A stretch of 64,000 bases of DNA from Mesodorylaimus sp. YZB2_4 (lineage: Eukaryota > Nematoda > Enoplea > Dorylaimida > Dorylaimidae), in NCBI GenBank assembly GCA_030248295.1, contig JASANH010001202.1, positions 1-64,000 on the forward strand, given 5' to 3'. Below, in pieces: positions 1 to 64,000 of this stretch. Within the stretch, counting starts at the first letter, position 1. Every line of letters starts with the position of its first letter. Position numbers and translations under genes: made by a program. The notes beneath the pieces were generated by a model. It was not told the origin of the DNA. It was given only the letters and a program-made list of their open reading frames with translations, and made no database searches.

Positions 1-2018
1 AAATAGGGCTATTTAGTCACTCAAAGAAAACGTACCTTACTTTTCTCCCAGCAATTTTGCTGAATTTTTTTAAGTATTTTGGGGTGCTTGACTACTTTTG
101 TTGTCAGATAAGCTATTGATGAGGAAACATACTCAGTTTTTTTGCTCTATCCATGTATGTTGTGAGAAACGCCATAAGGCCGTCCCCTAGTGAGTAGCTC
201 CTGCCATAAGTGAAAAAGTCAGAAACGTGCCTCACTTTTGTCCATCACTGTAGCCCTCACTCCACAAACATGCAGTACCTATATACCCGTGGAAAAACAG
301 CCCGGTAACATATGGGTATTCTGCGCACCCCATTTATTCATAATTTTACCCTTCCATATCGCTCTTATTGGTATAACAAAGTTCAGATTTTGGCTTACAG
401 TATTTACAGTACATGCCAGGTTAGGTACTTTTGTGGAAGAACATACAGTACAAGCCGGGCCTGTTTGATATCCTATAAGCCACTCTCACTCTGCTCCTCT
501 CACTAAGAGCTCTAAAAACCCGTAGTATAGTATGTACGGATGATCTATAGCATGTGCTTTTACCATATACAATATAGTAATATGGCCCCGCTTGATTTCG
601 TGCTCTTTTAAGAAATGATGTTATAAATCAACCTTTCGCTGAAATCTATCTTCATAAATTCAACAGCTGCCATCCTGAACCTTTCCTACAAAGGAGTTTG
701 AGGACATTCTTCTGCTCATATACTGTATAGTAGCTCACGGTTACATACTATACTACTGGTCCATTAATGTACGTGCATACAGTGTGTGTGCCTAGCGCTA
801 TGCCACAGTAGGCTCTGTATATAGTAGTACGGTCCTCCGCAGGATTCTAGCCTCCGCAGGATATTAATTTATTTATTCTGTTCATTTTTCAATTTTTTCC
901 CCACCATGATGTCTACGATGCCCGCTTTTAATTATTCTGTGATTTTACTGCTGCATGTAGACTTAATGAAATAGTCAAACTTCTAGCTGGTTCTAGCTTC
1001 GAGCTATGTATTACAGATACAATTTCTTTCAATGAGGTTCTGCTTTATTATGCAGAGAATAGGCTAGCCCATCATTATTGATTGAGAATAGGCATCACTG
1101 CCAAATCAGGTTGAAAGTGTGTGGAAAGAAAACAATAATGTCTTGTTTCAGGCCCCGCAATGCATAAAATGAGCTAGCTGAGTGCGTGCAAAGTCTCGGC
1201 GAGAACTACAGGCGACAGTGCTCTTGCTGCGGGTCACAATAAATACAGTAATTTGCTAGATTTTTATGTTATTTTTGGATGAGTCGATTGACTCCACCTT
1301 CAGATATTACGATCACGTAATCCATAATTGATCGAGGTGGCCATATTTGAGGAAAACTTTTTAAATGATCTCTATGGAAGATTTTGAAACTCATGTCAGT
1401 GCCAGTTTTTGCTGTACTAACGAAATACTCGTATAGAGTAAATACTGTATCCTACTGTACTCGACAATGAAAAGCTGAGACCTATCTCAATTTGATGCTC
1501 TGAAGAATGGAGCTGACACAGGAGGTGTCTCTTACGGTGAGCGGCATCATATTTTTAATTGTCCTATCCGTCAGGATCCTCTCACATGGATTTAATTTGA
1601 TACCGTTTCATGGATGAGCGAAGAAATCTCTGATGTCCCATTCTATTATTATTAAGCTTGGCAAAGGGTGCAAATTTCTATTTGGCCCATCTTCGTTTTT
1701 CTCTTCGCTCTCAATCTAATGATTGAGAATATGATCTGCCATGCTCGTCTACATCTCTGCGGTCTGCCTTCATTGTACCAAACAATCAGGGTCACAGGGC
1801 GCATGTCCCCATGCCCTCACTTGGTTACTCCCGTCGATGTCAGACGAGCACGCTAATTTGCAGAAGAGGACGAGTTTGGGTCACGTCTTTTAAAAAGGTG
1901 CTCCGCGGCTTTCCTGCTTCTCATTCGAAAAAGTTCTTTTATCCTCAAGTCCACATCCAAAGTATCGCCAGAAGTCTTATTGCAAACTGCAAAATAATTT
2001 GTATATCCACCAGCAGGT
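1..2018. other. No gene recognised
   Basis: I see only short open frames with no recognisable domain. The stretch is AT-rich and has several TACTGTA/TACAGTA-like motifs. An upstream exon for the first IR-like copy could lie here, because that copy's homology begins directly after a possible acceptor (CCAGCAG) just before 2019, but I cannot identify one. Confidence 0.5.
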
Positions 2019-3060
2019 CATGATGTCAACATTGGCATTGCTGCGTCATATAAACCTGGAAAGACCACCGAAGTGGTGTCATCGTTATGTAAATTACTCA
2101 TCATCAAATGTAAAATGATTTTGCACTATGGCTACGACTTTGGTGATGGCCTTGAGAACGGAACTGGCACTGGAATGATCGGTCTTGAGCAAAAGAGAGA
2201 GGTAGACACTTTCGAGCCATTTTTTACCCTGACTTTTAACCGTCACCGGGTAGTTGACTTCTCCAATCCGTTTTTCTATGGCAATATTTACTTGATTAAT
2301 AGGTTGCCATCAGAACAACGTCCCATGTTGAATCTCAGTGTTGTTTTAGCTTTGAGCTGGCAAGCATGGTGCGCTTTTGTAAGCGCGCTTCTCCTGCTTT
2401 CCGCAATTATCGCGCTGGTAGCGAAAACTTTCCAGGAAGCACCAGCTCACTAATCCAATGTACAGTACCTTGGATTGTGCGAGTGTTGTCTCACGTGCCA
2501 GCCTTGGTTACCCATAAACGTAAAGATTCCTATTTGACTTTGCACTCAGCCCGTTTGACTGTAGCATGTTGGTCGCTGGTCGCTTTGGGCATAGCATGTT
2601 CGTACACAGCTTTATTTTCTGACAAACTGGCGAAACCATATTCCCTGCCTTACACTGATTTTGAAGGGTTCTTCAAATTTTTGGAAAAAGCACAATGCCG
2701 CGTTATTATGCCATCGTTATCGTTCAGCTTTATTCAAGTACTAACAGCACCCGAGACTCTGCTAGGCAAACGTATCCAGGCCACATTTAAAGAAAGACCA
2801 CCAATCATCAAGCCTATGGATGAAATCAAAGACACAATTTTGAAAGACCAAGATTTGTTTTAGTCTGGTTTGGTGTAACAACTAGATTTGAGCCATATTT
2901 TCAGAATAATCGAAAAGTCATTAAGGCGAAATTATTTCTTGCGTCCCCAACAGAAACTCATTTAATCTCAATCATATCCTCAGAGAATTAAATCAAGATA
3001 AGCTGCCACTCGTGAGATCAGCAGCTCTGCAATGTATGAATGATTGTGAGCTACCCGCCC
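2019..3060 (+). pseudogene. Ionotropic-receptor-like channel, copy 1, decayed
   Basis: Homologous along its length to the intact copy at 9738-10952. Frame 0 from 2019 encodes the first ligand-binding lobe with FENGTGTGM-like and DFSNPFF motifs and the conserved Arg (NRHR), then the first membrane segment, ending at a stop near 2453. The frame must change near 2450 to continue through the pore and the TM3 block (SARLTVACWS is identical to copy 2), and again at about 2860, where a TAG interrupts a sequence that reads VLVWFG one frame over. The remaining C-terminal lobe (LPLVRSAAL) is recognisable only with a further frame change. Neither shift is flanked by usable splice sites, so I read this as a pseudogene of a cation channel of the iGluR/IR type. 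Confidence 0.8.
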
Positions 3061-3099
3061 GTGCTAACTGTTTACTTAGGACTACTCACTGTCAGTTCG

Positions 3100-3530
3100 T
3101 TATAGTGCCTAATGCAAATCGATCTGGAAGGCGGCAATAGGTACTGCACCATGAACATGTCTACGATAGCAGCGGTGAAGCTCGAAATTTTCACTGGCGC
3201 AAAATTAGACCTATATAGAGGCAGAAACGCGGGCTATACATTCACTGTACTTGTTTCATCGAGGTCGGAACTCATAAATGCCGCATTGCAAGAGTCGGAC
3301 GTCCATTATATTTGGATAGGCCCTAAAACGTGATGCAGTTCGGAATTTGGTGAAAACACCAGCTGCGATTTCTTCGTGATCAGTACTGTATACTGAATTG
3401 TGGACGTTTCCTATTCGTAAGAATTCACCATATAAGTCAATTTTTAACGCAGCAGCAGTCGCGTTTGTTAAACGTGGTTTAGGTATTGGTATGTCCACGA
3501 CAAAATAAACATGTATGGAACAATTGCGAT
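3100..3530 (+). pseudogene. Ionotropic-receptor-like fragment (second ligand-binding lobe)
   Basis: A separate partial copy immediately downstream of copy 1. From 3112 it aligns with the second lobe of the intact gene: FTGAKLDLYRGR matches LTGPEYPLGRR and VHYIWIGPK matches VLYVWFGPK. A stop follows at 3331, then TSCDFFVI and, in another frame at about 3410-3510, SPYKSIFNAAAVAFVKRG. It has no first lobe or pore and several stops, so it is a relic of a fourth member of the array or of a rearranged copy 1. Confidence 0.7.
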
Positions 3531-3691
3531 GAAATCTTTTTTAGAAGACGTTCCCAAACCCAGTCTGCAAGCACAGTCTACTCTGAGTTTTGTGTATTCG
3601 CCGCAGTAATGCTCCTGAGTATTTGTTGGTTTTTGCTTGAACTATGGCTTGTGGCCCGATAAAGACGTACATAGGTTATTTTATCTTAACA

Positions 3692-3697
3692 AATAAA
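3692..3697 (+). terminator. Possible polyadenylation signal of the IR-like relic
   Basis: AATAAA about 160 bp after the last recognisable IR-like homology. It may be a remnant of the original transcript end. Confidence 0.3.
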
Positions 3698-3821
3698 TAG
3701 TTCAATTCAATTTTTATTCTGTGAAAAATTAGCCAGCGATACAAAAAAGGTTTTTGCAGCATTCCACAAAAAAGATTATTTTACAAAATTCGAAAACAAA
3801 AGTTAGAAAAAATTTGAATCC

Positions 3822-3987
3822 GGCCTCGTGGCCTGGCGGGTTAGGCGTCTGCCTCTCACGCCAGGTGCGCAGTTACGGGCGAGTGTTCGACTCGCGGGCC
3901 GGTAAATCATTTCGTGTAAAATATGTCCCTTCACCCTCAAGTGCGCATAAGCGTTTGGTGATGTGGAAGAACAGGAACAGGAACATT
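3822..3987 (+). repeat. tRNA-derived SINE, copy 1
   Basis: Starts with a tRNA-like head: box-A-like sequence GTGGCCTGGCGGGTTAGGCG, CTGCCTCTCACGCC in the anticodon-arm position, and a box B (GTTCGACTC). A non-tRNA body follows (GGTAAATCAT, ATGTCCCTTCACCCT, GCGTTTGGTGATGTGG) and a short repeated tail of AACAGG units. Two more copies share the same order of blocks at 37390-37550 (+) and 33270-33429 (-), so this is a dispersed family. Confidence 0.75.
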
Positions 3988-4324
3988 TGAATTAGATACT
4001 AGTCGCTCACAGACTGCACCTTGCTTGTTTCAATTTGGCAACAACTTTTTTCGGCCAATCATATCCCCATCCGAAGCAATCACCTTCATTCTGCTTTTCC
4101 AATCATTTGATCAAAGGATTGAAATATCGTATAACTGAGCCAGCTGACATTTTGCGTTTCCCCACCATAATCTATAATAAGCAGAAGTGTAGCTTGTATC
4201 TGTGATGCCTAGTCATACTCATCGTCAGTTTTCCAGCCCTGGCCTAACAAAGCTGTTGTTGCTGTCAAAGTGAGAATGTCAGGCGCTGATCAAAAAAAGA
4301 TTTCATGACAACTCATCATTTTCA

Positions 4325-4433
4325 TTACCGGAACCGCGGTGGCTCAGTTAATAGGCGCTGATCCCCCTTCGTTTGGGCCAGCAATCCTTACTGAGAGGCC
4401 GAAGTTCTGTACAGGCTGAGGGCGGCAGGTTGG
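4325..4433 (+). repeat. Possible tRNA-like repeat remnant
   Basis: Contains GTGGCTCAGTTAATAGGCG, which resembles a tRNA box A, next to the 3' end of the ACE-like relic. I saw no second copy and no clear box B, so this is tentative. Confidence 0.25.
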
Positions 4434-7400
4434 TAAGCCCATTCTCAGAGTTGGAACCGGTCTTCGATCGAACAACAACGTCGCAGTCTGCACCAGGTGC
4501 TCCTTACCCGTGAAGCGTCTTTCCAATGCGCCGAGCTGCCCATGCGCAACATCCTTCCAAGTAGATTACCAGCAGCTGTTTTGTGGAAGAAATTGCACTG
4601 ATGCAATGGACCAGTATGACCAGACGCTTTGCACATTGCTTCGTAAAATTCAAATCGGAGAATATGAGCAACAAAGAAGTGAATGTAAGCGATGTTAGCT
4701 GGGACATGGTACTTGGCCCCGGGATCGAAATCCCGACCCGATACCCTTTCCACTGGTGGAACGACGCCTTTGTACTTGTACCGCAATTCCCACCACAACT
4801 GATTCCAATCTTAGACTGGTATGCTTTCGTCAAAAACGCTCCAGCGCCACTGATCGATCAAATAGCCGAATGGCAAGAAGGCTATCTTTTCACAAGCGAT
4901 ACGAAATAAGTAATTTATGTCTTGCTCTGGATCGGGTGCGTACTCACTGAAAAAGCAGATAAAAAGTGCACCATGTCTGTTATCAAGGCGGGGGGGGGGG
5001 GGGGGCAACCGGCAACAACCCAATTGACTTCAAATACTCTGGAGTGCTCACTGATAAAGCGATAGAATCGCCAATGGCTTCATGAAACCCTGGGTTAGCA
5101 CCTTCCCTGAAAAGGAATAAAACCGAATTAGAGGTCAATTGTAGCACACAAGCACCAATGTTAAAATGTCCTCGCTCGACTTTCGATATGAATTTCCCGC
5201 GAAAATATTAGCCTGAGTTTATCAAAGTAAAAAGTTGAGTGAATACTTTTGGGACATGTGTCATACATGTGCCTAAGCTAACGGTCATACTTACCTAAAT
5301 TGGTATGGTTGATTGGTATATTGCAGGTAGTACTGGGTGTCTCCTTCTTCATGGTGTGCAGCAATTAAATTGTCCATATCGATTTTTGTGCACATTTTGA
5401 TTCGGACGTCATGATATTTCGCGAAATCCCAAGACCAAGCGTGACAAACCACATCACGATCTTTTGGTTTCTCGATCAGGCTCTTTTCCCAGAATGTTGG
5501 CGGCAAAGGGATCATTCCCAGCGACGTGAAGAAATTGTCCGCGATGTGAAACATCTTAGATGCGGTGTAATTTTGGCTTTTCATAGCTTCGGTGACGTCT
5601 ACTGTTGACTTGGTCGGGTAAGGAGATGTAATATCGGAAATGATAGTCCAGTCTTGAGCCCACATAATGCCAAAGATGTGAGCTGGTACTGCGCTTGAAT
5701 TAAAACGATTTGGGTACTTCTGACGTAACTTGCGTCTAAAATAGGTATGCAGTTGTTCGTAGAGTGGCAGTACTTCGTACCACAGCTCCTCCAACATCGA
5801 CCGAAATTCCGGTTCCTCATACAACAAACGCCAATAATCACCTGTATCGGTGAATCCATCGTTGCATGCACCTTTGTTACTCAGGGCCACAAACTCTTCG
5901 TATAGAGGTAGAATGGGACGGCCAGTATCGTCGTGTCAAGCTTTCCACGCGTAACTGAAGACATCGTAGTTTCGATTACGGTGAAATAGGTCTTGCAAAT
6001 CCGGGTTCAATTGCCATTTCTTGTTGCAGTCGATTTGTAAGGTTTGTTCATCCATAGAACATATTTTAGATGTGCTGTATATGGCGCTCATGTTCCCTGA
6101 ACAAGGTAAGCTCAAGTAAACAGATTGCAGCTCCTCCGCTCATCCCGCAAGTCCCGCCAGCGTCCTTTGATCAGTGATCGGTAATTAAGTTGAGCAGGAA
6201 GGATGGGCTCTTTATGCTCGCGAAAAGTGCAATTGTTGCTGCCTTCAAGGCTCACAAGGAGCCGGGGGCATTTAAAACTATGTAAGACACCCGCAGCGCG
6301 CGAACTGGCCACTTAGAATTCATATATAGACAATCTGTATTATCTGAAACTATAGTTCACACACCCGTGCACGAATGTGATATTTTAGCCTATTACAGGT
6401 CTCATTGAGGCACTGCCACTATAGCTGAAACTACAGTTGGTACTTACTGGACTTGGCACTTACTTATTACTCCAATACACCACTGCACAAATTGCTAAAA
6501 ACCTACCGTGAATGAATTATGTAAATGATATACAGGGCCATCCATAAAGGACGTCCACCCAGGGGGGGGGGGGGGGGTTGGTGGGGGTCAGCGGAAAGTG
6601 GGCGGAAGTGGATGGGGGGGGAGACTTATGCCAAGTAGACGTCCACTTTACAAAATTGGTGGGATATCTCGGAAAATTAGCAAAATTATCATTAGTTAAA
6701 AGGCTCTAGATAAAAAATTACTAATATTTGAATCATCAAGCGTCGATCCGAAGACTATTCGTCGGGTGACTAAGGTCGATTATATCCCAGTTTTTACCAA
6801 GATACTAAGATCGATCACCACCACCGAGCCTGCTGACCTGAACCAGGGCCAAACCGAGCCAGATCGAACCGAACTGGGAGAAGCCCGCGTGCTGACTATG
6901 CTGCTGACTATTACCTCGCACTGACTGACAGCACAACAATATAAAAGTTACTTTTAAAAGCTTCAAGTGAAAGGACAATCATAAACTAGGAGTTATCGTG
7001 GGTGTCTCCACTGGAATCGAACAAGCTGTTGAGCTTTGCTACAACTAGTCTAGTCCATCCTGGCTAGCATGAGGAAAGCTGCGGTTTATTTCGATCCTGG
7101 TTCAATTATGGTCTGGTCCTGGTTCAGCTGCAAAAGCTATTTCAGTTGTACCTGTCAAAAAAGGGGGCTCGACACTTCCCCGCTCGCCATTGTCCATTGG
7201 CGCCAGGGCTATATTTATTTGTGTCGTCATTAGGACGCCAGAGACGATGCTGAGCAGTGCAAGCATCAACTAATCCGACCCTTGGCGTGGGTCCCAATCT
7301 CTATGTGGCTCCCTTCAAGAAATGAGATATAGAAGGGGATACGTCTTTGGCACCACGCCCTCGCCAACCTGCCCTCTTGAAAGCCTGTTTTCTCGCTGTC

Positions 7401-8131
7401 ACTGTCTGTGACCACTTCGAAAACTCAGCAGAACTAACATGGACCTAAAGCGGGGGGGGGGGGGGGCGGGGGGGAGAGGAAAACTATTATTTATCAGTTG
7501 TATGTAGTATGTTAGCCATCATTATTTTCAAGCTATACGAGGCGCAAAATTTAGTCGCCAATCCGGCAGATGCAACAGTCGGATCAGAGTGAAGACCCAT
7601 AACCATCGTTTCGCGGGTTGGTCGACGCTGGGAGAAATGCTTTTTTAGAATGAATATTTGCAATGAAAGGGGGGTCCGCTAACGTGGACGTTCAATTTTT
7701 AGGGAGGCGAGAGTCAAAAACACTAGTTTTTCGGTGGAAGTCGTATGGATGGCCCCTAATATATTCAATATTTGCGCAGTTTCAGAAAGTTTACTGTGCC
7801 GCGTGCCAGAGGATTTTTAAGACTTAAATACATACCTTTTATTCTGCTGTACGTCTTAGCATCTTCTTCATCCAATCGCCAGCCAGTTTTTGATAGTTAC
7901 CGGTCTCAATTCTCTGCGCCCTTTTAGAAACACACTAGCATTATCGGCTGCTGCTATTTTGAATGCCAAGAATTTGGCGTCAGATTTTGCAGAAATCTCT
8001 AGATTCTCATCAGTAATATTCGTTTCGTAATTCCAATTAGCCTTCGCATTCTCCTCTGCTTCCAAAGTCGCTGAGTGATTGTACCATTCGAGCAATTGCT
8101 CTGGCGTAGAGGAGTCAACAGTCCACTCCGA
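4434..8131 (-). pseudogene. Angiotensin-converting-enzyme-like (M2 family) gene, inactivated
   Basis: Exons by homology and phase: 8131-7836, 6096-5295, 5106 to about 5010, and 4955 to about 4440. They give the M2 peptidase fold in order: ANWNYETNIT, MSAIYSTSKIC, GFTDTGDYWR, MWAQDW, EKPKDRDVVCHAWSWDF, the zinc site, [34 protein letters not shown] and the GHTGPLHQC block. Three kinds of damage are visible. An in-frame TGA (5936-5938) stands where the family has Trp. An in-frame TAA (4811-4813) lies in a segment that otherwise aligns without a gap. Frames change near 7870-7900 and near 4525. The zinc motif reads HHEEGD (5339-5356) instead of HHEMGH, so the second His is Asp, while the downstream Glu ligand is kept. 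Known inactive relatives include C. elegans ACN-1. The protein was probably a non-catalytic ACE relative before it decayed, or this is a dead duplicate. No convincing signal-peptide exon was found upstream. Confidence 0.85.
6097..7835. other. Large intron of the ACE-like relic, G-rich tracts
   Basis: The 1.74-kb intron has a matching phase (G|GG at the junction). It holds a 16-nt poly-G run (6562-6577) and a G15-C-G7 run (7452-7474). No coding homology was seen. Confidence 0.5.
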
Positions 8132-9737
8132 CTGCAAATTTATTGGATGCATAGAATGAAGAAAGAAAGAAGAAAGAAAGCGATTTTGAAGGACACCATC
8201 TTTGAAATGCGAAATCGACTAGGTTGGGTAGCTACTCGAATGAAACAGACATAAAATTTTTGGACCCTTAGCTAACATATGCTCGAACCAGTCGTTGGAA
8301 CAAAAGCATGAATGAAATTTACATCATATTCTCTGAACACGACTTGATCGCGGCGGAAACACTTTCACCTTGCCAGGCGGAAAGACATTTGTCACGACAT
8401 ACATCACAAGTGTACCAACAATCGCACCATAAGGGCAAATAGACTCTCAAATCGAGGAGCGGCCAAACGTGTCGGCTGTGAAATGGACTCTGACGAACCT
8501 GGGATCAAAATGATAGAATATCAGACCAGGAACTCAAGACCCGTCATCAACCGATGCCTGCAAGCCAAACCAGTCACTTGACCTCTATCTCTGTCATGTG
8601 CCTGGCCCTGCCTGACTTAGGAGAGGCCGACCACTTCCCTGAACCAGTGTTCTGATAGGTGCCGAGATGTACCATAACATGAGTTGCAAACCAACTAGAT
8701 TTCTTGACTTGCGAAGCGGTGGACGAAATCAGCGGTGTAGTTGATGGTTGTTCTCTCTGACCTTTGTAAGGCATACCGACTGCAGCAGTATGAATCCGCT
8801 AAATGATAAAGTGAAATTTTTATCGAATTGATCTATTATTCCTCAGCCTCAAAACGCCGCATCTAATCGTTAGTATGCATGCGCAGTATATATTTAGACT
8901 GCTTTTAATCAAGTAGAGAAACTAACTTCTCCAGCATCTAATATCACTGCAATAAAGTATATCTTTCCCGCTACCGGGCGAACCCAAGTCCCACACTAAC
9001 GGTGCATAGCCCACACGTAGCCTGCTGCTTCTATCCTTCCTACTGCACGCCGCTGAAATCAGTCGCTCTTTGCTCTCATCAATGTCAAATCATATAGATT
9101 TTGGCGAAGCCAAGTGAAAATGACGCTATACTTGAGACTTTATTAGCGTTTACAAGTTTGCTTCACTGATGCGCAAAATAAATACCGCGAATTTGAAAGG
9201 AGACATACAATGAGGAGTGATAAGATTGAAGAAAAATCAAACTCACCTACAGTAGGTGTGCTAGAAACACCGAAGTGGAGTGAACTGTGGCTTAGGTTAG
9301 TCGCAAGACATTGGGTGGGACGAGAGGGGAGGGTGGAACCCAGCGGGCTGTGCATCACGAACTTGCACATACATCACAAACATTGCTGGTGCCCTTTCAT
9401 TAGGTTTGTTATTTCACATGAAATTGATGAAAGGGCACCAACAGCTTGATATCCGGACACATCCGTTTCTCGGGCGATACTTGGCAGGGTTCCGTGGAGA
9501 AAAACTAATTTACATTGTCCAGTTAGACCACACATTGATTTCCTCTTGATGCGACAGTCCTGTCAGAAGCCATCGAGGTATATTGTCTATTTATTCTCTA
9601 TTTTTCATCCCGGTAGTTACTACGACAAGATGAGTGGGTATCAAGAAGGGAAAGGTTTTCTCTAATTTTTTCTCTGTGACGGCGAATCTGTCAAAAATTC
9701 TCTCAAGAACCTAATTTTTCTGGGGCGCTACTGAATA
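8132..9737. other. No gene recognised between ACE-like relic and IR copy 2
   Basis: An open frame on the minus strand at 8574-8774 has a Ser/Thr-rich start and could be an upstream ACE-like exon, but nothing in it supports this. A short hairpin lies at 9387-9440. Otherwise I see only AT-rich spacer. Confidence 0.4.
9387..9440. repeat. Inverted repeat, 14-bp perfect arms
   Basis: TGGTGCCCTTTCAT (9387-9400) and its exact reverse complement (9427-9440) enclose a 26-nt loop, which itself holds ATTTCA-CA-TGAAAT. It lies about 300 bp upstream of IR copy 2. Confidence 0.7.
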
Positions 9738-10952
9738 ATGAGCATCAAAATTGGAATACCTGGAACAACCCTGGGCGGCATAACCGTGGAGGCTGCACAA
9801 ACTATTTGTAAATACGTTTCCCTGACCTGCACCCTCATCCTTCATGACAGCGTAGATTTCGGCGATGCTTTTGAGAATGGTACTGGCACAGGAATGATAA
9901 GATTGGTGCAAACTGGTGAATTCGATACATTCGAGCCAACTTTTACTGCCACGTACAATAGATCCAGAGCGATAGATTTTAGCTATCCTCTTTTCTACAC
10001 CGATGTATACATGGTCACAAAGGCACCCGCCAAACCGATGACCACCTTCAGCTTCAACATTATCACCGCTCTGAGCTGGCAATCATGGTGTGTTTTCGCA
10101 TGTGCTCTTCTTCTCACTTCTGCATTTATTGCCCTGTTCTCTAGAATTGTGTTAGAACAACCGGTACCCACGGACTTACATTGGTTGGTGCGCATGCTTT
10201 CCCATTGGCCAGCCCTGATCACTCACAAACACAGAGATCATTACTTGACCTTGCACTCTGCACGACTGACGGTCGCCTGCTGGTCTTGTGCCGCCCTAGT
10301 CCTAGCGGGTGCTTACACAGCTGTTCTTTTCTCTGAAAGACTGACAAAAACTATTGCTGCACCCTACGAGACCTTTGAAGAATTCGTTATCTGCTTGGAG
10401 GAGGAACGATGTCGCATTTTGGCGCCCACGCTGTCAATAAGTTTCATGCAAATACTTACAGGACCTGAATACCCCCTCGGTAGACGCATCCAAGCCACGT
10501 TCCTAAGACAACCACCGATAATAATGCCTATGTCAGAAATTGGACAAGCGATCCTGGAGGAGGCGAGTGTATTATATGTTTGGTTTGGCCCAAAAAATCT
10601 TATTGTAACTAATTTCGGCAGCAACCTAGATTGCAGGTTCTACATAATCGAAGCTCCGTATAAAGAAACGTGGGCTTTTCCCCTCAAAAAAGGCTCCCCT
10701 TTGAAGCCACGTTTGGATGTTGCAGCTCTAGCATTTTTCGAACGTGGAATGGCTAATGGCATGCTTCGCAAGTACGTACCTGAATGGAGCACCTGCGATC
10801 AAAAATATTTTTATAAGCTCTCTCAGACAAACTCCAAGGACCCTGCGACAGTCTATGCGGCATTGTCATTTCTAGCTGCGGGGCTTTTGGTAGGGCTCGT
10901 CTCATTGATGATTGAATTCCTCATAAAGGAATGGAAAAGACGTTTCACGTGA
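9738..10952 (+). CDS. Ionotropic-receptor-like ligand-gated channel, copy 2 (intact)
   Basis: A single 404-residue open frame. Residues 1-98 form the first ligand-binding lobe, with FENGTGTGM and DFSYPLF. Arg75 sits where iGluRs bind the ligand carboxylate (TYNRSRAIDF against family TYVREKVIDF). TM1 is about 113-136, the pore loop about 150-168, TM3 about 174-197 (ending AYTAVLFSERL, corresponding to iGluR SYTANL), the second lobe 205-360, and TM4 371-394. There is no amino-terminal domain, which is the layout of short IR-type channels rather than classical glutamate receptors. The ATG gives no signal peptide although lobe 1 should be extracellular, so an upstream signal exon may be missing. 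Related copies flank it on both sides in the same orientation. Ligand unknown; presumably a chemosensory or neuronal cation channel. Confidence 0.85.
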   Translation: MSIKIGIPGTTLGGITVEAAQTICKYVSLTCTLILHDSVDFGDAFENGTGTGMIRLVQTGEFDTFEPTFTATYNRSRAIDFSYPLFYTDVYMVTKAPAKPMTTFSFNIITALSWQSWCVFACALLLTSAFIALFSRIVLEQPVPTDLHWLVRMLSHWPALITHKHRDHYLTLHSARLTVACWSCAALVLAGAYTAVLFSERLTKTIAAPYETFEEFVICLEEERCRILAPTLSISFMQILTGPEYPLGRRIQATFLRQPPIIMPMSEIGQAILEEASVLYVWFGPKNLIVTNFGSNLDCRFYIIEAPYKETWAFPLKKGSPLKPRLDVAALAFFERGMANGMLRKYVPEWSTCDQKYFYKLSQTNSKDPATVYAALSFLAAGLLVGLVSLMIEFLIKEWKRRFT

Positions 10953-13094
10953 AGTTATTCCCTTGTAGGGGCATTGTTATCGTTGCTACTTATGTAAAAA
11001 TCCATGTAGAGGTAGAGGTATATTTTTAAAAAAGGCGTCTATCAGATGAGGTGCCAGACACCAAACCCAGAGCTGAAAAATAGGAACATTTATGGTTCTC
11101 TCGTCAAATATGACGTCCTAGAGGTTGGTCAGGATTGGTCCAGATGGAGGCTGCAAATAATCGATTCCATGAGAGCCTGCTATAATAAATTTAGTTGACT
11201 GAGAATTTATGTTATGTGAAAAATATTTTATGTTCTGTCACTTGGTCAGGGGTGCGTCCTTGTCTCTTTGTTACATGTTCTCTCCATTTATAGCACCTAA
11301 GCACCATAGATCAGGAGATGGAGTGCACCCAGACTTGACCAGACAGCGTGAAATTAGCTGGCACGATCTTTTGCTAGTGCGCTTCTCAACGTACTGTAAC
11401 GATATGACATGTGCATTGGCACTTGCAGAGAATTTTCCCACTGACGATCATACTTTTGGTTTCCTTGCAGTTTTTTCATGTCCACCTAGTCGACGCAGAA
11501 CGCTGACAACGTAAATGCTACGCTACTTTAGCGGATCTCGATTTTGCTTATCAAACCAGCAAGCAAACCTTGCAGTATGCAAGCCCATGTTGGGACCAGC
11601 GCACGCAGAAGCGTCCCTCTAGAAATGCCTCAACATTTGAGTATCCTGGACGGGACACTGGCTTCCTCAGAATTAAAAGGGGGCAGTGAGCCATGCCAGT
11701 GTTCGACAACCAAGACTGTTCACTCCTATGGCTGTTCACTCTCCACTCGGAGCACCTCGACGGTACTGGCTGATCGTGAGTCACCCACGGCTTGATGTGC
11801 AAGCTTAGCGAGGGTCGTAGGGTCACAAACCGATCTCTGTCGCCAGGGGCTACACCGTGGCTGCTTATTTTGCCGCTCTCTTGGTCAATCAGCCCCCGTG
11901 GCTCTATGACGCAAGAGGACGGTATGTTTTCTAGTTTTTATGGCCGCGCAATGTATTGTCTGGGGCCCGCAATCGTCTACAAAGTGAACATGAATCTGAA
12001 GACGCGTTTTCTGTTTTCTTGCTAAAAGAGGCGGAAAATCCGTTAAATGTCGCGCCAGCGGAAATTATACCGGCGATATGATTCCCTATTATGAAATGTG
12101 CTCATATCGAGTGTGCCATAAAGAGTGACTCTCTAGTGTTTCGTCTTCTACCAGCCTTATTATGCAAGTTATCGCAGTAAATTTCATACCATTGTGTTTA
12201 GCATTCAATTCTGATCGTGAGTCAGCTTGACTTATTTTAATTGCCAGTGTGTTCACCATTCGTTTTGAAAACGCGATGTAGTCGAGAGCACCAACTTTCA
12301 CAACTTTTTCTCACAATATCTAAACGAATTCTTTCCACGGCAAGCTTTAATTCAGCTTTTAGAGGCGAAACAACCAAATTTCTTAGGTCTAAATTTTTCA
12401 TTTCTTTGTACAAGCAACCGTACAATGTGATGGACACTAAGTGGACTGCCTGATACAGAATTGAATGAATCTGATGTGTTAGCGTAAACTTTGCAACGCG
12501 ACTTCTTCCGAAGAGAACTTCATTTCTGTGAGGGTCATTTTATATGGCGCACCCGATAAAATTGATGCTCTGTGAATTCTTCGATTCTTCCCCTCGTTAA
12601 CAATGACCCATAAATTTGCCCCTCATACCCATACCCATGAAAGAGACAGGAAAAAATGCTTCTCATCCTGACTTGTACACCTTGTGAAGTACCTACATAC
12701 GAAGGGGCCCTATTCTGCCCTTAAAAGGGTGTTCGATTGGTTGTAGTAGACACACGATCAATAATATAAAAGTAATATCCTAAAGAAGCTTGGCTGCCTG
12801 CTTAGGTTTACATATTATTTTTATGATTGCAGTGGTTGCTCTCTTTAGGATAGGTACCTGCTTGTTACAGGCAAAGATAGTTCTTCAACAAACTCATATC
12901 CTGACTCATATTACGTCTGAAGATACGAGAACTCCGGAAACAAGCAACATGTCATTCTTCTAACGAAAAAGTAATTTTCTTCACTTTTATCTGCATCTTG
13001 TATCATAAGGCGGTGAGCGCACAAGTCTCCCTGGTCGTCCCACTGATCGTCATTGAATTTTTGATCTAGAAAGCATTTACCTGATCAAGTCAAG
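10953..13094. other. Spacer between IR-like copies
   Basis: Short frames on both strands (the longest about 100 codons near 11209-11514) lack recognisable domains or mutually consistent splice sites. An AATAAA near 11183 could end the copy 2 transcript. Confidence 0.45.
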
Positions 13095-14332
13095 ATGAAC
13101 GTCAAAATTGGTGTCCTTCCTAGTTTTACTTCTTCACACTCCAGAAGCAAAACTCTCGAAACAATCTCATCAATTTGTCAATTCTACCGCTCAATTGCTC
13201 CTTGCATTTTTACAACTCTTTGGACTTTGGTGATGTTTTAGAAAACGGTACTGGGACAGGCATGGTCGGTGCAATACAGCGGGGCGAGTACGACACATTC
13301 GAACCCTATTTCACGCCTACCCCATCACGAATTAGAGCCATCGATTTCAGTGATCCTTTTTTCTTCAGCAACATCCTCATCGTTACTAGAGCACCTGAGC
13401 AGCGAGGGACTGGTGACAGCCTTTACTTGCGAGTAGTGCTAGCTCTTCGCTGGGACACATGGTGCATTTTCATCACATCTCTCATCCTGACTGCTGCACT
13501 TCTCAGCTATTTTGCTCGCAAGATGCTCCGAGTGCAGTCGTCCAGCACTGCGTCTATGACTAACAGACACTGGCTGTACGTCTCCTTGTTTGAGCAATGG
13601 CCCTCCCTGATTACTCATAAACACCACCCGCGATTCCTGACGCTGGATTTTGCTCGTCTTTTGATCACGTGGTGGTCTCTGATGGCCATGATCTTGTCCA
13701 GTGCTTATACTAGTATCTTGTTTTCGGAAAGACTGAAAGCCGTGGGTTTGCCGTACACAAATTTTGAAACGTTAGTTGGCTGCATAGAATCTGGAAAATG
13801 CCGGCTTATAGAACATGCCTCGCCCATCACTTATGTACAGTTTCTGACTGGCAACGAAAGTACATTGGGTCAACGCATGCAGGCCACTTTTTCAGAGCAG
13901 CCAATTTTGATTGGACCAGCGTTAGACGTTCCAAAATTAATTTTACAAGAGCAAGAGATATTTTTGGTTTGGCTTGTATCTGAAACAGTATTTTTCTCAG
14001 TCTATCACCAGAATGATAGCTCGTGTAATTTTTACATTATTCATGCGCATTATGCTGAGACGTGGGCATTTCCTGTGGCTAAAGGCTCGCCCCTGAAACG
14101 AGTTCTTGACTCGGGATCAGCAGCATTTCGAGAGAATGGCTTAGGGATGGCTATGTCTGCCAGGTACCAAACTAACGCGAGGGTGTGTGATCAAAGTGTG
14201 TTCGCTAAAGTGAGACGATCAAGCTCTTTTTCTACTGCCAATGCGGCCATGTGTCTTTTGGGATTAGGCGTTGGAGGTGGGTTGATTGTGTTTGGACTTG
14301 AAGTGATTATATCTCGTTGGGCCATACGTTGA
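13095..14332 (+). CDS. Ionotropic-receptor-like channel, copy 3, with 1-nt frameshift
   Basis: Same architecture as copy 2: FENGTGTGM-like motif, Arg in TPSRIRAIDF, TM1, pore, TM3 ending AYTSILFSERL, second lobe with ETWAFPVAKGSPLKR, and a terminal TM4. An ATG at 13095 opens MNVKIGV, matching copy 2 MSIKIGI, and this frame continues to ETISSIC. Homology then resumes one frame over at TCAATTCTACCG and stays open to 14332. TGT and TCA share one base at 13178, so one nucleotide is missing relative to copy 2, and no splice sites are nearby. Either the gene is recently broken, or the assembly has an indel here, or translation uses an upstream exon that joins differently. Apart from this the remaining about 385 codons are undamaged. 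Confidence 0.7.
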
Positions 14333-14832
14333 TCGTAGCTGTGACGTCATCTTGAGAGAGCCATCATAAAATGTGTCGAGTCTGGTACCACAGTGCTTTT
14401 TTCAAATCTCACAGTCTTAACTTTGAGGAACTGAATTCTACCAACAAACAAACTGTCAGCTTTGAAGGTTGGTTCCGTTACATGCAGTATAGCCGACATC
14501 ATGTCACAAGTCTTGTGCGTCGTACCTCGTACTGTATCTCCATGCTAATATTCTCAACCCTCACCCTGCATTCACTGCGGAAAGGTAGTCAGCAAAAAGG
14601 CTTTCGCTGAGCCCCGAGCTTGCGAAGCGGAAGGAAGTTCGAGGAAATCCATCTTCTCCCTTCATAATAGCAGGCAGGTTTCCGCTGTTATCAAACCTAG
14701 CTGTGACAAAACAGCTATCCACTAATGACAGCTTTTGGTGCTAGAAGACACAGTGACCATTGAATAGTACTTGGAGTAGGAACACACATTTGAATTCTCC
14801 CCCGAATAAGGAGCAGGGCATTTTACCAAGTG
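14333..14832. other. Spacer before tRNA gene
   Basis: No coding homology was seen in this 500-bp stretch. Confidence 0.4.
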
Positions 14833-14904
14833 GGGGTCGTAGCTCAGTGGTAGAGCGCCCGCTTCGCATGCGGGATGCCGCCGGTTCAATCCCGGCCGGC
14901 TCCA
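14833..14904 (+). tRNA. tRNA-Ala (anticodon CGC)
   Basis: A full cloverleaf can be drawn. The acceptor is GGGGTCG pairing with CGGCTCC (two G-U pairs), then TA, a D-arm with AGCTCAGTGGTAGAGC (box A), the anticodon stem CCCGC/GCGGG around TTCGCAT (anticodon CGC, codon GCG), and a T-arm GCCGG-TTCAATC-CCGGC (box B). The discriminator base is A and there is no intron. The TAGCTCAGTGGTAGAGCG block is typical of eukaryotic tRNA-Ala. Confidence 0.92.
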
Positions 14905-15201
14905 TAGACTTTTGAGTAATAGAGCAAGGCAAGGTCGAACACAGTAAGCTGCTGTCAGCTGTGAGGGTGCTGTTTTAGCTCGGAAAAAGACTTGATTTCC
15001 AGCTCTTTTTAGGGCCGCTTTGGTGTATTCCAGCAGAGACCATTGTTGGAAAGCTGTCCGTCATCTACAGCAGCCTGCTCCCTGTGAAGGCACCAATGCG
15101 CTCACCTTATTCCCTCCACTTCAGTTAAAGCAGTAAATGCTGATAACAGCACCAAAGATCAAGTTTGCCAGTTTTGACACGCACTGACACTGGCTTCACC
15201 T

Positions 15202-15741
15202 TTACTTCTGTCCTTCATTCATGTCCCTATTTAAGAGAAACGGCAACATTGTTGAGCGAATTATCAACTCGTCTTCCGTGTCATTCCAAGAATCGACTTG
15301 GTTAATCTGCTCCGTTACATTAAGTGGATGCGTCCGTTCGTAATTTTCCCTCAATCTAGACTCAACTTGGTGTTCAAAATATCTCAAAAAATATACTCCT
15401 ATGACCAACATGAATATGACGATGACCAACGCCAATCGACCCATGCACGGTGCATTGAACACTTTCATATGCTTTCGCATAGCTGCCGATGCCCGACTAC
15501 CGTTAACCGTCTCCACTGGTCCTCCAAATGCCAATTCTCGAGTTACTGAAATGGGTTGCAATCCACCCAAACTACGCCCATACTCATCGTAGCCGCCCCT
15601 CGACATGGGCCGACCAACAAAGGCCAAGGATGGTGATCGTTCGGATATTCCAATCCGGGCAGCCACTCCCATCTGGAATTGACTAAATCGGACCAAATTC
15701 TGGACCGAAGTGTGGCTGTGGTTTCGGCTGCGGGAAAACAT
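15202..15741 (-). CDS. Orphan single-pass membrane protein (179 aa)
   Basis: A single open frame from ATG at 15741 to TAA at 15202. The first 100 residues are polar and Arg/Ser/Gly-rich. A hydrophobic helix spans about residues 101-119 (MGRLALVIVIFMLVIGVYF). The C-terminal 60 residues are acidic with two N-glycosylation sequons (NVT, NDT). With no signal peptide and basic residues before the helix, a type II (N-in) topology is likely. I do not recognise the family. An upstream non-coding exon or a larger spliced form is possible. The frame is long for chance and has a coherent topology, which is the main support. Confidence 0.55.
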   Translation of the reverse strand: MFSRSRNHSHTSVQNLVRFSQFQMGVAARIGISERSPSLAFVGRPMSRGGYDEYGRSLGGLQPISVTRELAFGGPVETVNGSRASAAMRKHMKVFNAPCMGRLALVIVIFMLVIGVYFLRYFEHQVESRLRENYERTHPLNVTEQINQVDSWNDTEDELIIRSTMLPFLLNRDMNEGQK

Positions 15742-16870
15742 TTTCTGTTTTTAGTCACAGCCACCAACAGTCCACAATGTCCAACTGTACTGCACAAGTA
15801 TACTCTCCAAAGAAGTGATCACCGCATCTCACGATCAGTCTTCAATAGTTCCTCGCAATGAGCACTCTGCACAGAATCTTGAACCCGCATAGATGCCGAC
15901 TGTTCCATTTTCCACCTGTCCGTTATCACCCTAGGACACGTTCAGCCCCTTTTAAACGTGTGCCCAGACAGATGATAGATTTCACGGAATTATGACGCAA
16001 ATGCTCTTTCTCTCCAGTTCAGCCTTCGCGAACAATTCAACAAAACATCTGGTCAAGGTTGCGTGCCCTTCTCTGGTCATACAAGCCCACGCCACTCTGC
16101 ACTCCTCTATCCTCAATGAAACTCCCCAAAGCCAGGGTTCATTAACGACAAATGACATCAATGACACTTTTTCGTTTCGACCTGCTAGTTACGTCTCTCA
16201 TTAGTTAGGGATACGCGCAGGGCATTTTTAACGCGGCTGGACGGCAGTGATGAAGATTGGCACTTGTATGCAAGGCCTGCTTATTTCCTACGTGCCAACC
16301 CACTTCCCAGACTATCTTTTTATCACCTTTGTACAACAAAACCGTCTACAGGCAGACACGCCTAACTTCTCCCTGACAACATCACTCCCTTACACAGTGT
16401 ACGCACGGTTATAAAAAGTGCGATGTGGCCAAAACCAGAGACAAAATACAAAAAAAAAACAAAAAACGAAGTCAATTAAGTGTCTTGAATCACTCCACTT
16501 TAAGTCGGTCAAAAAGAGGCCAAGCATAAAATTTAAACGAAATTGCAAACACTTGATTGCAGGCAGTCACGATAAAATCGCAGTGGCAGTATATTTTTAC
16601 AAAGTGGTCTAAACTGTAGCTCAGAAAATATATAGGCCCGAAGTTTCTGCCCATGTATGCCACAAAATTATTAACCTATCGAAAAACAAAATTGCCATGG
16701 AACTAGCAAAAACTTCACAACCAAGGCCTTACTTATCAGCTTATGTAAAAAAGAACCTTCCTAAAAGACCACGAGGGCAGAGCATAAGGAGTCGAACACA
16801 AACAGATCATCATGCACAACTTTTAAATGCACATTTTTCAGAAACAAAATATCAAAAAACTTTAAAAACA
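15742..16870. other. Intergenic, no gene recognised
   Basis: Lies upstream of the orphan membrane protein and downstream of the Mesh-like gene. Short frames only. Confidence 0.4.
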
Positions 16871-19800
16871 TTACGCGGATGTCTCGGAGTATTTATGCTG
16901 AGCACCACCTCCAACACCACCTCGATGACCGTTGCCTAATCCAACCACCCCGACTTTATGCGGCTCATCTTGCATAACTTGAACTGTGGATGGCGGCGCC
17001 CCGATGGTGGCGATTGGTTCCTTGTGTAAGCCTGGTTCGATGGTCTTTATAGGGTGCGGCTGCATTCTAAACAAACAATGATTAGGCATCCATATTTGGC
17101 AATTTTTGAAGTTAGTCACCTGGCAGGATACTGTCTCGGTCCACCGGCTCCATACTTCTCTTTCCTCTTACGCATACTCCAGCAGAAGCAGAATATTGCG
17201 ATCAAAATGCCCAAGATTAATAACGAAACGATGATGCCAGTGAACCATTTCAGTGCGTGTTCTTCGTCACGCCCTGAAATAAAAGGCATATACAATAGAA
17301 ACGCGAGTCCTGGACATGCATAGGGGATGCGCAGAACTCAGATTCTAGCAACTGAAATGATGTGAGCGCTGATGCGTGAGAGCTACGGACAAGTCTCCCC
17401 ATCGGGTATTGATTAGGCACAAGCCAATAGAAACTTATTGAACCAGAAGCGCTACGCTTACAGTCCCCGCTTTACGTCTGAGGACTGTAAGAGCCTTAGT
17501 TGCCTAGATCTCGCATCCAACTGTTCAAGCATCGCTTTTATAACCAGGAGTCCGAGGCGCTTTTACCCTTAGAAACACTGCTCCAGACTCCGACCCCTCC
17601 GCCCTCGATTGTATGTAATCTCGACTTACATCTGCACCAAGACCACCATCCAGGGCTCCATGTCCCATTCACGCAAACGCGCTGTTGATCGCCGTGCAAG
17701 AAATAATCGGGTTGGCACGTGAACGTCACTGTCACACCATCCAAATAATTGTTTCCAGGCGGGAATTTCAAAACGCCCTCATTCTTTTGCAAGGGCCCGC
17801 AACTGTATACTAAAGCGAGGACATGTATTGTTAGTATCAGTCCCAATGACATGGATGTGATGCTCACATCTTCTTTCACCATTCCGCTTCAGGCCATCAA
17901 ACTTGCGTTCGCTGTCTAGCGTTTCCAAGCCAACTTCACGACGTCCAGTTGTGATGAAATCATATTCACAGTTCGGCGAGCCTTGACACATGACCTGTAA
18001 AAAGAGCATACTTTCCTAAAAGCCAAATTTTCTGAGACCCCACTTGGATGTGATCTCCAGAAAGACAGGCACAAAAATCCAAAAGATCTATCTTCAGCAC
18101 GAATTGAACCTTTATTCCACTTACCCGAACTTCTTCTCTTGAGAAAGCGAACGATTCGAAGAACGATATGTTGGTCATTCTCCACGGGTCGAATATGGGC
18201 ATGTAATTGGGATTGGCAAAACTCAGAGGGTTGTAGAGTGGTTGATGTTGGGTTTGGAATAGGAGCGGGTATCGCACACCGTCAGCTCGCCCTTAAATGT
18301 AAGCATGAGTAGTCATGTTGCCCTTAGTATACTGTACGGCTTCTGTACTCCAGTGCAGTGTTTGGCGATACTACCAGATCTATTTCGAACAAAGTCATCA
18401 CAACATAATTACATGCTGCTAGGCACACGAATAAGTACCCGAAAAACAGCCTCTACGTACTGTAGAACACATTTTCCTCGAGCCTAAGATGCTGCCCAAA
18501 ACTACGAAGTCCACAACTTACATCTTTCGCCAAACTCGTAGTACAAGTTTCTCAGATCCATTTCTGATGGCTGGTAGAAGTTGACATTCAGATAGTTACA
18601 GTCCGGTGTTGTGAACTCGTCTCTTATATCGGCATTGTACGTGCCGAATAAGCCCAGTGTTCGATAATAATTGGCGCACTTGTTTATGCCTGTCACTGAC
18701 TGCGGAGGAGGTACGTAATAGCCATATTCGTTCCGGTCAAGATACTGAAACAGAGAAGACAGTTGAGGGAGTCCCGACGGCAGGCTTCTTTCAAACTGAT
18801 CTTGTCTGCTTATTCTCGTCCACCTGAGCATCTCTCAATATGCTATCCATACAGCGAATGCATGCTATACGCTGGTAGCGTGTCACACTGTATCTTTTAC
18901 TGTAGTCAGGCATCGCTAAAATGCACTGGCATTTTCATTTGCTGAACGAAAGCTCTCGATTAAGAGCTTCAGGGTATTAATCCCTGGCATGCAGCAAAGA
19001 ACCAAGAACCAATTTAGCTCAAGCTATTTTTGCGTCCGGATTTATTCCGGGATGAGAACACCAAAATGCCAGCCAAGTTTGGGAGTGGCTTCGAGAGAAT
19101 TTCAGCAGGCACTGCTCGAAACCAGTGCAGAACTTTAGCATGCAAATCCATCTATTACCGACCAACTGCACCAAAAAACGTTCACTTACCGCATACGTCT
19201 CGTTGTAATGAGGTGGCACCGACATGATAATGTCCAATGTACCTCTCGATTCTTGCACCAACAGACCCATTCCAGTGCTGAACATGACTTCCAGCTCGGA
19301 CTGATTCATGTTACGTGGCCTACTCCTGATCGTAACTCCTGCAAAACATTTCAATGTGCAGGGCAGGCACATCGGCCGTGACTAAGCCTACGTACCTTTG
19401 AAGGTCTGCAATTTCTGCCAGGGCATGTCGAAGAAAACGCGGATTCCGTCCACATACACGTCGGTCTTGTATCTCCAACGACGGAACTCCTTGCGAGCAA
19501 ATATTTGGACAACCGATGACTGATTGTCCTGGGCAGCCACTCCGGTCACCACGGTCGACATGACGTCGGAGTTCCCTGTATCATAGAAAAAGTTATATGG
19601 GTAGGTCTACATGGAGCGACGGGTTTTGACTTACAGAGGTTCTTGGGCGGTTGTTCCATTCGAACTTGAACCATCATCTCGGTACGTTTCGTTTTGAGGT
19701 TACTCAAAATGTAGTAGCCTTTTCCGTGGAAGTTATAATGGGCACCGTCAAATGTGACAACATGGCCTTCGCCGTAGACGTGTCCTAAAATAGAATGTGG

Positions 19801-22800
19801 ATGTCGCATTGACAAAATTCCTGGTATTGTCAGCATCAGCTATGGCAGTCGCAGCCTGCGACCATCTGACAATGAGCTGTTATCAGTGTCCTATGACTTT
19901 ATCAATCTTATCATTATCAGTAGACCTGTGAGCCCTTGTTAGTCTACGCATATAAGCAGTGAGATTTCTATCAGTTTTATCAACTGCTTGTTCTACCAGC
20001 AGATTCTTTACTGTTTCGCATACCTATCAGTGTTTTACCAGCCTAATCACTAGTGATTATTGTTCCATAAAAGACTAGGGCGCGCTTTATGGCCTGCTCA
20101 AGGATGTAAGTACGAATTATCACAGACTGGCACTTACCAACAGCAGGTGGCACGTAGTCTTGGCATCCCGAAGTAATCCTACGCCAGAAGTAGAACTCGC
20201 ATCGTCCAGCCCACTTGCAGCAATATTCGTAGGGCAGTAAGTCATTGTAGAAATTGGACATTGTGGGCACATAGGGCGGTCTCTTGAACGGGAACGCGCC
20301 CCATGGATGTGCACGATACGGTACTCCGGCCGAATAGAATCGTAGATACTGATCGTTGTATTCGTAATCGTGAGAGAACATCAACCATCCTTGCCAGTCG
20401 TAGCAGCAAACCTGACCCGCTCCGGTCCATCTGAAAATGACCAATCATTGGTGACCAACCTCCCGTAATGGAAAGGACACGACTTACACTCCAGTTGTGG
20501 CCACTACGCAATGCTGGGCACCCTGCGTGTAGTAACATCTGTGATCGCCGTTGATATCGCAATCGTACAAGGCCACGAATCGACCAATGTCGGCCAAGGC
20601 CTGGTCCATTGTGCAAGGGCAGGCTTGTTCGTTCTCGATAAACATGTAGAAGTTTTCACGTCTGCCATCGTATTCAAACCAATCGATACACATGTCTGTC
20701 GCCCAATTGGCACCCCAGTGGTACTGCCACATATCGTGGAAGTACCACCCGAAGGGAATGTTATCCGACCAATATAACCCATCGCCTCTGTCCTGCATCC
20801 AGTTTTGGGAGACACGAATTTGGACCATACCACCTGCGTACTTGCGCCAAGCATCAGCTCTCATGTCGTTCTTTTGAAGAGTACGTGGATTGAATGAATA
20901 AACGCCTCTGTTGGGAGTGTTGCGCGCGATCGAACCGATTTCCTCGAAACTATGCCCAAGCACGTCCTCCCAGTATCCCCACAAGGTAATGTCCACTTGG
21001 GAGTTGGGGTTAACACTGATGTTCAAGTGGGGCCAACTCAAAGTCAGATTGTCTGCATCGAAACTACGCCAGTTATTTTGGATTACTACTGGATCGTTGA
21101 TAAGGTTGACTTGTCTCCGTGATTGCGACGGCATGACTGAAAAAGGTGTACGTCACAAATGGCCCTAGGTTTTGTTTGATATTGGGTTATCATAGTCACA
21201 TACTGCACGGGTCCCGCTGACCTGTTTGTTGACCCGTACAGTGTGTCTTACCCGTATACAATTCTCGGTTGTCAGGGCAACCAACGGGAGGGGGTGGGGG
21301 CAGCACGAAGTTGGAGAACTGCAACATTAGTTATGGGGAACAGAAGCTTTTCAGTGATTACTCACGGATATAGAATCTATTCCACCACGGGTAGTTCTTG
21401 CCGCCATCCACTGATAGTCGAATTATGACCAGACCAGTTTTGAAGATCATGTTGACAGGAATGACGCACCGTGCTATGACCATGTCCAGTCGTTCGCAGT
21501 CCAACGTGGTTTCATCGATTTGTAGTTTCAGTACGTCCGTTGTCCGAAAACATGGCCCTGTCACATTCAGTGTGAACCCGCCTAACATGGTCGCCTGTGG
21601 TTTGTCCAGTTGAAGGACACCTGAAAGAAGAGCAGTTGGACAGTGCTGTACATAGTCCGTCGGTTTATAGGGCTAGATGGACCTGTGTCCGTGTCGACTT
21701 GTTGTATGTGGGGTCAGATTCTTGCCACAGTGGTTAGTGGGCAAGTGAAGACGTAGATAAGTAGGCCTCAGGCGTTACCTATCAACGCCAGCCTTTGGCA
21801 TAAGGGGCAGCTCCCGGGCTTGGTCAGCTAAAAAAAGTTATCAGGACATCTTTTACCCCACCCCTATGATGGTGGTTCAGAGAAAATAGGTATAGTAAAT
21901 TATCGCTGGCATCACATATTTTTAAAAGTATAGAGAAAATTTTTGAAACGGCGAAGTAACTGGCATAAGTTGCAGATTACCCTCGAGCATGCAGACATTA
22001 CCAATGAATGACAGAGACAGGTAGCCCCGGGTCACTTACCAATTGAATCATTGTTGCATCCACCATATTCGATCTCCTCGTCCACACGCGCCAACCATCG
22101 ACCAGCCACTTGCGTGCTGCCGTACTGGATCAGCTTGTACGAGTTACCATCAGCAGACCAGGGCAGTGCGTACCAGCCCGTTCCGTTTCCTCCATTAAAT
22201 CCGACCAAAGCGGATTGTTTGCCTCCCCTACCGAATAGGGACCCAGCTTGCGTCGATGATGTCCAGTTGATGTTGGCGTAGTTCAACATGACGTATGTAC
22301 GAATTTCATCAGTGGCCACAATCAGTTGGTAAGTGTTTTGCTGGAAAGTTTGTAAGTTCTGTAAGGTCGAACAAGGCTCGCTAGACTGGTAATGCAAAGC
22401 CTTACCCAGCGTTTGATAGTTTCGTAAAGATTGAGTTCAGTGATCTTAGGGGCACCACCGTACCCCATACGCTCCCAAGTTACGATCAAAGCGTAGTCAG
22501 CAAAGAAACCGCGAGCGCCAACCATGCCAGAACGAATGTCCCTGAAATGCGGAGGAGTTACCTTAGACACAAGTCCAGTGTGAAGATCAAACGCGTACAT
22601 GCAGGTGCTTCTTCAGTACGAGAAGTACCCTGCAAGTGTCCAATGTCCAGTATGAGCTTCCCCATGCCCCCAAAGAATGTCATCAGGCCGAGCCGACAAA
22701 CACACGCCTCCTAACATCCAAACACTCACTCAGTAATTCTGTCCAGCAATTCGGGATCTTCCACGCGTCCGATTTGTGTCTTTAGAATCTGACCACGGTA

Positions 22801-24791
22801 ACTTCGAATGGGTATGTTTGGCTGCCCAGGCAACCCTGGCTGTATCCCGGGCCCTAGCTGAGGTCCAATAAATGTTTGAGCCTGTCCAAATCCACCAGCT
22901 GGTTGTTCGAACGGGTTGATCAAGTTGATGGGCCTGGTCACCACACGATACCACACATGGCTGATTCTCGTATCTCCAACGTGCACGAATGATTGCTCCA
23001 TCATGAACGCTGCGATCAACGTTGCGTCTGGTTCGTCCGGCCATCGTGGATTGGGGAATGTGTAAGGTGGTTGGATGTAGTATGGATATGAAAAGGCCAC
23101 AAAGCCTTCGGGGAAGACCTAAAACGGGACGCGAAGTCAATTTTCTAGATATGTATGCATTGGTTCTCCCCCCCGTAAGTTTCAGTTTCAAACTCACAAA
23201 ACTGTAGTTGAAACGGAAACCATAAAACGGCAAGAAGAAATCCAAGTCGATTTGCAAATCGCGCCATGGTCTCCATGTGATATCGATGTCGTAGTATCTT
23301 TCACCGAATGGGTACAACCACCACCAACCTGCAAAGGAAAGACCCTCGTGTTGAATTGTTTATTTATCCAGGATCACCTGCTTTCTTTGGACCAGTTTTA
23401 ATATGAGTCATGAAAAAGGAGGGAAGTCGAGTACTCAACCAGCTGAGACGCTAGCTGTTCTCCAGTCGGAATATTATGGTTTTGGTCATGAAAATAAGCC
23501 TTGGTGATAAGGACTGATAGAGGCGGCTTCTGCGTATCAGCACTGACAGACGAAGTCGCCTGCATCGCTTATCTCTGATCCATGAGCACTGACAAAAAAT
23601 CATGCTTCCTCCATGCGGTAAAATCATATCTACTTCAGTTCTTACAAAAGATAATAGTCCCTGCTTATCATGCCCTTAACCTTGACCTCACTGGTATCAT
23701 CAACTCCGAAAATTTTCCATCCCATCCACTCTATTGCGAATATTTTTGCATTTAGCAATAAACAGTTCCTCTCTTTTCTATTTCTCACGACCCTTCAGCA
23801 CGGACGCTCCCTGAGCATCCAATAAACACCGTATTGCTGAAGGCCATCGATTGTGCACCAAGGGGCGTCTGTTTTTCAGTTCGTGAAAGACCTTGGAACG
23901 CCGATCGTCATTGTGGGCGTCATATCCAGGGCCAACCTTACCCCTCTACTTCGTCTAAGGTAACTTTGGTACTTCGCAATATGACGCTAGTAAAGAAAAA
24001 TTTCTTGACGCAAACTAGTTTTCTCGGTTCATGTATACAGTTCTGCGGAACTGTAAGATTTCTGGGCGACGAATACCACACAACTCCCAGAACCCGCGAG
24101 GAAAGGATGGCGAGTACGCCCGAAAGAAACGAGGTCATTCCAATTGGCGATGACTCATGTCAGACCTGCACGTAACGTTTCAACAGTGCCCATAGATAAG
24201 GCAATATCGTACAATGGTCCGTGGGTGTGGTGCGAAAGGACGAAAGGCAGGAAGAGGGGACAGAAGGCGGGGAATGGCACACCACATTTTGCGCATGATT
24301 ACAGAGGTCAGAGGGCTTGAAGAGGCCAACATGGCGCAAGAAGGTGTAAGCTTGCTGCGCACTATAAGTATGCTGATAATTAGCCACTGTTCACATTCCT
24401 AGTGCAGGAACCTGTCCAAACTCAGTATTCAACGCTTGTTTTCAGGTCTGGGCTCGAAATATCGAACTAAAGCACCTCCAGTCTCACCTTCCTCAGCACG
24501 TCGATCGATCTGATTCCAATCAACATTCTTCAAGTTCATCCCTGTTATCCTAAATGCATTGTCGCCAGTGAATCCAGTTCCAACGGGTTGTGATTGAAAT
24601 CCAGTCAAAAAGTTGATTGGTGACGGATTCACCGATTGTCCTGCTTGAAACTGAGGCTGAAACTGATTTTGGAATTGATTCCCTCCGAATTGTTGTTGAC
24701 CAGGAAATTGATTGAAAGTCGGTTGAAACTGGCCGTTACAAAAATTAACCACACATAGTAGCCACCACAACACTGGCCTATAATCCCGCAT
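16871..24791 (-). CDS. mesh: Mesh-like septate-junction protein (NIDO-AMOP-VWD-sushi-TM)
   Basis: Seventeen phase-consistent exons: 24791-24434, 23328-23198, 23118-22730, 22541-22406, 22358-22040, 21620-21366, 21136-20488, 20430-20138, 19784-19635, 19575-19396, 19338-19190, 18744-18522, 18291-18125, 17994-17880 (or 17868), 17809-17630, 17273-17120, 17066-16871; about 1,350 aa. Order: signal peptide; Gln-rich linker; NIDO domain (GFVAFSYPYYIQPP to EIEYGGCN); Ig/TIG-like segment; AMOP (CPCTMDQALADIGRF, CCYDWQG, CEFYFWRR); VWD (GHVVTFDG, NFHGKGYYIL); sushi/CCP (SCGPL to WSWC); a transmembrane helix (GIIVSLLILGILIAIFCFCW); and a Gly-rich cytoplasmic tail. This is the architecture of insect Mesh and vertebrate SUSD2, and Mesh organises smooth septate junctions in gut epithelium. 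The exon 1 donor (GTTGAA) and the exon 13 acceptor (TTTAAG) are weak but are the only phase-matching choices I found. No lesions were seen. Confidence 0.9.
19880..20031. promoter_or_regulatory. Intronic cluster of GATA-type sites
   Basis: Eight TATC/GATA cores lie within 152 bp of the intron 20137-19785 of the Mesh-like gene: 19880-19887, 19899-19904, 19908-19913, 19914-19921, 19969-19975, 19977-19982, 20025-20031 and a flanking variant. Several read ACTGATAA or ACTGATAG in the gene's orientation, the site preferred by intestinal GATA factors in nematodes. Function is inferred. Confidence 0.45.
23505..23670. promoter_or_regulatory. Second GATA-site group in Mesh-like intron 1
   Basis: TGATAA (23505), ACTGATAG (23513), TATCAG (23535), CTTATC (23578), AGATAA (23649) and TTATCA (23665) fall in the first intron of the Mesh-like gene, a usual position for enhancers. 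Confidence 0.35.
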
Positions 24792-27700
24792 TTTCTCAAA
24801 TAGGGATAAGCAGTCACTTTATCGACGTCACGGCAGGACGTCTAAATTCGAAATCAAAGGTACTATTCCCTAAAATTTGAATTTCTCGCCGATACTTTTG
24901 ACTAAATTGATGACTACTACGATCGAACGCACTTAGATCCGGAATAGATCCTGATGTAAACACGATCCAAGTGACGCCTGATCGCAAAAGGCTGAAAAGA
25001 TAAGTAGGGTGAAAAAGTTGCACAAATAAGTTGTCTAGGGTCATAAAGCCACAAATTAGCATTCATGGCCATTGGCAGACCAATAGAAAGAATGAGCACG
25101 CGGGGAAAGCGCAACCACCTTTCCGATTATCAAACTTGGTTAACCAAAAATGGTCAACGCGTATACACGACTCGGCTGGCTCGGACTCGTTCTACCTGCT
25201 GAAGCTGCGGGAGGGAGGCAAAGGTGTATAGTGGGTACAGGGTGGCCTGGACCAGGTATTGCGGCTTATTGAATCGATGTTGTTTGTCTCGAATTGCTAC
25301 TGCCAGCCTTTTCTCTCCTTGCCCATACATGGCGGACCTCACGCGTCGGTCGTATATGAGCATGGTTACGAGAATCGCCTGGCAACGGCAGCTCTGTCAA
25401 GAGACCCTACTGGCACACCTAGTACATACTAGTCCGTGGAGGTACTCGTTACTCATACACAAAGCTGCCTGTCCTCGAAAAGGTAAAGGAAACGGATCGA
25501 TCGATGACATCCTGGAATGGATGTCAGACCAACGATGGGCTCGCGAAGTCAACACATCTTTAATGGGGGGGGGGGGGGTGGTTGCAAAGCAGATCGCTTC
25601 CAACTGTAAGCTCAGCAGGTCCATATTTTACACTATCAAATGCACCCAAAGCGCAACCCACAACTTTTCGAACTCGAGTCCCGCCAAGGCAATCCACTAT
25701 CCCCATTCTTTCACCCCTTCTCTACCTCGCCCATGTCCAATTCCCTTAACCATATTTCGAAAAATGTTCCCGACTTTGAAAGACCAACAAATCTAAACTA
25801 TACGAGTTTTGGCTAGTTTCTTCACGGACACCGTTCAACACGCGTGCACACAAAAATGTCGATGACCTTGGTGAACAAGGACGAGTAAGGGGATAGGTTT
25901 CGAAATTTCGTCGGCGTCCTGTCTGAGTTGTCGAGTCAGTGACTACATGACTTACAAAAATGGGAATAGATTAATCGTTTTGGGACGGTCATTGTTCTGT
26001 AACGATTCGGAAAAGGGTTGATTTGCGAAACTTCCTGATAAAGTGATAGTGACTGCAAGTATGAGATCTGAGACGAGGACTGGTTGAGGCATTATTTTTG
26101 GCTCTCCTACATCTCCGGATCAAGCAACTGAAGAAAGAAAACTGTAGTTGATCATTCATTAATCAGAGAGCAGGAAAATGCTTTTAGTCTCTGCTAAATA
26201 GCATTGTAACCAGTCGAATAACCTATCACAAAGAATCGGAACAATATCTACTTCATCCCGCCCCATTTAATCACAAAACCCCAAACGCAGTGCTGCCATC
26301 AGTCCTTCGCCAGATGCCCCAGCCAATCACCCATGCAACCAGGACATGCGATTCCCATATCAAAATACAGTAAACCACAGCAACAAAGCCAGTCCGTCAC
26401 AAATAAGCCCCCTCCATTCCGTTCCACATTGTACAGGTGCACACAAAACGTACTGACATACACCCACCCCAAAATAGCCAGCCATACACGCCCACACTGC
26501 TCCAACCCCGCTGTCTGCTTTCAGGTAGCTGTAACATCGGCCAAATCAGGTTCGCGAGCCAAGGTCACCCGTTTCATGCCCAAGGTATCACGCCGACCGG
26601 GCACCGCGAGACAAGGTTGGCAATGTAAAAGGTAAGAAGACATCATAAAACTAAAATCAAAGCAGTCAAGGTTGACTGCATTTCTCAAGTCGACGCAAAC
26701 CGATTTTCTACAAGTTTTACCCTGACGAACCAAACTCATGGCCATAAGCTAAGCACGAGCAGCACGCTTTGCGCATCGTACCAACAAAGTTTGGCGAAAG
26801 CTCGAACTCGAGCAGGCCAGTGCACGAATCACGGTTATACGGATTCGAGTTGAGGTCTGCGAGGTAGGAATATACAGTACTGTGTTATGTGTACACGCCA
26901 GGGGCGGCTGGTTCCAAGGCGATATGTGTACACTACTATACGGGCCAAACGAATTTCACAGGACGAGCCAAGCGAGGCAATGTCGCATTGGCTGGCGCGG
27001 CTGTCCCTGCCTCCGCGAAAAATACTAGTTGGACTAGATTTTATACTTTTCCCATTCCTCGCTGTTTGTGTACTCGGGTCGGTATTCGTTGAACGATCCG
27101 CAGCCTGCGAACGTCAACGTGTGACAGAAGGTGCCGTAACACCGTTGTCCTACAACCACCGCCATGCTGACAGCGGCAAAACCGGACCGGACGCCAACTT
27201 GGACAACAACAACGCGCCCTCCTTTTGCCCAAGCCTACTGTACACAGTCTGCTGACCAAAATCCATGGCCAGGCCAGGTATAGGTCCGTTCTCCAAGGAC
27301 ACTCGCTCGACCGCTCCGCCCGTCCTCATCGAGGCTATGATTGTAAAACGAGCCAATTCTATGCAATGTCAAAAATACACCCGCCATCCCCTCCCCTGTC
27401 CCGTGCGCCTCCCATTCTTTTTACCTCACCGCTCGTACCTCCGCCAACAAACAAGGCCCGCGCGCAACCTGTTGTTGTTGTTTTCGGTTCGAGGCTCGGC
27501 GTTTGGCTTACCACATCGAGCATTCCTTATTGATCGGCTTCAAGGTGCGTGATGCACCACGCTCACCGGATGCGATGCTCGGCTAGACGCGTCGTAAGGA
27601 GCGGGACTGTTGTTCGTTGTGTACACAGCCATCGTTGGTCATTTTATGCTGACCAAATAAAGCTTTTTTGAAAACATGCCTGTAAGATTTGATGGTCTTT

Positions 27701-29989
27701 CTAACAACATGTATCGTTCACGAAGACTGCGCTTTGTGGAGGTACAGTACAGAAAAGCTGGACTACTATATGTAAGCTAGCTCTATAGATAACTACATAC
27801 ATTGTACGATATATGTTATCCAGTTCCGATGACCGTCGACAAAAACGCACCTGGAGAACGGAACGACAGATAACTGAAATTTCCCTTCAAATCTTGCTGA
27901 CGATGTGGGGGCATGTGGTGTGTAGAGACCTTTGCTGTGGGGGGGATGTAGCGTGAGAAAGATGGAGACTCCGCATAGGGATATACTGTATGCTGTATCA
28001 GGAAAATACAAATGTATGCTGTATCAATCAAAGCCGGGTCAGGTCTAATCGGTCCAATTTTCTCAAACGAAACAACGGCATGTAGATTACACCTTTAACC
28101 TAGCAGTAGGTTACATAGATTTGATGGTGGTCACTCACTGCTCTGGTTTTGGTCGTTCTTGGTTGTCACTGCTGTCACCTGGAACTGCTCATGGCCCGCT
28201 TGTAGGTTTTTCCTCAGTTTGATCGAAATCGCTCATTACTGTCTCTCGCGGCCAAGACCTTCTCATCACCAAGGAAACTGTATTTCCTGCTGGCAATGTG
28301 TTTTTAGACACACATAGCCAGCAAATCTTTGTTAGTGGGCTCTCGGACAGTAGGATGCCACAAACTTTCGATCTCGAGAGGATTGTAGGTGAGGGGAAAT
28401 CGAGGATTTACGGCAACTGTAGCTGATCCGTACCATCCACATTCTACAGAGCGCTGCAATCTTCAAGTTCTAGCTAGCCACACCACATGCTTTCTCCGCC
28501 ACCACCACCTTCCCTATAAAGCCCAATGGTTCTAATTCCTTTTTTAGTCTCTTAGTTTCCTTTTTTGGTCTTGTTGCCAGACAGCGGCACAGCAATAATA
28601 TTAACCAAATCTAATCGAGTTCTGTCAATGAGAGCTCGAACTAGAACTTATTCAGTCACGGAGCCAGAGATTAAATACTGTTAGCAGGAAAGCTAAAAGG
28701 AATATCCTGCGTCAAACTCCTAGCTCTAAACTACTGTACATACACCAGTACTCTCATATAGCTAGTCTGACGTGGGAGGCGCGCATTTCGTCTCTTTCTA
28801 ACTCGACCTAAAGGCATTCCGGCTTATTGAAAGTGGCCGGATGCGTGCTCTCCACTTTGAGCATTTTTGCATAAAGGCTCCTGCCTGGATACCAGGCGTT
28901 GTCAGACAATGGGGGGGGGGGGGGCTCTAAACCTTGAGGTTGTTCGTCTGCTTGTTTGGGTTCAGTCTTTACTCTCCACTCTCCACTACCCCTACACAGC
29001 GCTGGGTGAGTCACCCTTGTAGAGACATGGACCAATGTGCAAGCGTTGTGGATACACTGATAGGCTTGGTATGGATGCTGGCAATATCCAAGCTGCCGAA
29101 CAACAGCCACAAAAACCCTGCTCAATAACTTTCTTAGCTTATTGGTCACCAGCGGCCTCAGAGGACGATAGTGAATCGCCTTGACCACGGGTAGGGAAAA
29201 TATCTGGAGGTGCATACTCTGCATAGGCATCTCCTTTATTCTTCAACTGTAGTTTTCTTTCCTATGACTGGTCAGTTTAGATTTCATGACCAAATGGCGG
29301 TGGCCTCCTTGCGCCATTATGCCATGCATCTTTTTTGACCGATTCCATGATCCGCAGTGTCAAGAGGTAAAATGAAGAGAAAAATGAAGCGGGCGCTCCT
29401 ACATTTTTTCTTACACAGCGCCAGCTACCGCTACGACTACGCCAGCTACGACTCAGCGAAATTATCAGGAGGGGGCGGGGTCCCAAAACGATTGATAAAG
29501 CTCGAATCTACGCAATAGATAATGACTTCATTAAAACGAGCCCAAATACGAAGAAGTGCTTTGGGATTTCTTGACTACGCAAGCTTCGAATGTCTGCTAT
29601 GGTGACCGTCCGTTCGATTGGGTTTACCAAATAATACGACGAAACCAGGTACCGTACCAGCTAACGTACAGGCCACCGTCTTATCACAAAGCAGACTCCG
29701 ACACATCGACAAGCAGCACATCAAGCAAAATAACATTCGGCATTCATTTTTAAATTTCAAAATTACTCGGCTCAATCATGAATGTTCAAATATGCGCGTT
29801 GCCCAAGAATAGATAGAAATAGCGTGTCATTGTATAATATACTGGAGGTGCATTCACACACCACACACACATACACAGTACCTAATAGAGTCTTATAGTC
29901 AGTGTTTCGCGCGAAGTGTGCGAGAATGTTAGTCATCGCCAGTATTGCAGTGCAACTGCCTAGGGCAGGTGTCATGTAGCATGTTAAGC
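24792..29989. other. 5.2-kb region without a supported gene
   Basis: The longest frames are 25224-25796 (+, 190 codons) and 28808-29230 (-, 140 codons). Both cross poly-G runs (25565-25578 and 28911-28924) and neither shows a domain, signal peptide or coherent exon pattern. An AATAAA near 27656 follows a GC-richer patch (26880-27550) that is open in several frames; it may hide a fast-evolving gene, but I cannot define one. The Mesh-like promoter must lie just above 24791. Confidence 0.4.
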
Positions 29990-32263
29990 CTAATGCGACA
30001 ACGGATCAATTTTAGACGGATCGATATGCGCTTTGCGCAAGAAATAGAAATAGCGGGGTACGTAGAAAAATACATGAAAGAAACTAATGAGTGACATACC
30101 CCAGTAAAAGCCTACTATATTACCGAAATCGCAAAGAGCCAAGTAGAGGGACCATTCCTTGACTTCATTGTTCTCCCGATAGCCCAGATCAGCGTAATAG
30201 ACGTGTATCTTGCTGAACATGTCGTCCGCACGCATTTCTTTTCCAGGTTTATCCAAGTAGAAGAAACTGCACATGCTTGAGTATGTCCATCGGGCGCAAT
30301 GCTTGGGCAGGTTCGACTTGATCGAAATTTTAGATATCCATTGTTTCATGGCGTTGTCATACATTTCTGGAGCCTGAAGCAAAGAATATGTTAGCAGTAG
30401 AGTTATTCTCAGGATAAAAGAGACCTCACTTTTGCTCGAAAAGATTTTGCCATATCCTCGAAATCGATTGCGACAGCCGCTGACAAGACGTAGGAAAGGT
30501 AGGGATCACACACAAGACTGATGTTTGGTCGATAGAGGTGGCCAGGGGGGTAACAAGAATGGTATTGATGCAGGAGGGGCAGCAAGCTCTCGTACAAGCC
30601 ACTATACCCCGCTGGATCGGGGTAAAATCCTTCAATTAGTTGCTCTCTCAGATGTCCGTGCGGCATGCAATCAGTTGTGGCCTCTCGCTTAGCCGGCGTC
30701 ACCCTTATGAAAGTCTCCGCTTCATCTGGGGCCACCATGGGGGATTGAAACACGGTGTATGGAGTTGGGTCAACGAAAACTTTAAACCCATTATCAGCAT
30801 CGTCGTCCAGCATTGGAAAGTCCACCACGGACATTGCTGCTTCTACTGATAGTCCACCGGATGGTGCTGATCTGCGCTGATGAAATGTCCCTTCTGATGG
30901 AAAGGCGTTGTCGCTGTCGAAATTTAGCTGAAAAAGCAGATTGACAGTATGCCTACATAGGTATTTTACGTGTAGCGGCAGCCGCATGACTTATCAGTAC
31001 CTAACTCCGCGGCAAACGCTCACTACTGTATACTGCATATAGCTATGCTGTTCTGATATTCTATGCTACTGGGTCTGACCCTGGAAATAGGTTTCCGCAT
31101 ATGAAAGGCTCATAGGATTTGAACAGCTCCTGCTTATTTTGCATATATCCCATTTCCAAAGGTGAAATAATCCATGGAGCCTGTGCTCCTGTGCAGTGCG
31201 CCCATCGATAGGCACAAGTGGGATTCAACCTGTCAGGTTGATGTTTCACCAGTCTTAGGCTACTAGAAGTCAAAGCCAGGGCAAGCTGCTGCTTGTGTGT
31301 GAGTGTGCGAGTAAGTTTAATACGGAGTGCGTATGCTCCACCGGGCATTACCTGCGTCACTCCTAGGAAATTGTCCTGGGTGTCGGGAAGCCTAGACTGG
31401 GGAGTCGATTACCCGGCGGACGGAGATGTGTGCGAGTTAAAGCTAGTTGAAGATATGACTTGGTTCAGGCACTATCTTTCGTCACTCATTTCATTTCTAT
31501 ACTGTGCATAAAAGCTAATATACCCACTATGCGGACAATCATACCCCCCTCCCCTCCCCCTTCTCCACGAAACAAGTGAGGATTCATGACAGCTCATCAG
31601 TGCACTCGGCCCCGTTGAGACCCTTACCATGATGACGTAACATATTCCATCGTCATCGATCGATTGAACCGCATGCGCACAGCAATCGAATTCTATTCCA
31701 TCAAATGTGCACTTTTTGAGCATGTTCTCGCACGGAGAGAAGGCTGCTTCCGCAAACGCAGAGAAATCGAATAACTCTGGTGTTTCTCGAGTGATCATCC
31801 GGAAAAACTTGAGGAACATTTGATCGCTAAGACTTCGTGGTCGCATGGCGGGAGCCAGACCAAGAGTCAGTTGGTGGTACAGGTCGTCCTCGGTCCTGCC
31901 AGTCTTGTCTTTGAAACTTTGTAGCGTTTTGGGAGTAATATTGATACGATCTCTGACAAAGGTTTCATTGAAGAAGACTTCAGCGCATATGGTCACGTTT
32001 GAGAAGGGGATTGTGCCGGCGTTTGGTATATCGTTGAATTCATCTTTGTATCCGTCAATGTGGGCTTGGGTATAAATCACGCTTTTGTAAATGTAGAGGA
32101 GGCAAAAGCAGGATAATATGAGCAGGGCTATTTTGAACAGATGGCTGATCCAGGTTATCTTCTCTCCAAACGCCTCCTGCCATCCAGCCACGCTGATTCT
32201 GTTGACCAGGTCGTTATGAGCTAACGCAAGTGGCTTCTCTTCGTGGCCGTTGTCTGAGATCAT
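29990..32263 (-). CDS. DEG/ENaC (ASIC-type) sodium channel subunit
   Basis: Three phase-0 exons, 32263-31628, 30927-30430 and 30373-29990, give a complete 505-residue protein. TM1 is about residues 42-61. The post-TM1 motif IPFSNVTIC matches family FPAVTIC, a Cys-containing extracellular domain follows (GICYVIM at the first junction, matching family GxCYxF), then TM2 with DFGNIVGFYWGMSLISFF. The GMS inside it corresponds to the G/S-x-S selectivity filter. In the N-terminal tail the gating His-Gly pair of the family is Ala26-Gly27 (RISVAGW). The family forms trimeric amiloride-sensitive Na+ channels gated by peptides, acid or mechanical force; the stimulus cannot be read here. The first intron carries a copy of the hairpin repeat. 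Confidence 0.88.
31195..31265 (+). repeat. Hairpin-chain repeat, single partial unit
   Basis: ATCGATA lies in a loop closed by GTGC/GCAC (31196-31215), followed by TCAACCT-GTC-AGGTTGA (31225-31241) and TGTTTCA. These match the order of the first two hairpins in the copies at 46, 51 and 57 kb. It lies in the first intron of the DEG/ENaC gene. Confidence 0.6.
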
Positions 32264-34236
32264 CCTCGCTGTTGTGTTAGGCCGTGGATGAAAAGAAGAA
32301 TGGGATCATCAAAGCCCGTCTAAAGTCCCTTTGTAAGATTGTATTGTATACGACTTATACTCACACTGTGCGATGGCAGTGGAGTATGGACGCCAGACAA
32401 CTAGAAATAGTTTTCTCCTCTGTCGGATGGGACTCTAGTCAATCGCTGATGGATAATGTTTGGCTCATATATGGCGTCATGCTTTTCTAGCTTCGGATAT
32501 TACTCCCCGAAGGCTATTGCAGACCTCGATGGCAAACAGCTGTCGCGGGTGAACAAATCGTAAATATGGGTGCCGAGCGATCATGAAATTGGTTTATGTT
32601 GTTCGGTCTTTGCTGACCAGTCTCGTGTCAACTTTGTACGAAAGACCCGGTTATAGTTAGGCATTCGAGGGACTTATACTGTACCTCCCGAAAACGAAAC
32701 AGATCCCTAATTTGTTTTTATTTCCTTCAATGTTGTTGACGTGGCAAAATGTTGACGTGGTGTTGACAGAAATTCAGACGATGCTTTCTTTGACCTCTGT
32801 GTGCTATCTGAACAAGGACTCATTATAACAAGAAAGAGTCGGAGAGATATTTTGCACTAACAATAATCCCAGAGGGTCTATTGAATAAATATCCTACAGT
32901 ATGGCTGCCTCTAAAAATATGTTATTTATACTGTAGATCGACAACTTTGGAGGAGATGAATACGATTGCGCGGGATCATGATAGAACAAGAGTTATACGG
33001 ACCTACAGTACAGATGTAGGCCAACACTCACGCTTCATGCTCTTGATCAAGCAATAGTTGAAGTGAGTGTTTGACTTGCTCTCGACCCGCTAATAGTAGA
33101 AATTTACAGTCAAAAGGAAAAATTCTATACAACACATGGGTGGACTGTAACTAAAAGATCTGCTTACTTCCTAATCAGTGGACACCAGATTGTTGATTGT
33201 TGAGTGGACACCAGATTGAGATTGTCGACTGTTGCTTCGAGCTATCAGTACGCCCTGGAGGCTGTGGCTCATGTTCGTGTTCATAATTCACCACATCACA
33301 AACCATAGGTGAAGGAATACATACTGTATACAAAATCATTCGTCCAGCCGCGAGTCCAAAACTCGCCTGTAACTGCTTGCACACCTAGCGTGAGAGGCAG
33401 AATCCCTGACCCACCAGACAACGTGATGGGTCCAATGCTCACTTTCAATTGCCAGTCGCCACCGCTGAAATATGCGGAAAACCATAAAAGGCTATGGGCG
33501 AACCCAGCAGAGCAACTCACAATCAGCATAGAGAATGGGATTGATTCAGTTTGACCGGAGCGTTCTCAGCGTTCGTTTATTGGACAAACTAGCTCATATG
33601 GGCTGCTTCTGGTGAATGTTTTTTCCATGATTTCTCCTGATCTGTTTCTGACTGCAAAGTGCCATTGTGTTCCTGTATCAGCTAAGCATGTACAGAACAG
33701 CTAAACCATATTTTTGCACCATATTTTAGGACGCCTCTCAAACACGCAAAAATGAAGTCTAGACAGACGCCTGTTCTTCCACTTCCGCATGCATACGCCT
33801 GGCTATGTAGTTTCACAAAGGCGTACTTGACTACTCAAGCAGCTATCTGCTTCTGTTTTATGGTCTTGTAAACACGAAATACAAACACAGACTCTTTCCT
33901 ACAACAACCCGTTCCGAAGACATGTTCTGCAAACATTCTACTTCGCCTTCCTCCAGTGCGATACGCTACTGTGCTACGCAAGGCATATTCCCGTCAGTCT
34001 CGCACGCGTTTCACCCTGCCTCGTACCCGAACTGTTTTACGCCCATAAAAAGAACTAGGTACGTAGTGAAATACCAAAACTGGTCCTCGCAACCGCGCAT
34101 TGGGGAGACATAATCCAATCCTTCACGGGCTTGCTGCAACTAAAAGCACGTGATTTATCACGTTCAGATTTCCATTTGGGATACGAAATTCCAATCCAAC
34201 AGATGAAAGCTAGTTTGAGGAGCTACAGTAACTCAA
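32264..34236. other. Intergenic; holds one SINE
   Basis: Apart from the SINE at 33270-33429 and a tandem duplication of GTGGACACCAGATTG near 33178-33213, I see no coding homology. Confidence 0.45.
33270..33429 (-). repeat. tRNA-derived SINE, copy 2
   Basis: Read on the minus strand, it keeps the block order of the copy at 3822: CTGCCTCTCACGC, CAGTTACAGGCGAG, GGACTCGCGG, CCTTCACC, GTGATGTGG and a GAACA-type tail. It is more diverged than the + strand copies. Confidence 0.65.
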
Positions 34237-37200
34237 ATGGATTCTACCGCGGCCTGGAATACGGTTACTCAATGGACCGATGTGCACTGTTCTGTCGATT
34301 TGCTGACCGCCATCAGAAATGAATGGGAATTTTTACGAACCGTAAATGAATACGGGGGCAAGTTGTTTGAAGTTGAATTTTTGAAGAATGCTATTCGAAG
34401 ATATGAACAATGCTGGCTTCCAATTCTTGTAAGTCTTGTAGCCAAGGTTCGACTCCTAGCTGACCCTAACCTGTTGGTTTTTCGAGTATAGGCGGAGACG
34501 AATAAGATCAATCTTGTACCACCATTGGATGTGTATTTCATATGGCACACGCATATGCTCTCCCCGCACTCTTATCGATTCGACTGTGAAAAGATCGTTG
34601 GTCGAGTATTGGACCATCATTTACGCAATTCTCAAGAGACAAGGGTCCTTTTCGAGTCATCAGCCGAATCGTGGGGGTCGTACTACCCGACTGAACCCTA
34701 CCACCTAGTCAATGTATTAAGGCCCACAGTGTCAGCAGTGTCCGAGCAGCCGATTCCTTATGATCCAAAGATAAGCTACGATTTAATCGGTGCCATACAG
34801 CGTCAACGAACCTTCCATTATCAAGTAGTTTTGCCCCACTTCTGCTCGTCAAGGTTTTTAAAAGCAGCGAAGGAACGATACAAGAAGTTTCTGTTTCTGC
34901 AAATTCAACGCCCCCGTGATCTGCTTTGGCCGCCTTACGATGTGCAGTTGGCATGGAGGGGTCACTTGGTGAGCTGTGTGAAGGATGATTAGACCTTTGT
35001 CGATTGAGACATCGCACATTGTGTGACCCTGTTGAATATTGACTCCATCGTTTGAGGTTGGTGTCTGCCCTCAGCAGATAACTGACCCCTGAACATCCTC
35101 ATTGCGAGGAGAGCAGCGGGAGACTCAAATAAATAGCCCACACGATAGAGGGCCGACTCGGAACGAGATACAGACGCAGCCGTTTACTAAGGCTCTTGAT
35201 TCTCGACTGATTTCGAGAGAATCACCAAAAGACTATTTGAGAACAAGGATCTGAAGCATCCAGGGCACCTAGGCCTTTTCTTTTATTCCTTAGCCTGCAT
35301 GGAGCAACACAATCTCGTTCACCTCTCAATGCTGATTGGTTAGCTTCGATTTCAGTTGTCTGCTTTGTGAGCCCAGGCACGACCCCAAGCGAGGGGTAGA
35401 AAGGTGGAGGCGCCTGAACCAAAGCCAGTGCAGGTGCAGGTCCAAGCATATTCCAACATAGTATAGAACGCGAAGGTAGAGGACATAAAGAGGCATGGAC
35501 AGGCTGGGAGGACTGAACCCTGTTTTTATTAGGATTATGTTTTGTGGTAAGGTGCAAATTACAGTTTAGTCTCTAGTCGCATGCCACACACGTCATATCG
35601 GATAATGACCCAGCGGCTTATTTTTCCAAGCCCCGTCCAGAGGAGGGCTAATTTTATGGTGAAGGTAATATTTGGGGGGGGGGGGGGCCGAAACGTGGCT
35701 ACAGCTCTATGTTACCTTATAGCCACAGTCACAGTCATAGATATGTACTCGTATATAAATGTACTGTACGTATATGGTACAAACTGTTGAAAGCTGCTTC
35801 CTTTTTCAGCTGCACCCACTCATGTACGCGTCTGATACAAATCGTTTATTTGGACGAATCCTACCATATGAAGACAATTTGACACAAGCTCAGATCATGC
35901 AAGCCGAAGAACTGACTCGTCAACTATGGGATGCTCATTTTCCCAGTAAGCCATGAGTTACAACGTGAGCTGCCAAAGCAAAATCAAGGCGCACGTAAGC
36001 CTTTGTCCGTGCCACTAGGACAGACCTTTATCATGCCAGTAGGCGATCAGGCCATCTTAGCGCAGTCTACGCAAAATCCACACCACCATAAAGTTTTCCA
36101 GATGACCCTTTCCATAAACGTGGTACCCAATTCCGCCTATACCCCAACCCATCCGTCCTCAACTTGAAGTCACCTGCACCAGACGACCATCGGCATGGCA
36201 AAGTGCACGTTTCTGGCCTCAATATCTCCACTATTCACACCGACCAATCAGCAGTCGCCTTGAAATTAATCTACGATGATCGATTGATCATTCACATCAC
36301 CAAAGACCAGAGCAAAGACACCGCGAACAGAATTCAACCGTGTCGAGTCGAATGGACAAGTGGGAAGAGCAAGCAAGCCCTGGCACGAATCCCATTCATC
36401 TACGATCGACGACAAATGAAACATATGAAAGTAAAACTTGAACAAAAACCATCGCAGAAAAAGAGATTTGGTCGAACGCCCGACTTGGGCAAAATCGTTG
36501 GCACTTACCCGCTGGAAGAATTTTTAAACTTTTGGATCATGGACTCAGTTTTGGAAAGTGCAACTGTTTTCATGCATGTCCAAGGTGAATTAGATGGTCG
36601 GGTGGTCAGAGCTGATGTCGGGGTCGAAGCTACAGTCACTTTAAAAAGCCGTCTCCAATTAACTCATGGCCATTTCCATAATCAAAAACTTAAATCTGGT
36701 AATTTGTTGTTCGATTTGGTGCAAACTTTGTCGTCTGAAAGTTTGATTAGTGATCGCAATGCGAGTGCGGAGGTGTCCCTGGCGTCACATTGGTACGGTC
36801 CTAGTTCCACAAGCGGAATATTTGAAAACTGAATTTCCCGCGTTTTCGTTTAGGCTCAACGATTTGAAACGGGATGTCCAATATACTGTAGAAATAGTGC
36901 ACGTCAACTTAAATAATCAAAGCCTGATCGTGGTGCGTGATCGACGACAACGTGCCCTGGCGGTGGCTTACTTGCTTGATCCATCTGCTCTCCCGGTGTC
37001 AGAGGATCTGGAAGAACGGGTTCCCCTGGCAACACCTCACGTGTCCGACGATGCAAATGAACGTTTTGTGTCGGTCATCAACCGGAATGGCGACTTCAGT
37101 CTGATCAAAGCTAAATGGAAAGGTGAGCGAAGCTGATCGATCGATTTATCGATTAAGATATCTGAATCTATCTTTCAAAAATTACTGCTTTTTTTAATGG

Positions 37201-38221
37201 CGACGCGACTCATTGGAAAAGTTGGATCTTTCGAGCCATGTCTACTTTTAGACGATCTCGGCGGCCATGGATGTCTAAGGGCTGAATTGTACAATGTTCC
37301 AAATGGCACCATGGAAGTGATACAACTGCCCAATGCTCGAAATAAGACCGAGATTCGGCTCGGAGGTAAGTGATAGTGGTAGTCATCGGGGCTCTTGGCC
37401 CGGTGAGTTAGGCGTCTGCCTCTCACGCAAAGTGCGCAGTTACGGACGAGATCGATTCGCGGCCTGGTAAATCATGTGTAATGTGTCCCTCAACCCTAGA
37501 GTGCGCTGTTACGCGTTTGGTGAGGTGGTAAAACAGTATTAGGACAGGACCAGTGATAGTGTCACCAGCTTACATAGGCACTGAACTTCTAGTTGAGTCG
37601 CTTCATTTTATCCGTTATACACTCCTCGGTGCGGCTTTTCTGTTAGCACCTATGAGCATACAGTAGGGATTATCCATTTTCTACTCTGGTGGCAGTCAAA
37701 TCTAGATTGGTATCATGAGCTGATTGCTTGACACTCCAATTAGTGTAACAGGGAAACAAGGGTTCGTGCGATTGTCTCACCATATTCAGACAATCGTGCA
37801 ACCGACCCTCAATTTTTGTTTTTGATGCGCATGAGACTCCTGATATTGGGTTGCAACGCAATAGGGAGTGTTAAATTCCTAATCGGATGGCTCGTTAGAC
37901 GTCGACGACCAAGGCCCCCTTGCCGTGTTTTATGCTTTCACTAACATCTTCTCTTGACATTCAGGCATCACTGCTGATCTAAGGTCGCTCTCTATGGAAT
38001 GCCGTTCCATACACGTAGCTGAACATGTGGCGTCCGTTTTCGGGCTGGCACTTCTGTTCAATTTGTGTCAAGGCCTTCGCGACCCTCGATCTACAGTCGG
38101 CCACTCAAATGAGAATACAAGCAACTGGCCACTGCTGATTGCAAGTGGCACGAACAAGAGTGAAAGTCATGCAAGAAAAGATACAAGGTCACGCCTGCCT
38201 GATGAATTTGCTGATTTGTGA
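34237..38221 (+). CDS. Glycine-rich-domain (DUF1399/GRDP) family protein
   Basis: Eight exons fit by phase: 34237-34428, 34492-34968, 35810-35945, about 36019-36119, 36170-36792, 36854-37122, 37222-37365, 37965-38221; about 732 aa. The N-terminal half is DUF1399: VDLLTAIRNEWEFL, AIRRYEQCWLPIL, LDVYFIWHTHMLSP (the family's W-H-x-H signature), then a second block LLWPPYDVQLAWRGHL. The C-terminal half (exons 5-8) has no domain I can name; it reads as beta-rich, ending in a hydrophobic segment (HVASVFGLALLFNLC) and a Ser-rich tail. Family members occur in plants, fungi and some invertebrates; plant ones are linked to stress responses, and animal function is unknown. The start of exon 4 is uncertain (36019, 36040 or 36061 keep phase). 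The exon 4 donor (GTGGTA) is weak. An intronic SINE sits at 37390. Confidence 0.78.
37390..37550 (+). repeat. tRNA-derived SINE, copy 3
   Basis: GAGTTAGGCGTCTGCCTCTC, GTGCGCAGTTACGG, GATTCGCGGCCTGGTAAATC, GTCCCTCAACCCT and GCGTTTGGTGAGGTGG match the copy at 3822 block for block. It is inserted in the last intron of the DUF1399 gene in the sense orientation. Confidence 0.75.
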
Positions 38222-38446
38222 GCTGATGAATTGTTGTGTTGTTGACCGTTCAGAAACTCATTGTCTGTCATCTATTGATCTGATATCAGCTCTTTCCACC
38301 ACTGATTTACTCATCCTATTGTTCTGCATGTGTTGTACATGGAGATTCAAGGTCCGATATTATGTCACGACGTGCGCATAGCCTTATTAGATATCTTGTA
38401 TCCCGAGTCCACTCCTCAGAATCACAGTTTTACATTTACATTAACC

Positions 38447-38452
38447 AATAAA
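38447..38452 (+). terminator. Polyadenylation signal of the DUF1399 gene
   Basis: AATAAA about 225 bp after the stop codon, and 32 bp short of the stop codon of the convergent gene at 38485. The two transcripts probably end tail to tail or overlap. Confidence 0.5.
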
Positions 38453-38484
38453 GTGATAGCTGATATCTGACTGTACAAATCAGA

Positions 38485-39185
38485 TCATTTTCCAAGGATG
38501 CCTGTATGTGCGAATGTGCCGGGCAAGGACTGCGACTGTGAAAATGGGAACGGATTGCCATTGAACGGCTGGTTGGCCCCTGATTGTGCTGCAATCGCTT
38601 GCTGTTGAGCGATCATGGCTTGGAACTGTTGCTGTTGGAACTGCTGGTTTTGTTGCACCTTAGCTGCGCACACTCCATCAGTATCCGGTGGTACGTCAGC
38701 ACAATAGGCCTTGTATCGCTGGCAAAAATTCAACGAATCTATGTCCGGTGGTCTAGCACATACCCGATCATACTGGCCTTTCTGCACTGAACAATAATTG
38801 ACTTGTGGGCATACATCGGGAGGTGGTGGTGGCAAGATCAGAGCTGGGTCGGGTGCCGAGGCGACTGGCGGAGTCTTGCCAAGGCAATATAATCGATACT
38901 GATCACATTTCGAACGGAATATGGACCACTCGGTCGGCGTAGGTCTGCAAATTGAGTGGGCAAACTTTTGGTATCGGAGACAAGCCACTCCGATATCAGT
39001 CTCTTGATTGGGGTATGGAATACCGCCAGTTAATGCACCCGCTCCGGCGAACGGTACCTGACCTTTGACCAACATCGACTGCATACCTGAAATAAAAGAG
39101 CACAAATTCATTTGAAATACCATTTCTCCAATTTCAACTCACCCCATAAAAAAAGTACTTGAATCCATATTTCCGACTTATCCAT
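38485..39185 (-). CDS. Small secreted Cys-rich, Gln-rich protein (214 aa)
   Basis: Two exons, 39185-39143 (14 codons plus 1 nt) and 39086-38485, join in phase as WG|MQS with GTGAGT and a CAG acceptor. The start MDKSEIWIQVLFLWG gives a hydrophobic leader consistent with a signal peptide. The mature part has two similar Cys units, one starting near ACLRYQKFAHSIC and ending CDQYRLYC, the other starting CPQVNYC and ending CQRYKAYC, separated by a Pro run (ILPPPPP). A Gln-rich tail follows (QFQQQQFQAM). I do not recognise the family. The repeated C-x2-Y-x2-YC ending suggests a duplicated disulfide module of an extracellular or cuticle-associated protein (inference). Confidence 0.72.
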
Positions 39186-39755
39186 ATTAATTTCGTTGAC
39201 GTCGCAAATTTTATATTAATTTCGAAAACACTAAGACGGAGTCGTTTTGTTCGTATTGTCTTCACTCTTCCGTATACTTTCTACTGTCATCAAATGCCGC
39301 ACAACACCTACGCCGAATTGGAAACTAGAACTATCCTATACGTCAGTACACCCCCATTCGCTCTGTACAACATCCGTTTACTACTTTTTGTTTCGACACG
39401 CTAAAATCCGGAAATGTCCAGTATTTCTACTACACATAATTTCTCGAAACAATCCACTTTTAAACAAAATTCGTCAAAATACCTACGCCACAATATGCAA
39501 CCAGACCGAACTAAATGAAATAGAAAAATTCCAGAACTTCATATTATCACAGCCAGATCTCAATTCAGTGCCTTTGTCACACAAAAGTGGAATATTATTT
39601 TGTCACTGGGTTAAAATAAGGCATAAATACACGAGCAAAACTAATCTATTACATACTAATCTTGATCAAATACGGGCAACTATCATGCGAAGGCAAGTAT
39701 CAATAATCTACTCTATACTCACACATGTCATGCACACGTTGAAAAGTGACATCCT
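39186..39755. other. Spacer between head-to-tail minus-strand genes
   Basis: A 170-codon + strand frame (39247-39759) lies here but has no domain and ends antisense to the last MFSD5 codons; I read it as chance. The promoter of the Cys-rich gene must be here. Confidence 0.4.
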
Positions 39756-42700
39756 CTAAGCCTCGTCGATGGTTGGTTGAATTTCGATCAGCGCTTTGCG
39801 ACTTTCATCGTCCTTTCCTTCTTGAACACGAAGTTGCACATTCTTTTCCCCATTGGTCGATGATTTGGTGTGCGGATTGGCTTGAGTTTGCCTGAAAAAT
39901 AATTTGTAGGGAACACGACAGGGAATAGTGTTATCAGAGGACTAGTTTTATCCTTACCTGAACAGAATATGCTGAAATACGCAGGCCACCGCCATGAACG
40001 CGATGCAGCATTGAAATATACGAACCATGGGCAAGTCTTTAAAAAGAATCGCAACCACGATCAAATTCAATGGAACGCGGAAAAAATTCATTAACGTCGA
40101 TCGTGCTGAAAGAAATGCACTTTTGGTCGATTGAAAAATGAAGGAACCGATCATTTGTCAGGAACTTCAGGTTCTCCGGAGGAGATCCGTACTGGTCTCC
40201 ATGTAATTATGTGCCTAAGCCGGCAATCACACTTTTTAGCGAGCCAGGCCCAATGCACCTGGTCCCGCCCGCGTTCCACGTATATGACTATGATTACCCA
40301 TCGCAGACAGATGCCCGCGCCACTCAACCCGTTCACACTTGGAAAAGGGTGCAACAATTACCTTGGTTCCCAAGCACCAGTTTCTACCCAACTCGTCTTT
40401 CGTTATAACAATATAAAATTCCTCACCTGCTTCCGGAACGTATATGCCTCGCATAAAACCCATCGACGGCCAGAACAAACCGACGCACACCTCGAATGTA
40501 ATAAACCCCGCGTAGATCACTGGCAAGTTGGTCGGAAACACAACCGGAGGCAGCAAAGCCAACACGGAAATGAACAATACATATCTAAACATTCAAATTA
40601 CACGTTGTAAATGCGAGAGATAATCATAGCCAACGCACCTCATGAAAGACTCCGGTCCCGTCAGCTTGCATAGAATACGGAACAACGACGAGCCGACCAT
40701 GATTGCTACCATGAACGTGGCGAATATGTACCCGTGCGGTATCGTAGCAGTTGGTGCTCCCGATGTGGAAATGTCATTGGTTTTCGTTGCCGATGCTTTT
40801 GCGTTGTATGCCGATGCTGCCGCTGTCAGAGCAGGAGTCCATTCCAGTACGAACGTGTACATAGTGCCTTCGAACAGGGACTGAACCAAACCAAGACACA
40901 GGATGCGGCGATCTGAAAAGAATGCCATTTATGAAATTACACCTCGCGATTCGGGGCTTCACTACCTTCCCCTAAGCAACGCAATGCCTCTCGGAACGAT
41001 TGGTCCAATCCCGCTTTCGCATCACCAAAGTTCTCAGTCCACGTGAACACGATCAAGACGCACATGACCAGCAGAACGGTCAAGGAGACATCGAATGGGG
41101 CGCTGAAAGAGGAAGAGGATTTTCTGGTTGACCTTCCTTCCAGTCTTCAAGCTGATAGCGACTGGAGAATCAGTGGCTCCAGAAACTAGAAACATCCCAG
41201 TGCACCCAAAGGTGCTGCCAGCGCTCTTTTTTATCTTTTCTTTCTCACAGTGCATGAAAGCGAGCACAAAAAGCAATTCACATGCATGTGTGCCAAAAAC
41301 AATGGCTGTTCCCCCCCCCCCCCCCCTGTTCAGTTCCTGTTCAGACACAACCCATGGCAAGTCCCCGCTGGAGATACTTACACAAATCCAAACATATCAG
41401 CCGCATATTGAGCCACGATTCCAGATCCGATGGCCACCAGTGAATTGCCGAATGTAGCAAAACTGAAAACGGTCGAAAGTGCGTCTTCATCAAAGCCACG
41501 CTGAAAGAAAAGAAAAATGGATTTGATAGACTAACTTCTCTGGCGCAGTCGAAGCACAGACTAGCAGTCAGCCAAGAAAATTTTTATAACTACCTTTGCA
41601 TGTTCGAAAACCAACCACGATTCGAAAGCGCTGTATAGAATCGACGTTGCTATTCCACCTAGCAATCGTCCGAGCATCAAGATCCAAAAGTTAGCGAAGT
41701 GTTTGGTAATGCAAGCACCACCATACAACAAACCGTACAGAATACAGTTGCGTCTTCGACCGCTACAAACAAACAGTCCTGTCAAGCGTGTGATTAGTGG
41801 ATGCCTATTCTGCAAGCATGCACGAAGCTGAGTGCGAGTAAATGAAGCTCTGCTGGGTGATCAAACTGGCTCGCCTGTTACTGTGACTGACAGGAATTAT
41901 AGCGATAACATTCTGGCTGAAATGCCATTGTGAGCCGTGCAGTAAACCGGGCTATCATTTGCATCTAGTGCGGTGAGCCCTACCTGGTTACTGTGGACAA
42001 AACTTGTTTTAAAAAATTTGGCAATTGCATCTGCCGCGTATGAAATCGATCGCATTAAATACTGTAGACCTCACTCATATGTAGTATTGCTGCTGTGACA
42101 AACATCTCTGTTAAAGTTAAAAAAGGGAGGGTTTATAAGTTTGAACCGATAGATACAAAAAACTTAAACCTTGAACGGGAGCCGAGCCCGCGCCCCCATT
42201 ACCAGACCGGCGTGCTAACCTCTGCAGGCGCGCAGAGGGGACTGAGTAAAGTGTGTCAAGACCTATATCGCTGAAAGATGAAAGCTAAAGCAAAGAACGC
42301 TGAGATTTACACACATGTTGTTTTTTGCTGATGAACCAACCCAGGCTAAAATCTTGGATACGCCCCTGCACTGGTATCGTCAAGGCTCTGCACTGCATCA
42401 CATCGCAAATCGGAAAATGCGAGCGAACTATCACTTGTGCATGTATCTGTATCTGTCTCTTGCCGCCATATATATACAGTAGGCCAGACCAACACTCACT
42501 GGTCAGCAGACACGACATGCCATTATTTCAGAACCAGGCACCCACTGCACCTTGTGCCCCAGTATCGACCGATAAGGCAATTATCGGTCGATACTGGCAT
42601 GTGTCAGTCAGTTAAACAGAACCAAAGACGGAAACTTTTCTATCCACTCCAAGTAGGGGCGAGGGGGTAGGGGTAAACCCCCCTGTTGGGCCGGACAGGG

Positions 42701-43419
42701 CACTGAACTCTTCCACTCAAACCCCCCCCCCCCCCCCCTACGGTCGAGCAGGAAGAAAGAAAAGTAAGGAGGCAAAAGCGATAAAATTGTATGTGGGCAG
42801 GACCAAGACTTGACCTGACTGACCAAGCCCTGGCCTCCAAGCACAGGCCGATTGTCCATCCAGTCTATAGTGTGAACAGTCATACAAGTCACTCACTCGA
42901 CTCGACCCAAACCTGATCTGGCCTGACATGTCTCACACGCAATCATACCAGGCTTAGGTGATCTGATCTGATCTGATCTCTACCCCCTCCCCCATGACCC
43001 AGCCGACCTTGCCCATACTTGGTCAACTTTTGTATGAACCAGATACCCCAATGTGAGGTGGCCATACATCGTGAAGACGATTCCTCTACTTTAGTCTATG
43101 CAGACCCGAGTTGCACTTACTACTTATCCGCGAAACTTCCAATGAAAGTTCCGAAAAGCATACTCGATCCGAACCCAGCAACGAACAGTAGTTCGATTTC
43201 ATGTTTCGACATTCCATAGCTTTCGTACAAGGCATACACGTGCGGTCCTTGCAACCAATCTCCAGCCGCTGCTGCCAAATAGACCAAGAGGTAAGATCGC
43301 TGGAACTGTTTTAAGGCCGAATCGTCAGTCGACGATTTCTTGGCCGATGGTGTCCAGCCAGCATACCAGAAAAGTATTGCGCAGATTATGCATAAAACAT
43401 AAAATACAATTATGAACAT
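39756..43419 (-). CDS. MFSD5: MFSD5-like major-facilitator transporter (molybdate-type)
   Basis: Eight phase-consistent exons: 43419-43121, 41762-41594, 41500-41382, 41102-40966, 40912-40639, 40584-40427, 40105-39958, 39891-39756; 1,440 nt, 479 aa. Colinear with MFSD5: AAAAGDWLQGPHVYALYE, FADKYGRRRNC (loop 2-3 MFS signature at the first splice junction), LGRLLGGIATSILYSAFESW, LGLVQSLFEGTMYTFVLEWTP, FWPSMGFMRG, NFFRVPLNL. About 12 membrane helices are expected; the tail is polar and acidic. The family includes MFSD5 and the algal molybdate transporter MOT2, so molybdate uptake is the likely role by homology. The 1.36-kb first intron contains a poly-C run (42722-42738), a perfect hairpin and a tRNA-like sequence; another poly-C run (41311-41326) lies in intron 3. 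Confidence 0.92.
42174..42250 (-). repeat. tRNA-like sequence, probably a SINE head or tRNA relic
   Basis: The minus strand reads GGTTAGCACGCCGGTCTGGTAA (box A region and an anticodon arm with GGT in the loop) and GCGCGGGCTCGGCTCCCG (box B-like, diverged). No closed acceptor stem was found. It lies in the first MFSD5 intron. Confidence 0.4.
42559..42597. repeat. Perfect 17-bp hairpin with 5-nt loop
   Basis: CCAGTATCGACCGATAA (42559-42575), loop GGCAA, then the exact complement (42581-42597). With a 2-nt bulge about four more pairs form on the outside. It lies in MFSD5 intron 1. Confidence 0.8.
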
Positions 43420-44202
43420 TTTCTACGAGTTAGTTCTGGACAAAATTTGCCAGCTGGCAAACTTGGCAGCAAAGTCCATCGGCAGCCAAGTGGCAGCCAG
43501 CGCGGCTGTTCGACGTGGCTGTGCCATATAAGGATGTCCTGTTGCTACGCTGCGCCGGGAGACAAGATGCTCAGTATCGAGGCCGCCTACTGCATTTAGG
43601 CGGGAATTCAGGTTTTCAAAAGTGCAGGACAAAACTGGCGACAAGAATTCGCAATTCATGGAAAAATTGCGCGCCAAATACGGCACTGCTACTTGAATTA
43701 ATTTTTAGAAGCCACCGCTTTTATGCATCGACGGCATGCAGAAAAGCCGCCTGCAGAAAAATGACTTTTTCTCAAGTTTTAGCCCACTTTTGCGTCCTTG
43801 CTAAGTCAAAGACCAAGATTTTGCCTTTTAGTTTATCCATTAGCCCATTCATATGCGTCAGTGATCTTTTTTTAAAATCGCATAATGGGAGGCCGCATGG
43901 GGCTTGAATCTAGAAATCCAAAGAGCAAACAGCAAAAAATTGGGCTCCTTTCCTAACCGAGCAAAGAGCGAAGACAAACGCAAAGACACAGATCAAAGAC
44001 TGATGGCCCAGGAAAGATAGAACCTCGCTGAAAATTGACTTGCCCTTCACTAGCACGTCGCACTGCAGTATGTGCGATAGTCACACTTACCATCAGCCAA
44101 GGTCAAACTAGAACTTATGCGGATAAGGTGGTAGGGGAGCACCCCATGGACGCCACAATTACTGCATGTGCTGGCTGTCACAGTTGCTCTTCAACCTTTC
44201 AG
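43420..44202. other. Divergent promoter region of MFSD5-like and GPCR genes
   Basis: The first GPCR membrane segments should be encoded upstream of 44203, but I found no TM1-TM2 homology in this stretch. Confidence 0.4.
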
Positions 44203-45649
44203 AGTGGTGGCTAGGCGACATCATGTGTCGGTTATCAGTATGGATAACAGGAACTACTGTCAGCGCTTCCGTGTATACCCTAGTCGCCGTATCAGCTGAC
44301 AGGTGAGTCCTCGTTTTGCTCCGATCTTTCGAATTCTCACCTTTCGCTTTAGATACTGCGCCCTTTGCCACACATTGCGATACAGTGTGGTTTCGAAAAG
44401 CCGAACATTCTTCGTCATCATTCCCATATGGATCTTCTCCGGAGCCCTGTTCAGTCCGTGGTTAGCTTACTTCAAAGAGATGACTTTCTTCGACGAGAAC
44501 AACTCGACATCGGCCACAATCTGCGTGGCTGCATTTCCATCGCCAGAAAGTGAACGTTTGTATTTCCTGATGGCCAATATCCTGGTGGCCTATTTCATTC
44601 CCTTGACCGCGGTCACTGTCTTTTACGTGTACATCTACTACAGTCTGGTCAACCGGGGTACACTGGCCGTTGACAAACACGCTCAAGAACGTGAGAGTCG
44701 TACAAAGATGAAGATCACAAAAATGATGTTGGTCGTGATCGTCTTATTCGCCGCGTCATGGGGCCCTCTGTACGTTCTCTACCTAGATCTTTATTTCTTT
44801 GGCTACATACCAGCAGAGTCTACGTTCATAATCTGCAGGCCATTATTCCAGTGGCTGGCACTGTCGAACAGTTGCATCAATCCTATTTTATACGCTTACT
44901 TTAGCAGACGTTTTCGTCGGGCTTTCCAGGAAATTTTGGTAATGCCGTGCACAAAACGATATCAAGATTTTAAATCCTACACGGCCAACACATCACGTCG
45001 CTGGATGAACTCAGTTCGGGAAAGTCGAGCCACATTCGATTTCAGTGCGATGGCCAGTGGCAGCAAAAGACCATCGAGCGCTTTTTCCGTTTTCGGTGGT
45101 GACAGTTGGAAAAGACCGTCTGCCTTTTCTATATTCAGTAAAAGACCATCAGCTGCTCCTTCGTTGACCGCTTCCGTCATGGCGTACGGTGAAACAGGTA
45201 CCTTGTACACTCAAGTCAGCGACGACCCTGTCGACGAAACCAGCGAATCGAAGCGAGTGCCATCTCGTCGACGGACCTCATCGGGACGACAGTTCGGCGC
45301 TGGACGTCGTCGCTCGACTGGTATTCGACGGAGGGATTTGCATCCTCAGGATGCTGCCGATTCACCTGTTCACCTCACTCGTCGTGGATCGGCCGTGGCC
45401 AAGGTGTCCAAGGAAGAGACGGCCATGATCGAGGACCCCAGCACAGTGGTTTTCAGACGACAGGATTCCAAGCAGTCACCACCAAACGGCCCTTGCAAGG
45501 AGAGCGAATATACCATCACGGTTTGTGGTGCAAGTGCCAGCGAAACACAAACGATTGCTCTGCCAGCAATGAGACGTGTGCCTAGTCAACGTAGGTCCAG
45601 TGAGGAGAAACGTGCTGTTTTGAGAAATGGCTTTCTCGAATCCCACTGA
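44203..45649 (+). CDS. Rhodopsin-class GPCR, neuropeptide-receptor type, 5' end missing
   Basis: Exons 44203-44302 and 44353-45649 join across a 51-bp intron inside the ADR|Y codons. They encode TM3 through the tail: DIMCRLSVWITGTTVSASVYTLVAVSADRY (TM3 Cys and DRY), a TM4 Trp, a long TM5, TM6 with FAASWGPLY, and TM7 NSCINPILYAYF (NPxxY). The TM3 region most resembles NPFF/RFamide-type receptors, which normally couple to G proteins downstream of short amidated peptides; ligand assignment is not justified. The tail of about 230 residues is Ser/Arg-rich with three KRPS-AFS-like repeats and many basic-Ser sites. TM1-TM2 are not found in the preceding 800 bp, so further upstream exons or loss are possible. 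The exon could extend upstream, since the frame is open before 44203. Confidence 0.8.
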
Positions 45650-47637
45650 CTGATCGATACCAGATAACGAGTTGTTGACATGCTGGTCGCCCCTTTTTGT
45701 AAGTAATGCAAACATACAGTATGCAGAAACTGTACTTGTAAATCTTTTGCTTCGAAGTGAGCATTGATTTCTGGCAGGACCAAAGCACACAAGCCCAGCT
45801 CCCATTACCAAGCTTGAGCTGCTACGCGCTTCCTGACGAGTGCTCGACTCTCGTCAGGGTAAAACATTTTAGAGTCATGCGACGCCTCACCATCGAGTGC
45901 GCTATCTGCCTTCGTTGCGGGAGACGAACAACATACTCGTAGTATCAAACCAGACGACCAACCGGTGGCTTTAGAGTCCACCCTGAATTTGGTCGCTCTT
46001 TCCTAATGCTCGAAAGCACAGACTGACCTACGAACCAAATCCGCACAACAGTCCATGTTAGCCCGCTAACCTTTCCAGCAAAGCCAAACGCAGCTTTGAT
46101 ACGTTCCACCGATGAAATGGGTGACCGTCGGTCGAGCTGCGAACATCTTTACAGAAGCTGCTGTAACCCCTACCAGGCAGGCCATGGCGAGTGGTAGAGA
46201 GTCGGAGTTTTTATCTCGCCTACTTCGGTTGGCCGCACTCTCTCCCGCGCCTGTCTGCACAAGTTCATTGGCGTCACGAACTCGGGGCCCGTCCGCGGAG
46301 GCGTAAGTCCCCGTCGAACCGCTGGTTGCGCCCATGTTCGTCGGAGTCCTGGCGTTTTGTGCTAACACCCAGACTCGCCGGCTAGCCTACTAGGTCAGGT
46401 ACAGTCGTGAGACTTGCCTACTTCCAGTCGGAGTTTTTGTCCCGCCGACTTCGGTCGGCCGCACTCTCTCCCACGCCTGTCTGCACAGGTTGCACTACTC
46501 TACAGATGCTTTAGCGTGCAAAATACCGACGAATTTCAAAAAACTTGTAGAATCACCAGCCAAATCCTATTCGCCCCAGAGCCACTGAACAGGAATCTCA
46601 TATTCGCCATAAGCGGCAAGTGAATTCATCGATACACACTCCGCATATTAGGCCCCTATCCCTCACTTCTATAAACCTCGAACATGCGCTCCGACTGCAA
46701 TAGCCCGATGCACTTCGATATGGATCAACGATATTAGACTTTCTGCAGCATTCCCTACTGTACTATCGAGCAGCTGTTGTATCTGATCCGATCCAACAAA
46801 CCCCCATTCGGTCCAGAGATGACTTTTAAAAAAGGGAAAACAAGGGGGTTCTCAAACAGTATCTTTTCCCATCACTTACGCAAATGAAGAGGTCTTTGAC
46901 GGAAGACGTTTCAAGGTGCTGGCTCCGTGCAATTGCGCTGCATTCGAATAGCGACGATGAGGATACAGATAGGACGGATGACGGAAAATTTACAGCACAT
47001 GTACGTATGTGCTTGACCTTAGCTCTGGTCGTAGGCTGCGTAGGGAAAAATCGAAGTTTGTGCCGAGGCCATGAGCTTGATCCATAGAAAAGGATCTGCA
47101 GAACGCCCAAGTTTTTTCTTTCTACTCACGTCAGATTTTTGTAATCTGCTCTACATCCACGTACTTACAGACGTTTATTGTAGCAAACTTGACGCTAAGA
47201 AAGTGCTTCGAGCTTTCGACACCTCTAACAAGCATCACAAGACAGAGTCATTTCAGACCAATCATATGGCGTGTCCTAGACTTGCGTCCCATGTGACAGG
47301 TTCTCCATTCAAATAGCAAAACAAGGCTCAGGATGTTAGCACCTAGCGTGGGGTCGACTCTGTATCACCGTCGTGATGCGTTTTAGTCCGTCTGCGTGTG
47401 TATTTGAGCTAATGACTTCGCCATGCTGAGGTCAATCACGAGGAGCAAATATGACGGCTGCACGGGACAGGTTTTACGATTCTTGCGATGGCTAATAATG
47501 GTTATGTGACCTCATTACATACGCTACCTACTGTATATAAGTAAGTCAGTCTCTTCAGAAGGCTCGCCAGTTTCGAGCGATATTCAAACTTGGCTACGAT
47601 CAAGCCTAAGCTGGTTCTGTTTTTCGACGCTTCAACA
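45650..47637. other. Intergenic; holds hairpin repeats
   Basis: The only structured content is the hairpin-chain repeat at 46150-46500. No coding homology was seen. Confidence 0.45.
46150..46500 (+). repeat. Hairpin-chain repeat, two truncated units
   Basis: Unit 1 has GTCGGAG plus T5 (46201-46212) and GCCTAC-TTCG-GTTGGC (46218-46233), then the GGCGTCACGAAC module (46270) with GTAAGTCCCCGTCGAACCG. Unit 2 has AGGTACAGTC-GTGA-GACTTGCCT (46397-46419), TTCCAGTCGGAG plus T5 (46422-46438) and GCCGAC-TTCG-GTCGGC (46444-46459). Confidence 0.65.
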
Positions 47638-48696
47638 ATGTACTGCTCCATTTCATTGGCATCTCTAGATCAGTTCCGTTACAATGATTCGAAAGCATGG
47701 GATCACGAATCGAAGCCTCCAGCGCCATTTCTCCAAACTACGCCGCACGACAAAGCCGATGCAATGCGGACGAGCGAACTGGCGCACGCTATTCTGGCCA
47801 CTGAAACGCGTAACGACCGAGTAAGAAATCTCGCTGTACAGGCGTTTGGGTTTGTAAAACAGAGCTTTCTTGTCAGGTTCAATTGGTCAGGACTCTGTTG
47901 GACCAGCAAGGGGATTCATCAAGTTTCGTCAACGCGCGGGACATTCGAGGCCGCACTCCCCTCATGCACGCCATTGCTATCTGCGCAGCAGATGTCATAC
48001 CAATCTTGTTGGGGTGTCCTAATGTTGATCTGATAGCCAGAGACCGATTCGGCAATACTGCTCTGATGTACGCTGTTGGTCACGGCTGCGAAAATGTGGT
48101 GCGCCAGGTCCTGACTGGACTGAAGAAAAAAGTGAAAGACGACAATCAAATCATGCTCAACTATTTGCACATGGAAAACTACGACGGTAAAATGGCGCTC
48201 GGACTGGCACTGAAGGCTGGGCACGAAGAATGCGCTCTGGCATTGAATGAATTTTTGCGGGTAAGTGTGCTTAGCTACAAAGAAGGACCGCAAATGAGGC
48301 AGAGGCAGGGATTTATCCGCCCCATTCATCATCCCCAACGAGTAAACCTTTACAGAGACACAGAGGGGGATGTCAAAGGACGCTGTATTAGGTAGTTAAA
48401 ATCATACTATTGCATGTGCCAAAAAATATGTGCTAGCCATGAAACTCATATGCTAACAAACTGATTTCGAATGTTTTTAGGAAGCTTTGAAGAAAGAAGA
48501 AAGACGCAAGAGTAGCATCGCTTACAAGCTTGGATTTGGTAAGCGATCACCGCCTTTTCCAATGCGGAAGGGGGTTGGGCGAAAAAATGCGATTTGGAAA
48601 CCAGTGGCAAATGCGAGCATAGACAGACGGAATTCAGTTAGTGATGAAGATATTCTCTTTTCCACGAAAAAGTTCGAACATTTTATAAACCATTGA
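47638..48696 (+). CDS. Ankyrin-repeat protein (about 260 aa)
   Basis: Three phase-0 exons: 47638-47820, 47877-48260 and 48481-48696. The middle exon holds at least three ankyrin units: RGRTPLMHAIAICAADVIPILL, FGNTALMYAVGHGCENVVRQVL, and a degenerate one at DGKMALGLALKAGHEECALAL. The last exon is basic and Ser/Lys-rich (RRKSSIAYKLGFGKR), ending FINH. Ankyrin repeats mediate protein binding; no other domain identifies a function. The 47638 ATG is the first in frame, but the frame is open upstream to about 47590, so an earlier spliced start is possible. Codon phase and GTAAG-type donors at both junctions support the model. Confidence 0.72.
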
Positions 48697-48982
48697 AGAT
48701 TTGGTTTATGACAGCTTTGGTGATGGAGAAGCTTGGACTGCTCGAGCTGAGAAATATAGAGTATAGTGAGCGCACGTGGGACTGATCTTGCGAGGCTGGC
48801 CAGAAATTAGGCTCAAGCCAACAGAACTGCAGCAAAACCTCTCTCTCGGCCTAAAATCTCAACGATCAGTCATAAAAGCTCCTGCTGCATTTCTTAGCAT
48901 CCTGTTGTTAGAGTAAAAAACTTCTGTCTGAGTGCCACCTACCAAAAACGGCTAGATTCGCTGTCGTGTGTACTTCACCCAG

Positions 48983-49320
48983 AGGAGCGCTTGCTCAAAC
49001 TTTTATTCCTGAATTCTACGTACAACAAGGCTATTCGCCCTGGTGTCATCGGAAAGGGGAAAAGCTGCCGCTGCACGTTGCGGTTATATTTAGTCCATAT
49101 CGAATTATCGAGCTGGTAAGGCCCTGGAGCTGATACGAATACCAATTATTGTCACAATCTTTCAGGATAGCAGGCGAAAAACCATGTCCGCCCTGGCTTA
49201 CATTGCTGAAAGTTGGATCGACCCTCGGGTGGTCTGGGACCCCAAAGATTATGGCGGGCTCACAAATATCGATATAAAACCTGATCTAATTTGGACACCG
49301 CGCTCCTATATGCCTAACTT
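48983..49320 (+). pseudogene. Cys-loop receptor, N-terminal fragment
   Basis: Two exons (48983-49115 and 49166-49320) encode the start of a pentameric ligand-gated channel: EERLLKLLF, STYNKAIRPG, LPLHVAVIFSPYRIIEL, then SWIDPRVVWDPKDYGG and IWTPRSYMPN, which match the nAChR/GABA-receptor extracellular domain (W-x-D-x-R-L-x-W-x-P-x-D-Y-G-G, L-W-x-P-D). The frame must slip by 1 nt in an A/G run near 49060, and I find no Cys-loop or membrane segments in the next 900 bp before the LINE or in the sequence beyond it. It is therefore a truncated relic, or a gene split by the LINE with distant exons. Confidence 0.65.
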
Positions 49321-50211
49321 GTGCGTTTTACAGTACGTCCCACATTTTTCAGACAGAGCTTTTTTTCAGGGCCACGTTGAGTCGGAATGACAAAGAAAAT
49401 ACGAGCGGACGCCCATCGTCCTAATTGAGGTGACATGATAGGGGAGCAGCATTAATTATCACGCTGTGTCGAGGCAGATGTACGAGATTTTGTACATATA
49501 AGCGCTTATCTGTGACTGAAAGGGCATTAGTACCTTTAGCCTTTACCTACACTCTACCTTCGGAGCTCTCTTTTAGAACTTCTAATTAGTGAAACCTGTT
49601 CCCAGTCAAGCGTACCAGGGGCAGCATCTCGCGTGCTTACCATCCAAGGAAAGGTTGAAAATCAGTGAGCACCAACCACGGAGCCCGACGGTCTTTTAAC
49701 CCGATTATGGTGGGACATCGTTGTACAAGGCGATACGAGCCACACGGCAGTAGCAGCCAGGCTCGGGCTCGGTACGGGCCCCGTCTTAATTTTAGGCTCT
49801 CGAAGGAGAGAAGATACTGAACCTTCTCGTTTTTTCTAAAATGTGCTCTTTCCGTGTGTCCTAGTCATGTTTGATGGCGCCAGAACTCTATTTCAGTCGT
49901 TCCAGTGTACTTGTAGATTTACTAACGCAGGCAGCGACCAGCCACTTGCGTCGCTTATTTTTTTTCGTAATAATTTTACTATAAAAATGCACGGCGTTAT
50001 AGCATTCCAAAAAGATACATTTGATTATTGGTCTTATTGATCTTTTATCTTTTATCTTAAGTCTTTTCTCCTTTCCTTGGTAGTCATGTTAGCAGCTGAA
50101 CCTGGCACCGGCTCATGGCCCTAATCTCACATAGCATCACCAATGACACAGTATTAATATGATACACACACACAAAAGAAAGAGAAACCATATATAAGCT
50201 TTATCCACTTG
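49321..50211. other. Spacer before LINE, no gene recognised
   Basis: The expected continuation of the Cys-loop receptor is absent. The distal end becomes very T-rich. Confidence 0.4.
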
Positions 50212-53200
50212 ATCAATTTTTTTGGAATAATTTTTAAAAAAAATTTTTTTTTTTTTTTATCTTTTTTATTTTTTTCTTTTTTTATATTTTTTTCAATTAT
50301 TAATTTTATTTCATTTTTTATTGTCTTTCGTTAATTTCCTAATCTAACAAATTCACGAGAGGCGGCTCTGCAAAATAATCCTGGAACATGCGCGGTGACA
50401 GAATGCACCTGATTCGTTTAGTCAAAACTGTCATCCTCCTCCGCAGTGCATCCCACAAGTCCACTATCTTGTCTTCATCCTCAAAGTCAGCCCTCGCATA
50501 CCATATGCACCGTTGTGCTGACTGCAAAATCATGTTTGCAAAGCAGGCGATATGCTTGCGATGTAGGCCGGTGATACCAAAAATCTTATTTCATCCCTTA
50601 GAATTATTGATGGGTCAACTTTCTTCAACAGAAACTCCACTTTTTCCCAGAATTTGCGTGTCCTCGGGCACTGCACGAAAACGTGGTACACATCCTCGTG
50701 CTTATCTATTCCGTGCTTCTTACAGTACTTGCAGTGTGAATCAACCTCCATCCGCTCCCCGCGGTATCTTCTCCAATATAGGGCTATTCCGTCTATTACA
50801 TTTGGCGTCACGGACCTTGGGGCCATCCATAGTGGTGTAAGTCCCCGCCGAACCGCTGGGTGCACCCATGTTCGTCACGGTCTAGGGCGTTTAGACCAAC
50901 ACTGGCACGGCCGGCCCAACCAGCTGGACCCAGTACCGTCTGTACTGCGGAGGCAATGTGAGGTCGGTCCTTTGGGAGGGGGAGGTCTTCCTTCCGGGAA
51001 GAGCGAGAGCGACGGGGTCGTCGCTTCTTCTGTCGATGGGAGGAATGTAACCCTCATGCGAGTGGGAGAGAGTAATCGATACTCTCCCCTGGCTGGGAGA
51101 CGTCAACCCCTCGGGTTGATGTTTCAGCCTTAGGTATAGTCGCAAGACTATCCTGCTCCAGATGGAGTTTTTGCGGGCCACGGGACCCTCTGTAGAGGCT
51201 CGACTGACAATCGATAGCGTCACCCGTCAGGGTGACGTTTCAGCCATGTACTAGGTCGGAGGACTTAGTAGGCTGCCCTGGGTTTTTGGCGTGGTGCAAA
51301 AGCTCCACCGGTCACTCCCTCCAGTAATACGGACCCAGTCGTAATACACCTCCTACGCCTACTAGGACTGGTTACAATTGCTAGCGTAGCTTTACCCGCC
51401 TTCTTTTCCATCATGTGCTCATACAGCAGCTTGGTCTTTACGTGTTTGATCGGATATGTTCTTGTATTCAATCCAACAGTGCCTTGATCCAACAAGCTGA
51501 ATTTGGCTGTCTTCACAGCCCTGCGTATATCCCTGCACAGCTGAGGCACCATTATGCTGTCCAATTGGTTCAGGCTCGCATATCGCACTCTCCCATAGAA
51601 AAAATCAAAGCACGCACCCCACGCAGCATCCTGCTGTGCAGTCAGCCTACGTAGAAGAAGCATCAATCTGAAAGCTAGCACCTTGGTATTCACGTCTGGA
51701 TAGTTAACACCTCCGAGGTCTCTGCCTCGTTTTAAAATCAATTTATTCACCATGTTCGATTTCGAAGGATGCCAAGAAATATGCATCCACATGTTTCTCA
51801 ACATATCTCTGGAAATCAGCATCCGGCGCAACAATCGATGCTAAGTACCACGCTTTGGATAGAAAATAGATGCTTTGGACATGGACTCTCCCAAAATATG
51901 ATATCTCACTGTAGGACTCCTACTATTTAAGGTCCCTATATGGTCTCTTGCAGCTGCCCAGTTATCCGCTATCTCCATGCCAGTGCTGCGAATCCAAAAT
52001 CCATTTAACTGCTGGACCAAATACTTTGACAGATCCTCCTCCATCCCTGTCCTGTTCGCTGCTGTCGCGCCTAGTGGTAACATTTTGATTTTTGCCTCTT
52101 TCAGCGTGGCACCCGAGGCGTTCCTGAATGTTTTGTACACTTCAAAAATGCGTTTTTATAGAGGCAGTATCCGCCACCAAAAAGTTGGTATCATCAGCAA
52201 AGTTGCTGTTATTTAGCTCCCGTCCTAGTATGCCTAATCCTTTTACAGCTGTGTCCTTCCTCATGAAATTTGTGACTGTCTCTGAGAAGGGGAAGTACAA
52301 TAAGGCCGACAAAGGGCACCCCCGCCGGATTCCTCTGCTTGGATTAAAGGGTGATGAGATGTAGCCATTCACCTGCACCGCTGATGAGACCTTCCCTGGT
52401 TTATAGATCAGTCGAATCCAGCTTTGAAAGACTGGTCCTAGCCCAAAGTATTCGAGTACTCTATTCATGTAATCCCATTCGACTATGTCAAAGGCTACCA
52501 TATGGTTCACAGAAAGAAGCATGCCTTCCGCCCCAGTCTCACTGATGTACTCTACAGCATTGTAGAGGGTCAAGACCCCGTCTCTTATGTCTCTTCCAGG
52601 CACCGAGCAGGTCTGGTCCGGATGGACCACCTTGCCCATCACTTTCCTTAGTCTCGTGACCAGCACTTTCGCCAGAATCTTATAGTCCACATTTAACATT
52701 GTCAGTAACCGCCAGTTAGACCTTTCCGCCTTATCCCCTTCCCCCTCGTACAGTTGAGAAATTATGCCAGAATAGCAGCTGGGAGGGAGGACGCCTAACC
52801 TTGATGGGGTCCCGTAGACCTTACTAAGTATCCATCCCACGTCAGCCGAGAACAGACTGTAAAACTCGATTGGCAGGCCGTCACTGCCAGGCGACTTCTT
52901 CTTTTTAATGTGCGCATCGCAGTCCGTATTTCATCTTCGTCAATCTCATTGCCTAGTTCCTCCGTGTCTTGGTCATCAGCTAAGCAATAAGGAGACTGTC
53001 CCAAGAAGAGATCAGCAGCCTCCCCGTCAATTGCTCCTGTACTGGTAAACAGATGCGCGTACTGCCTTCTTATTTCCTGTATGACTTCCAGGTGGTCTTC
53101 GTACAAGGTCCCATCCTCCCCGCGGATCGCATAAATTGTCCTACTCTCAGCCGAGTTTTTCTGCATTAACTTGGCCATTGTTAATGTAAACTGGTCAGTT

Positions 53201-54860
53201 GCCAGGTCCCTATAAAGCGTTTTCATTAACCTCTTCCTAACTTCCTCGCGATCAAAAGCTTTGAGCCTCTCGCGAACATCCAAGAATTATGCTTTTAGCA
53301 TCTCGCTCTTGGGGTGCAAGCCTAATAGTCTTTTAGCACCCTCTAACTCCTTTTCTAGCCATGAGCGGCATTTTCTGTTTTCTGCATCCATCGTCTTCCT
53401 CCGTCCTTTACACATTATGCCTATCTCATGCTTACACTCCTCCCATAAGTCCAACACACCCTCATCGGGTGCGTTAGTCAACACGGTTTTCAACGCCTGA
53501 AGTTTGTCCCTGATGCACTCCTGCAAACACCGGTCCCTGACTAGAAAATCTACATCGAGCTTCCAATAAGAAGGGCACCTTCTTAAATTAGCAAATAAAA
53601 AATTAAATTCGAGCTCAAAGATTTTATGGTTTGACAGACCCGTATTAGTGAACTTATGTTTTACATATGATGCTGTGATGTAGTTAGGCTGGGATGTTCC
53701 TAGCCCTCAGTCCTAATCACACCACACTCAATTATGCTTACCCAATGTGCGCAACTGATACGGGTGATACCGCCCTTGACGACTGACCTTGGCAATGCGA
53801 GCCATCGAATTCCAATCGAATATGAAGAACACACCAATCCGAATACCGATTTACTTGTTCCGAGAGAAATAGACACAGTGACTGACATGCTCAGGGCTCG
53901 TCCTTATATACCTTTCCTAATACACAGGCCTATAGCAAGACTAGTTGATAATCGGTGCAAAATAAGAAAACTGGAATGCAGTCTAAAAGTCAATATGCAA
54001 AACAGGATAATGCACGTGCCTATGCCTAATCAGTCGTCATGCAAATCTACAGAATAAAATTCGGTCAAGGTGCAGAAAAACCTGATGGCACAATCAATAA
54101 GATGACACGTATCTATTCCTAATGAGCTTGCTTGCCTTGGTCCTGACTTAAGGAGAGATTCTCACTCTCATTATGCGGCAAATCCAAATAGCCATATCAC
54201 AATGCTACCACGTTTTCAGTGCCGTAAATTCTATCAAGCCGTCCCTGCGTCTTGGTGCTATGGGCAAGATGAGAGAATTACCTGGCCTTTGCATAATGAG
54301 CCCGAAAGATATCATGCAATTTAAAGTTCGAAGAGATAACCCGAAATTCTTTCAGTCCCACCTCGGGGTACTGCGTGAGATGACTGCGGTCCAGCTCCTT
54401 ACATTCCACGAAATTAAAATCTCCTAAGCAGGTACGCGCATCATGGTACCTGAATTTTTGTAAAGCCGTCTCATACAATCTCACAAAATACGCCTTCCTT
54501 GCCTGCTCCTGAGCTGGTGCATAGACCCCTAACAAAAGAAAGACCTTAGTCTCATATTTGGCAGTCTATGGCTCGACCTGGCACACTTGTGATTCGAGTT
54601 ATATCCGAAAACAAAGCTCTGCGATTCACCAGAATACACACTCCCGCACTATGCTCATCCGAGAAGGAATGAGAGATTCTAAATTTAGATTCAAAAACAC
54701 TATCAAAAAAGGCGGCCTCCTTCGAATTGCGAAAATGAGTCTCTTGTATACACAAAACATCAATACCATCCAATGGTGCGAAAATTGACAATATTTTTGG
54801 AATTTTATCCCGTAACCCAGCCGCGTTAAATGCAGCAAAAATTACTTTAGACTTTTTTTT
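50212..54860 (-). mobile_element. Non-LTR retrotransposon (LINE, L1/Tx1-like), decayed
   Basis: Read on the minus strand: AP endonuclease (54840-54278; FNAAGLRDKIPKIL, CIQETHF, GDFNF), a linker (53526-53287), then reverse transcriptase (53283-52142; PGSDGLPIEFYSL, NWRLLTMLNVDYKILAK, FDIVEWDYM, RGIRRGCPLSALL, FADDT), a C-terminal region (52140-51265), and a zinc-binding zf-RVT motif (50760-50680; CKYCKKHG, DVYHVFVQCPRTRKFW). The 3' end is an A-rich tail, seen as T-rich on + at 50212-50330. The order EN-RT-zf-RVT fits L1/Tx1-type elements. The frame is broken at several points, the usual Lys before AFD is Val (MVAFD), and a hairpin-chain repeat lies between RT and zf-RVT, so it is non-autonomous. 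The 5' boundary is approximate. Confidence 0.88.
50804..51290 (+). repeat. Hairpin-chain repeat inside the LINE, nearly two units
   Basis: The GGCGTCACGGAC module with GTAAGTCCCCGCCGAACCG starts at 50804. Then GGGAGAG-AATCGAT-CTCTCCC (51064-51088), TCAACCC-CTC-GGGTTGA (51103-51119), AGGTATAGTC-GCAA-GACTATCCT (51132-51154) and CTCCAGATGGAG plus T5 (51156-51172). A second diverged unit follows: AATCGATA (51209), CGTCACCC-GTCA-GGGTGACG (51218-51237), TTTCA, CTAGGTC-GGAG-GACTTAG, and a T5. Confidence 0.7.
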
Positions 54861-57198
54861 ATAACAGAGAAAAAAAGGAAAACGACCTATGTACTGTAGC
54901 TTGGTGCCGAGGCTCAGAAGCTAACATAACTTACAGTGTTTGGTGTCGCCTGACGTTTGGCCGAATCAGTGTCCGCGTTCTCGCTCGTTCCGTCGTCGCT
55001 CAATCTTCTTTTCTTCTCGTTCACATACTTCCTGCGCGCAAAAAATTAAAATTTGAGCATGATTTTGTGATGTTTGTACTCAGAATAACCTTTTGAATAA
55101 AGTTACTGATACAAAATATCCTCTTTTTTAAATTCTTGGTTGGCCAGAAAATCGAGATCCTGCACTGCACTACTCGTCACTCTCAACTCAGCAGCATGAC
55201 TGACTTGTTTTTCATAGTGAGCAACCAAGGGTTCTCATTTTCAGGCTGATTGGGGCACTTCGCTGTTCTAATTTGCCGCCGCACAATGATGTTCCTCCCC
55301 CTGAACAATAACACAACCCAAGGACTCTGTGGAGTGTCTTTATTGATCCCAGCCTACGCCAATGTATTTTTATCTTATCATATGACTATTCCGTCTTGTT
55401 GCTTACTTGACTGGTTGAATGAGACAAACATGAATCTATCCACGTCCCGTGTCACTCGAGGGGATATAAGGTACTTATTAGGAGCTGCGGTGACGGGAAG
55501 TGCCACTGGGGTTCAGTCACGTAGCTGAAATATGTACCTTATTATTTTGTTATCCCTATGCTTTATAACGACGCTGTGCGTTCTTCATGTTATTCATGGA
55601 AAAAATCTAAAGTGAGTGGCTCCTAGTTTGCTGACATTATCAGTCATATATTTGCAATTTCTAGAAACTTAATTCAAAATTCAACGGCTCATCCTATGGA
55701 TGATACAACTGCAAGCAGTCGGTTTGTTCAAAAGATACTGACGATCAGCGATAGCAATGATAAGATTAAAAGCTTCAGACTGTTACGTGCTCGTGCAAAG
55801 AGCAATAATTTTGTTAATTGTTATTTCAGTCCAGTTCAGTGTGTTATGTAGGATTATTGAGGACTTGACGCTGCACCTCCCGCTTCATTCGAAGCTTACT
55901 AATGAGGGCATGGAATATTTTCCGGTGTGCCGCAAAGATTACTACAGTACTTAAAGGATGCGTTTTTTCGCTTGCTTATGTTTGTGGCTCTCTACTGTGT
56001 GCTACTGGACCAGCACTGGAAGCAGCAGTCAGCTCTGTGTGATTAGAATACTAAATATCCGAATGTTGGCCTATCTACAGTAGAATACTGTAAGCCCTCA
56101 GAAGCGCCTATATTTAGCAAGGTTCGAAGTGTCCTCGACCAGTTTTGAAGCCGATCCACGACATGCCAGCATTTCCCTCGCTGAACACTCACGATCGGAG
56201 GCACCCTTAAGATAGGATGGAATGGTGTGGCAAGCTGAAGAGAAATGGACCCACCGCCGTTGAGGGCTTTGCACAAAGTTTTGCTCATCAAAGCGAAAGT
56301 GGAGACCCTTCTTTTGGGTGTACTGTACATCTAGTCCAGTATTCGATCACGGTCTAGAAGCGTTTATCTCGGCTGAATGAGTCTATTCAATCGTGCTTAT
56401 ATGACCAAGCCCTTGACGTCTTTCCGATGAGCACGTCGACCCATGTAATTTGGAGAAAACATTCGCCTCGCGTGTGGTGCAGTAATTAGGGATGCTGATG
56501 CTTAGTCGCTCTGAACGTGCAAAATACAACACTGGGGACACCGATGCTTTTCATACTGGGTCAAAGGAGACAGCAACACCAATAAAGACAGAAAGATCTA
56601 TCAGCATGGGATGTCTAATTAGGATGGCACGTGCTATGGTAGTAATGCTCACCACAGACGCTGTGCAGACGCCCGCTCACCACGGACGCAGACGCTGTGC
56701 CAAGGCATACAGTAAATCCAAAAGATACCTGATAAAGCGAACAGCCTATCGGGACAAAGTCAATACGTGATTTCGACCCTCGGGGCTGCAGTCGAGCCCT
56801 TGTTTATGTTCTCGTGTAATGACGACAATCTATCTCAGCCGATCACAGAGCGACAGTTCTGCCGCACCTAGTCATTCGGTACGGTAACAAAAGTGAAGAG
56901 GTCAGGTCACGCGAAAAGAGCGGGTGATGACGACAGTCCATCTCAACCAATGACTTGTCATTCAGCATATCGGTTTCAGGTGAGAATGTGAGGATTCGAG
57001 CCCTCTTGCCGTCAGACTTATCAAAAGCTACACTTCGGTGAGCGTGGCCTTCGGCGCGACTACTCGCGACCAAAAGACATCAAAGCTGGGCACACCACAC
57101 TACACCGCACACACTAGCGCAGTATGCCTACACGAGCACCACCTTCGACTCATGTCTGAGCACTACACATCCATCTCCAGCATTCTAGCACCCGCATA
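54861..57198. other. No gene recognised between LINE and mariner
   Basis: The frames at 55250-55528, 55757-55954 and 56492-56770 (+) carry no domain or consistent splicing. A short direct duplication around ACGCTGTGC occurs at 56650-56700. Confidence 0.4.
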
Positions 57199-59264
57199 CG
57201 AGGGGAGTTCAAAAAGTTTGTGGCCTGACCACATTTGAATTGGAACTGTAAAATGCCATGCTTATTCATTATCGACATAACATCCCCTGAGCCCAATGCT
57301 CTTGTTTAAACTTTTATGCAAGGCGTGCATACCCGTAAAAAGAAATACAACTCACACCTGTGACCAGCACGCCTGGCGGTCGGGAGTAATCGATACGCTC
57401 CCCTGGCTGGGACGTCAACCTCTTCGGTTGATGTTTCTAGGTCAGGTATAGTCGCGAGACTTGCCTACCTCCAGTCGGAGTTTTTTGCTTAGAGACTTCG
57501 GTCTCGACTATCTCCCGCCGCCTGGGTGCGCTGGTTACACACCCCTCGAAAAACGCTTCAGTCGCTGGTTACTTCCTCCACAAAAACTCCCCAAAAACTT
57601 CACCCCCCGCCGCCTGGGTGCGCTGGTTACACTGGCGTCACGAACCAAAGGGCCTTCTTCGGATGTAAGCCCCTTATGGACTAGTATGCTAGCCCGGGTG
57701 GTTGTGGTGAATGCCGGACTGGCGCGCCTGCGCTTGCTGTGGCCCGGGGTTCCCTGCAGGTGTACTTCCTACCAGACTCCGGTCTGGGTTGCCTCCACTG
57801 AGGCACCAGGGGCCAGCGGGCGAAACCTACTCCGCTATTACCTACGGGGAGGAGACGGTTCGGCGAGCGTTTGGTGCGCCTTAGCGCGACGGTGGGTGGA
57901 ACACCTAGCGCTGATAAGGCTGGGGCGCACTGGGGTGTTGGTTCTCCCAGTTGGAGAATGGCGGGGACGCCATTTTTCCAACGGTTAGAGGAATGTGACC
58001 AGCACGCCTGGCGGTCGCGAGTAATCGATACGCTCCCCTGGCTGGGACGTCAACCTCTTCGGTTGATGTTTCTAGAGCAGGTATAGTCGCGAGACTTGCC
58101 TACGTTCAGTCGGAGATTTTTGCATAGAGACTTCGGTCTCGACTATCTCCCGCCGCCTGGGTGCGCTGGTTACACACCCCTCGAAGAACGCTTCAGTCGC
58201 TGGTTTTACTTCCTCGTCACTTAAAAATCTGTCCCCTCATAAACTTTCTTTGGATTTTCCGAGTAGGTAGTAATCGCTGGGTGGCAGGCCTGGACTGTAT
58301 GGTGGATGATCAGTTTGTTTAAGTCCTCGTTCATCGATGGCAGCCTGAGCAACGCGCGCTTTGTGTCAATCAGGAGCAGCACCTTCTTTTTTCAACATCC
58401 CGCGCCGTTTCGATTTGATCTCTTCACGCAATCGGCGGATAATATCAGCAAAATTTTGCCCAGTGATTGTGGTCTTGGCTGGCATATAAATCAATACTCA
58501 ACACTCCATTGCAATCCGAAAAAGTTGTTGCCATGACCTCGCCCAATGACTGCTGAACGCGAAATTTTTTGGCGGATGTGCACCCTTTAGCAGCCACTGT
58601 ATCGATTCGTGTTTTGACTCAGATCAAAGTGGTGAGTCCTAGCTTCATCATCGATAACCTTTCTTTCATAAAAATCATCTGGATCAGCCGCGATCCTTGC
58701 CAAAAGCTCCTTTGAACTCAAACAGCTCTTCGCACGTTTGCCAGGTCTTTTGGCACACATCTCGCGCAGGCCCAAATAAATTCAACTTCTGCAAAATTGT
58801 TTCGACGCTACTCACTGAAATGCTCACTTTCTCCGCTATATAGACAGCGTTTGTTCGAATGTCTTCTATAACAATCTTTGCCACAACATCGCATTTGTTG
58901 GCCAGTGTCCACACCTCATCAGCGTCCATCAGTGTCCACCAGTGAGCAAAGCAGATCATATTTTTACTGACGGCAATTTAGGTGCCTCATTGCCATACAC
59001 CAAGGCCATCCGATCGCTAATTTCTGTCGGCTTCAAGCCTTCTTTTCTTAAAACTTGATGACAGACTGATTCGCAAAATTTGTCAAATTTGTAATTTCTC
59101 TGACCAACTTCCAAAAAGATGACCATATCTAAAACAAGCACGAATGGATCAGCGTGATTTTTTGTAGGGATTCTGGTAAGATGTGTGGCAGTGTAAAATA
59201 CAAATTTGACTGCTGCAGCTCATGCGGAAGGTACTCAGGCTACGAACTTTTTGAACTCCCTCCG
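57199..59264 (-). mobile_element. mariner-type DNA transposon, decayed, with nested insertion
   Basis: The left end CGAGGGGAGTTCAAAAAG (57199) and the right end CTTTTTGAACTCCCTCCG (ending 59264) are inverted repeats of about 30 bp (right inner part ACTCAGGCTACGAA against left TTTGTGGCCTGA), each bordered by TA (57197-57198 and 59265-59266), the mariner target duplication. On the minus strand a transposase relic runs from about 59140 to 58240: HQVLRKEGLKPTEISDRM (HTH region), SVSSVETILQKLNLF, a degenerate DDFYER block, DCNGVLSIDLYASQ and a poor HxDNAPAH equivalent. Stops and frame changes are numerous. Removing the hairpin-chain insertion at 57359-58215 leaves about 1.2 kb, the normal mariner size. 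Confidence 0.87.
57359..58215 (+). repeat. Hairpin-chain repeat, 635-bp unit plus partial second unit
   Basis: A direct repeat of about 215 bp starts at 57359 and again near 57994 (shared: TGTGACCAGCACGCCTGGCG, TAATCGATACGCTCCCCTGG, AACCTCTTCGGTTGATG, GACTTCGGTCTCGACTATCT, GGGTGCGCTGGTTACACACC). Within each: GACC...GGTC (57362-57381), GGGAG/CTCCC around AATCGATA (57382-57402), TCAACC-TCTTC-GGTTGA (57415-57431), AGGTATAGTC-GCGA-GACTTGCCT (57444-57466), CTCC-AGTC-GGAG (57469-57480) plus T6, and GAGAC-TTCG-GTCTC (57492-57505). The 420 bp between them is also hairpin-rich (TGCCTC-CACT-GAGGCA, TTCTCC-CAGTT-GGAGAA, TGGCG-GGGA-CGCCA). No ORF explains it. It interrupts the mariner. Confidence 0.8.
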
Positions 59265-60179
59265 TAGCTTCGCCACGCCGCACATACAATGCAGCACAGT
59301 AGCATCATTTAGGAAAGACTTTACGAGGTCAACTGAGAATTCAAAAGCAGAAGACATCCAGTCTGAACGACGATTCAAAAAATTTCGCGCCAAAATTCAA
59401 ATCGCACTCTCCTTATCACGTTCCAGCCATGCCTGTTTTTTGGTCTTTTTGGTACAAGAAAGTCACTCGCAACAGTCAACAGAAAATTTCTCAACCTAAA
59501 TCTGCCCAGAACGATCTTATGATGTTCGTTGTGTCTTGTTTCTTAGCTAAGAGAGCACCTCGCAGAACCGAAAAATGTCCTGTGTAACCAAGTCAGGCCG
59601 GCATTGACGTCATAAGTTACGGGCACGTGCCAGAAAGCGAGAATATTAATCGATTTCTTTCAGCGACAACAAGGTTGCTAAGCAGCATGAAAAAGAAATT
59701 GATGGCTCCAGAGGATTGTTTGATAGATGCTAAGTGACATTGAAGAAAGGAAAAGTTAATTTTTCAAGTTCGTTCACTTATGAACTCTTCAAAATATGAC
59801 GTCATCTACCTTTGTACAAGGCTTCTTTGCTAGGCAAAAATCGTGAAGAACTTTTTCAAAGAGGATCCATTTTTAGAAGCTTTTAAATAATGTTACGAAG
59901 ATGTATAAAGCTGAGAATAAGCCAGTGCATGGTCAGTAGTGGGACGGTCGGTGGACAAGAACACCTGCTTGATCTTACGAAGACATACGGCTATTGAGCG
60001 TGGCCCATATTGGACCAGCAGCCATGTCTGTTCAGCAGTATCATCCATTTGCGGCGACGCAACGTGGCAGTGCGAGTTTTACCAAGTACGTTTCCGCTCC
60101 TGCTGGACATCGGGGCCCGAAATAAGCCTTCATTTTTATTAGACAACCTCAGGTCAGCTGCTTTGATCGATGTGCTGCC
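59265..60179. other. Spacer, no gene recognised
   Basis: Open frame 59206-59499 overlaps the mariner end and has no domain. Otherwise non-coding by inspection. Confidence 0.4.
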
Positions 60180-60699
60180 ATGGATCGCACATCGAATATA
60201 TTGTCAAAGTCGGCCAGAGACGATTCGATGGGCACGTCAGACGAGATTCAGAATCTGAATGAGACGTCAGCTACCAGCACAGAAAATCCACGTAAGCATT
60301 CGACCAGAGCAGCCTCGGTTGGCGAGGAAGATGACAGTCCAAAACATGCTGTTCAGGTTAGCTATCACCGGACTCCCACGTTTTTTAAGTTCTAATCGTA
60401 TCACTTTTTAGCCAGGAAAATCATCAGCAAGTCGATCATATTCGATTGCCTCCAACCAATCGATTTTCAAACTCGTACGATTATGCGACTGGACTCCAAC
60501 ATCTTCGCAAATCTATCCAAAGCCAAGTTTAAACTATTCTTGTGACAAACACAGCCGGACGATCGGGCCTGGTCGATCGGAATATTATGAGCATCTGGGC
60601 GGTGTGCAACCAACTGAAGTGAGGGATTTCAATTGCTATTCTGAGAAGGCCTTACTTACGCCCTGTCACACTGCGAACTCACAATTTTTTCGATTTTGA
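60180..60699 (+). CDS. Possible two-exon Ser-rich orphan protein
   Basis: ATG at 60180 opens 59 codons rich in Ser/Thr/Asp/Glu, ending at GTTCAG|GTTAGC (60356). A TTTTTAG acceptor at 60411 continues in the same phase for 95 codons (KSSASRSYSIASNQSIFKL, then a Tyr-containing stretch) to TGA at 60697-60699. A GTGAGG donor near 60622 offers an alternative if more exons follow. The composition suggests a disordered, phosphorylatable protein. There is no domain and no signal peptide. Support is limited to open frames across a phase-matched intron. Confidence 0.35.
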
Positions 60700-62857
60700 T
60701 CGTGAAAGAGTAACGATAGAGAGACTTAGTTTGGCAATGTTCATACTGCTGTGCAGTACAATAATAGAAGCGTTGAAAAATTAGCCATTTCTTTTTGAAA
60801 AATCTTAACTGTTTTGTTTGCATTTCTCAATCGGGTAAGTGTGAACGAACGCGAAAAGTAATCTTCCACGCCGTCTTAACTCGAGATTAGTATCCACTCT
60901 CTCTCTAGCCCTTATTGGTATGATACCACTCTTCTTAAATGCAAGCTTCATAGCTGCCCCTTCAATTCTGATCAGTGTAGAATCAGCCAGATTAGACGGA
61001 CGGCGAGGCCCACAAGGGTACCTATCTGACTGTCCGGATCAGATTTCTGGTCCAGCCCTCTGACTGTCGTCAGTGGTGATGTGATAACCTAGCGAGTCAA
61101 GCTAGGTGTCGTGCAATAACAAACGTAAGACTTGTCAACGAGACTTTACTTCTACGACCGCACGGGGCACATACACAATCCAGACTGACTGACGAAACCT
61201 CGACAGACAACAAGGCACTATCGGGCAAGGCACAGCAACCAATTAGCGGGCACGCAGGGCGCGGCGAACAAAGAACGGGCAGGAAGGAAGTGTCTGACTC
61301 ACCGGCAAGGCCGTCTTGGTCACCAGATCGAAAAAGAGAGGGGGCTAACCAAATTCAAATAGCCACACCCTTACAGTTAGGCGTCAGCATAAATCGGGAA
61401 GTTCTGGGTTTAAACCGGGGCACCTGATTTCTTCCCAGTGATTTAAAAAACCGGATTACACGAGCCCCATTTTGATTGCTTGGAAAAGCAAGTAGATAAA
61501 TAGGGACCACTTCGATGGGGAGCTTAGAAAGTCTTATTCGCCTTGACCCCATTAGAGTGCCCAGATTGGGGCAAGTGCAAAAGTAGCTTTGCTTTAGCTA
61601 GTGTTGGATTGCGAGAGGGAGTTTTGTTTTGACGACCTCGACCTGAAAACTTTGACCGAATTCCGGCTACAAGCGATAACTGATCAGAGAGGCCTGTGGC
61701 CTGATGATCAGGACGCAGGTCGCTCTAATCAAGGGCCAAATCAAAGTGGTGGTCAAAATTCAAGTCGCCCGACGATCTGACGGGCATAGCCACAGAAAGC
61801 AGGGAGTGTATGACGGAAACGCAATCGACTGGGTCTTCTGACATACTGTATCGAAACAAGCGGCCTAAATTCCAAGCAGAAAATTTTCGATCAAAGTTTC
61901 CAAGAGAATGTAAGAAAAACAGCCAACATTCTCCACAAATCGAACCCAAAATTTACTGCACACAAAGGCTCGAAACGCTGATTCTTACGCAATGAGGCAC
62001 ACTTATTGGTAGGGTTTCCGGAATAAGCAGCTGCTTCGTTTTCTTAGACGTAAACTTCGCACGTTTATCATCATCGCTCTAGTGCTAACGATATTTACCC
62101 TCCGAGCACCTTTGCTTTTTGTGCGATTTAGACATAAAGGTATAATCTTCATAGATCTCGGCAGATGTTTCTGTCAAAGATGGCTCCTGATGGTTCTCGA
62201 CTTTTCTTGTCTTTATCCCAGCTCTTTCGCCTTCCGCATTTAGTTTGATGACGTGCAAACATCAGCTCTCGCGGTTTCTCTAGCAACAATAAAACGCTGA
62301 TCTGAATCAACAAAGGGATTATGACACGACCCCCCCCGCGCTCATACTGATATGAGGGACAACAAATCTATACGTGTCGAAAGAAAATTGGTCATTTCCT
62401 TCGCGCATGCAATGTTGATCGTCATATTTGTTGCCATAGGGATCAGCCTGACGGACTAATCGAAGCGGAACGAGGTTAACGTGAGTTGAAGCTGTTCATA
62501 TTTTCTTCCTTGGCGCGTATAACTCGACCGAAATATTCTTGAGGGAATACTTGGGAAAACACTTGCTGCAGCTAATTTCGTGTCGTGGCGTCATCTTCGT
62601 GGCCGGTCGCAATCAGTCTGACGGAAGAGATGTGCTATAGAACGCTCACGATCAGTTCCTGGTCGTCAGACTTTAAAATTTGCACATACGCGGATGCACA
62701 ATTGATAATTTTAAATTCTGATGACCTTGCATTGAATCTGGCTTTTGTCGAACTTCATGAGACTATATTGTAAGTCTTATAAAGTACCTGACACAACAAG
62801 ACACGCCCTTTTATTCACTTGTCAGCGTCAAACAATCACTGTTTTGTGCTTCCACCT
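60700..62857. other. No gene recognised; possible tRNA-like remnant
   Basis: A SINE-like patch near 61370-61420 has AGTTAGGCGTCAGC and GGGTTTAAACCGGGG, which resemble diverged box A and box B. Short frames elsewhere carry no domain. Confidence 0.35.
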
Positions 62858-64000
62858 TCACTTGGCCATTTTGGGTGGCTTCATCTCCCACGTTCTCTGC
62901 ATGATGTGATCGTGCACTTCGGGTGCCAGTCGGTAGTCGATGATGGTCTTCCTTCCAGCCAGCAACGCCGTCGCTTCACTATGCCCTTGTGCGGACGACG
63001 ATCTCTGCCTTCCTTCCATCATTATCCTCTGAGCGCCATCCTCCAATATTTCGTCCGCTGCCACAGGACTTGCTTCCACTTTCCGACCACTCGACTTGCT
63101 CTGGCAACATGTTGTGACGTAAGTGAACGCGGCAAGCATGGTTTGCTGGGCGGCTTTTCGAAAATATTCATTGAAACGAATGCACAAAACAGGATAGGCG
63201 ATCACATCCAAGCAGATGCCTAGTTGTACCAATAGGACTAATCTGAACTTGGCCACGTCGGCATTCTCAGCAAAAGCATCGCGTAGTGGACTGACCGCCC
63301 ACACGACCATGATGACCATAAAAGCATGGACGATAGCTGGGGGTAGGAGCATCTTTGTCGTTCGTACATTCATCCAAGCACGGCATCTTTGTCGAAGGCT
63401 ATATTGACGCGTTCTCAATGTGAACTGCATTAACATACTTCGATTTCTCAATAAAACGATAATGTACGTGATCAATACTAGGACTTCCAAGGCGAAAAAC
63501 CAGGCGTTGCTGGCGTATGAATAGAGAGGTTTCAATATCATGGGGTAATAACAGAAGCAGACGTAGCTACTGTGACCTCGCTTCACCATTCCGGGAATCA
63601 GAGATGAGTAGAAGGCCAAGGCGATCCCCCATACTAAACCAATGCTGCACTTGGTCTTGGGACTTACACCTTCGTTTTCTCGATCACTTCGACGCTGCTG
63701 TTGGCGATTGGTTTCAGTTTGGAGTGAGGTCGTCGATGAATGGCGTTCCATGGGCTTGGTCACGTGAAATCGATTGATACCTATGGCTAGCATACATAGA
63801 ATGGTAGCAGCCGTCGAGACACCGTAGGGCAATTCGATCAGGGCACACGCGATCCAATGAATGGCAAAGTGATCGAAACCCACGCTGATCAATAACAGAA
63901 CATAGATGCCTCGTAGTAGGAAATAGATCGATCGAATGATACAACTGATCAAAGAGTTCAGCAAAAGTGACCTGACGTCGACGCCAGTCTGACCAGTCGA
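62858..64000 (-). CDS. Rhodopsin-like GPCR, divergent, runs off the window
   Basis: The frame is open from TGA at 62858-62860 through position 64000, about 380 codons, so the N-terminus lies outside. There are at least six hydrophobic segments: IYVLLLISVGFDHF, STAATILCMLAIGINRF (end of TM3), a TM4 after an Arg/Gln/Asp-rich loop, SNAWFFALEVLVLITYIIVLL (TM5), LPPAIVHAFMVIMVVW (TM6) and VLLVQLGICLDVIAYPVLC (TM7). The DRY triplet reads NRF and the TM7 NPxxY region reads YPVLC, so this is a divergent class A receptor of unknown ligand. The tail of about 90 residues contains clustered Cys (TTCCQS), possibly palmitoylated. No frameshift was seen in this long exon. Confidence 0.72.
   Translation of the reverse strand, partial: STGQTGVDVRSLLLNSLISCIIRSIYFLLRGIYVLLLISVGFDHFAIHWIACALIELPYGVSTAATILCMLAIGINRFHVTKPMERHSSTTSLQTETNRQQQRRSDRENEGVSPKTKCSIGLVWGIALAFYSSLIPGMVKRGHSSYVCFCYYPMILKPLYSYASNAWFFALEVLVLITYIIVLLRNRSMLMQFTLRTRQYSLRQRCRAWMNVRTTKMLLPPAIVHAFMVIMVVWAVSPLRDAFAENADVAKFRLVLLVQLGICLDVIAYPVLCIRFNEYFRKAAQQTMLAAFTYVTTCCQSKSSGRKVEASPVAADEILEDGAQRIMMEGRQRSSSAQGHSEATALLAGRKTIIDYRLAPEVHDHIMQRTWEMKPPKMAK

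Follow-up and report, generated by a model that had tools for sequence, protein, structure and literature searches.

TRIMs, which are non-autonomous miniature LTR retrotransposons, include the ta-TRIM of taeniid cestodes, described as a short, non-coding element with the arrangement LTR-internal region-LTR, TG...CA ends, duplications of 4-5 bp, a tRNA primer-binding site (PBS), a polypurine tract (PPT), and many dispersed copies (PMC4558846). The same account suggests that TRIM RNA is selected through a packaging signal of which the structure alone is conserved, and according to a second source it is not known what the dependence rests on (PMC10886601). PbTRIM of the harvester ant is another TRIM (PMC3532108), and because the transposable element annotation of the nematode Meloidogyne incognita also lists TRIMs (PMC8685519), the presence of a TRIM in a host resembling a nematode is in itself no novelty. 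The available portions of the literature on nematode TRIMs and mermithid LTR elements yielded none like the element described here. The LTRs of Cassandra, Helenus, and Ajax are derived from 5S or tRNA sequences (PMC10886601), and Cassandra RNA is reported to contain a conserved super-hairpin, with the element also forming tandem arrays (PMC7215508). Plant retrozymes carry a hammerhead in LTRs of 300-400 bp and combine 4-bp duplications, a PBS, and a PPT with a non-coding centre of 300-600 bp (PMC4918200).

The window, by which we mean the entire 64,000-nt stretch of DNA that was analysed, contains at positions 57359-58174 an element that is, by its sequence organization, a TRIM, here termed family A. 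An earlier note on this DNA had described the locus as a dispersed repeat made of a chain of RNA-like hairpins, and this hairpin chain is the LTR of the TRIM. The assignment is based on the order LTR-internal region-LTR, TG...CA ends, 4-bp duplications, a tRNA-type PBS, a PPT, the lack of recognisable coding capacity, and the occurrence of dispersed, near-identical copies. In these respects the element resembles ta-TRIM, from which it differs in its apparent primer, a Ser-type tRNA rather than the Leu tRNA given for ta-TRIM in that account (PMC4558846). It is set apart from the TRIMs named above by an LTR that is predicted to form a strongly folded RNA over its whole length, with stems kept through paired changes.

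Organization of the element and its relatives

The family-A element of the window lies on the forward strand between two copies of a 4-bp target-site duplication, CACC (57355-57358 and 58175-58178). Its 5′ LTR (57359-57539) is 181 nt long, reads TGTGACC...GGTTACA, and is predicted to form a closed, branched RNA; the 3′ LTR occupies 57994-58174. The two LTRs differ at 7 of 181 positions, and the units 57359-57570 and 57994-58205 are direct repeats with 96% identity over 212 nt. Between the 5′ LTR and the internal region this copy carries a 92-nt insertion (57540-57631) in which about 40 nt duplicated from the right flank and some filler precede a 26-nt LTR tail, with self-comparison of the window placing the tail copy at 57606-57632 (27 nt). 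The LTR start-to-start spacing is 635 in this copy versus 543 in most of the fetched family-A copies with two LTRs. The internal region (57632-57993, 362 nt) contains the PBS, TGGCGTCACGAACC (57633-57646), 1 nt past the LTR end (here, with the copy rearranged, past the LTR tail), and terminates with the PPT AGAGGAA (57987-57993). The only ORF of more than 120 aa in this element, at 57461-57988 and overlapping the internal region, has no Pfam match. A 39-nt inverted repeat (57197-57235 and 59228-59266; 82% complementary, 1992 nt apart) encloses the TRIM; its arms look like the termini of a mariner-like DNA transposon, into which the TRIM would have inserted.

The genome (145 Mb, 1067 contigs) was searched with portions of this element, with 40 candidates scored per search, such that a count of 40 is a lower bound. 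A query spanning 57359-57640 produced at least 40 matches of 95-100% identity that begin at the first base of the LTR, 37 of which end at query nucleotides 181-184, plus one short match. The internal stretch 57633-57993 likewise gave at least 40 matches, at 89-100% identity. The repeat is therefore dispersed and has a natural end near nucleotide 181, and its dispersal, as the earlier note had proposed, is evident both from these matches and from related units in the window.

Copies of family A and of a second family, B, were fetched with about 1.5 kb of flank, whereas families C and D are known from the window plus stray units. Near-full-length LTRs with at least 88% identity that were distinct by their flanks numbered 68 for family A and 44 for family B, and the two families are approximately 82% identical in the core. 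A full family-A copy has the plan LTR (181 nt), 1 nt, TGGCGTCACGAACC, internal sequence ending in GGGAGGAA, and LTR (181 nt), with 362 nt between LTRs in 16 of 22 paired elements and 328-364 in the remainder. Family B follows the same plan with a 197-nt LTR (TGTAACC...GGTTACA), a PBS that is mostly TGGCGTCACGGACC, and 221-250 nt between LTRs. At lengths of about 724 nt for family A and 633 nt for family B, the elements fall within the TRIM size range, which is under 4 kb and typically 0.5-1 kb, without gag or pol.

The boundaries of these elements are well preserved. All 68 near-full-length family-A LTRs start with TGTG and end with CA; all 43 of family B start with TGTA, and 40 end with TACA, one with CACA, and two with a dinucleotide other than CA. 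A 4-bp target duplication flanks every paired full element (22/22 A, 18/18 B), as well as 12 of 14 family-A LTRs classed as solo, among which the first LTR of the window is counted because of its insertion, and 0 of 1 in family B. The motif TGGCGTCACGAAC follows 28 of 28 family-A 5′ LTRs, although part of this motif also served to call a 5′ LTR; similarly, GGGAGGAA is present at 46 of 50 3′ LTRs (23/26 A, 23/24 B), with AGGAA having also served to call a 3′ LTR. One family-A element lies within a family-B-like LTR, where CAAG is duplicated (L013:1374-2325), and this A element thus jumped later than that B-like copy. Some copies form tandem units, with three B-type LTRs at approximately 604-nt spacing in one array (L090:354-1744, the same array as L088) and four D-type units at 406-407 nt spacing in another (G000:C798:15357-16651). 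A satellite or tandem repeat was rejected as the primary nature of the family, given the scattered distribution of copies bordered by target duplications and the small number of tandem arrays. Because the LTR ends pair, long terminal inverted repeats of a DNA transposon were also considered, an identity rejected in view of the two direct LTRs, PBS, and PPT found between 4-bp duplications.

Using a Ser tRNA pattern, we located a tRNA gene starting GTCACGATGTCCGAGTGGTTAAGG that has four genome occurrences with one mismatch to the pattern and three more with 2-3 mismatches; the reversed control pattern gave one match. The PBS core GTCACGA is identical to the 5′ acceptor strand of this Ser-type tRNA gene, the comparison being made at the 5′ end of the tRNA. 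Within the PBS, read as TGG-C-GTCACGA, the C would presumably face the G discriminator base of tRNA-Ser. Judged by this identity, the TRIM has a tRNA-type PBS, and its primer appears to be a Ser-type tRNA.

BLAST comparison within the window revealed related units at 51070-51172 (83%) and 46390-46495 (79%), together with a short match at 31225 (E 0.03). The first belongs to a family-B relative (50803-51173, forward strand) with a PBS at 50803, a PPT at 51038, and an LTR that extends from 51046 to the T-run and leaves family B after 51173; its 5′ LTR was not recognised. A divergent unit, B2 (51180-51376, forward), retains AATCGATA, GCGTCACCC/GGGTGACGTT, a GGAG-capped hairpin, and a T-run in unchanged order and ends with GGTTACA, its score being weak (9.2 bits, E 0.17). 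The family-C relative (46162-46494, forward) comprises a 5′ LTR with an internal deletion, a PBS at 46269, a short internal region, and a 5′-truncated 3′ LTR, between flanks CTGC and CTAC (3/4 matching). A family-D relative (31193-31300, forward), also weak (8.5 bits, E 0.27), has only the ATCGAT and TCAACCT/AGGTTGA hairpins. Approximately 100 nt past the PBS are common to the C copy (46268-46368) and the B copy (50802-50902) at 74% identity; this stretch includes GTAAGTCCCC, which is similar to a splice donor. When B- and C-type copies are folded as single sequences, a GTTCGTC located downstream forms pairs with the PBS region. Near the B-type copy, on the reverse strand, is a reverse transcriptase fragment (52142-52840; RVT_1, E 2.4e-17).

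Elsewhere, the window has protein-domain matches to an Sre-type chemoreceptor, an ASC channel, an AMOP domain, a rhodopsin-type GPCR, and an angiotensin-converting-enzyme domain, with glutamate-receptor domains matching below the curated cut-off. One GPCR gave six matches, in which the two named proteins are a Romanomermis GPCR and a fish protein. Together with the Sre-type match, the Romanomermis protein suggests an animal host, probably a nematode. A 66-nt repeat (3818-3883 and 37385-37450, 86% identity) looks like the head of a tRNA-derived SINE. A tRNA gene at 14833-14904 (forward) was identified by ARAGORN as tRNA-Ala with anticodon cgc.

Predicted fold of the LTR and covariation

The order of hairpins given in the earlier note is found in the two window units. 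In the 5′ LTR, H1 (57382-57402) has a GGGAG/CTCCC stem and an apical loop with AUCGAU. H2 (57409-57437), noted as TCAACC/GGTTGA, is a stem of about 12 bp, GGGACGTCAACC/GGTTGATGTTTC, that includes G-U pairs; the TGTTTC previously listed as a separate motif after this hairpin is instead the 3′ half of the same stem. H3 (57444-57466) has a GNRA cap (GCGA), H4 comprises a CTCC/GGAG hairpin (57469-57480) with a T6 run directly after it (57481-57486), and H5 (57492-57505) is a TTCG-capped stem, GAGAC/GTCTC. The three GNRA caps reported earlier are likewise present, with GCGA in family A, GCAA in family B, and GTGA in the unit at 46390 ff., whereas H3 of the divergent LTR L083 has the loop GUAAAA, which is not GNRA. 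The AUCGAU hexamer, which is self-complementary and followed by A, is present in the H1 loop of nine of the nine sequences used for arm re-dealing (below), all of which were located by that motif. An altered H1 loop is seen in three relics detected by covariance model in flanking sequence (two in L020, one in L067), which may simply have decayed.

The family-A LTR has a predicted folding energy of -95.9 kcal/mol compared with -60.8 ± 4.0 for shuffled sequences (sense z -8.5 to -8.8, antisense z -5.9), and the family-B LTR reaches -104.0 kcal/mol (sense z -8.3, antisense z -7.0). For L083 the energy is -75.3 kcal/mol (sense z -4.4, antisense z -2.4), and for a diverged B copy the strands are hardly apart, at -95.9 kcal/mol sense (z -6.4) and -93.6 antisense (z -6.3). 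The L038 unit gave z -3.7 sense and -2.1 antisense, whereas the fold of the D unit does not go beyond shuffles (z -1.3). Internal regions have sense z values of -1.4 (A) and -2.2 (B) and antisense values of -3.1 (A) and -2.1 (B). As LTRs fold far below shuffles and at least 40 genome matches start at the first base, the hairpin chain is not a chance feature. The antisense strand is less stable in four of four LTRs from three (sub)families, and G-U pairs, which the opposite strand would turn into A-C mismatches, number 11, 6, and 8 in three of the sense folds; these observations argue for RNA rather than a DNA cruciform.

In the predicted folds of A, B, and L083, the two LTR ends pair and close the ring of hairpins. 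Thus, where the earlier note had seen a hairpin chain alone, the 181-nt LTR is predicted to be one closed, branched structure. The 5′ arm of H1 has two alternative partners, namely the 3′ arm of the same hairpin and the LTR's far end, and the minimum free energy (MFE) fold of family A, in which the arm is joined to the far end, contains no H1. Forced folds of two A copies gave -91.1 and -86.4 kcal/mol with H1 versus -95.9 and -93.3 with the far-end pairing, compared with -104.9 versus -101.8 for B and -75.3 versus -73.2 for L083. Folding energies therefore favour far-end pairing in A and H1 in B and L083, by margins too small to decide.

Covariation was assessed in an alignment of 17 core sequences with a hand-set structure, the rows being picked from 27 distinct cores, two with moved ends; those left out include one with an insertion (L033:325-483). 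With a mean column identity of 84%, 91.4% of cells pair, compared with 87.6% in shuffled alignments (reached by 0 of 500) and 37-48% with slid partners, and the covariation score is 0.131 versus 0.081 (again 0 of 500). Pairs changed on both sides number three, which is not above shuffles (322 of 500 reach it), as the rows are essentially two families that dominate the alignment. A single-alignment consensus from MAFFT and RNAalifold is poor, with an energy of -26.3, which we attribute to the closing arms, whose letters do not align.

A less alignment-dependent comparison was made by swapping 5′ and 3′ arms among (sub)families in 2000 re-deals. Ten rows were set up, which are not independent in that B2 and L038 are alike. 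Nine were kept for H1 (family C being without the loop) and seven for H2, which C lacks and which the search pattern missed in L033a and L033r, although L033a shows such a hairpin. Re-dealt arms were at least as stable as the original arms in 14 of 2000 deals for H1 and 3 of 2000 for H2. The closing arms gave 104 of 2000 (four rows, for which the least possible is approximately 83), and the H5 arms, at 179 of 2000 (four rows), are weak by this measure. P1, the outermost 7 bp, exhibits no covariation, with re-dealt arms matching in 1498 of 2000 deals (four rows), and is an ordinary short terminal inverted repeat of LTRs. A separate set of 25 hairpins includes several that are clearly not LTR hairpins. 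Stem differences on both sides, which the earlier note had emphasized, are indeed observed, as with GAGAC/GTCTC in A and GCCGAC/GTCGGC in B for H5, and TCAACCT/AGGTTGA in the D relative. There is moderate support, from comparison of few sub-families, for selection on a folded RNA in H1 and H2 and, probably, in the stem that closes the LTR. The covariation on which the earlier note had staked its proposal is therefore borne out by the re-dealing of H1 and H2 arms but not by the count of both-sided changes, and its suggestion that the repeat is under selection as a folded RNA, or derives from one, holds in direction, although it missed the LTR identity conveyed by the TG...CA ends, 4-bp duplications, PBS, and PPT of the TRIM.

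Possible roles of the folded LTR

The explanation we judge best, with a probability slightly above even, is that the TRIM is mobilised in trans and that its folded LTR and PBS region represent a 5′ leader recognised for packaging by an autonomous partner. The TRIM would be transcribed, and its RNA would be packaged and reverse-transcribed by proteins of a putative autonomous LTR retrotransposon, whose Gag or reverse transcriptase would recognise the folded LTR and PBS region as occurs with a retroviral leader. The 5′ leaders of retroviruses contain a palindromic-loop hairpin and GNRA-type tetraloop hairpins, with the PBS alongside, as dimerisation and packaging signals. MMTV provides an example of such signals (PMC8096270). 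By analogy, the hairpin features and nearby PBS are shared, although here they lie within the LTR of a non-coding element and their role is a predicted one. The AUCGAU loop of H1 may start RNA dimerisation through loop-loop kissing, a proposal that has modest support, and, more speculatively, pairing of the H1 5′ arm with the 3′ end of the LTR might switch exposure of the loop. The approximately 100 nt past the PBS that are common to families B and C are as expected of a leader. A normal LTR transcript splits the LTR, with R-U5 at its start and U3-R at its end. The end-closing fold would consequently be intact only if transcription starts near the first base of the LTR or in read-through RNA, and this counts against the leader reading.

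An unlikely but still credible alternative is that the LTR originated from a small-RNA gene with a Pol III unit, as in a TRIMp3-like element, with the fold being that of a non-coding RNA and the T-run after the GC hairpin serving as terminator. The motifs AATAAA, ATTAAA, AATGAA, and TATAAA are absent from all 68 A and 43 B LTRs, and exactly one run of at least four T residues is present in 65 of 68 A and 42 of 43 B LTRs, directly after the hairpin in 61 of 68 and 38 of 43. This pattern is consistent both with termination by Pol III and with a Pol II unit of an unusual kind. The unit ends pair as in a small RNA, and there are Pol III precedents in Cassandra, Helenus, and Ajax (PMC10886601, PMC7215508). 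As in those miniature elements, the LTR is small-RNA-like, and its terminator-like T-run is comparable to the terminator in the Cassandra LTR; unlike theirs, it shows no 5S or tRNA similarity in Rfam and ARAGORN searches and no Pol III promoter recognisable by eye, with no convincing box A or box B. In Rfam, no known RNA was matched in the LTR, either with the whole window at gathering thresholds or with the A and B elements up to E 10, where only snoRNA and sRNA matches at chance level appeared, in agreement with the earlier failure to recognise the family. A 5S-derived LTR (as in Cassandra and Ajax) has no support, there being no Rfam 5S match, and neither has a tRNA-like LTR (as in Helenus), because ARAGORN places the only tRNA of the window outside the element. 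Furthermore, a second T run, of five residues, is located within the internal region of the window's A element (57973).

We consider it rather improbable that the hairpins are functionless as RNA, having merely come down from an autonomous Ty3/Gypsy-like parent through its LTR or serving as DNA-level promoter sites (e.g., the AATCGATA box). The letters are conserved as well as the stems, both in the 17 cores (84% mean column identity) and between A and B (about 82% in the core), and both-sided changes do not exceed shuffles, as this explanation would have it. However, H1 and H2 arms pair better within than between sub-families, and it is the sense strand that folds further beyond shuffles, with use of G-U pairs.

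Somewhat more doubtful is the reading that the LTR holds a functional RNA of undescribed type, be it a ribozyme with self-cleaving or circularising activity or a two-state switch for dimerisation, with H1 and the closing stem competing for one arm, that would have radiated into many TRIM families. Least probable, and in our view very unlikely, is a retrozyme-like element with an undescribed self-cleaving ribozyme in its LTR and a unit-length circular RNA as its mobile form: 4-bp duplications, a PBS, a PPT, folded RNA in the LTR, and a non-coding centre within a non-autonomous build are common to plant retrozymes (PMC4918200), single-unit tandem arrays occur (spacing 406-407 in C798, 604 in L088/L090), and unpaired letters are conserved, but the LTR is about half as long and without a hammerhead, neither the A nor the B element has a hammerhead or other ribozyme match in Rfam up to E=10, tandem LTR arrays are also known from Cassandra, for which recombination was proposed (PMC7215508), and LTR-internal-LTR copies between duplications dominate the fetched sample.

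Should the LTR contain a functional RNA of its own, these TRIM families would in effect be RNA replicators that use host tRNA-Ser and a stolen reverse transcriptase. Under the preferred explanation, in which the folded LTR and PBS region form a leader for packaging in trans, a whole-LTR folded RNA with a candidate dimerisation loop beside the PBS would provide a cis-signal that is small and testable. Another kind of structured LTR would then stand beside those derived from tRNA or 5S sequences and those of the hammerhead-bearing retrozymes.
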